Assembly: GCA_028681135.1 (NCBI GenBank)
Contig: JAQUJC010000037.1
Location: forward strand, 1-33,373
Direction: 5' to 3'
Length of the DNA: 33,373 nt
Source of the DNA: Kiritimatiellia bacterium
GTDB taxonomy: Bacteria > Verrucomicrobiota > Kiritimatiellia > CAIQIC01 > Lenti-01
The position numbers were made by a program, and so were the translations under genes. The notes beneath the pieces were generated by a model, which was not told the DNA's origin, made no database searches, and saw only the letters and a list, made by a program, of their open reading frames with translations. Position 1 is the stretch's first letter; every line of letters begins with the position of its first letter. Positions 1 to 33,373 of this stretch are shown here, one piece after another.

Positions 1-382
1 AGTCGTCGGGGGGGGGGGGGGAGGGAATCTCGCCATCGGCTTCCATCTGGTCAAGAAGCTGTAGGATGTGGTCCCCTTCGGCAACGGAGTGATCGAGGAT
101 AAACCGGAGCTGCGGGGTGTAGCGCAGGACGAGATTGGTGTGGATGGCCGTCTGAAAGTCGACGCGGTGATGGCGCAAAATGTGTAACAGGCGCTCCTGC
201 GTCTCCGGCTCGCCGCGAATGGAGACCATCACGCGACAGGTGCGCAGATCAACTGCGGTGCGAACACGCGTGAAGGTGACGACGGCCGGATCAAAGTCAG
301 GACGATTCACAATGCGGTAGAGCTGGAGACCCAACTCGCGGCGAATGAGTTCGTTGACGCGTGTGATCCGATCCGTTTTCAT
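1..382 (-). CDS. rbfA: ribosome-binding factor A, 3' end cut by window edge
   Basis: RbfA binds the 30S subunit and helps 16S rRNA maturation and cold adaptation. Reading the minus strand from ATG at 382 gives a typical RbfA start (MKTDRITRVNELIRRELG) and later the diagnostic RYTPQLRFILDHS segment near residues 87-99, followed by an amphipathic helix. The frame stays open to base 1, so the C-terminus lies outside the window. Its last visible part is a short proline run encoded by a 14-base G/C homopolymer (8-21), a place where length errors are likely. It lies 17 bases downstream of infB, the order seen in many nusA-infB-rbfA operons. Identification is firm; the C-terminal sequence is not. 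Confidence 0.93.
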   Translation of the reverse strand, partial: MKTDRITRVNELIRRELGLQLYRIVNRPDFDPAVVTFTRVRTAVDLRTCRVMVSIRGEPETQERLLHILRHHRVDFQTAIHTNLVLRYTPQLRFILDHSVAEGDHILQLLDQMEADGEIPSPPPPDD

Positions 383-399
383 TGCCGGCCCGTCCGGCC

Positions 400-2574
400 C
401 TACAGCGTCTGAGCGATTTTTTCGATCTCGTAGGACTCGATGGTGTCGCCCTCAGCAATGTGGGTGAAGTGATCAAGAACAATGCCGCATTCCTGGCCTT
501 CGCGTACTTCGCTGGCTTCGTTCTGGAAGCGCCGGAGCGAGGCAATCTTGCCTTCGTAGATGATGTCGTCCCCGCGCTTGACGCGGGCGCGGCCCTTGAG
601 CGTGATTTTGCCTTTCTCGCACATGCACCCGGCCACCTTGCCGCGCTTGCCCATGTCGAAAATCTGACGGATAGTCGCCGTGCCGTTGATGTGTTCCTTG
701 AGCATGGGGTCGAGCAGGCCCGTCATCAGGTTCTTTACGTCGTCGATCATTTCATAAATGATGGAATACAAGCGAATATCAACGCCTTTGCGCTTGGCTT
801 CAGCTCCGGAACCACTGTCCTTGCCCACATGGAAGCCAAGAATGATGGCCGTGGAGGCGGAGGCCAGCAGGACGTCGTTCACGCTCACATTGCCCGCCCC
901 GGTGCCAATGATGTCCAAGTCGACCTTGTCGCTCTGAATGCTTTCAAGAGAGCCTTGGATGGCTTCGAGCGAGCCCAGAACATCCGTTTTGATAATGACG
1001 TTGAGGGTTCGCTTGTCGCTGCCGGTTTTTTCCTGGAGGAGTTCGTCGAGGGTCATGGGGACGCGGGGCTCGGTGGGGCCGGAAAGGCTTTCGAGGCGTT
1101 TGGCGGCCGCGCGGTCTTCGGCCACCTGCCGGGCTTCGCGGTCATTTTTATAGATATGGAATTCGCTGCCGGGTTCGGGGACGCTGGTGAGGCCTAGGAC
1201 CTTGACCGCCGAGGATGGGCCCGCGGTGCGGACCTTGTTGCCGCGGTCGTTGATCATGGCTTTGACCCGGCCCCAGGTGCAGCCCGTGACAATGGCATCA
1301 TTAATCTGCAGCGTCCCATTGGTGACCAAGAGGTTGGCGGTTGGGCCCATGCCCGCTTCCAGGCGCGATTCGATGACATAGCCCGTGGCCTTGCGGCGGG
1401 GATTGGCCTTGAGTTCCAGAATATCTGTCTGCAGCAGGATCATCTCGAGCAGGTGGTCCATGCCTTCGCCCGCGGTGGCGCTGACATTGCAGCAGATCAA
1501 TTCACCGCCCCAGTCTTCAGAGGCCAGGCCCATTTGCTGAAGCTGGCGCTTGACTCGGTCGGTATTGGCGGTGCGCATATCGCACTTGTTGATGGCCACG
1601 ATCATGGCGACATCGGCGGCTTGGGCGTGTTGGATCGCCTCTTTGGTTTGCGGCATAATGCCATCGTCGGCGGCGATGACAATGATAGCGATATCGGTCA
1701 GGTTGGCACCGCGAGCGCGCATCGCGGTGAAGGCTTCGTGGCCGGGCGTGTCCAGAAAGGTGATCTTGCGGCCATCATGCTCCACCTGATAGGCGCCAAT
1801 GTGCTGCGTGATACCGCCATCTTCGGCGGCAGCGACGTGTTCCTTGCGGATATAGTCCAGCAACGATGTTTTGCCGTGGTCCACATGCCCCATGAACGTG
1901 ACCACGGGCGGACGCGGCAGTAAATCATCTGCGGCATCCGGACCCGTCGCTTCCGGCTTGGGTTCGGGTTTAGGCGGCGGCGGGGGGGGGGGGGCTTTCT
2001 TCTCGTGCGCAAGGGCCACCCCGAATTTTTCGGCCACCTTTTGGGCCGTCTTGAATTCGATCTTCATGCCGATGGAGGCAAAGATATTCAGGCGCATCAG
2101 CTCGGTGATGAGCACATTGGGTTTTACCTCGAGTAAATCGGCAAAATCTTTGACGACGATATGGCCCTTGATGGCCAGGGTGCGCGGACCTTCCGGCTCG
2201 GCGGGTGTGTCCTCGCTGGGCGCTTCGCCCGCGTCAGCGGGGGCCTCGGCCTCGGCGGGGGCTTCGGCCTCGGCGGCCGCAGGTATTTCTGCCGCGGCGT
2301 CGGCTGCCGGGGCATCCGTTGCCGGGGCATCCGCTTCGGCGGGGGCCTCTGGCGTGGCGGCTTCGGCGGGGGCTTCTGGCGTGGCCGCTTCGGCGTCGAC
2401 CTGCTTGTCGCCGCCGCTGTAGTAGATGCGTTGAATCTCGTCGCGCAGATACTGCTCAAGTTCGGGGGTCAGCTTGGCCTGAGTGCTGCGCGCGGTACAG
2501 CCACGCGCCTGCAGGAGTTGCAGCAACTCCTTGCCGGTGGTCATCAGTTCGTTGGCTAAATCGCAAATCCTCAT
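400..2574 (-). CDS. infB: translation initiation factor IF-2
   Basis: IF-2 is the GTPase that brings initiator tRNA to the 30S subunit and promotes subunit joining. The 724-residue product has an N-terminal IF2_N-like segment (1-50), a low-complexity Ala/Glu/Pro linker (about 60-130), a second IF2_N-like segment (about 133-185), a proline run (about 195-201) and the G domain: G1 GHVDHGKT at 229-236, G3 DTPGH at 275-279, G4 NKCD at 329-332, then the beta-barrel and C-terminal domains. The proline run is coded by a long G/C homopolymer near 1981-1994. The ATG overlaps the nusA stop by four bases (ATGA, 2571-2574), which suggests translational coupling. rbfA follows 17 bases downstream. Confidence 0.98.
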
Positions 2575-3845
2575 TCGTCATCCGCCTTTCCATTTAGGCT
2601 TTCGAAGGCCACTTCAGCGGCGGCGCGTACCGCTTGGGCACTGTCGGCGTCGAATCCCTCCACATCCACTAAATCCGCGGGGTCCGCGGCCAGGATGCCT
2701 TCAAGGGTGATGAATCCGGCGGCCACCAACCGCTCGGCATGGTCGGGCCCAATGCCCTCAATGGCCGCGAGATGGCCCGTGGCCAACGCAATGCGCTCTT
2801 CAAAGGTGATGTCGGCTTCATCTTTCTGGATGTCGATTTTCCACCCCGTCAATTTGGCGGTCAGGCGCGCATTCTGGCCCTTCTTGCCAATGGCCAGCGA
2901 AAGCTGGTCGGTCTCCACAATAACCCGGACGGTATTTTCGAGTTCTTCGACTTCCAGGCGTAGGAGCTTGGCGGGGGCCAGGGAATTCGTGACAAAGGTG
3001 GTGATGTCGGTGTTCCACTTGACAATATCGACCTTTTCGCCGGATAGCTCGCGGACGATATTTTTGACGCGTTGGCCGCGCAGTCCGACGCAGGCGCCGA
3101 CCGGGTCCACCTTGTCGTCGTTGGAGTGTACGGCAATCTTGGTGCGAAACCCCGCCTCGCGGGCAATGCCCTTGATCTCGACGGTGCCGTCAGCAATTTC
3201 AGAGACCTCCAAAATGAAGAGTTTGCGGATAAATTCCGGGTTGGCGCGGGTCAGAATGAGCGGAGACCCCTGGGACATGGCATCGATGTTCAGCAGGAGA
3301 AAGCGGATGCGGTCACCGACCTGGTAATCCTCGCTGGGGACCCGTTCGCTACTGGGCATGACGGCTTCGGCATCCCCCAGGTCAACGATGACATCGTTGC
3401 GGTCAAAGCGGATCACGGTGCCGGTGACAATGTCGCCAACATGGTCTTTGTAGATCGCAAAAACCTTGTCTTTCTCCGCAATGCGCAGCTTCTGAATGAT
3501 GGCCTGCTTGGCGGTCTGGGCGGCAATGCGCCCGAAATTGCGGGGGGTGACCTCGATCTCAATCAGGTCGCCAACCGCATAGTTCTTGTCCGGATACTGG
3601 ACCTGAGCTTCCGTGACCGATATCTCTTCCTGGCGGTTGCGGACGAAGTCAACCACTTCCAGACTGGCAAAAGCACGAATATCCAAGGTTTTCCGGTCCA
3701 GTTCAACCCGCAGGTCCCGCACGCGGCCAATACTCTTGCGGCCCGCAACCTGTAGGGCCGATTCGACCAGTTGCGCCAAAGTTTCGCGGTCTAACTTCCG
3801 TTCCCGCTCCATGTATTCAAATACGGCCAGCAATTCGTTGTTCAT
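2571..3845 (-). CDS. nusA: transcription termination/antitermination factor NusA
   Basis: NusA binds RNA polymerase and nascent RNA and modulates pausing, termination and antitermination. The 424-residue product shows the NusA N-terminal domain (MNNELLAVFEYMERERKLDR...), an S1 domain around residues 130-200 (GDIVTGTVIRFDRNDVIVDL), KH domains around 230-340 with the family signature VGACVGLRGQRVKNI and later AIGKKGQNARLTAKLTGW, and a C-terminal helix-hairpin-helix region (GIGPDHAERLVAAGF). It is shorter than the 495-residue E. coli protein, which has two acidic repeats here missing. The ATG at 3845 has a strong AGGAGG Shine-Dalgarno about 8 bases upstream. It is first in the nusA-infB-rbfA unit; the usual rimP is not upstream. 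Confidence 0.97.
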   Translation of the reverse strand: MNNELLAVFEYMERERKLDRETLAQLVESALQVAGRKSIGRVRDLRVELDRKTLDIRAFASLEVVDFVRNRQEEISVTEAQVQYPDKNYAVGDLIEIEVTPRNFGRIAAQTAKQAIIQKLRIAEKDKVFAIYKDHVGDIVTGTVIRFDRNDVIVDLGDAEAVMPSSERVPSEDYQVGDRIRFLLLNIDAMSQGSPLILTRANPEFIRKLFILEVSEIADGTVEIKGIAREAGFRTKIAVHSNDDKVDPVGACVGLRGQRVKNIVRELSGEKVDIVKWNTDITTFVTNSLAPAKLLRLEVEELENTVRVIVETDQLSLAIGKKGQNARLTAKLTGWKIDIQKDEADITFEERIALATGHLAAIEGIGPDHAERLVAAGFITLEGILAADPADLVDVEGFDADSAQAVRAAAEVAFESLNGKADDE

Positions 3846-3903
3846 TTTTCAAACCTCCTCACCCCAAACGGGGGAAAAGCCATGTCCCTTTCTCCTAATA
3901 CGC

Positions 3904-3927
3904 AAAAAAGTGGGAAGAACCCACTCT
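3904..3927 (-). terminator. rho-independent terminator between pseudopilin gene and nusA
   Basis: Read on the minus strand, an AGTGGG/CCCACT stem with a five-base loop (TTCTT) is followed by a run of six T. It would end transcripts coming from the cobalamin-regulated unit before nusA. Because it lies only about 60 bases ahead of the nusA start, a role as a nusA leader attenuator is an alternative. Confidence 0.6.
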
Positions 3928-4079
3928 CACAACGTAGCCAGAGTTGTACAGACGCATGTTAATCTACCTCTGCCGTCCCCGTGCCGTCAACTATCAATTC
4001 AATTAAAGCGGCGACTAATCCGTTAAATCGCCGGCGGCGACGCCACGCCATTATATCGGAGTTTATAAAGTTCGATAAT

Positions 4080-5063
4080 TTAAAATGGGGCGAAAAGGCG
4101 GTTGTCGTCCGGGCCAAACCAGCCCAGCGGATGGGGGGAAGCGGGCCCGCCGCGGCGGGCGAGTGGTTCAGATGTCACCCGGCCATCGCACCAGGCCACG
4201 TTCGCTTTGCCGCGATGCCGAAAATGGATGGATGGCCAGGGGGTCCCGCCGCCGGCGAACTGCGGCGGCTCGGCAAACGAGTATTCAATCAGGCGCGCCT
4301 TGGCCCCGCGACCTTGCAAAAAGGCGGCATCAGCGAACATGACAATGTGCGACGGGTGGGACAGTGCCCCCGGGCGCAGGCCCACGGCGAGCCCCTGACC
4401 ATCGGCGAGACACAGCTCCGAGCCCACCCCGAGCGCGTTATAGCCGTAGCCCCCGCAGGACGCCTCGAATCCGTCCTCTTCCGGGTGGAACGCGGGGCAG
4501 CGGCGCACCCAGCCACTGCCGCCCTCTCCCCCCAGATAGGGGGCCAGAGGCCCTTGCGCACCATCAAAAGCCTTGCCCTGGCGCACCCCGTGCCAGCGAA
4601 TGGCGTTGCTCCCTCCGATATCCGAGGCCGCGGCCACAAAGCGGCCATGGTCGGCGGCATATGCCAGGTTCGCCGTCGCTAATTGACGCAAATTAGACCG
4701 GCAGGCCGCCGATTGCGCCGCCCCGATGGCCAGCGACCAGCCCCCCGCCCCCAAAGCCGCCAGAAGACCGACCGCCGCCATAACCGTCAGCAGTTCCACC
4801 AGACTAAACCCCGCCCCCCCCACTAGGGGAGTCGCCGCGCGCCGCCCGCCTGCCCGTTTTCCACAGTGTGGAAGATAATCTTCCATAGCGTGGAAAAATC
4901 GCCCAAATGTTTTCCATAGCATGGAAAAATCAGGCCTGTTTTTCCATAGCGTGGAAGATAATTTTCCATAGCGTGGAAAAATCGCCCAAACATTTTCCAT
5001 AGCGTGGAAAAATCGCCAAAACGTTTTCCATCGCGATGTCGTTTTGTACAATGTGCCGGTCAT
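4080..5063 (-). CDS. prepilin-type N-terminal methylation domain protein (pseudopilin-like)
   Basis: The core is a type II secretion/pilin-like protein: a processing site and hydrophobic helix GFSLVELLTVMAAVGLLAAL (prepilin peptidase would cut before the F), then a globular domain with a near-C-terminal NVAWCDGRV segment like the H-X9-DG pseudopilins common in PVC bacteria. The start is uncertain. ATG at 5063 overlaps the stop of the upstream gene (ATGA), implying coupling, but then the first ~70 residues are encoded by a tandem palindrome array and contain peptides such as FHAMEN and FPRYGK. ATG at 4886 inside the array would give a 26-residue leader. Neither has a well-spaced Shine-Dalgarno. 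It is probably co-transcribed with the riboswitch-controlled gene upstream. Family assignment is firm, substrate unknown. Confidence 0.8.
   Translation of the reverse strand: MTGTLYKTTSRWKTFWRFFHAMENVWAIFPRYGKLSSTLWKNRPDFSMLWKTFGRFFHAMEDYLPHCGKRAGGRRAATPLVGGAGFSLVELLTVMAAVGLLAALGAGGWSLAIGAAQSAACRSNLRQLATANLAYAADHGRFVAAASDIGGSNAIRWHGVRQGKAFDGAQGPLAPYLGGEGGSGWVRRCPAFHPEEDGFEASCGGYGYNALGVGSELCLADGQGLAVGLRPGALSHPSHIVMFADAAFLQGRGAKARLIEYSFAEPPQFAGGGTPWPSIHFRHRGKANVAWCDGRVTSEPLARRGGPASPHPLGWFGPDDNRLFAPF
4857..5031. repeat. array of TTTTCCA...TGGAAAA palindromes
   Basis: Six full and one partial copy of an imperfect palindrome, consensus TTTTCCAYAGYRTGGAAAA, with first T runs near 4857, 4879, 4909, 4940, 4962, 4993 and 5023. 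Spacers are irregular, often containing ATCGCCCAAA. The array sits just 5' of the pseudopilin core sequence and is open in the pseudopilin frame. It is not a CRISPR: units are palindromic, short and unevenly spaced. Confidence 0.92.
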
Positions 5064-6496
5064 TCCTTCACGAGGCGGTAGCGGTAGAAGCCGGGGAGGG
5101 CGCGGGTTTCGACGTCGGTCCAATCGGCATCGGTGAGGGTGTGCGAGTGTTCGAGCCCAGTCGTGAAGCCGGGGAGGGCGGGGGCCGCGGCCGGGTCGGT
5201 CGAGATGTCGAGGTTGGCATTCAGGACGCCCACGGCATCGAGGTCGAATCCGGCAGAGCCCCAGGTGGGGGTCGGGTCATAAATGGGGTTGCCGTAGGCG
5301 TCGAGGGTGGCGCCGTCGCCGAGAATATCAACGATTCTGACGTGGGTGACCCGGCGGGTATCGAGGTTGTCGGCACCCGCAAGACAGCGCAGATCGAAGG
5401 GGGTGCCGAAGCCCTGGGTGTGCTTGCCGGCAAGTCCGCCATAGGCGGTGGGGTCGCTGGCGTTCGTCTCGCCGTAGGTGTCGATCCAGTTGGTTTCGAG
5501 GCAGTGGCTGGGGAAGCGGACGAAGGTCGTGCCGTCAGAAGATACGTCGACGTGCGCCAGTTCGAGAAAGGTGTCGGCAAACGCATTTTCAAAGATAGCA
5601 AAATCGGGGCCGGGACCGTCGGCAATGGGGACGGGGAACGTCAAGACGATGGACCCGTTATCGCCAAGACTGACAATGCCATTGGTGGCACCGTCACCAC
5701 CGAGATCGCCCTGAGCAGAGCCCAGGGCGTTGTCTGGTGTTTGCCACTGCAAATCGACATGGGCGCCAGGAGCGTAGTCCGTCCAGCCGTTCGCCCAGCA
5801 CAAAATGGCCGGATCGGTAGCGGCGATGCCATCGGACCCATCGGAATAGGCGTAGGTGAAGTCGGCGAGAGCAAAATAAGTGGGCGCGCCGCTGTCCGAT
5901 GCTTCCACCGTGCCGATAACAGAAGCCACGCTGTCGCCGAACACGCTCAGATCGAGTGGGCTCCAGTTCGTTTGGATGATGGTGTTGCTTCCGGTGAAAT
6001 CGGCGAGAAAATGGTCATGGGTCGCCATGACCTGGCCATCCAAATCGTAGGCAGTCAGCGTCACAACCAAAAAATCGCCAGCGCTGAAGGGGTCATTGTA
6101 GTCGGACCCATTTCGCATGGTGAGCGCGGCATAGGTCGTGTTGTTGAGGCGCACTGATTGCGGGGCGGCGGGAATGTCGAAAAGAAGTGCTGGCGGTGGG
6201 TCCCAGCCGCCATTGTCATAACCAACCGCGTAAGCGTTGGAGTGCGCTTGAGCGGCGGCATACTGATTCATCCACGAACCGTCGACCGTATTGCTGACCG
6301 TCGAGAAGGCAAAGCCAGCCCAAGAGCCCCAGTCGGGATTATAGGAATTGATAAAAGTGGCAGGGCCCACGGATACGGAGGTGTTGTGGATGGTTTGTCC
6401 GGGATCGGGCAGCAGATGGTCAAATGACACAACGGTCTCAGCCGCGAAGGTGGGACAACAAAGAAATGGAACCAACAGGATCAGCAAACGCCGCAT
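5060..6496 (-). CDS. secreted DUF4465-like surface protein under cobalamin riboswitch
   Basis: A 478-residue exported protein with a signal peptide (MRRLLILLVPFLCCPTFAAE). Residues about 20-215 resemble DUF4465 (SFDHLLPDPG..., SWAGFAFS, NQYAAA, Y..DFTYAYSDG); the second half (about 240-430) resembles cell-surface proteins with PDFAIFENAF, ELAHVDVSSDG, GFGTPFDL and a terminal GSAGFDLDAVGVLN. Such proteins are often found behind B12 riboswitches, consistent with the upstream element here, so a role in capturing or handling cobalamin at the cell surface is likely but inferred. ATG at 6496 is preferred over GTG at 6505 because AAAGG lies at proper spacing before it. The stop overlaps the ATG of the pseudopilin gene. 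Confidence 0.82.
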   Translation of the reverse strand: MRRLLILLVPFLCCPTFAAETVVSFDHLLPDPGQTIHNTSVSVGPATFINSYNPDWGSWAGFAFSTVSNTVDGSWMNQYAAAQAHSNAYAVGYDNGGWDPPPALLFDIPAAPQSVRLNNTTYAALTMRNGSDYNDPFSAGDFLVVTLTAYDLDGQVMATHDHFLADFTGSNTIIQTNWSPLDLSVFGDSVASVIGTVEASDSGAPTYFALADFTYAYSDGSDGIAATDPAILCWANGWTDYAPGAHVDLQWQTPDNALGSAQGDLGGDGATNGIVSLGDNGSIVLTFPVPIADGPGPDFAIFENAFADTFLELAHVDVSSDGTTFVRFPSHCLETNWIDTYGETNASDPTAYGGLAGKHTQGFGTPFDLRCLAGADNLDTRRVTHVRIVDILGDGATLDAYGNPIYDPTPTWGSAGFDLDAVGVLNANLDISTDPAAAPALPGFTTGLEHSHTLTDADWTDVETRALPGFYRYRLVKE

Positions 6497-6542
6497 GACG
6501 GCCACCTTTCTGCCCCAACTGCGAGGGCATCCAGTTAATAGT

Positions 6543-6722
6543 ACTCCGGCACCTCGTCTTCTGGCTTACGGCAAGTCTACTCGTCCATCTTCTCCCGCCC
6601 GTGGGGGCGGAATGATATGCTGGAATTTCGAAACCGTTTACAGCGGCGCGACCGCGCAGGATTCTCACCCGCTTCCGTTAGTCGCCGGATGCGTCGCCAA
6701 CCCTTTTGGCCACGCACCTAAA
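6543..6722 (-). promoter_or_regulatory. cobalamin (B12) riboswitch
   Basis: The minus strand carries the conserved cobalamin riboswitch blocks in order: a core GGAAGCGGGTGAGAATCC, then GCGCGGTCGCGCCGCTGTAA, and a B12 box AGCCAGAAGACGAGGTGCC ending about 50 bases before the start codon of the DUF4465-like gene. Adenosylcobalamin binding would repress that gene and probably the pseudopilin gene behind it. Outer boundaries are approximate. Confidence 0.95.
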
Positions 6723-6764
6723 CCCTAACACCACCCGCAAAATCAACGCAACCCATAAAGCAAG

Positions 6765-6824
6765 AGGGTCAGCCCTTAAAATATAACTAATGGATCGATT
6801 AGTTATATTTTAAGGGCTGACCCT
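6765..6824. repeat. perfect palindrome, left flank of DGR island
   Basis: A 27-bp perfect inverted repeat (6765-6791 and 6798-6824) around a 6-base loop GGATCG. The outer ends read GGGTCAGCCC and the inner part is AT-rich (TTAAAATATAACTAAT). The same palindrome occurs at 13841-13902 with a different loop. It directly abuts the truncated 5' end of the delta-60-like gene. Confidence 0.95.
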
Positions 6825-6827
6825 AAT

Positions 6828-7706
6828 TACATTGTATTCTCGCAGGAGGGCTGGCCTATGGTGCTGGATGGGGCGATTCCGGCTAGCGAGGGGCGGCTGT
6901 GGATTCTGGGACAAACGATGCCGAAACAGACGGTGTGGGGCTGGGAAATTCCTCGTTATTCACTTTTTCGGGTGGACGCGGATGGCCTTTTGGATTCGTC
7001 TTTCGAGCCGCTGGAATTGCCGGAATACAATTATTACTCCATTGCAGAACGGAGGGGCGGGGGGGGGCGGCTGGTGGGCCTGTATTCGTATGGCGAGTGG
7101 CTCTGGCCAAGCTCAACTCACCGGAGCTATGGAATCGGCCTGTACGATGCGGGTGGGTTGCTCGTGCGGTCGCATGGCGTCAGCCTGCCCCGCGGCGTTC
7201 CCCTGGTGGTGGCCGAAGAGGCGGATGGTGCTTTGCTCTGCAATGAGGTGGTGACGGAACTCGATGCCGGCCTGGCGGAGCAGCAGAAGAACGTGTTGAT
7301 TCGTATTCGTCCCGATGGCGAAGCGGACCCGGCTTTTTGTGTTCCGCTTGGTTCCGATTCGCCCCATGTGCTCCCAGATGGACGCGTGGACCCGACGTTC
7401 CAGACGGCGGAGCTAGCACGAGTGGTGCCCGATGCCCCGAATCGCAGATACGCCCTGGGGGGAGATCTATCCTTGCCTCATTGCGGGTTTGGACCTACGC
7501 TGATTGGCATCATGAAATCATCCAAGCAGCTGGGCGGTTGGGTTGGGCTGGGATTTCTATACATGGCAGGTGAGGCCATGGGGGTGACCAGTTCGAATAC
7601 CAATTATTTTCCTTCGAATGACCGGATGGAAAAAAGGAAAACAGCCCCGGTGCGCAAACGTTTTGAAACAGGTCGGGCTGGCTCGAATGGCGGAGGGATG
7701 AAATGA
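6828..7706 (+). pseudogene. 5'-truncated delta-60-repeat-like gene fragment
   Basis: An open frame with motifs of delta-60 (beta-propeller-like) repeats: VDADGLLDSSFEPLE, IRPDGEADPAFCVPL and LPDGRVDPTF, each of the D-x-DG-x-x-D-x-x-F type. The first ATG is at 6858, but the recognisable sequence begins immediately after the left palindrome and continues upstream of that ATG in frame, so the 5' part seems lost at the palindrome boundary. After about residue 190 the repeats fade into sequence with no family resemblance and the frame ends in ATGAAATGA overlapping the next start. Most likely a relic of a secreted protein; it could still be a short expressed ORF. Confidence 0.5.
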
Positions 7707-10700
7707 AAATTATAAATTATAGGACTGACCCCTGTGCGGGTCTCTTTGTTGCGTTTGTCAGGCCGTGGATCGGTCTTGCGGGAGTGATGTTGGGGATCGC
7801 AACGGGCGCATGGGGCGGGCCGGTGGAAATCGGGCAGGAAGGCACCAATGAGATCCGATTGGATTGGGAGGCGGTGCCAGGACAAACATATTTCATTCAA
7901 TCCGCCCACAGCCTAGAGCCGTCAGTATGGACCAATGAGATTACCAGCGAAGTGACGCCATCCAATGTATTAGGAAGGAGCTTCACGCCTGTCGGGAGTG
8001 GGCGGCGTTTTTTCCGCGTCAGAAAAGAAGACACCAACCCGCCGGAGATCGACTCGATGGTGCCGGCGGAAGGGGCGATTGCAGTACCAACCAATGCATC
8101 GGTCTATATCAGCCTGACGGATGAAACTGGCATCGATACGAATACCATCGTGTTGTCGATTGGGTCCAACACGAACATGACGCTGGCCGATCCGCGGTTG
8201 ACCTGGTCCAACGATTCCACGGTGGTGTTTGCGCCAACGTCAACGCTGGGGGCGGCGGCGGCCGTCATCACCAATGCCCTGACGGTTTCGGATACACTTG
8301 GCCACACGCTGAGCAACCATACATGGACGTTCGAGTTGGCGCGGCCGGCCTCGGTGACCAGCTCGTTTCTCTCGCTGACCGCGCCGAGCAACGCGCCGCT
8401 GACCAAAAGCGGGCGCCGCCGGACGCTTCCGAATGTGAAGCCGAAGGATGGCGAACCGGCGCTGGAAATCCAAAGCGTGACCAGCAACAGCGTGGTGTTT
8501 TCCTACGAGGGGACGCCGCCGGACATTACCAACGGGACCAAGCTGGTGAGTTTCGATGCGGCGCACCCATTCTATCGTAGTGTCCTGTCGAACACCGTGG
8601 ATGGTGTGGCATTCACCGTTACGGCCTGGACGGAGGACATTCCGTTGACGGATATCCTGGAGGCCGGGTCGATCGGATCGGTGGACCTAACCGCGGCGGA
8701 TCCGGGGGCCTCCAGCAAGGTGGTGGTGAACCTGAATCTGCTGCATGCGGAATTCGGAGAGGATTTGTCGGAAACCGTGTTGCTGGACGACTCCGGGCTG
8801 AAGCTCTGGCTGCCGGAATGTGACTGGTCTTTCGTGGCCGATGTGGATGTGGCGGCGGATATCGGGTGGGGAGAATTGAGATCGTTTGATGCTTCTGCCG
8901 CCGGTGTGCTGACGATTCACGTCAAACCGGAAGCTTTGTTCCATGGGGCCGTGAGCGGCGATGATGAAATCCCGCTGGTGCAGCCCGTGACCAAAGTGTT
9001 CGGCGGGATGGCGGGGCCGGTGCCGGTCTGGGTGGAAGTGATTCTGGAACTGAACGCGGGCTATGAATACAGCGCCACGGTGGATGGCAATGCCCACACC
9101 GTGGTGGACATGGAGAAAGAGCTCACTTTCTACGTTAAACTTCGTGAGAACGAATGGACCTCCGGCGTGGACAATCCACCCATTGTCCTGGAAGCCGAAC
9201 CCATTACGTGGCAAATCGAAGGCGATGCGTATGCCAAGGTCTATATCCAGCCCAAGCTGACCATTCTGGCGTTCAGCCTGGCCGGACTCTGGGCGGACAT
9301 CAAGCCCTACTCGGAATTCGAGGGCGAATTTCAACTGAATCCGTTGGAATACGATCTGGGGCTGTACTACGGCCTTTCCTCGACCCTCGGGATCGAAAGC
9401 CGCATCTGGTACAGCGGTTGGGGCGAGAAGCCGGAGTGGGAACTGTTCAATCAGCGCTGGCCGCTCTGGAGCGATGTGTATCCCGACCCCAGCGATGCGC
9501 CGGTCTTCTCGCATGCCTTTCCGGACCGGAGTGTGACGGTTGGTCGTTCTCTGACGCTGGAAGGCTGGGCTTCGGGCATTCCCGAGCCGCAGTACCGGTG
9601 GTATTTCGATGGCGGGCGGATTGGCGGAGCCACCGGGCCGGAGTTGGATCTTTCCCCCGCCCAACTGGACCATTCCGGGACTTGGTCCGTGCGCGCCTAT
9701 AACAGCGCCGGGAGCGTGGAAACCTCCTGCACCGTCACCGTCACCAGCGGCGGTTCGGGCACTCCCTCCGGCATGGCCCTGATTCCCGCCGGAAGTTTCA
9801 GCATGGGCGATAACTTCAATGAGGGGGGCTCAAATGAACGACCCGTGCATTCCGTGTATGTCAGCGCGTTCTACATGGATAAATATGAAGTGACGAACGA
9901 CAAGATGGTGGAGGTGATGCAGTGGGCCTACGGGCAAGGCAAGCTGACGGTGACTTCCTCTTCGGTCCGCAATGCGGAAGGCAACAGCCAGGAGCTGCTG
10001 GATCTGGATGATTCCGACTGCCGCATCACGTGGAACGGCAGTCAATTCGGGATGAAGGCACTGAAGGGGTCCGGATATCCCTGCGTGGAGGTCACGTGGT
10101 ACGGGGCGGCGGCGTTCTGCAACTACCGCAGCCAGATGGAAGGGCGGTCCCCGTGCTATGACCTGAGCGACTGGAGCTGCGACTGGAATGCGAATGGCTA
10201 CCGGTTGCCGACGGAAGCCGAGTGGGAAAAGGCCGCCCGGGGCGGATCCAGCGGGAACCGGTTTCCGTGGGGCGATACCATCCAGCACACGCGGGCGAAT
10301 TATCACAGCAGCAGCTCATACAGCTACGACACCAGTTCTACGCGTGGTTATCACCCGGACTACGACAGCGATGGGTATCCGTACACGAGTCCGGTGGGAT
10401 CGTTTGCGGCGAATGGATACGGCCTGTTTGACATGGCCGGAAATGTATGGGAGTGGTGCCATGACTGGTATGACAGCGACTATTACGATACATCGCCGGG
10501 AAGCAACCCAACGGGGCCGACTTCGGGCTCGTACCGCGTGCGGCGCGGCGGCGGTTGCGCCACCTCGCCTACTACTGCCGTTCCGCCTTTCGCTTCTACT
10601 ACTACCCGGACTACGGCGACTCCGACTCCGGGTTCCGGGCTGTCTTGCCCCCAGGTCAGTGAAGTGAGCCCGGCAAGGACAGGCAGTGTCCGGTCGCGCC

Positions 10701-10939
10701 GTGCCCTGCGGAGCAGGGCCGACTGGAAGGAGAGGCCGACCGGACACCGGACCACACGTCACTTGGAGGGCCGGCCTCTCCGCCACGGCGGACAAGCGTG
10801 CCGGCTATGCCCGGAAGAGCGGACGGGGTGGAACCCGTCCCTCCAGAATGCAACGCGGTTCCTGGAGGGCCGGTCTCTGTCCCGGCCGGGTTCGGAAAAG
10901 ATACGGACGGGGTGGAACCCGTCCCTCCAGGGGGCTTGA
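7703..10939 (+). CDS. DGR target (variable) protein: exported Ig-like/FGE-fold protein, frameshifted in VR
   Basis: The diversified protein of the DGR. It has a hydrophobic export signal (about residues 24-44), N-terminal Ig-like/beta-rich regions (to about 590), an Ig I-set-like domain (about 599-683) and a formylglycine-generating-enzyme/C-type-lectin-fold domain from about 690 (GMALIPAGSFSMGD, RLPTEAEWEKAARGG, GLFDMAGNVWEWCHDWYD). The variable repeat begins at residue 941. After RVRRGGG the base after TG at 10557 is missing relative to the template; as written, the frame shifts and runs into repeat DNA to 10939. With that G restored the product is 986 residues, ends GFRAVLPPGQ and stops at 10662, the expected form. 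The first ~10 codons come from a repeat, so a start after 7703 is possible. Likely co-transcribed with the DGR genes downstream. Confidence 0.88.
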   Translation: MKIINYRTDPCAGLFVAFVRPWIGLAGVMLGIATGAWGGPVEIGQEGTNEIRLDWEAVPGQTYFIQSAHSLEPSVWTNEITSEVTPSNVLGRSFTPVGSGRRFFRVRKEDTNPPEIDSMVPAEGAIAVPTNASVYISLTDETGIDTNTIVLSIGSNTNMTLADPRLTWSNDSTVVFAPTSTLGAAAAVITNALTVSDTLGHTLSNHTWTFELARPASVTSSFLSLTAPSNAPLTKSGRRRTLPNVKPKDGEPALEIQSVTSNSVVFSYEGTPPDITNGTKLVSFDAAHPFYRSVLSNTVDGVAFTVTAWTEDIPLTDILEAGSIGSVDLTAADPGASSKVVVNLNLLHAEFGEDLSETVLLDDSGLKLWLPECDWSFVADVDVAADIGWGELRSFDASAAGVLTIHVKPEALFHGAVSGDDEIPLVQPVTKVFGGMAGPVPVWVEVILELNAGYEYSATVDGNAHTVVDMEKELTFYVKLRENEWTSGVDNPPIVLEAEPITWQIEGDAYAKVYIQPKLTILAFSLAGLWADIKPYSEFEGEFQLNPLEYDLGLYYGLSSTLGIESRIWYSGWGEKPEWELFNQRWPLWSDVYPDPSDAPVFSHAFPDRSVTVGRSLTLEGWASGIPEPQYRWYFDGGRIGGATGPELDLSPAQLDHSGTWSVRAYNSAGSVETSCTVTVTSGGSGTPSGMALIPAGSFSMGDNFNEGGSNERPVHSVYVSAFYMDKYEVTNDKMVEVMQWAYGQGKLTVTSSSVRNAEGNSQELLDLDDSDCRITWNGSQFGMKALKGSGYPCVEVTWYGAAAFCNYRSQMEGRSPCYDLSDWSCDWNANGYRLPTEAEWEKAARGGSSGNRFPWGDTIQHTRANYHSSSSYSYDTSSTRGYHPDYDSDGYPYTSPVGSFAANGYGLFDMAGNVWEWCHDWYDSDYYDTSPGSNPTGPTSGSYRVRRGGGCATSPTTAVPPFASTTTRTTATPTPGSGLSCPQVSEVSPARTGSVRSRRALRSRADWKERPTGHRTTRHLEGRPLRHGGQACRLCPEERTGWNPSLQNATRFLEGRSLSRPGSEKIRTGWNPSLQGA
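7706..7732 (+). repeat. GGACTGACCCC-ended repeat at target-gene 5' end
   Basis: AAATTATAAATTATA followed by GGACTGACCCC. It has the same architecture as the AAATTCAAGATTCAA + GGGCTGACCCC elements at 17121 and 28041 and the arm ends of the two palindromes. It supplies the first codons of the DGR target gene, so the original start codon may have been displaced. Confidence 0.6.
10523..10654 (+). other. DGR variable repeat (VR)
   Basis: 132 bases at the 3' end of the target gene, paired with the TR at 13444-13576. TR AAC codons appear here as CGC, CAC, CTC, TAC, TTC, GAC and TCC; AAT as TTT; CAA as CGG; AGC as GGC. The last 27 bases (from GGGTTCCGGG) are identical to the TR and would include the initiation-of-mutagenic-homology region. 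One G is absent after 10557, where TR has TGG and VR has TG, causing a frameshift. Confidence 0.96.
10686..10747 (+). other. nested stem-loop downstream of VR
   Basis: GTGTCCGGTCG (10686-10696) pairs perfectly with CGACCGGACAC (10737-10747), enclosing a second hairpin GCCCTGC (10703-10709) / GCAGGGC (10713-10719) with loop GGA. It begins 31 bases past the VR. DGRs often carry a hairpin or cruciform just after VR that aids target recognition; no T-tract follows, so a terminator is less likely. Confidence 0.6.
10764..10930 (+). repeat. two copies of the GC-rich double-hairpin repeat
   Basis: Copies at 10764-10846 and 10863-10930. Each begins TGGAGGG, contains one hairpin half and then GGACGGGGTGGAACCCGTCC, and closes with CTCCAG, so the GGAGGG and CCCTCC ends pair too. 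They lie between the true target-gene stop and the HRDC gene. Confidence 0.85.
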
Positions 10940-10952
10940 ACAGGATGACTGA

Positions 10953-11486
10953 ATGCAAATGGCGTTTTATTCGATTCCCGCCCGCGGCGACGCGGGTTTG
11001 CAGGAGGACCTGAACCGGTTTCTGCGCTCGCACCGGGTGTTGACGGTGCAACGGGAATTTGTTGCCCAGGGCGACAACTCGTTCTGGGCGCTGGCGGTCG
11101 AGTACCTGGAGGGACCGGCTCCGTCCGGTCCGGGGTCGGCGCGGGCCGGCAAGCCGCGCGTGGATTACAAAGAGGTGCTTTCCCCGGAGGATTTCGCAAT
11201 GTTCGCCCAGCTGCGGGAGTGGCGCAAGGCGGTGGCGGAGCGCGAGGGTGTGCCGGTCTATGCGGTGCTGACGAACGAGCAGTTGGCGGCTGTGGCCACC
11301 CGCCGGCCAGCCTCGGCGGCGGAATTGCGCGAAGTCGAGGGCCTCGGCGAGGCCAAGGCCGCCAAATATGGCGAAGGCGTGTTGGCGGTGGTGAAAGCAT
11401 CCCTTGGAGGGCCGACCTCCGCGTCGGTCATGCCCGGAAGAGCGGACGGCGCGGAGGCCGTCCCTCCAGGGGCCTCTGATGAATGA
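10953..11486 (+). CDS. HRDC-domain DGR accessory protein
   Basis: A 177-residue protein with an N-terminal domain (MAFYSIPA..., LNRFLRSHRVLTVQREFV, SFWALAVEY) and an HRDC domain at about 82-147 (LREWRKAVAEREGVPVYAVL, TNEQLAAVA, EVEGLGEAKAAKYGEGVL). HRDC proteins of this layout are known alternatives to the Avd accessory protein in some DGRs, where they probably bind nucleic acid and assist the RT. Residues about 150-174 (LGGPTSASVMPGRADGAEAV) come from a repeat copy, extending the C-terminus past the HRDC fold. A second ATG is at 10959. The stop overlaps the transposase start (ATGAATGA), implying coupled translation. Confidence 0.85.
   Translation: MQMAFYSIPARGDAGLQEDLNRFLRSHRVLTVQREFVAQGDNSFWALAVEYLEGPAPSGPGSARAGKPRVDYKEVLSPEDFAMFAQLREWRKAVAEREGVPVYAVLTNEQLAAVATRRPASAAELREVEGLGEAKAAKYGEGVLAVVKASLGGPTSASVMPGRADGAEAVPPGASDE
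11107..11131 (+). repeat. possible half copy of the double-hairpin repeat inside HRDC gene
   Basis: TGGAGGGACCGGCTCCGTCC and following bases resemble the left half of the repeat and encode LEGPAPSG between the two domains of the accessory protein. Only one half is present, so the match is tentative. Confidence 0.35.
11405..11469 (+). repeat. double-hairpin repeat forming the HRDC gene 3' end
   Basis: A complete copy: TGGAGGGCCGACCTCCGCG hairpin half, linker ATGCCCGGAAGAGC, then GGACGGCGCGGAGGCCGTCC and CTCCAG. It is read in frame as the C-terminal tail of the accessory protein and ends 9 bases before the transposase start. Confidence 0.9.
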
Positions 11487-12162
11487 ACGTGCGTATTTCG
11501 AGCGCCGCCATCCGGCGCATCATCCGCCCGTCGAACGGTTCAACGAGCCGGTGATCCTACTGGTGACGGTCTGCATCCGGAACCGGCGGCCCGTGCTGGC
11601 TTGCGATGGAGTCCATGAACTCTGCCGCGACGTCTGGCAAGCGGCGGATTTCTGGCGCACGGGCCAGTACGTTCTGATGCCGGATCATATTCATCTGTTC
11701 TGTGCGCCGGGGCGGATTCCCATGCCGAATTTGCGCCAATGGGTGGCGTTCTGGAAAAGCCAGGTCGCCAGGCGATTTTCCATGATGTCTGGAGGGCCGA
11801 TCTCGTCGCCACGGCGGACAAGCGTGACGGCCATACCCGAAACCCCGGTTTCTGGAGGGCCGACCTCCGTGTCGGCCTTGTCCGGAAAAACGGACGGGGT
11901 GGAACCCGTCCCTCCAGGGGGGCCAAACCCGGACGGGGTGGAACCCGTCCCTCCAGAGGGGCCAAACCCGGACGGGGTGGAACCCGTCCCTCCAGGGGGC
12001 AAGCTGTGGCAACGCGATTTCTGGGACACGCAAATGCGTTCCCGGACGCATTACGACGAGAAATGGTCCTATGTGCAGATGAATCCCGTTCGCAAAGGCT
12101 TGGCCCAAACACCCGGCGATTGGCCGTTCCAAGGAGAGGTGTTCCCCCTGGCATGGAGATGA
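11479..12162 (+). CDS. Y1/REP-associated tyrosine transposase (RAYT-like) within the DGR operon
   Basis: A 227-residue HUH single-strand DNA transposase of the IS200/RAYT type. Residues 28-73 give VTVCIRNRRPVLA and VLMPDHIHLFCAP with the HUH metal motif H70-I-H72; the catalytic tyrosine is probably Y198 in SYVQMNPVRKGL, a typical RAYT C-terminal helix. Between these, residues about 104-174 are encoded by repeat DNA (VEPVPPGGPNP units of 13 codons) and have no counterpart in the family. Without the insert it would be about 157 residues, near normal for the family. RAYTs act on REP palindromes, which abound here. Start chosen at 11479 because it overlaps the HRDC stop. Whether the inserted enzyme is active is unknown. 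Confidence 0.85.
   Translation: MNERAYFERRHPAHHPPVERFNEPVILLVTVCIRNRRPVLACDGVHELCRDVWQAADFWRTGQYVLMPDHIHLFCAPGRIPMPNLRQWVAFWKSQVARRFSMMSGGPISSPRRTSVTAIPETPVSGGPTSVSALSGKTDGVEPVPPGGPNPDGVEPVPPEGPNPDGVEPVPPGGKLWQRDFWDTQMRSRTHYDEKWSYVQMNPVRKGLAQTPGDWPFQGEVFPLAWR
11790..11995 (+). repeat. repeat cluster inside the transposase gene
   Basis: A partial copy, a full copy and then two further right halves of the double-hairpin repeat. The right halves start at 11892, 11931 and 11970, an exact 39-base (13-codon) period, so the expansion keeps the reading frame. Confidence 0.92.
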
Positions 12163-12181
12163 CAAACAGATCCGGGGTAAA

Positions 12182-12285
12182 TGGAGAGCCGACCTCCGCG
12201 TCAGCCATGTCGGGAAAAGAGGACGGCACGGAGGCCGTCCCTCCAGGGGGCGGGGAACCGGACGGCGCGGAGGCCGTCCCTCCAG
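12182..12285 (+). repeat. double-hairpin repeat ahead of the RT gene
   Basis: One full copy (left half TGGAGAGCCGACCTCCGCG with a mutated end) plus an extra right half offset by 39 bases, ending 12 bases before the RT start. Its G-rich edge supplies the likely ribosome binding site of the RT gene. Confidence 0.88.
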
Positions 12286-12297
12286 GGGAGGGGGCGG

Positions 12298-13419
12298 ATG
12301 AAACGGGCCGGTAATCTCTACGGGCGCATTGCCCAACCTGAGAATCTGCGGCAGGCCTTCCTCAAGGCGATTCGGGGCAAGCGTGGCAAGGCGGAAGTCA
12401 TCGCCTACACCGCGAATCTCGACCGGAATCTTCGGCGGCTGCACGACCAGCTGTCGGCCGGGCATGTGGATGTGGGCCATTATCACTTCTTCACCATTCA
12501 TGAACCGAAGGAGCGGCTGATCTGCGCGGCATCGTTTCCGGAACGGGTGCTGCACCATGCCATCATGAATGTTTGTGAGCCGGTGTTGGAGCGATATGCC
12601 ATCCAGGATTCCTATGCCTGCCGTACGGGCAAGGGCATGCACGCCGCCGTCCGGCGTGCCCAGAGTTTTGCCCGGGGGTATCCGTGGTATCTCAAGCTGG
12701 ACATCCGCAAATACTTCGACTCCATTCCCCACGCGCCGCTGTTGCGGCTGCTGGAGCGGCGCATCAAGGACAAGGCGGTCTTGCGGTTGGTTGCGGCCAT
12801 CGTGGGGACCCACGATTCCGCGGGCACGGGGGTCGCGGAGGCCGTCCCTCCAGGGGGCGGGGAACCGGACGGCGCGGAGGCTGTCCCTCCAGCGAGCGGA
12901 TCGATGGAGGGCCGACCTCCGTGTCGGCCGATCGTGACAACCGGCCGGGGCCTGCCCATCGGCAATCTGCTCTCCCAGCATCTGGCCAATCTGTATCTGG
13001 GCCACCTGGATCATTGGATCAAGGAAACGCTGCGGGTGCGGGGCTATGTCCGCTATATGGACGACTTTGTCTTGTGGGCGGAGGACAAGAGCATCCTGCA
13101 AGGGTATTGGAGGGCGATCCAGGAATTTCTGGAGGCGGAACTGAAACTGGAACTGAAAAACAATGTCCAGTTGAACCGCAGTGGCAGAGGATTGCCCTTC
13201 CTGGGGTACCGGGTTTTTCCGCATTGTTTGACGCTTGGTCCGCGGGCCCGGAGGCGTTTCGCCCGGCGATTGCGGGGATATGAGCAGGAATACAGGCAGG
13301 GAAATTGGACAGAAGCTGAACTTCAGCGTCACACGGACGCCTTGCTGGCCTACGTCCAGTTTGCCGATACCCTGTCACTGCGGCGGGGCATCATCGCGCG
13401 CATGAAGGGGGTGGCATAG
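12298..13419 (+). CDS. DGR reverse transcriptase
   Basis: A 373-residue RT that would reverse-transcribe TR RNA with errors at adenines. Motifs in order: SYACRTGKGMHAAV (106-118), motif 3 YLKLDIRKYFDSIPH with catalytic D135, motif 4 GRGLPIGNLLSQ (216-227) with the DGR-type SQ in place of the SP of group II and retroviral enzymes, motif 5 YMDD at 253-256, and a later GRGLPFLGYRVFP. Start at 12298 follows GGGGAGGGGG; longer frames upstream only translate repeat DNA. Residues about 178-211 are encoded by an inserted repeat between motifs 3 and 4 (EAVPPGGGEPDGA, MEGRPPCRP), near the palm/fingers and possibly harmful or tolerated as a loop. It lies 135 bases past the transposase and 24 bases before the TR. 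Confidence 0.95.
   Translation: MKRAGNLYGRIAQPENLRQAFLKAIRGKRGKAEVIAYTANLDRNLRRLHDQLSAGHVDVGHYHFFTIHEPKERLICAASFPERVLHHAIMNVCEPVLERYAIQDSYACRTGKGMHAAVRRAQSFARGYPWYLKLDIRKYFDSIPHAPLLRLLERRIKDKAVLRLVAAIVGTHDSAGTGVAEAVPPGGGEPDGAEAVPPASGSMEGRPPCRPIVTTGRGLPIGNLLSQHLANLYLGHLDHWIKETLRVRGYVRYMDDFVLWAEDKSILQGYWRAIQEFLEAELKLELKNNVQLNRSGRGLPFLGYRVFPHCLTLGPRARRRFARRLRGYEQEYRQGNWTEAELQRHTDALLAYVQFADTLSLRRGIIARMKGVA
12831..12930 (+). repeat. double-hairpin repeat inserted in the RT gene
   Basis: Two right halves 39 bases apart followed by a left half (TGGAGGGCCGACCTCCGTG), about 100 bases, read in frame between RT motifs 3 and 4. The order of halves is reversed compared with other copies, as expected if this is a slice of a tandem array. 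Confidence 0.9.
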
Positions 13420-13443
13420 AACGGTATTTTGGGGTTTCGTCCA

Positions 13444-13576
13444 TCGGGCTCGAACCGCGTGCAACGCGGCGGCGGTTGGAACAACAACGCCAACAACTGC
13501 CGTTCCGCCAATCGCAACAACAACAACCCGGACAACAGCAACAACAACAACGGGTTCCGGGCTGTCTTGCCCCCAG
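13444..13576 (+). other. DGR template repeat (TR)
   Basis: 133 bases with 37 adenines, mostly as AAC codons (15 of them), in the register of the target gene. The identical 3' block GGGTTCCGGGCTGTCTTG continues to CCCCCAG. Because variable codons are AAC, AAT, CAA, GAC and AGC, no adenine change can create a stop codon. It starts 24 bases after the RT stop and is probably transcribed on the same RNA. Confidence 0.97.
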
Positions 13577-13581
13577 CTCAC

Positions 13582-13603
13582 CGGGCCGTCGGAGTGCGGC
13601 CCG
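13582..13603 (+). other. hairpin directly after TR
   Basis: CGGGCCG (13582-13588), loop TCGGAGTG, CGGCCCG (13597-13603): a perfect 7-bp stem 5 bases past the TR end. It may fold at the 3' side of the template RNA, where DGR RTs need structured flanking RNA to prime cDNA synthesis. The role is inferred. Beyond it, 13604-13769 holds a 12-bp palindrome ACGGGATCCCGT (13613-13624) and no gene. Confidence 0.5.
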
Positions 13604-13769
13604 CTGACCCGGACGGGATCCCGTTCCCGCCCCATGCGGGACAAAAAGGCAACGCTCCGCCGGGGTTGGTAGCCGGATCGGATGGTCCGGCGAAGACTCC
13701 GGCGGGGCTTCTGACCTGATTCAGCCGCGGCACTCGCCTTTGCCAAAGCCGTGGGGGTCTGACAGCCGT

Positions 13770-13796
13770 GGGCAACACGGAGGTTGCCCCTCCAGA
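13770..13796 (+). repeat. right half of double-hairpin repeat downstream of TR
   Basis: GGGCAACACGGAGGTTGCCC then CTCCAG: the same hairpin-plus-CTCCAG layout as the right halves elsewhere, with a different stem sequence but compensating bases. Confidence 0.65.
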
Positions 13797-13840
13797 AGGT
13801 TTCGGTGGGCAAGCAAGCCCGCGGAGGGCGGCCAAAATGT

Positions 13841-13902
13841 CGGGGTCAGCCCTTAAAATATAACTAATGGGGCGATTAGTTATATTTTAAGGGCTGACCC
13901 CG
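13841..13902. repeat. perfect palindrome, right flank of DGR island
   Basis: A 28-bp perfect inverted repeat (13841-13868 and 13875-13902) around loop GGGGCG. Arms match the left-flank palindrome at 6765-6824. The outer end CGGGGTCAGCCC lies one base from the rfbB stop codon. Confidence 0.95.
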
Positions 13903-13903
13903 A

Positions 13904-14968
13904 TTAGGCGTAGTGGGTGGCGATCCACTTTTGGTAGTCGCCGGAGCGGACCTGGGCGCACCATGTGGCGTTTTCCAGGTACCAGGCGACGGTGCGTTCG
14001 AAGCCGGAGGAAAAAGTTTCGGCGGGGGTCCAGGAGAGGTCGCGTTCGATTTTCGAGCAGTCGATGGCATAGCGCCGGTCGTGGCCGGGGCGGTCTTTGA
14101 CGTAGGTGATGAGGGAGCGGCGGGGCTTGCCGTCGGCAAGCGGGGGGGCCTTGGCATCGACGAGGTCGCAAATTTTTTCGACAACGTGGAGATTGGGCAG
14201 TTCGTTGTGTCCGCCGACGTTGTAGGTGGTGCCGCAGGCGGCTTCCTGCATGACGCGCCAGATGGCGGCGCAGTGGTCGGTGACAAAGAGCCAGTCGCGG
14301 ACATGGAGGCCATCGCCATAAACGGGCAGCGGTTTACCTTCGAGGGCATTGAGGATCATCAGGGGGATGAGTTTTTCGGGGAATTGGAAGGGGCCGTAGT
14401 TGTTGGAGCAGTTGGAGAGGGTGGTGGGCAGGCCGTAGGTTTCGTGATAGGCGCGGACGAGGTGGTCGGAGGAGGCTTTCGACGCGGAGTAGGGGGAGTT
14501 GGGGGCGTAGGGGGTGTCTTCGGTGAAGAAGCCGGTGTCGCCGAGGGTGCCGAATACTTCGTCGGTGGAGACGTGGTGGAAGAGTTTTATCTGGTTGCCG
14601 GCTTCACGGGCGGCTTGCAGGAGGGTGTAGGTGCCGAGGATGTTGGTGCGCACAAATTCATCGGGGGCGACAATGGAGCGGTCGACATGACTTTCGGCGG
14701 CGAAGTGGGCAATGGCGTCAATTTGGTATTTTTCGATGGTGTCGTGGACGACAGCGGCATCACAGATGTCGGCTTTGATGAAGACATAGCGGTCGCCGAC
14801 TGTTTCGGCCAGATCGAGAAGGGAGAGGGGATTGCCGGCGTAGGTGAGTTTATCGAAGTTGATAATGCGTTGTGGGCCATCGGGCTGGTTGAAGAGCCAG
14901 CGGATGAAGTTGACGCCGATGAAGCCGGCGCCGCCAGTGACGAGGAGGTTTTGGATGGGGCGGGGCAT
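13904..14968 (-). CDS. rfbB: dTDP-glucose 4,6-dehydratase
   Basis: Converts dTDP-glucose to dTDP-4-keto-6-deoxyglucose, the second step of dTDP-L-rhamnose synthesis, in the cytoplasm. The 354-residue protein is an extended short-chain dehydrogenase: NAD-binding TGGAGFIG at 11-18, STDEVFG with the catalytic Asp-Glu pair at 136-137, YSASK at 160-164, then NCSNNYGPFQFPEKLIPLMI and VYGDGLHVRDWLFV, all typical of RfbB. Length is normal. It starts 3 bases after the rfbD stop and is the last gene before the DGR island; the right palindrome lies one base past its stop. rfbA and rfbC are not in the window. Confidence 0.96.
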   Translation of the reverse strand: MPRPIQNLLVTGGAGFIGVNFIRWLFNQPDGPQRIINFDKLTYAGNPLSLLDLAETVGDRYVFIKADICDAAVVHDTIEKYQIDAIAHFAAESHVDRSIVAPDEFVRTNILGTYTLLQAAREAGNQIKLFHHVSTDEVFGTLGDTGFFTEDTPYAPNSPYSASKASSDHLVRAYHETYGLPTTLSNCSNNYGPFQFPEKLIPLMILNALEGKPLPVYGDGLHVRDWLFVTDHCAAIWRVMQEAACGTTYNVGGHNELPNLHVVEKICDLVDAKAPPLADGKPRRSLITYVKDRPGHDRRYAIDCSKIERDLSWTPAETFSSGFERTVAWYLENATWCAQVRSGDYQKWIATHYA

Positions 14969-14971
14969 GGA

Positions 14972-15850
14972 TCAGATCCTTACAGCGTTGAGCAGGGCGT
15001 CGCGATAGCGCTCGACATATTCGTGGAGATCGTCGCGCCAGTCCTGCATGAGGTTGAGGTTGGCCTTTTTGAGGGCGGCATTTTCGAGAATGGAGTTAGC
15101 GGGGCGAACGGTGGGGGTGGGGTAGTCGGCGGAGGTGCAGGGGCGCACGTCGCAGTCGAGCTTCATGGCGGTGATGAATGCCTTGGCAAAGTCGTACCAG
15201 GAGCAATGACCTTCGCCGGAGGCGTGAAAGAGGCCGCCGGCATCGGCTTCGATGACGGCGAGAATCTGCTGAGCGAGGCGGCGCGACCAGGTGGGGGTAC
15301 CAAACTGGTCGCTGACGACGCGCAGCCCTTTCTGGGGTTCATTGACCGCGCGGCGCAGGATGGTCTTGAGGAAATTGTAACCGTGAGAGCCGTAGAGCCA
15401 GGCGGTACGCAGGATGGCATGGCGGGGATCGCGCTCTTGAATCTCGCGTTCGCCGGCGAGTTTGCTCTTACCGTAGACGCTGGTGGGATTGGTCGGGTCG
15501 GTTTCAACGTAGGGATCCGGGACGGGGCGGGTGCCGTCAAAGACGTAATCGGTGGAGACATGGACCAGGAAGATACCGTAGGCCTGGGCGCGGGAAGCGA
15601 GCAGCGCCGGACCGTCGCGATTGACATGCCAGGACTTGGCGACATCGCTTTCGGCACGGTCCACGGCGGTATAGGCCGCGCAATTCACGATGCTGTCGGG
15701 CTTCCAGAGGTTCAGAACGCCGTCAACACTGTCGGAATCGGTGATGTCGAGGTTGGGGAGGTCCAGGGCGAGGACGTCATGCTTGGGGCCAAAGACTTCA
15801 CGGCAATCCCAGCCGAGTTGACCCAAACCGCCGGTGACGAGAATTTTCAT
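14972..15850 (-). CDS. rfbD: dTDP-4-dehydrorhamnose reductase
   Basis: Reduces dTDP-4-keto-L-rhamnose to dTDP-L-rhamnose with NAD(P)H. The 292-residue protein begins MKILVTGGLGQLG, has STDYVFDG at 99-106 and the YGKSK active-site motif at 126-130, the standard RmlD/RfbD set. It sits 18 bases after a MetF-like gene and 3 bases before rfbB, so the three minus-strand genes are probably one transcript. The product would feed O-antigen, capsule or other surface glycan synthesis. Confidence 0.95.
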   Translation of the reverse strand: MKILVTGGLGQLGWDCREVFGPKHDVLALDLPNLDITDSDSVDGVLNLWKPDSIVNCAAYTAVDRAESDVAKSWHVNRDGPALLASRAQAYGIFLVHVSTDYVFDGTRPVPDPYVETDPTNPTSVYGKSKLAGEREIQERDPRHAILRTAWLYGSHGYNFLKTILRRAVNEPQKGLRVVSDQFGTPTWSRRLAQQILAVIEADAGGLFHASGEGHCSWYDFAKAFITAMKLDCDVRPCTSADYPTPTVRPANSILENAALKKANLNLMQDWRDDLHEYVERYRDALLNAVRI

Positions 15851-15868
15851 GGTGCAGTGCTTTCTATG

Positions 15869-16783
15869 TTAGGCAGAGCCGGTGGGTAAGGATGGAAGGT
15901 GGCGCCAGCGGGCGAGGCAGGCGGTGAGGACGGGATCAAGAAGGGTGCGGGCCTGGTTGAGGATGTAGAGGTGAATGCCGGGGACGCCGCCGGCAATGAG
16001 GCCGTCGATTTGATTGATCATCCAGGTGAGACCGGCGGCGCGGGCGGTTTCCGGGTCGGGGGCCTGGAGCGCGGCGCGGAGAGCGTCCGGCACGGAGGCC
16101 TGGGAGAAACCGATGGCGCGATCAAGCTGGGTGGGGGAGGCGACGGGCATGAGGCCGGGGAGGATAGGCGCCTCAATGCCGATGGCGCGGGCATCGTCGA
16201 GAAAACGGAAGAAGGCGTCGTTGTCGAAGAAAAGCTGGGTATTGACGTAGTCGGCACCGGCATCGAGCTTGCCCTTGAGGTGGCGGAGGTCTTCGGCGGG
16301 AGAGGAGGCCTCGGGATGAGTTTCGGGATAGCCGGCGACGCCGCAGCAGATATCGGGATGGATGGATTTGATGAGGGCGACGAGATCGGAGGCGTAGGCC
16401 AGGCCGTCGGGGGCGGGGGTGAAGGTGGTTTCGCCGCGGGGGGGGTCGCCGCGCAGGGCCATGATATTGCGAATACCGGTGGCGTGGATGCGATGAATCT
16501 GGGACTCGATATCCGCACGTGATGCACCGACGCAGGTGAGGTGGGCGACGACGGGGGTGAAGCCCATTTGAGACAAGAGGTCCCACGCAGCAAAGGAAAA
16601 CTCGCGCGACGAGCCGCCAGCGCCATAGGTGCAGGTGACGAAGTCGGGGTGGACCGGGCGCATCCGTTCGATGGAGTTGCGCAGCAGATCGAATCCGGGC
16701 GGGTCCTTGGGGGGATAGAACTCAAGCGAAAGCGTCGGCTGGCGGCGCTCAGCGAGAAGGTCCCGGATGGTCGGCGGAGTCAT
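15869..16783 (-). CDS. metF: methylenetetrahydrofolate reductase, MetF type
   Basis: Reduces 5,10-methylene-THF to 5-methyl-THF for methionine synthesis, using FAD. The 304-residue protein has LSLEFYPPK with the catalytic glutamate E21, VTCTYGAGGSSRE, AHLTCVG, NIMALRGDPPRG with FAD-binding aspartate D113, and YPETHPEA, DAGADYVNTQLFFDN and PGLMPV in family order. Length matches bacterial MetF (about 300). ATG 16783 is chosen by family alignment; ATG 16795 four codons upstream is equally open and neither has a clear Shine-Dalgarno. Linkage to rfbD/rfbB appears incidental. Confidence 0.93.
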   Translation of the reverse strand: MTPPTIRDLLAERRQPTLSLEFYPPKDPPGFDLLRNSIERMRPVHPDFVTCTYGAGGSSREFSFAAWDLLSQMGFTPVVAHLTCVGASRADIESQIHRIHATGIRNIMALRGDPPRGETTFTPAPDGLAYASDLVALIKSIHPDICCGVAGYPETHPEASSPAEDLRHLKGKLDAGADYVNTQLFFDNDAFFRFLDDARAIGIEAPILPGLMPVASPTQLDRAIGFSQASVPDALRAALQAPDPETARAAGLTWMINQIDGLIAGGVPGIHLYILNQARTLLDPVLTACLARWRHLPSLPTGSA

Positions 16784-16956
16784 GGGGGGGAGCATAGCGG
16801 AGGAGGGCCTGCTGAGGCAATAGCAGAGGTGGGAGACTGTGGGCGGGCGAGGGCCGAAGTCGGAGGTCCGAAGTCCGGGGATCGCAGGAGACAGATGAAA
16901 ACAAAGCGATGGATGCCGCGGATGGGATTTATGGGGTCGGCCACCAACCCGCAACC

Positions 16957-16991
16957 GGGGATTTCACTATTGAATGGTGAAGCGGGTGCAC
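16957..16991 (+). repeat. dispersed repeat, copy 1 of 2 (GGTGAAGCGGGTGCAC)
   Basis: 35 bases matching 17814-17848 with three or fewer differences. TTCACTATT and AATGGTGAA can pair, giving a small hairpin followed by GCGGGTGCAC. It lies in the metF upstream region. Confidence 0.75.
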
Positions 16992-17074
16992 CCGACGGAG
17001 CCCGTTTGTAGTACAGTCTTCAGGCTGAAGGCATGGACGCTTGAGGCAAAGCGACTGCCGCGTGGCATCTGGGA

Positions 17075-17149
17075 CGCGCATGGCTGGAATTCGGCGTTCG
17101 AGACGAGATGCGAGCGGGGCAAATTCAAGATTCAAGGGCTGACCCCCCC
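17075..17149 (+). repeat. 75-base dispersed repeat, copy 1 of 2
   Basis: Nearly identical to 27995-28069 (about four differences), ending AAATTCAAGATTCAA then GGGCTGACCCCCC. It sits 8 bases past the stop codon of the CIA30-like gene on the opposite strand. Confidence 0.88.
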
Positions 17150-17157
17150 TTGATTCC

Positions 17158-17736
17158 TTATTGGAACCAGATGCTGTCGATTTCAAGCCGAAAGGATTCG
17201 GCGCGTCCATCGCCCGCGAGAATCTGGAGTTGGCTGAGGGTGTGGCCGGGGTAGTTGGGGCGGTCGAGGCGGTCGCCGTGATGGATGGGGTACATCTGCT
17301 CGAAGGGAATCTCGATGACTTCCCACTGGCCGTGAGTGGGGAAGTCAAAGGCGTAGCCATGGCGGGCCCCGGGGGTGGATTCGACGCGGACCTGGTAGCG
17401 TTTGCCATCGCCCTTGAGGCCGATGCAGAGCGTGCGATAGGCGGAGACATCCGTGGGGGGGAAGTCGCGCTGGAACGAAGAGAAGCCGCCGTTGTTGTCC
17501 AGGGAGATGGTCCCGGTGAAGAGGGCATTGCCGTCTTGGTTGAGGACGAGGCGTCCCTGCGAGAGACCGCCCATGACGGCGTCGTTCTGGATTTCCCAGC
17601 CAGTCGTGCCGGTATCTTTGTTGAACTGGTGGAGCGTGAGGTTCTTGGATATGGCGGGGCTGGGCTCCGACGGAGACTTACTGATACACCCGGTGAGGGC
17701 GAGAGCGAGGATAACAAATAGTAGGAGCGATTTCAC
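17158..17736 (-). CDS. CIA30-like lipoprotein
   Basis: A 192-residue predicted lipoprotein: signal VKSLLLFVILALALTGC with lipobox LTGC, so Cys17 would be lipidated. The mature part is like the CIA30 (complex I intermediate-associated protein 30 / galactose-binding-like) fold: GWEIQNDAVMGGLSQGRLVL, FTGTISLDNNGGFSSFQRDF, YRTLCIGLKGDGKRYQVRV and a C-terminal FRLEIDSIWF. Bacterial members have no settled function. GTG at 17736 is chosen because GGAGGT lies 7 bases before it and it begins the signal peptide; an upstream in-frame ATG at 17778 lacks both features. Stands alone between repeats. Confidence 0.8.
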   Translation of the reverse strand: MKSLLLFVILALALTGCISKSPSEPSPAISKNLTLHQFNKDTGTTGWEIQNDAVMGGLSQGRLVLNQDGNALFTGTISLDNNGGFSSFQRDFPPTDVSAYRTLCIGLKGDGKRYQVRVESTPGARHGYAFDFPTHGQWEVIEIPFEQMYPIHHGDRLDRPNYPGHTLSQLQILAGDGRAESFRLEIDSIWFQ

Positions 17737-17813
17737 GTTATGACCTCCGTTGGGTTTAGCTATAAGGAAGCTTATCATAGATGGTTCAGAGACGGATAGC
17801 GGAGAATGAGAAA

Positions 17814-17848
17814 GGGGATTTCACTATTTAAGGGTGAAGCGGGTGCAC
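17814..17848 (+). repeat. dispersed repeat, copy 2 of 2 (GGTGAAGCGGGTGCAC)
   Basis: Matches 16957-16991. Here it covers the last codons and the TAA of the polysaccharide-export-like gene on the minus strand, so the protein's final residues (VHPLHP) are repeat-derived. Confidence 0.75.
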
Positions 17849-18271
17849 GTTGGTGGGCGGGAGGGCCGCGGGGACGGGGATGCGGGGGGGGGCGGCGCGG
17901 ACGAGGGTGGCGCGGTCGGGGGGCGGGTCGAAGTGGGTGATGTAGGTGATGGTGACGGTGGCGTTGGAGGCGAGGCGGGCCTGGTTATAGGCGGCCGCCA
18001 TTTCCTCTTGCAGGGCGGGAATGCTTTTGCCATCGGCGGCCATCATGCCGAGAAAGGGCAGTTCGATGTCGCCATCGCGGTCGATGATTTCGCGGTAGGC
18101 GGGGAGGCGTCCGCCGATGTTATCGATGCGTATGAGAAGGGCATCGCCGGCGTGCAGGGGGGCATCGGGGGGGCGGTCGGTGGCGTCTTGAGCGCGGAGC
18201 GCGGCGAGGGGCATTGCCAGCAGTGCCACGAGGGCGAGGCGATACAGGCGTTGGCGGTCGTGGTGGGTCAT
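17828..18271 (-). CDS. short polysaccharide-export (Wza-N/SLBB)-like exported protein
   Basis: A 147-residue protein with a signal peptide (LYRLALVALLAMPLAALRAQ) and one domain like the N-terminal part of polysaccharide export proteins: LHAGDALLIRIDNIGGRLPA, IIDRDGDIELPFLG, SIPALQEEMAAAYNQARLAS and VTITYI. Full Wza proteins are over 300 residues with SLBB domains and an outer-membrane helix; those are missing, so this is either a stand-alone periplasmic protein or a truncated one, its end being set by a repeat. ATG 18271 overlaps the antiporter stop (ATGA). The C-terminus is proline-rich. Confidence 0.7.
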   Translation of the reverse strand: MTHHDRQRLYRLALVALLAMPLAALRAQDATDRPPDAPLHAGDALLIRIDNIGGRLPAYREIIDRDGDIELPFLGMMAADGKSIPALQEEMAAAYNQARLASNATVTITYITHFDPPPDRATLVRAAPPRIPVPAALPPTNVHPLHP

Positions 18272-19902
18272 AGGGGGGGGGGCGATGGGTTGTCTGAAAA
18301 GAGATCGGCGACGAGGTTGTGCTCCAGGGTGTCGAGGTTCTGGTCCGCTTGGGCCAGGTGGAGCATGGACCGCAGGGTGAGCATTTCCTCGGCAATGACC
18401 AGGCGCGCGAGGGTTTCGTACTGGGAGGCGACATGGAGCGAGAGGGTGCCGCCTTCGCATTCCAAGGTGAAGAACATGGCATCCTTGCGGATGTGATAGG
18501 TAGGGGAATCGGGCGCGAGGCGGTAGACGTAGAATTCTTCCTGGCGGAAGGCGCGTACAATGCGTACACGCATGAAGTCGGCCATGTCCGGGGAGGGAAA
18601 GGAAAGGACAATGTGGCGGGCCTGGGACGTGGCTTCATCTTCGGGATGGCGCAGACCGGAGGCCGTGTTTTCGAGACTGCCGTCGAGCAGCATGGGGCCG
18701 ATCAGGGTGGTGACGAGCGACATAAGAATGACGATGCCGAAGATGTCCTGGCCGATGGTGCCGGAGGTTAGGCCGATACCGGCGACAATGAGGGCGACTT
18801 CGGCGCGCGGCAGCATGCCCATGCCGATGCGGAGGGCGCCGTGGCGATTGAAGCCGCAGAAGAGGGCGGGTAGGGCGCACCCGGCAGCCTTGCTGATGAC
18901 GGCCAAAACAGCATAGATGGTACCAATTTTCCAGACGTTGCCAATGGCACTGAGATTGACCATCATGCCCATGGAACCGAAGAAAACAGGCACAAGGATG
19001 TTGTGGAGGCCTTCGATTTCTTTCCGGATGACCTGTACCAGATCGGTGCGGGAGAGCGAGAGGCCCATGATATAGGCACCGATAATCATGGCCAGTCCGG
19101 CCATTTCCGAGAGGCCGGCAAGCAGTAGGGCGCAGCCTAGCGCGAGTGCGGCGATGGCACCCGGGGTTTTGAAGTGTTTGAGCATTTGCGAAAAACGGCG
19201 GGCGAGCAGCAGGCCGATTGCGGTGGCCGCGATCCAGAAGCCAAAGGCCTTGAACGCAATGGCGGCGATGTGATGCCAGGCGATGGTTCCTCCGGCGACC
19301 TTGGCGCGGGCCATACCGACAACAATGGCCAGCACGACGATACCTAGCACGTCGTCGAAGACCGCCGCGGCCAGGATGGTGACGCCTTCGGGGGAGTCCA
19401 TTTTGCGCCGTTCGGAGAGGATGCGGGCACTGATGCCGACCGAGGTGGCGGTGGCGGCGGTGCCCAGGAAAAGCGCAGACGGGTCCAGCCAGCTTGGCGC
19501 CAGGCCAAACCAAACGGCGGTGCCGGCGCCCAAGACGAAGGAGACCACCACACCGCCAATCCCCACGACGGTGCCGGCAATGGAATAGCGCAGGAAGGTG
19601 GAGAGATCGGTCTCCAACCCAGACAGAAAGAGTAGAATGATCGAGGCGAAGATGGCGATGGCATGCAGCTCGGGGGAGACGGCACCGGCGTCGGTCAGGC
19701 CGAAGAGGGAGCCGACGATGGGCCAGTCGAAGCGTCCCAGGGCGTATGGACCGATGATCATGCCGCTGAGGAGTTCGCCGAGAACGCCGGGTAGGCGCAG
19801 CCAGCGGCGCAGCCAGAACCCGCCCAGGCGGGTACAGACGATCAGCAGGCCAAGCTGCAGAACAAAGCGAACGATCGGGTCGAGATCGGTGCCGGGGTGC
19901 AT
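18268..19902 (-). CDS. CPA2-family Na+(K+)/H+ antiporter
   Basis: A 544-residue inner-membrane monovalent cation/proton antiporter. About 12 hydrophobic helices fill residues 10-410, with the CPA2 features LPGVLGELLSGMIIGP (37-52), FLSGLETDL (92-100) and the ion-binding Asp pair D183-D184 in AAAVFDDVLGIVVLAIV, then PVFFGSMGMMVNL and LPRAEVALIVAGIGL. The final ~130 residues are soluble and cytoplasmic (ARHIVLSFPSPDMADFMRVR), not a recognisable TrkA-N domain, so may be a different regulatory domain. It lies 21 bases after an EIIA(Ntr)-like gene and overlaps the next gene, so PTS-type phosphorylation may regulate it; this is inference. Ion specificity cannot be read from sequence. Confidence 0.88.
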   Translation of the reverse strand: MHPGTDLDPIVRFVLQLGLLIVCTRLGGFWLRRWLRLPGVLGELLSGMIIGPYALGRFDWPIVGSLFGLTDAGAVSPELHAIAIFASIILLFLSGLETDLSTFLRYSIAGTVVGIGGVVVSFVLGAGTAVWFGLAPSWLDPSALFLGTAATATSVGISARILSERRKMDSPEGVTILAAAVFDDVLGIVVLAIVVGMARAKVAGGTIAWHHIAAIAFKAFGFWIAATAIGLLLARRFSQMLKHFKTPGAIAALALGCALLLAGLSEMAGLAMIIGAYIMGLSLSRTDLVQVIRKEIEGLHNILVPVFFGSMGMMVNLSAIGNVWKIGTIYAVLAVISKAAGCALPALFCGFNRHGALRIGMGMLPRAEVALIVAGIGLTSGTIGQDIFGIVILMSLVTTLIGPMLLDGSLENTASGLRHPEDEATSQARHIVLSFPSPDMADFMRVRIVRAFRQEEFYVYRLAPDSPTYHIRKDAMFFTLECEGGTLSLHVASQYETLARLVIAEEMLTLRSMLHLAQADQNLDTLEHNLVADLFSDNPSPPPL

Positions 19903-19923
19903 GGGGGAGTCCCCAAAGGGGCG

Positions 19924-20370
19924 TTACCCTACCAGAAGTTGCAGCACCTCTTCGCGGCGGGTGGCGGCGAGGATTTTGGCGCGGACGGCAGCGTCGTTGA
20001 GGGGACGGCTGATTTCAGCAAGGAATTGAATATGGGGGCCGGTGCGGCTGTCGGGGGAAACGGTCATAACGAAGATGCTCGACGGTTGCCCGTCCAACGC
20101 GCCGAAATCGACACCGGCCCGTTTGATGCCCAGGGCGGCGATGAGACACTCCACGCTGTCGGTCTTGCCATGGGGAATGGCGATGCCATTTTGCATGCCG
20201 GTACTCATGCGTTTTTCACGGTCGGTGATGGCACGCAGAACCGCTTCGCGGTCGCGGATATGCCCGGAGGCCATCAGCAAATCGACCATCTCAGACAAAA
20301 TTTCTTCTTTGGTGGTGCCTTGCAAATCCAGGCTGATTGTCTCCACCGTCAAGGGTTTCTTCAAATTCAT
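19924..20370 (-). CDS. PTS EIIA domain protein (fructose/Ntr type)
   Basis: A 148-residue single EIIA domain, phospho-acceptor protein of the nitrogen or fructose PTS branch. GIAIPHGKTD carries the phosphorylated histidine H67; MVDLLMASGHIRDREAVLRA and REKRMSTGMQ precede it as in PtsN. No EIIB or EIIC is fused or adjacent, as for regulatory EIIA(Ntr). A GGAG lies about 8 bases before ATG 20370. In the same direction follows the antiporter 21 bases on, suggesting a regulatory pair; PtsN is known to control K+ transport in proteobacteria. Confidence 0.9.
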   Translation of the reverse strand: MNLKKPLTVETISLDLQGTTKEEILSEMVDLLMASGHIRDREAVLRAITDREKRMSTGMQNGIAIPHGKTDSVECLIAALGIKRAGVDFGALDGQPSSIFVMTVSPDSRTGPHIQFLAEISRPLNDAAVRAKILAATRREEVLQLLVG

Positions 20371-20578
20371 CGGGTTACTCCACGAGGGAATGGAAAATAT
20401 GGCGTCATTCTGCCCCCTTTAACGGGCAATTCAAGCTTCAAATTTGGAGTTTCATTTTGGTTGGAACCGCGGCAGGGGCAAATCATGAGCGGCAGGTGCA
20501 GGATTTGGCGGGTGGGGCAGGTGGCGCAGGAGCGCGCCTATGCTTGATTTGCAGGGGTGGGTGGGGTATCACCCTACT

Positions 20579-21280
20579 ATGCAACTCAATCTGACAGCAG
20601 TAGAAGCGCGGATCCTGGGAGCCCTGGTCGAGAAGGAGCGCACGACACCGGAGTATTATCCGCTGACGTTGAATGCTCTGGTGGCCGCTTGCAACCAGAA
20701 GAACAATCGCGATCCGGTGCTGCAATTGCAGGCGGACGAGGTGGAACAGGGCCTGGCAGGACTGAGATACCAGAAACAATTGGTGGGAAGTTTTACGGGC
20801 GCGGGGGCGCGTGTCATAAAATATACCCACCGGCTGGACAAGACGTTGGGGTTGGAACTGCCGGAATTGGCGATCATATGCGAATTGCTGCTGCGCGGGC
20901 CGCAAACCCCGGGAGAGTTGCGGAACCGGGCCGCGCGGATACATCCATTTACGTCGCCTGCGGAAGTGAAGACCGTGCTCGACGAACTGGCGGCGCGCCA
21001 GCCGGATCCCTATGTCGCGATGCTGCCCCGGGCGGCAGGCAGTAAGGAATCCCGTTTTGCGCACACGCTGGGGGATGGACCGCTGCCGGAGGCACCCGCG
21101 GTGGGAGAGGTGGCATCTGCCGGCTCTGTGCGGGGCGCGGGCGGCGCGGATCGGCTTCGCGAACTGGAGGAACGGGTGGCACGACTGGAAGAGTGGGTGG
21201 CCGCGTGGGGGGAGCCAAGCGCAGAAAAAACGGGCGGAGCACATGGGGATGACGCGGCAAACGCGGCAAATGAGAATTGA
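20579..21280 (+). CDS. YceH/UPF0502 (DUF480) family protein
   Basis: A 233-residue cytoplasmic protein of unknown exact function with tandem winged-helix-like domains. The N-terminus LNLTAVEARILGALVEKE and TTPEYYPLTLNALVAACNQK plus NRDPV are the family signature; GVQTPGELRNR-like LRGPQTPGELRNRAARIHPF follows. The C-terminus has a short coiled coil (LRELEERVARLEEWVA). Start at 20579 is set by family alignment; an in-frame ATG at 20540 is upstream without support. It is divergent from the EIIA gene with 208 bases between, where both promoters should lie. Confidence 0.88.
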   Translation: MQLNLTAVEARILGALVEKERTTPEYYPLTLNALVAACNQKNNRDPVLQLQADEVEQGLAGLRYQKQLVGSFTGAGARVIKYTHRLDKTLGLELPELAIICELLLRGPQTPGELRNRAARIHPFTSPAEVKTVLDELAARQPDPYVAMLPRAAGSKESRFAHTLGDGPLPEAPAVGEVASAGSVRGAGGADRLRELEERVARLEEWVAAWGEPSAEKTGGAHGDDAANAANEN

Positions 21281-21330
21281 GGGGAATGCCGGGGGGTGGT
21301 AGGGTGTAGCGTCAACAAGGAGTATATGGC

Positions 21331-21987
21331 ATGAAATGGATGCAATGGTGTTGGGTAGTGGCGATGGCCGGGGGATTGCCCGTTGTCGCGCAAGCAGAAG
21401 TGACGCCGCCGACGCCGGTTCCTGAAATGGCGTTGCCCGCAGTCTTGGATAGTGAAGCGATAGAAAATCCCGAACAAGCAAAGGAAACGGATATGGTACT
21501 TATAAAAACGACAAAGGGCGACATCACGGTCAAGTTGGCGGCGGATAAGGCCCCGCTGACGGTGGCTAACTTTCTGGCCTATGTGGATGCAGGGCACTAT
21601 GACGGCACGATCTTCCACCGGGTGATTGACGGCTTTATGATCCAGGGCGGCGGGTTCGACGCCAATATGCGGCAGAAGCCGACGAAGGCTCCCGTGAAAA
21701 ATGAGGCGGCCAACGGGTTGCTGAACCAGCGCGGGACGTTGGCCATGGCGCGGACCATGGTGGTGGATAGCGCAACCAGTCAGTTTTTTATCAATGTGAC
21801 GGACAATGCGTTTCTTAATTTCACCGCTCCGACGCCCCAGGGCCACGGTTATTGCGTGTTCGGCGAGGTGGTCGAGGGCCTGGACGTGGTCGATCAGATC
21901 AAAGGAGTACGAACCGGGGTGAAGGCGGGCATGTCGGATGTGCCGTTGGAGACAGTGGAAATTTTGTCGGTGACGCGGGTAGACTAA
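21331..21987 (+). CDS. exported cyclophilin-type peptidyl-prolyl isomerase
   Basis: Catalyses cis-trans isomerisation of prolyl bonds, here probably in the periplasm. The 218-residue protein has a signal peptide ([22 protein letters not shown]), a linker and a cyclophilin domain from about residue 55: [36 protein letters not shown] with the catalytic arginine, RGTLAMAR and [14 protein letters not shown] lies 7 bases before the ATG. A second in-frame ATG before VLIKTTKGD could yield a cytoplasmic form. It follows the YceH gene by 50 bases. Confidence 0.93.
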
Positions 21988-22048
21988 GGACCCATCTGGA
22001 GGGGGGCGCGTCGTCCCCCTTCGGGTTCCGGGAAGGACGCGGGTCAAG

Positions 22049-23041
22049 ATGAAGCCGAAGCAGAAAAAGCAGAAGGTGCCTCAGTATTGGGTGGGATTTG
22101 ATCTGGGGGGCACCAAGATGATGGCGACGGTCTACAATGGATCGTTCAAGTTGCTGGGGACAGCTAAGGCTAAAACGAATGTCAGCGCCGGACCGAAAGC
22201 GATTCAGGCACGGATTCGCGAGACGATTGTTGCGGCGTTGAAGGAGGCCAAAGTGCCGTTGAAAGCCGTGACCGGCATTGGCGTGGGGTGTCCCGGCACG
22301 CTGGAGTTGGACAAGGGGATGATTCTGGAGGCGCCGAATCTGCGTTGGCGGCAAGTGCCCTTGCGGGACCTGTTGACCGACTGGTTTCATTGCCGGGTGG
22401 TGCTGGCGAATGATGTGGATGCGGGGACTTATGGAGAATATCGCTTTGGCGCTGGCCAGGGGGCGCGCACACTGCTGGGCGTGTTCCCGGGCACCGGTAT
22501 CGGCGGGGGGTGCGTCTATGAGGGCCGGCTGATTCGCGGGCGGACGGGCTCGGCCATGGAGATTGGGCACATCCCCGTGCGTGAGAATGGCCGGTTGTGC
22601 GGGTGTGGACGGCGGGGATGTCTGGAGGCGTTGGCGGGGCGGCTGGCCCTTTCTGCAGAGGTGGCGCAGGCCGTGTATCGCGGTGAGGCACCGTTCCTGG
22701 CGAAAAATGACGGGGGCGATCTGAAAAAGCTCAAGAGTGGACTCTTGGCAAAGTCCATCCAAGCCGGCGATAAGGTGGTGGAGCGCATTGTACGTGATGC
22801 GATGCACCTGTTGGGCCGGACCATTGGCGGAGTGGTCAATTTGTTGGCGCCGGATGTGGTGGTGCTGGGCGGCGGGCTGGTCGAGGCCATTCCGCGTCTG
22901 ACGCTCGAAGAAGTCCAGCGCGGTCTTAAGGAAACAACCATGGAGACATTTGTGCGTCAGGTACGGGTGGTCGAGGCCAAATTAGGCGACGATGCCACCA
23001 CGCTGGGCGCGGCGGCGCTCGTAGCGGAAGAGCGGGCATGA
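22049..23041 (+). CDS. ROK-family sugar kinase (glucokinase-like)
   Basis: A 330-residue ATP-dependent sugar kinase of the ROK family; glucose is the likeliest substrate but is not proven. Phosphate loop DLGGTK at 18-23, catalytic aspartate D122 in LANDVDAGTYGE, GTGIGGG near 148-154, and the ROK zinc site H174 (EIGHIPV) with C184, C186 and C191 in CGCGRRGC. The adenosine motif GGGLVEAIP is near the C-terminus. It precedes a polyphosphate gene cluster on the same strand by 92 bases; some ROK kinases use polyphosphate as donor, so that possibility is worth testing. A short GC-rich hairpin sequence lies just upstream (21998-22020). Confidence 0.9.
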   Translation: MKPKQKKQKVPQYWVGFDLGGTKMMATVYNGSFKLLGTAKAKTNVSAGPKAIQARIRETIVAALKEAKVPLKAVTGIGVGCPGTLELDKGMILEAPNLRWRQVPLRDLLTDWFHCRVVLANDVDAGTYGEYRFGAGQGARTLLGVFPGTGIGGGCVYEGRLIRGRTGSAMEIGHIPVRENGRLCGCGRRGCLEALAGRLALSAEVAQAVYRGEAPFLAKNDGGDLKKLKSGLLAKSIQAGDKVVERIVRDAMHLLGRTIGGVVNLLAPDVVVLGGGLVEAIPRLTLEEVQRGLKETTMETFVRQVRVVEAKLGDDATTLGAAALVAEERA

Positions 23042-23133
23042 ACCTGCCGATCAGCACACAACGCGCGGATGCCATAGCCAGGATCGGCCGTCCGCGAGAG
23101 ATGTTGTAGACGGTGGAAGAGAAGGTATAAGCA

Positions 23134-24771
23134 GTGATGGACCAACTCCAACAACCGGCGACACCCATGGAGGCGACGCCCCTGAATGCACCCGCGCCGG
23201 AACCGGCGCGGCGGGTGGTGGCGGCCATTGACATCGGCTCGTCGGCGATTCGCCTGGATATTGGCGAGATTGATGCGCTGGGGCAGGTGCGGGTGCTGGA
23301 AAGTTTGCGCCATGGCGTCCGACTCGGTAAGGATGTTTTTGTGCGGGGGCGGGTGCAGCCGGATACCCTGCGCCGCTGCGTGGCGATTTTGAAGAACTAT
23401 GCCCGTCTGTTGGCGGAATATGATGTAGTGCAGCCGGACCAAATTCGGGCGGTGGCGACCAGCTTTGCGCGCGAAGCGTCCAACCGCGATATGTTTGTGG
23501 ATCGCGTCAGCACGGCCACGGGCATCCATGTGCGGGTGCTGGAGGAGTCTGAGGAAGCGCGCCTGACCTATCTGGCGGTGCGGGATATTCTGGAGGCCGA
23601 GGGCCTTCTCGAAGACCAGAATGTGGCCGTGGTGGAGATCGGCAGCGGGGGGACTATTTTGCTGTATCTGACAAACGGCAAGGTGACTGTGGCCCAATCC
23701 TTCCGCGGTGGAGTGCTGCGGACACGGGAATTTTTGTCGGCAAGCGGCGGGGGCGGGCCGCGCCTGAAGGGCTTGTTTAAGGCCTATGCCCTGGAACTGG
23801 TCGAACAAATTCAGCAGTCGATTCCACACGAAAAAATTGCCACGCTTGTGGTGTTGGGTGCCGGGGCGCGGTTTGCTGCCGAGCACGCCGCGGACGAGAT
23901 GCAGGGGCCGAGCGCGCGCGTCGCCTGCGCGTCCGTGAACCGTCTGACGGACCTGGCCGATCAGTTGGCGCCGCTTCCGCCCGAGGCGTTGGTGCGGCGC
24001 TATAAAATGACCTTTCCAGATGCCACCATCGTGGCGCCCGCCGTGATGACGATGGCCCAGACGGCGCGCGTGCTGAAGGTTCGCGAGGTGCGGATTATCC
24101 AGGCGTCCCTTCGCGACGGCTTGCTGCGCGATATGGCGCTGCGCGATCACCGGTCGGAGGGGTTCGAGGAACAGGTGGTCTATTCGGCGAACAGGCTGGC
24201 CGCGCGCTATGGCGCCGATCCCGCGCATTATCGCAACGTGGAGGCCGCCGCTCTGGCGTTGTTTGATGAATTGCAGGACGAACACCAACTGCATGGTCAC
24301 GAGCGTTTGCTGTTGCGCTGTGCCGCCATCCTGCACGACATCGGGATTTATATCAACGCGCGCGCCCACCATAAACATTCCATGTATCTTATTGCGAATA
24401 GCGATCTGTTTGGACTGACCCGCCACAACATGCAGATGGTCGCCATTGTGGCGCGCTATCACCGCAAGGCGGTGCCGAGTCCCTCGCATCCGGAATTTGC
24501 CATGCTGGCGCTGGAAAGTCGGATGCGGGTGGCGAAGCTGGCGGCCATCTTGCGGGTCGCAGACTCGATTGAGCGGATGCCGCGGGATGCCCCGCGCCGC
24601 CTGAAGTTCCGGCGCGAGTCGGATCGTTTTGTGATCCTGGTGCCCGATATGGAGGATTTGACGATGGAACGCTTAGTGCTGCGCACCAAGGGAAAATTGT
24701 TTGCGGATGTGTTCGGGCTTGTCCCCGATGTGCGTGAGTTACGTGCCGATTCGACAAATGCCCTGGCGTGA
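23134..24771 (+). CDS. ppx: Ppx/GppA exopolyphosphatase with HD domain
   Basis: Hydrolyses polyphosphate from its ends and/or pppGpp. The 545-residue protein has an actin-like phosphatase fold (about 27-330) with AAIDIGSSAIRLDIGEI, RAVATSFAREASNRDMFVDR, VVEIGSGGTILLYL and ASLRDGLLRDMAL, then an HD-like helical domain around 380-500 (LRCAAILHDIGIYI, AIVARYHRK). The two-part layout matches E. coli Ppx. It precedes ppk by 14 bases. The first 25 residues are a Pro/Ala-rich extension; a start further in is possible. Confidence 0.93.
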   Translation: MMDQLQQPATPMEATPLNAPAPEPARRVVAAIDIGSSAIRLDIGEIDALGQVRVLESLRHGVRLGKDVFVRGRVQPDTLRRCVAILKNYARLLAEYDVVQPDQIRAVATSFAREASNRDMFVDRVSTATGIHVRVLEESEEARLTYLAVRDILEAEGLLEDQNVAVVEIGSGGTILLYLTNGKVTVAQSFRGGVLRTREFLSASGGGGPRLKGLFKAYALELVEQIQQSIPHEKIATLVVLGAGARFAAEHAADEMQGPSARVACASVNRLTDLADQLAPLPPEALVRRYKMTFPDATIVAPAVMTMAQTARVLKVREVRIIQASLRDGLLRDMALRDHRSEGFEEQVVYSANRLAARYGADPAHYRNVEAAALALFDELQDEHQLHGHERLLLRCAAILHDIGIYINARAHHKHSMYLIANSDLFGLTRHNMQMVAIVARYHRKAVPSPSHPEFAMLALESRMRVAKLAAILRVADSIERMPRDAPRRLKFRRESDRFVILVPDMEDLTMERLVLRTKGKLFADVFGLVPDVRELRADSTNALA

Positions 24772-24785
24772 AAAGGACCACGAGT

Positions 24786-26912
24786 ATGAACACGTCCACG
24801 AGTCGGAAAACGCGTTTCCTGAATCGGGAACTGAGTTGGATCGAATTCAACTTTCGGGTGCTGGAGCAGGCCGAAGATACGTCCCTGCCGCCGCTGGAGC
24901 GGTTGAAGTTTTTAGCCATCACGGCCACGAACGCTGATGAGTTTTTCATGGTGCGGGTGGGGGGGCTGAAACAACTTCAGCATGCCGGCCGGACCCGGCC
25001 CGATCCGGCGGACCTGTCCCCGGCCGCGCAACTGGCGGCCATCGCTGAACGGATGCACGAGATGGTGGCGCGCCAGCATGCCTGCCTGCGCAAAGGGATC
25101 GAGCCCCTGCTGCGCAAGAACGGTATTCGGCGTCTGCAGATGACCGACCTGAATGCGGCGCAATTGCGCCACGTGGGGGCGCTATTCACTGATTTTATTT
25201 TCCCGGTTCTGTCGCCGGTGGCCGTGTCGCTGGATGAAGACTTCCCGCTGCTGGCCGGGCTGGGCCTGGCACTGCATGTGCGGTTGGCTCCGGCGTCTGG
25301 GTCCACCGACGCCCGGCACGCGCTGGTCGCCGTACCTAAAAACCTGGCGCGGTTTTTGGCGCTGCCGGGCGAGAGCGGTTTCACCTATATTTTGCTGGAA
25401 GACGTGATCCGTGCCCACATGGACCTCCTGTTTCCCGGCGTGAAGGTGTTGGATTGCGCGCCATTTCGGATCACGCGCAACGCCGATATGAGCGTGCGCG
25501 AAGACTTGGCCGGCGATCTTCTGGATCAAATGCGCGAAGTGCTGACCGAACGGCGCGAGAGCGAATGCGTCCGCCTGGAAATCGACAAGCGCACCTCGAA
25601 GGACGCCCAGGCATTCTTGCGGACCGCGCTGAAGGTGGATGACGCGGATGTCTATCCTGCGCCGGGCCCGCTGGACCTCGGGGCCTTCTTCCGCCTTGCC
25701 AGTCTGCCGGGCACCGATGCGCTGAATGTGGCGGCTTGGTCGCCGCAGCCTGTGCCGGGGGCACCGCCAACCGAAGCGATGTTCGATATCCTCAAGCGCG
25801 GCAATCTTCTACTGTACCACCCCTACGAAAGCTATGACCCAGTCCTGCGGCTGCTGCAAGAAGCCGCCGATGATCCCAACACACTGGCTATCAAGCAGGT
25901 GCTTTACCGGGTCAGTGAGAACAGCCCCATCGTGGCGGCGCTGATGCGAGCCGCTGAACGCGGCGTGCATGTCACGGCGCTCGTGGAGTTGAAGGCGCGC
26001 TTTGATGAGGAGCGCAACATTGACTGGGCCGACGCCCTGGCGCGGGCGGGGGCGCAGGTCATCTACGGTGTGAAAGGCTACAAGACCCATGCCAAAATCT
26101 GCGTCGTGGTGCGGCGGGAACCCGGCGGCGTCGTGCGCTATGTGCATTATGGCACCGGCAACTATAACGAAAAGACGGCGCGGAGTTATTCCGATATCAG
26201 TTTCATGACGAACGAGGAAGACTACGGCGCCGATGCCTCCATGTTTTTCAATACCATCACCGGCTATTCCCAGTTGTCGAAGTTCCGGCGACTGGAGGCG
26301 GCACCGCTGGGCATTCGCCCGCGCCTGCGCGAGCTGATCGACACGGAGGCTGAGCGCTGCCGTCAGGGGGAGCCCGCCGCCATCGATGCCAAGATGAATT
26401 CGCTGGTGGATCCCGACCTGATCGAGGCGCTTTATCAGGCGTCGCAGGCCGGGGTGCCCATCCGTCTCAATGTCCGCGGCATCTGTTGCCTGCGCCCGGG
26501 CGTGAAGGGCCTGAGCGAGACGATCACGGTGCTGAGCATCGTGGATCGCTACTTGGAACACGCGCGTATTTTTCGTTTTTACAACGGGGGCGACCCCATG
26601 GTGTTTATCGCCAGCGCGGATTGGATGCCGCGAAACCTGGACCGGCGTATCGAGCTGATGGTGCCGGTAGAGGACCGCGACAATGCAGATAAACTCGAGT
26701 GGATTTTGAAAACCTGCCTGGCGGATACGGTGCAGGCCTGGCGTCTGCTGCCAGACGGTCAGTATGAGCGCCGTACCCCCGACTCACGCCATCCGCCCTT
26801 GCGTGCGCAGCAAGCCTTTCAGGAAGACGCCGAGACCCGCGCGTCCGCTGCCAGCCAACAGGCCCCGGTCTTCGAACCACAGCGACCGACAGAACGCCGA
26901 CAGGGCAATTAA
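24786..26912 (+). CDS. ppk: polyphosphate kinase 1
   Basis: Makes polyphosphate from ATP reversibly. The 708-residue protein begins FLNRELSWIEFNFRVLEQAE and includes NADEFFMVRVGGL, FDILKRGNLLLYHPYESYD, RVSENSPIVAAL, the autophosphorylated histidine H435 in YKTHAKICVV, HYGTGNYNEKTARSYSDISF and H592 in YLEHARIFRFYNGGDP; both positions happen to match E. coli numbering. ATG 24786 is preferred over an in-frame GTG at 24768 because AAAAGGA precedes it at good spacing. It sits 14 bases after ppx and ends directly before the CHAD gene. Confidence 0.97.
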   Translation: MNTSTSRKTRFLNRELSWIEFNFRVLEQAEDTSLPPLERLKFLAITATNADEFFMVRVGGLKQLQHAGRTRPDPADLSPAAQLAAIAERMHEMVARQHACLRKGIEPLLRKNGIRRLQMTDLNAAQLRHVGALFTDFIFPVLSPVAVSLDEDFPLLAGLGLALHVRLAPASGSTDARHALVAVPKNLARFLALPGESGFTYILLEDVIRAHMDLLFPGVKVLDCAPFRITRNADMSVREDLAGDLLDQMREVLTERRESECVRLEIDKRTSKDAQAFLRTALKVDDADVYPAPGPLDLGAFFRLASLPGTDALNVAAWSPQPVPGAPPTEAMFDILKRGNLLLYHPYESYDPVLRLLQEAADDPNTLAIKQVLYRVSENSPIVAALMRAAERGVHVTALVELKARFDEERNIDWADALARAGAQVIYGVKGYKTHAKICVVVRREPGGVVRYVHYGTGNYNEKTARSYSDISFMTNEEDYGADASMFFNTITGYSQLSKFRRLEAAPLGIRPRLRELIDTEAERCRQGEPAAIDAKMNSLVDPDLIEALYQASQAGVPIRLNVRGICCLRPGVKGLSETITVLSIVDRYLEHARIFRFYNGGDPMVFIASADWMPRNLDRRIELMVPVEDRDNADKLEWILKTCLADTVQAWRLLPDGQYERRTPDSRHPPLRAQQAFQEDAETRASAASQQAPVFEPQRPTERRQGN

Positions 26913-26915
26913 GTG

Positions 26916-27839
26916 ATGCCTTCGTCTCGGCTTGCTGTTTCCGTGCATCGAGGCGAGGCGGCTGATGCCGCATTGCGCCGCTCGCTCGCAAAACTAATGA
27001 AGGTCGTGATGGCCAACGAGCCGCGCGCTCGTAAAGGATCGGTCGTGGGCCTGCACGACATACGGGTGGCCTTGCGCCGCATGCGCACCGTGGCGGCAAC
27101 CTTCGCGCCGCTGGATCGCAATTTTTTGGGCAAACTTGATAAACGGGCTGCCAAAACCTGCGATCATATGGGCGCGGCGCGGGATATCGATGTCTGGCTC
27201 ACGTTGTTTCGCGATATGGAGCACGCGGGCGTTTTGGACGAAATTCCCCGGCGTGAGCGGCGTGCCATTTGTCACGAACTGCGGGCAGCCCGAGCGCCCC
27301 TGGCTACTGCGGCGCTGGACTGCGCGGCGTTCCGACGGTTGAAGAAGTTGGTTCACGACTGGCTGCGCGCGCCCGATTTCCGTCCCCGTACGCCCGTTCT
27401 GCCGGTGGCCGCCTATGCCGCGCGCCGCATGTTGGATGTCCAGGATCTGATTCAGCGCCGCTATCGCAAGGTGGGGTCGTTTTCCAGCAAGCCTGCCCAT
27501 GACTTGCGGCGCGCTGGCCGCCGCTTGCGCTATCTATGCGATTCCTTTGGCGACCACTTTGGCCGCGATGGGGTGCGCGTGGGCCATTGGATCACCAAGG
27601 CGCAGGCCGCCCTTGGCAAAATGCACGATTGTGACAATGCCCTGGACCTGTCCCGGAATCTCCCAACCGACAAGGCTTGCGCGGTTGTGCGCCGCAAGCT
27701 GAAACAATACCGCGCCGACCACCTCGACCGGTTCAAGAAACTCTGGCCCCATTATGAAAATCCGCGCTTGCAAAACCGCTTCCGCTTGCGCCTGAAAAAT
27801 GCCCTCGTGTCAGCCGATGCCTGTGCGACCGGTGAATGA
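26916..27839 (+). CDS. CHAD-domain protein
   Basis: A 307-residue helical protein of the CHAD family, whose conserved histidines and basic residues bind inorganic polyphosphate. GLHDIRVALRRMRT around H47 and HDLRRAGRRLRYL around residue 195 are the two basic repeats, with CDHMGAARDIDVWL and LGKMHDCDNAL between and after. It starts 3 bases after the ppk stop (GTG at 26913 is an alternative start), so it is translated from the ppx-ppk transcript. Position next to polyphosphate genes fits a binding or granule-associated role. Confidence 0.9.
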   Translation: MPSSRLAVSVHRGEAADAALRRSLAKLMKVVMANEPRARKGSVVGLHDIRVALRRMRTVAATFAPLDRNFLGKLDKRAAKTCDHMGAARDIDVWLTLFRDMEHAGVLDEIPRRERRAICHELRAARAPLATAALDCAAFRRLKKLVHDWLRAPDFRPRTPVLPVAAYAARRMLDVQDLIQRRYRKVGSFSSKPAHDLRRAGRRLRYLCDSFGDHFGRDGVRVGHWITKAQAALGKMHDCDNALDLSRNLPTDKACAVVRRKLKQYRADHLDRFKKLWPHYENPRLQNRFRLRLKNALVSADACATGE

Positions 27840-27897
27840 ATCCGAAAATTAGGACAACCGGAAAGGGGCAAGGAGAGATTGCGGTGGGTCGGGCGGG

Positions 27898-27950
27898 CCC
27901 TGCCGTCTAGCGCGGCAGGGGCGCGCGCTTCAGCGACGTCAGGTCGCTGA
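27898..27950. terminator. two hairpins between convergent genes, possible bidirectional terminator
   Basis: CCCTGCCG/CGGCAGGG (27898-27920) and TCAGCGAC/GTCGCTGA (27930-27950), both perfect 8-bp stems. Neither has a T-tract, so they could be rho-type or repeat hairpins. The rest of 27840-28079 is the 75-base repeat. Confidence 0.35.
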
Positions 27951-27994
27951 GCGGCACCATGATACATAGTTCAATGGGGGCAGGTCGGTTCTGG

Positions 27995-28069
27995 CGCGCG
28001 TGGCTGGAATTCGACGTTTGAGACGAGACGCGAGCGGGGCAAATTCAAGATTCAAGGGCTGACCCCCCC
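27995..28069 (+). repeat. 75-base dispersed repeat, copy 2 of 2
   Basis: Nearly identical to 17075-17149, ending AAATTCAAGATTCAA and GGGCTGACCCC. It ends 10 bases from the stop codon of the pal gene on the minus strand, the same placement as copy 1. Confidence 0.88.
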
Positions 28070-28079
28070 CTGCGGACGC

Positions 28080-28625
28080 CTACATCTGGGTAAAGATGAA
28101 TTCTGCGCGGCGGTTGAGGCGCCAGGAGGATTCGTCGTGGCCAAATGCAACAGGGCGTTCTTCGCCGTAGCCGCGGGTTTGCAGCCGCTGGCCATCGATA
28201 CCCGAGGAGATCAGCGCCGCGCGCACGGCCAGAGCCCGGCGTTCACTCAGCGAGAGGTTGTACTCATTACTGCCGCGTTCGTCGCAGTGGGCTTCGATAA
28301 TCACACCATGAGTGGGATTGGCTTGCAGATACGTCACGACCATGGCGATCTTGGACTGCTCGGTAGGATTGAGTTGAGGACTATCATACTCGAAGTAGAC
28401 GGGCTCGAACTGGCCCGCAGCGACTTCTGCGCCTTCCATGCGATAGGGCAGTCCGGTGGTGGGATCAATCAGGTTGCCCCACTCGTCATAGACCAATTGA
28501 TCGCCGGCCAAACCGGCATTAGGATCCAGGGTGGTGCCTCGGCCTTTCTTACGGACGCAGCCCGACGTGGCCAGCACGGCGAGGGCCAACATGGCCATTA
28601 AAATAGTCATCCAGCGGCGTGTCAT
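28080..28625 (-). CDS. pal: peptidoglycan-associated lipoprotein Pal
   Basis: Outer-membrane lipoprotein that links the Tol system to peptidoglycan. The 181-residue protein has signal and lipobox LAVLATSGC (lipidated Cys about 22) and an OmpA-like C-terminal domain: PVYFEYDSPQLNPTEQ, VIIEAHCDERGSNEYNLSLS with the peptidoglycan-binding Asp and Arg, and YGEERPVAFGHDESSWRLNR. It lies 47 bases after tolB, the normal order. TolQ, TolR and TolA are not visible, so may be elsewhere. Confidence 0.95.
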   Translation of the reverse strand: MTRRWMTILMAMLALAVLATSGCVRKKGRGTTLDPNAGLAGDQLVYDEWGNLIDPTTGLPYRMEGAEVAAGQFEPVYFEYDSPQLNPTEQSKIAMVVTYLQANPTHGVIIEAHCDERGSNEYNLSLSERRALAVRAALISSGIDGQRLQTRGYGEERPVAFGHDESSWRLNRRAEFIFTQM

Positions 28626-28672
28626 GATGTTTAATTCTCCTCTTCGCTTTCTCTATGATCGGTTAAACAGGA

Positions 28673-29869
28673 TTAATGACTCCAGGCTGGAGCTGTCCAT
28701 TCACCCGATCTTGTCAACGCTACGGGCGCGCCCCCCTCGCTGTCAAGAAGGTAAATGGAGTAGGAATAATTGACGCTGCGGGCGGCGGCGAGATGGCGGC
28801 CATCGGGCGCCCACGACGGGCTTTCATAGGCGGCGTCGAAGGGGGTGATGACTTTCTCCTGGCGGCTGACGGGGTCGATGATGGCAATCTGGAATTTACC
28901 GCCGATAAGGCTCTGGTAGGCGATCAGGCCATTGGTACCCCAGTCGGCTTCCACATTTTGGGAGCCGCGCTGCGTCAGGCGCTGCGACCGACTGCCGGGG
29001 GCGCGGGAGATGATGTACAGTTGGGGGGTGCCGCTGGTGTCCGAGACAAACACAATCTGTGAGCCATCCGGCGACCAGGCTGGCGAGCCTTCGTTGGCGC
29101 GGGGGGTGTTGGTCAGGCGGGTCGTGCGCTTACTGGCAATGTCCATGACATAGAGATCGGGATTGCCGTCCTTGGAGAGGATCAGCGCCATTGAGCGGCC
29201 ATCCGGCGAGATGGCCCCGCCGGAATTCAGGCCGGGGAAAGCGGCGGCGCACCGCCGCATGCCGGTGGCCAGTTCAATCGTATAAACATCACTCCAGCGG
29301 TTGATAAACGAGGTATAGCTGATGAAGCGGTTGTCGGGGCTCCAGCGGGGTTTGACGGCCCCCGAGCGGTCGCGGGTGACCTGCTGAGTGACCTGCGCGC
29401 TGGAGTCTGCAATGAACAGTTCTTTGGCGCCGTTGCGCACGCCCAGCATCGCGAGGCGGGCCAGAAAATAGGTGGGCTTTCCGGTGACCTTGACGACGAT
29501 ATCGTTGGCGACCTGGTGGGCCAAATGAATGGCCTGTGCCACAGTTTGGCGGTAGGTTGCGTTGAGATACACCTGGCCGGCGGCATCCACCACCGTGCAG
29601 GCAAAACTGATGGTATCGCCCGATTGCGCAATGGTTCCGCGGACCTGCACATGCCCCGGTGTTTTCACTGTCATCCAGCCCGAGCGGTTGAGATTGTTTT
29701 CCAGTGTCAGGCGGACGTTTTGCGCGGTGGCACCGCCCGTAACGGTCACGTTTGAGAGGTCGACGCCCAGCGCCGCGCCGGTGCCCTTGGTCACGACCAC
29801 CTGAGCAGTCGCCGACGTGAGGCCCAGCGCCCATGCCAGCACAAGGGTCAATATGATATGTGTCTTCAT
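28673..29869 (-). CDS. tolB: Tol-Pal periplasmic protein TolB
   Basis: Periplasmic beta-propeller that works with Pal in outer-membrane constriction at division. The 398-residue protein has a signal peptide (MKTHIILTLVLAWALGLTSA-TA), an N-terminal domain (to about 140) and WD40-like repeats: GAVKPRWSPDNRFISYTSF, LNSGGAISPDGRSMALILSK, EGSPAWSPDGSQIVFVSDTS and YESPSWAPDGRHLAAARS. ATG 29869 is chosen since AAGGA lies 7 bases before it; a longer frame upstream has no signal peptide at its start. Pal follows downstream. Confidence 0.95.
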   Translation of the reverse strand: MKTHIILTLVLAWALGLTSATAQVVVTKGTGAALGVDLSNVTVTGGATAQNVRLTLENNLNRSGWMTVKTPGHVQVRGTIAQSGDTISFACTVVDAAGQVYLNATYRQTVAQAIHLAHQVANDIVVKVTGKPTYFLARLAMLGVRNGAKELFIADSSAQVTQQVTRDRSGAVKPRWSPDNRFISYTSFINRWSDVYTIELATGMRRCAAAFPGLNSGGAISPDGRSMALILSKDGNPDLYVMDIASKRTTRLTNTPRANEGSPAWSPDGSQIVFVSDTSGTPQLYIISRAPGSRSQRLTQRGSQNVEADWGTNGLIAYQSLIGGKFQIAIIDPVSRQEKVITPFDAAYESPSWAPDGRHLAAARSVNYSYSIYLLDSEGGAPVALTRSGEWTAPAWSH

Positions 29870-29975
29870 TCTCAAATCCTTCGGGGGGGGGCTGATGCTC
29901 AATCGATGTACGGAGGATGCTAGCTTAGAATGGTGCGGATGCAATCTTCAAATCGGGTTCGGGCATGAGCCGTGC

Positions 29976-30009
29976 AAAAAATGCGCGCCGCGGGGAGGCG
30001 CGGCGCGCA
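29976..30009 (-). terminator. rho-independent terminator of serC
   Basis: On the minus strand an 11-bp perfect stem (TGCGCGCCGCG with CGCGGCGCGCA, loop CCTCCC) is followed by a run of six T. It lies 24 bases past the serC stop and separates serC from tolB. Confidence 0.9.
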
Positions 30010-30033
30010 GGGGCTTCAGGGCAACGGAGAAAA

Positions 30034-31116
30034 TCAGCCGTTCGTGGCCTGGAAGGTCTTCATGAACGATGTCAGGGATTCGATCGCCGTGGCGGGCACC
30101 GCATTGTAGATGCTGGCGCGAATGCCGCCGACGGAGCGATGGCCCTTGAGCCCGCTCATATCCAGCGCGGTGGCTTCCTTCACAAACTGGGCTTCGAGTT
30201 CTTCGCTGGGCAGGCGCCAGGTCACGTTCATCGTGGAGCGGAATTCCGTGACGGCCGTGCCGCGATAGAACCCGCCCGAGTTGTCAATCGTGCTGTAAAG
30301 CTGGTCGGCCTTGGCCTGATTGATCTTTTCGATACCGGCGGCACCGCCCTTTTCGAGGAGCCAGCGGGTCACGAGCATCAGAATGTAGATGCCAAACGTG
30401 GGCGGCGTGTTGTAGAGGGAGTTTTTTTCTGCCTGAGTCCGGTAGCGCAGCATGGTGGGCAGGCTGTCCGGCGCGCGGGCGAGCAGGTCCTTGCGGATAA
30501 TGACCAGGGTGACACCGGAAGGCCCGAGATTCTTCTGCGCACCGGCATAGATCATGCCGAACTGCGAGATGTCAATGGGGCGGCAGAGGATATCGCTGGA
30601 CATGTCGGCGATCAGCGGGGCGTCGGTCTTCGGGAAGCACTTGATCTGGGTGCCGGCGATGGTTTCATTGGAGGTAACATGCACGTAGGCCGCACCTGGA
30701 GTGTAGGGCAGCGTGGCATAGTCCGGCATGGTTGTGGGGATATCCTTGGAGGTATCGGCCAGGATATTGACCGTGCCGATATTCTGAGCTTCTTTGATGG
30801 CCTTGGTGGCCCAGGCGCCGGTGTTGACGTAATCTGCGGTCTGACCTGCGCCAAGCAGGTTCAGCGGAATCTGCGCAAATTGCAGGCTGGCACCGCCCTG
30901 GAGAAAGAGCACGTGGTAGTCGTCGGTCACACCCAGCAGCGTGCTGAGGTTGGTGATCGCTTCGGTATGCACCGCATCATAGGCCTTGCCGCGGTGGCTG
31001 TGCTCCATAATCGACATGCCGGTGCCATTGAAGTCCGTCAGGTCGCGTTGTGCACTCTCTAGCACTTCGAGCGGAAGCGCTGCGGGGCCCGGGTTAAAGT
31101 TGAATACTCTGCTCAT
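30034..31116 (-). CDS. serC: phosphoserine aminotransferase
   Basis: PLP enzyme converting 3-phosphohydroxypyruvate and glutamate to phosphoserine in serine synthesis (and acting in pyridoxine synthesis in some bacteria). The 360-residue protein has FNFNPGPAALPLEVLE, MSIMEHSHRGKAYD, LFLQGGASLQFAQIPLNLL, HVTSNETIAGTQ, DMSSDILCRPID and the PLP lysine K195 in YAGAQKNLGPSG. Length is normal. It reads divergently from the NYN-like gene and ends at a strong terminator. Confidence 0.97.
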   Translation of the reverse strand: MSRVFNFNPGPAALPLEVLESAQRDLTDFNGTGMSIMEHSHRGKAYDAVHTEAITNLSTLLGVTDDYHVLFLQGGASLQFAQIPLNLLGAGQTADYVNTGAWATKAIKEAQNIGTVNILADTSKDIPTTMPDYATLPYTPGAAYVHVTSNETIAGTQIKCFPKTDAPLIADMSSDILCRPIDISQFGMIYAGAQKNLGPSGVTLVIIRKDLLARAPDSLPTMLRYRTQAEKNSLYNTPPTFGIYILMLVTRWLLEKGGAAGIEKINQAKADQLYSTIDNSGGFYRGTAVTEFRSTMNVTWRLPSEELEAQFVKEATALDMSGLKGHRSVGGIRASIYNAVPATAIESLTSFMKTFQATNG

Positions 31117-31430
31117 AGTGGTTTCCTCGTTGAGTTGGTTCCTTACATTCGGGGAGGCATCTTAGTCCTCTGGCACGCTGAAATGCAATCAGAACTCGCG
31201 GTCTCTCGCAGCAAAGGGCGCAAGGAGGGGGGCGCAAGGGCAGGGAATGTGCTTGCGGGAGGCGGGCCCGAGGGGTAGAGTCCGTCCCAGTTTGACCGGG
31301 AAAGCGTAGGACGTTGCGACGGTTGGCGCGCATGTATCGGGGCGGAACTCTGTGAATCGGGGCGGGTTTCGAATTGCGGCCGCGGCAGATGTCGTCCTGG
31401 ACCAACGAGTAAAGAAGGATGGAAGTTCAA
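31117..31430. other. divergent intergenic region serC / NYN-like gene
   Basis: No gene or RNA recognised in 314 bases. It should hold both promoters. A near-direct GGGCGCAAGG repeat occurs around 31216-31240; nothing else stands out. Confidence 0.5.
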
Positions 31431-32081
31431 ATGGGCTTCATGAATGCGATTAAATCGCTCCTCTTCCCTGCCGACGGATCATCGCGGCGGACCTATGTGG
31501 TGGATGGAGCGCGATTGGTAGATGAAAAGACGGGCCGGCGCATGGCGCCGCGCGAACAACTACAGATGCTCAACGCGCTGGCGCGGATTTCCAAGCAGGA
31601 AAATTTCGAAATCCAGGTGGTTTTCGAGAGCGATCGCGCGTTGCGCGAAGTTGAAGATGGCGGTGAGTTCAACGGGGTCGGCGTGCATTATGCACCCGAC
31701 ACCGAACAACTCGTCGCCAAAGCGCTGAAGCTTTGCCGGGGTGGTGGCACTCTGGTTAGTTCTGGCGTGACGATGGAAAGCCGTGCCACGGAGGCGGGCA
31801 TCACCGTTGTGAGCAGCAGTACCTTCCGCAAGGTGTTCTTGGCGGGTGGATTGCCTGGCGGCGGCGGCAATCGTGGCGACCGGAGCGACCGACGGCGCGG
31901 ACGGGCCGGGCGGCGCGATCGTGACAATCGTTCCAGCCGCGGCGATCGCAACGGCAATCGCTCGTCTCAGAAGGCGTCACGCAATGGCGGCGGGGATTCC
32001 GCGCCGACCGGGTCGGACCAGGCGTCCGATGGCGACGATGAGCAGAGCGCGGTGCGCCACCTGATCGATCTGGTGGACTAG
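31431..32081 (+). CDS. NYN/PIN-like domain protein with RG-rich tail
   Basis: A 216-residue protein. Residues 20-137 look like a NYN/PIN-type nuclease fold (YacP-like): TYVVDGARLVDEKTGR with Asp25, FEIQVVFESDRAL with Asp68, YAPDTEQLVAKALKLC with Asp90, and LVSSGVTMESRATEAGITVV with STFRKVF. The asparagine of the usual DGYNL motif is replaced (DGARL) and the second acidic cluster is weak, so activity is unsure. Residues about 140-200 are disordered and rich in Arg, Gly, Asp and Asn (GDRSDRRRGRAGRRDRDNRS), like RNA-binding RG tails. ATG 31431 is chosen with GGAAG five bases upstream; ATG 31419 is in frame. Probably an RNA-associated protein. Monocistronic: a terminator follows. Confidence 0.55.
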   Translation: MGFMNAIKSLLFPADGSSRRTYVVDGARLVDEKTGRRMAPREQLQMLNALARISKQENFEIQVVFESDRALREVEDGGEFNGVGVHYAPDTEQLVAKALKLCRGGGTLVSSGVTMESRATEAGITVVSSSTFRKVFLAGGLPGGGGNRGDRSDRRRGRAGRRDRDNRSSRGDRNGNRSSQKASRNGGGDSAPTGSDQASDGDDEQSAVRHLIDLVD

Positions 32082-32103
32082 ATTCCACCCGATTCCGTCA
32101 ACC

Positions 32104-32131
32104 GGCCGGGGCCAAGTGCCCCGGCCTTTTT
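32104..32131 (+). terminator. rho-independent terminator after NYN-like gene
   Basis: GGCCGGGGC (32104-32112), loop CAAGT, GCCCCGGCC (32118-32126), then five T. It lies 22 bases past the stop codon. Confidence 0.93.
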
Positions 32132-32238
32132 ATGGCGTGGTGGGGGGGGGGCATTTGCAGAGATGGGGGGGCTGATGTGATCGTGACTCCGCGGTAAACG
32201 TCTCGCTTGCGCTTGTCCTGTCTGGTAGCGTTTCTCTC

Positions 32239-33126
32239 ATGAAAAGTCTCACTCGTGCCGGCGTTCTTGTTGCGCTCTTCACCATCCTTTTGCCGTTTTC
32301 CGCACTGGCCGCTCCGGCTCCGGAGGCGTTCGATCTGGTCCGAAAATTCGTCGCTGAAGAGCTTCACGGACAACTGGATGCCCTGGCCGACTATGATTTG
32401 GCCACCCTCGAAGGCCACCCCCTCTACGGTGCTCCCGACCGAACCTTCGACACCGACGATTGCAACCTCGTTCGCGCCATCTTCGACCTTCTCTATGCCG
32501 ATGCCTTGCCCGGGCTCTCCCTGTCCACGCTCGGAACCGGTCGCGCCTATCGCGGCGATACGCTCAACAGCTTCCATACCCTCTTAGGCCGCCCGCTTCC
32601 CGACCACCCCGGCCGTTTCGCCGGGCTTGAACGCCATCGTCCCTCCGACGACCTTCGCACTCGCGCCGCCACCTTCCACCACACCTATCACACCATCGGC
32701 AATCTTGCGCCCCTACCCAACCGCTCCCTGGGACGCCTCACCTTCAATACCTATCGCGGCACCCATCCCGCATGGCGCGATGCCGTCCCCGCCTTTCTCC
32801 AGAATCTTCGCCTGGCCCTCCTGGCGGACCCCGCCGCCGACCCGACCCTCTGCCGGCTTGTCGAACACAACGCCGAGGCCTTCCGCGATTTCCGTACCCC
32901 GGACGGGTTGGCCCGCTTCGCTCAACGCCTGGACCTCGATGATTACATCGACCCCGCCTCCGGTCTGGCGATTCCCCATTATGCGCCTAATGCCCACTGG
33001 CTTGCGCAAAGCAACGATGCCTATAGTGCCGCCGTCGACCGCTATCTCACTATCGCCCCCCGCCTCATTCAGCGCCGCGCCGAACGCATGATCGCCCGCC
33101 TCCGCCCTCTTCTCGTTGGCCGCTAG
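32239..33126 (+). CDS. exported protein of unknown function
   Basis: A 295-residue protein with a clear signal peptide (MKSLTRAGVLVALFTILLPF then SALAAPAPE). I do not recognise the family. Visible features: a repeated acidic/aromatic stretch DTDDCNLVRAIFDLLYADA, a histidine-rich segment FHHTYHTIGNLAPLPN near residues 140-155, TFNTYRGTHPAWRDAVPAFL, and an arginine-rich C-terminus (RLIQRRAERMIARLRPL). The ITIGN/LPN and NTYRG segments look conserved and could be a fold signature; a resemblance to DUF6994-type proteins is possible but unproven. Coding strand is markedly C-rich rather than G-rich, unlike the other plus-strand genes here. It has no operon partner. Confidence 0.75.
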   Translation: MKSLTRAGVLVALFTILLPFSALAAPAPEAFDLVRKFVAEELHGQLDALADYDLATLEGHPLYGAPDRTFDTDDCNLVRAIFDLLYADALPGLSLSTLGTGRAYRGDTLNSFHTLLGRPLPDHPGRFAGLERHRPSDDLRTRAATFHHTYHTIGNLAPLPNRSLGRLTFNTYRGTHPAWRDAVPAFLQNLRLALLADPAADPTLCRLVEHNAEAFRDFRTPDGLARFAQRLDLDDYIDPASGLAIPHYAPNAHWLAQSNDAYSAAVDRYLTIAPRLIQRRAERMIARLRPLLVGR

Positions 33127-33203
33127 TGCATTTCCAATCATGTTGTAGTCCCTCTCATCCACCGACGGGGTCGTCAGGGGCTCCAAAAACGATTGGAATG
33201 GAG

Positions 33204-33223
33204 CCGGGACGACCTCGTCCCGG
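33204..33223. other. hairpin between convergent genes
   Basis: CCGGGACGA/TCGTCCCGG, a 9-bp stem with a 2-base loop, preceded by GGAG. It resembles the left half of the double-hairpin repeats and lies between the two convergent stops; no T-tract is present. Confidence 0.35.
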
Positions 33224-33247
33224 TCTGGATGGGGCAGCAACGGGCGG

Positions 33248-33373
33248 CTATTTTTCGACGGGGACGACGATGCCGCGCAGCAGAACGCGTTGGCAGGCGA
33301 GAAAGACGACGAGGGTCGGCAGGGCGGCCACAAGCAGCGAGGCCTGAACGACGCCGGGGCCCGAGCGTTGCTG
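33248..33373 (-). CDS. ABC sugar-transporter permease, C-terminus only (5' part outside window)
   Basis: The minus strand is open from the window edge to TAG at 33250-33248, giving 41 residues ending QASLLVAALPTLVVFLACQR then VLLRGIVVPVEK. This is the characteristic last helix and tail of MalG-type permeases (ALPTLVVF...QR...RGIV). Only the last helix is visible, so substrate and partners cannot be told. Confidence 0.75.
   Translation of the reverse strand, partial: QQRSGPGVVQASLLVAALPTLVVFLACQRVLLRGIVVPVEK

Follow-up and report, generated by a model that had tools for sequence, protein, structure and literature searches.

How does a diversity-generating retroelement (DGR) find the gene that it rewrites? 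A passage in a 2026 paper terms the integration of DGR cDNA into its target still mysterious (PMC12875486). The question is raised here by a locus on a contig of a Kiritimatiellia bacterium, which we analysed over its full 33,373 nucleotides (the window), and in which the sequences that follow the template repeat (TR) and the variable repeat (VR) are complementary to each other.

Identity and layout of the cassette

The original prediction placed a target gene, an HRDC accessory, a reverse transcriptase (RT) and an A-rich TR together on one strand, and the ORFs and domain matches confirm this arrangement (Table 1). The HRDC gene lies between the target and the RT and the TR follows the RT, a layout that we call HRDC-type. 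The target-HRDC-RT-TR order is kept in relatives, mostly on one strand, and HRDC is present in 43/46 RT-relative loci and in all 51 loci of the pairing set (window excluded) but in none of 52 controls. A scan for Avd of the three proteins between VR and TR (HRDC, RAYT-like and RT) gave no match. This class of cassette (target, HRDC, RT, TR) is already known.

Table 1. Coordinates of the features in the window
Feature	Position	Strand	Basis or remark
Target gene ORF (Big_5, I-set, FGE-sulfatase)	7703..10939	+	domain matches; window copy exits family frame inside VR
Variable repeat (VR)	10521..10654	+	26 TR-adenine differences and one single-base gap relative to TR
VR-flank arm A (GGTCAG)	10654..10659	+	complementary to 13604-13609
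VR-flank arm B (GTGAGC)	10664..10669	+	complementary to 13576-13581
REP-like palindromic repeat cluster	10764..12929		within and between genes
HRDC-domain accessory protein	10953..11486	+	HRDC E 1.9e-21; repeat-coded C-terminus
Likely REP-associated tyrosine transposase (RAYT)	11479..12162	+	NF047646; interrupted in frame by repeats
DGR reverse transcriptase ORF	12181..13419	+	RVT_1 E 7.7e-18; YMDD; GNLLSQ; fold
In-frame repeat-coded RT insert (about 39 aa, edges approximate)	12820..12936	+	just before GxxxSQ; modelled disordered
Template repeat (TR)	13442..13576	+	located 3′ of RT ORF
TR-flank arm B′ (GCTCAC)	13576..13581	+	pairs with arm B
Predicted hairpin between TR-flank arms	13582..13603	+	-15.2 kcal/mol; 1.5% of shuffles as stable
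TR-flank arm A′ (CTGACC), then CGG	13604..13609	+	pairs with arm A

The RT carries the YMDD and GxxxSQ motifs expected of a DGR-type enzyme, the latter as GNLLSQ. In a profile search its best match was 8ub7 (E 3.4e-57, with the next match at 7e-32), and the top five PDB matches of its predicted fold are all DGR RTs (8ub7, E 9.9e-24), so that profile and fold both speak for a place in the DGR clade, as had been predicted. The codon at 12298 is the start in aligned RT relatives, some of which have a few extra residues; the first start of the ORF adds 39 repeat-coded residues.

When VR and TR are aligned over 135 columns, all 26 substitutions fall at TR adenines (26 of the 38 TR A's are changed), and a single base is missing from the VR. 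The all-adenine pattern was thus correctly foreseen, while the counts given for it, 25 substitutions over 132/133 bases, are replaced by these. A C-to-G difference directly past the repeat is seen only in a wider alignment and, as the first post-repeat base, was assigned to the flank and not to the VR. The only other match to the TR in its own genome is the window VR. Across 35 relatives, 664 substitutions lie at TR adenines and 21 elsewhere, which excludes chance for the A-only pattern.

The target ORF matches FGE-sulfatase at E 6.4e-53 together with I-set and Big_5, in agreement with the Ig-domain, FGE-fold target originally described, but its end is not the FGE tip. Because of the one-base gap inside the VR, the 1078-aa ORF departs from the family frame at that point, and its final ~125 residues do not belong to the FGE tip; the family C-terminal ending is present in another frame, with its TGA stop at 10660-10662. 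P0002, a near-identical allele from a public source (987 aa, cluster of 52 members), has an intact frame, and its VR falls in the FGE/C-type-lectin tip, whereas the window frame shifts inside the VR. P0002 differs from the window target at 12 of 34 VR (tail) residues, all at codons bearing an A in the TR, and at six positions in residues 111-935 outside the VR. The two alleles, differing at TR-adenine codons, are natural VR variation. The confident region of the P0002 model matches TvpA (2y3c), and an FGE/C-type-lectin fold of the target tip is supported by this prediction; export of the target and binding of a ligand by it are putative.

From the A-only substitutions, the RT profile and fold, the conserved layout and the two natural alleles, we conclude that the locus is a real DGR, and its adenine-mutagenic identity stands as predicted. 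The VR frame shift, the RAYT gene with its palindromic repeats and the complementarity of the TR and VR flanks had no place in the original prediction.

Locus sets

TR/VR candidates came from 38 of the 46 RT-relative loci, and 35 were carried into the substitution count; L023 (VR after TR), L046 (VR close to the start of its contig) and L049 (TR before RT, no HRDC match) were left out. Sixteen loci were added later for the duplex-energy test. This later set omits the same-contig repeats L093, L124, L125, L128 and L133, the near copy L080 and L097 (TR before RT), and L079, L082 and L095 gave no TR/VR. Ten phage loci were used, with the near copies L084 and L087 omitted. The BPP-1-like set began as 67 loci, of which 15 were skipped and 52 had a TR/VR, 42 of them distinct. 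The flank alignment holds 25 loci selected because their GCTC junction could be placed, with the VR end shifted by hand to the TR junction in nine; the position-only test used 24 of these, L021 being gapped at the site.

Pairing between the TR and VR flanks

Taken alone, the window arms are only weakly significant, since 48 of 500 shuffles score equally well, and by duplex energy the window's own pair is equalled in stability by 30 of 102 swapped duplexes, an initial test having given 51 of 70 swaps. This weak signal is explained by kin that share identical arms. Across 52 HRDC-type cassettes, the anchored pairing score is 12.52 for own flanks versus 7.13 for swapped ones, and 0/20,000 permutations reach the own score, in a set whose members are not independent, some being close kin. 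The duplex-energy test of own against permuted pairs likewise gave 0/20,000 for the 52 cassettes, although locus by locus only 17/52 fall within the top 5% of their own swaps. Simple duplex energy is too permissive in GC-rich flanks, and we therefore relied on the anchored and position-only tests.

In the position-only test of 24 loci, arm A forms 115 of 144 possible Watson-Crick pairs (0/20,000 permutations) and covaries at one site by a G-C/T-A exchange. Pairing is full in 13 of these loci, and four pair at two or fewer of the six positions. The two-arm form is found in 45/52 HRDC-type loci, in some with 4-bp stems, and is missing from the other seven. Secondary VRs follow the same preference: in eight of nine, no more than 3 of the 51 foreign TR flanks equal the own flank, and five of these eight sit downstream of the TR. 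The ninth, at L037, shows no preference for its own TR, with 11/51 foreign flanks equalling it.

We do not claim the hairpin between the TR-flank arms as a class-wide rule, the difference from shuffles being modest (-6.7 versus -5.0 over 26). At the TR flank no Rfam family reached its gathering score; the window's sole Rfam match is a cobalamin riboswitch elsewhere.

In contrast to the HRDC-type cassettes, the 42 distinct BPP-1-like cassettes gave no signal of own-pair flank complementarity (6450 of 10,000 permutations). They carry a VR self-hairpin of at least 6 bp in 35/42 cases versus 2/52 among the HRDC-type cassettes. On this sequence comparison, it is likely that RNA-guided target recognition stands in for the hairpin in HRDC-type DGRs. 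In the DGR papers that we consulted, we found no description of TR-flank/VR-flank pairing.

Palindromic repeats in the cassette

A probable RAYT and its palindromic repeats have invaded the cassette. NF047646 matches the RAYT-like gene at 74.2 bits versus a curated cut-off of 80 bits, the match being split by an in-frame repeat insert. In the RT the frame stays open across 412 codons and the predicted fold is confident, with the repeat insert in a modelled disordered loop; in five other RT proteins this loop is occupied in a similar way. Palindromic repeats are borne in frame at one loop of an RT with an otherwise intact predicted fold. At a second locus, C76, the RAYT and repeats persist, and of the RT only a 38-aa remnant is left. 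RAYTs adjoin a DGR or DGR remnant at three places of one family (the window, C76 and C108 of genome G009), and since they occur in 16/17 genomes of that family this adjacency may be due to chance. A general role of the RAYT as a DGR accessory was rejected, pieces of the window RAYT matching 0/46 RT-relative loci. A RAYT profile built from four own-genome seeds, which may miss distant RAYTs, matched 2/66 loci (L089 and L098).

Proposed mechanism and alternatives

We propose that this is an HRDC-type DGR in which the two-arm pairing of the TR and VR flanks docks the template RNA on the target, a prediction to which we give a probability of roughly 60%. The RT would copy the TR RNA into an error-filled cDNA, which probably takes the place of the target gene's tip. 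The TR-flank RNA would pair with the sense strand after the VR, much as the EBS of a group II intron pairs with its IBS, docking first with arm A, from the final base of the shared TR/VR sequence, and then with arm B, and would so take over the role of the hairpin. We advance more tentatively, at a little less than an even chance, the wider proposal that HRDC-type DGRs are RNA-guided, a post-TR element whose two arms can enclose a hairpin pairing with the post-VR sense strand, choosing the gene to be rewritten and replacing the DNA hairpin of BPP-1-like DGRs. If true, target choice is encoded in about a dozen covarying bases, and the TR flank could serve to predict remote targets. Flank pairing that covaries in one accessory class and gives no signal in the other makes target recognition testable in a concrete and inexpensive way, and supplies a criterion, read from sequence, by which DGRs may fall into two mechanistic classes.

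The same arms could instead prime reverse transcription, with a post-VR strand or mRNA that ends at arm B annealing beside the end of the TR and being extended from its 3′ terminus into the TR. In the 25 aligned flanks, arm B′ does begin at the last base of the TR and the 3′ end of B faces the TR, but priming leaves unexplained why arm A starts where TR/VR identity stops, a DNA primer at the arm site would yield a fold-back product, and the priming described for BPP-1 in one part of PMC12875486 uses an adenine of its own spacer RNA. We consider this quite improbable. Also unlikely is that the arms form a long-range stem inside a single operon transcript, shaping the template RNA without a role at the target DNA. 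Both flanks can share one RNA because target, HRDC, RT and TR mostly lie on the same strand in the same order, yet the arms are kept by secondary VRs, including the five beyond the TR, although such flanks could be inherited by duplication of the target.

Docking of the template RNA concerns the class, and the activity of the window copy is uncertain, as its target frame is broken in the VR and RAYT and repeats have invaded the operon. The predicted "complete" DGR needs qualification: as assembled, the target frame breaks inside the VR and the RT bears an in-frame repeat insert, and this copy may yield no functional product. The cassette of this lineage may be decaying, to judge from the VR frame break, the RT insert and the frame-disrupted, near-identical RT relatives P0126 and P0243. 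That this genome's cassette is already an inactive relic we find doubtful: its marks would be these together with the RAYT/REP invasion, and C76, with RAYT, repeats and a mere RT remnant, fits such a course, but the RT frame is open with a confident fold around its disordered insert, and the intact-frame P0002 belongs to a 52-member cluster with adenine-site variation. The one-base VR gap may itself be an assembly or consensus error, the true gene being intact, and we put the chances of this at even. Hypervariable sites assemble poorly, and the VRs of 34/35 relatives are gapless, the remaining one having a gap of three bases, as do the later HRDC-type loci L127 and L135. Against an error, template-slippage indels are mentioned for a DGR RT in a passage of PMC12875486.

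Comparison with known systems

The Treponema denticola DGR (TvpA), as presented in part of PMC4891356, shares the HRDC accessory and a target of the FGE/C-type-lectin kind, with a match of TvpA 2y3c to P0002 at E 2.8e-18, but there the TR comes first, followed by the accessory gene and then the RT. Mobile repeats inside DGR loci are also known from the transposon- and MITE-laden loci of Thiohalocapsa PB-PSB1, where the elements are others and the portion of PMC10907252 consulted describes no in-frame RT insert. The DGR of Bordetella phage BPP-1 (mtd-avd-TR-brt) resembles the present one in RT fold (8ub7), adenine-only TR/VR substitution and the 3′-terminal position of the VR in the target gene. 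It differs in having Avd and a VR self-hairpin and in placing the TR ahead of the RT, whereas here we find HRDC, a TR that follows the RT, no self-hairpin as a feature of the class and a flank complementarity that is without signal in BPP-1-like cassettes.

REPIN/RAYT systems combine a transposase with nearby palindromic repeats, and Rickettsia palindromic elements occur within genes. The window resembles both, with a transposase near repeats and repeats inside reading frames, but here the repeats lie in frame in DGR genes and repeatedly at one RT loop. In group II introns, EBS-IBS pairing is RNA recognition of a target by base-pairing. Here there is no splicing, the arms lie 3′ of the template and the pairing is read from sequence alone, yet the likeness is that RNA beside the template would pair with the sense strand adjoining the insertion site.

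Cassette, reverse transcriptase, and target

The original prediction of a complete diversity-generating retroelement (DGR) was right about the DGR, as all 26 substitutions between the variable repeat (VR) and template repeat (TR) lie at TR adenines and the five best PDB matches of the predicted reverse transcriptase (RT) structure (mean pLDDT 82.3) are RTs of DGR ribonucleoproteins, but it overlooked a break in the target frame and an invasion by a likely REP-associated tyrosine transposase (RAYT) and palindromic repeats. Over 135 aligned columns, 26 of 38 TR adenines are substituted and no other base is; there is also one single-base gap, and a wider alignment has a C-to-G change at the first base beyond the repeat. 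In 35 related cassettes, we counted 664 substitutions at TR adenines versus 21 at other bases, and a TR/VR gap was found only in the DGR locus L016, where it is three bases long. The frame-breaking VR gap is therefore an exception, seen in the window alone among 36.

Features of the cassette and related elements (window coordinates unless stated)
Feature	Positions	Strand	Remarks
Cobalamin riboswitch aptamer	6531-6736	-	71.4 bits vs gathering 31.5
Target gene	7703-10939	common to whole cassette	
VR	10521-10654		by TR/VR alignment
Arm A	10654-10659		
Arm B	10664-10669		
Palindromic repeats	10764-12929		dispersed; TGGAGGGCCGACCTCCGTGTCGGCC and partner GGACGG...CCGTCCCTCCAG
HRDC protein	10953-11486	common to whole cassette	
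Likely RAYT	11479-12162	common to whole cassette	
RT	12181-13419	common to whole cassette	
TR	13442-13576	common to whole cassette	
Arm B′	13576-13581		
Arm A′	13604-13609		
L089	2382-3262 of contig C76, own genome		second RAYT, then same repeats, then what is left of a DGR RT C-terminus (38 residues)

The RT matches PHROG 1423 (E 3.5e-110). When it is combined with others into a 16-RT profile, the best match is 8ub7 (E 3.4e-57), with the runner-up at 7e-32. RT matches at E 1e-30 or better occur in 5 of 17 genomes of the window's taxonomic family, its own counted; of 387 genomes sampled from the phylum, 16 have one at 1e-40. HRDC matches were found in 43 of 46 RT-relative loci, usually in the order target, HRDC, RT, TR. 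HRDC-type DGRs with FGE-fold targets are already known from Treponema denticola (PMC4891356), and the window DGR is an additional member of this known class.

The target carries FGE-sulfatase (E 6.4e-53), I-set, and Big_5 domains. Its ORF is not intact in the assembly: from the gap onward it leaves the family's frame and stays open across repeats to 10939, and the family ending GFRAVLPPGQ lies in a different frame with its stop at 10660-10662. This break may be genuine or an assembly error. A frame-intact allele exists in P0002, a public-source protein of 987 aa from a cluster of 52 members (99% identity over 88% of 401 residues searched). P0002 differs from the window target at 6 positions in residues 111-935 and at 12 of 34 residues of the piece past the gap when that piece is translated in its own frame, all 12 at adenine-containing TR codons; this is direct evidence of hypervariation in nature. 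Of the 32 pre-gap differences, 24 fall in residues 40-110, with near-identity in the N-terminal 40 residues and in the remainder, a pattern that recombination of residues 40-110 could leave.

Likely RAYT and repeat invasion

A search for the 21-base repeat core that allowed up to three mismatches gave 6 copies in the window, where shuffles predict 0. Genome-wide (3.05 Mb) it gave 20, against 0 for a control pattern, and 12 of these 20 are on contigs C60 and C76. The second RAYT, on C76, has two parts 73 and 87% identical to that of the window; no TR match was found on C76, which apparently holds a dead second cassette. In the window the repeats are coding: they make the HRDC C-terminus, split the RAYT, lengthen the RT ORF by 39 N-terminal residues, and encode an insert of about 39 residues before the GxxxSQ motif of the RT. 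This insert (residues 218-252) is disordered in the model, and the rest of the fold is confident; most of 120 RTs among the matches listed are 334 aa or near. Similar repeat-coded peptides (DG[TA]E-VPP, EGRPPCRP) of varied lengths fill the same loop in the RT proteins P0123, P0125, P0126, P0127, and P0128, although P0126 is not an independent case because it is near-identical to the window RT.

P0126, present in four public sources, and P0243 are partly near-identical to the window RT with a disrupted frame. The N-terminus of P0124 is like that of the window RT, and from roughly the loop onward the protein appears the same as P0129; it would be either a recombinant or an assembly chimera, with the breakpoint close to where the insert lies.

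RAYTs are present in 16 of the family's 17 genomes, and searches of the 46 RT-relative loci yielded none; we therefore rejected the RAYT as a DGR accessory and read it and the repeats as a local invasion. In L098 (contig C108 of genome G009), a DGR of the same family, a RAYT lies directly 3′ of the TR, the flank arms are long (13 and 10 bp), and the RT match contains one internal TGA.

Complementary flanks in HRDC-type cassettes

The part that deserves pursuit is a predicted flank pairing across the HRDC class. When TR and VR ends are lined up, many cassettes show reverse complementarity between the sequences that follow the two repeats. Arm A starts at or near the last base shared by TR and VR and pairs with arm A′, ∼15-45 bases past the TR and often followed by CGG, while arm B′ lies at the TR end, often as GCTC... 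from the last TR base, and pairs with arm B, ∼5-30 bases past the VR. Arm sequences vary between cassettes with complementarity retained. In our first test, 36 cassettes gave 344.5 versus 287.5 for the best of 20,000 permutations. An anchored two-arm test on 52 cassettes gave a mean of 12.52 for own versus 7.13 for swapped flanks (0/20,000), with both arms present in 45 of 52 when stems are counted from 4 bp. Duplex energy agreed (own −39.8, swapped −30.1; 0/20,000), the own pair beating all swaps at 9 of 52 loci and ranking in the top 5% at 17. For arm A defined by position in 24 cassettes, 115 of 144 pairs are Watson-Crick (0/20,000; best 109), 13 cassettes pair fully, and a single site alternates between G-C (11 pairs) and T-A (10 pairs).

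The window's own signal is weak because its kin carry the same arms: 48 of 500 shuffles reach its anchored score, and swapped flanks do as well in 30 of 102 cases by duplex energy and in 51 of 70 by our first test, so that the pairing suggested by these sequences depends on the class and not on the window singly. A hairpin predicted between its B′ and A′ (−15.2 kcal/mol) is matched in stability by 1.5% of shuffles. In the aligned 3′ flanks of 25 TRs, two motifs recur at loci of several phyla, possibly as a protein-binding element: GGATG/GGAGTG, which lies between the arms, and GA(A/C)CCGG, at and past arm A′. We found no mention of flank pairing in the literature searched, whose coverage is incomplete for papers thought central.

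No pairing signal was obtained in ten phage DGRs (8897 and 11,085 of 20,000) or in 42 distinct BPP-1-like cassettes (6450/10,000). The latter instead have a self-hairpin of at least 6 bp directly 3′ of the VR in 35 of 42, like the hairpin described just past the VR in phage DGRs (Guo et al. 2011; PMC3240598), whereas HRDC-type cassettes have it in 2 of 52, at the shuffle level of 4%. With the window set aside, HRDC is present in 51 of 51 pairing-set loci, against 0 of 52 controls, and thus flank pairing and self-hairpin each track the accessory class.

Possible role of flank pairing

The flanks could form a stem in cis within one transcript. However, of nine secondary VRs scored, eight, five of them downstream of the TR, prefer their own TR flank (matched by at most 3 of 51 foreign flanks); that of L037 does not (11 of 51 do as well). 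This favors recognition in trans, although duplicated targets may have inherited their flanks by descent. Alternatively, pairing might serve priming. For BPP-1, PMC12875486 reports that a fold in the RNA after the TR brings in RT-Avd, that cDNA synthesis starts from an internal adenine of this RNA, that the strand complementary to the cDNA is seemingly met single-stranded at the replication fork, and that how the cDNA enters the VR is unsettled.

We favor a reading in which the ribonucleoprotein docks on the sense strand through pairing of template RNA with the flanks. The sense strand of HRDC-type cassettes reads VR, A, B; the cDNA would pair with the VR, and A and B, exactly where cDNA homology stops, would be the pairing partners of the template RNA. 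Group II introns use EBS-IBS pairing in target recognition, and the docking proposed here, predicted from sequence, would be alike in principle.
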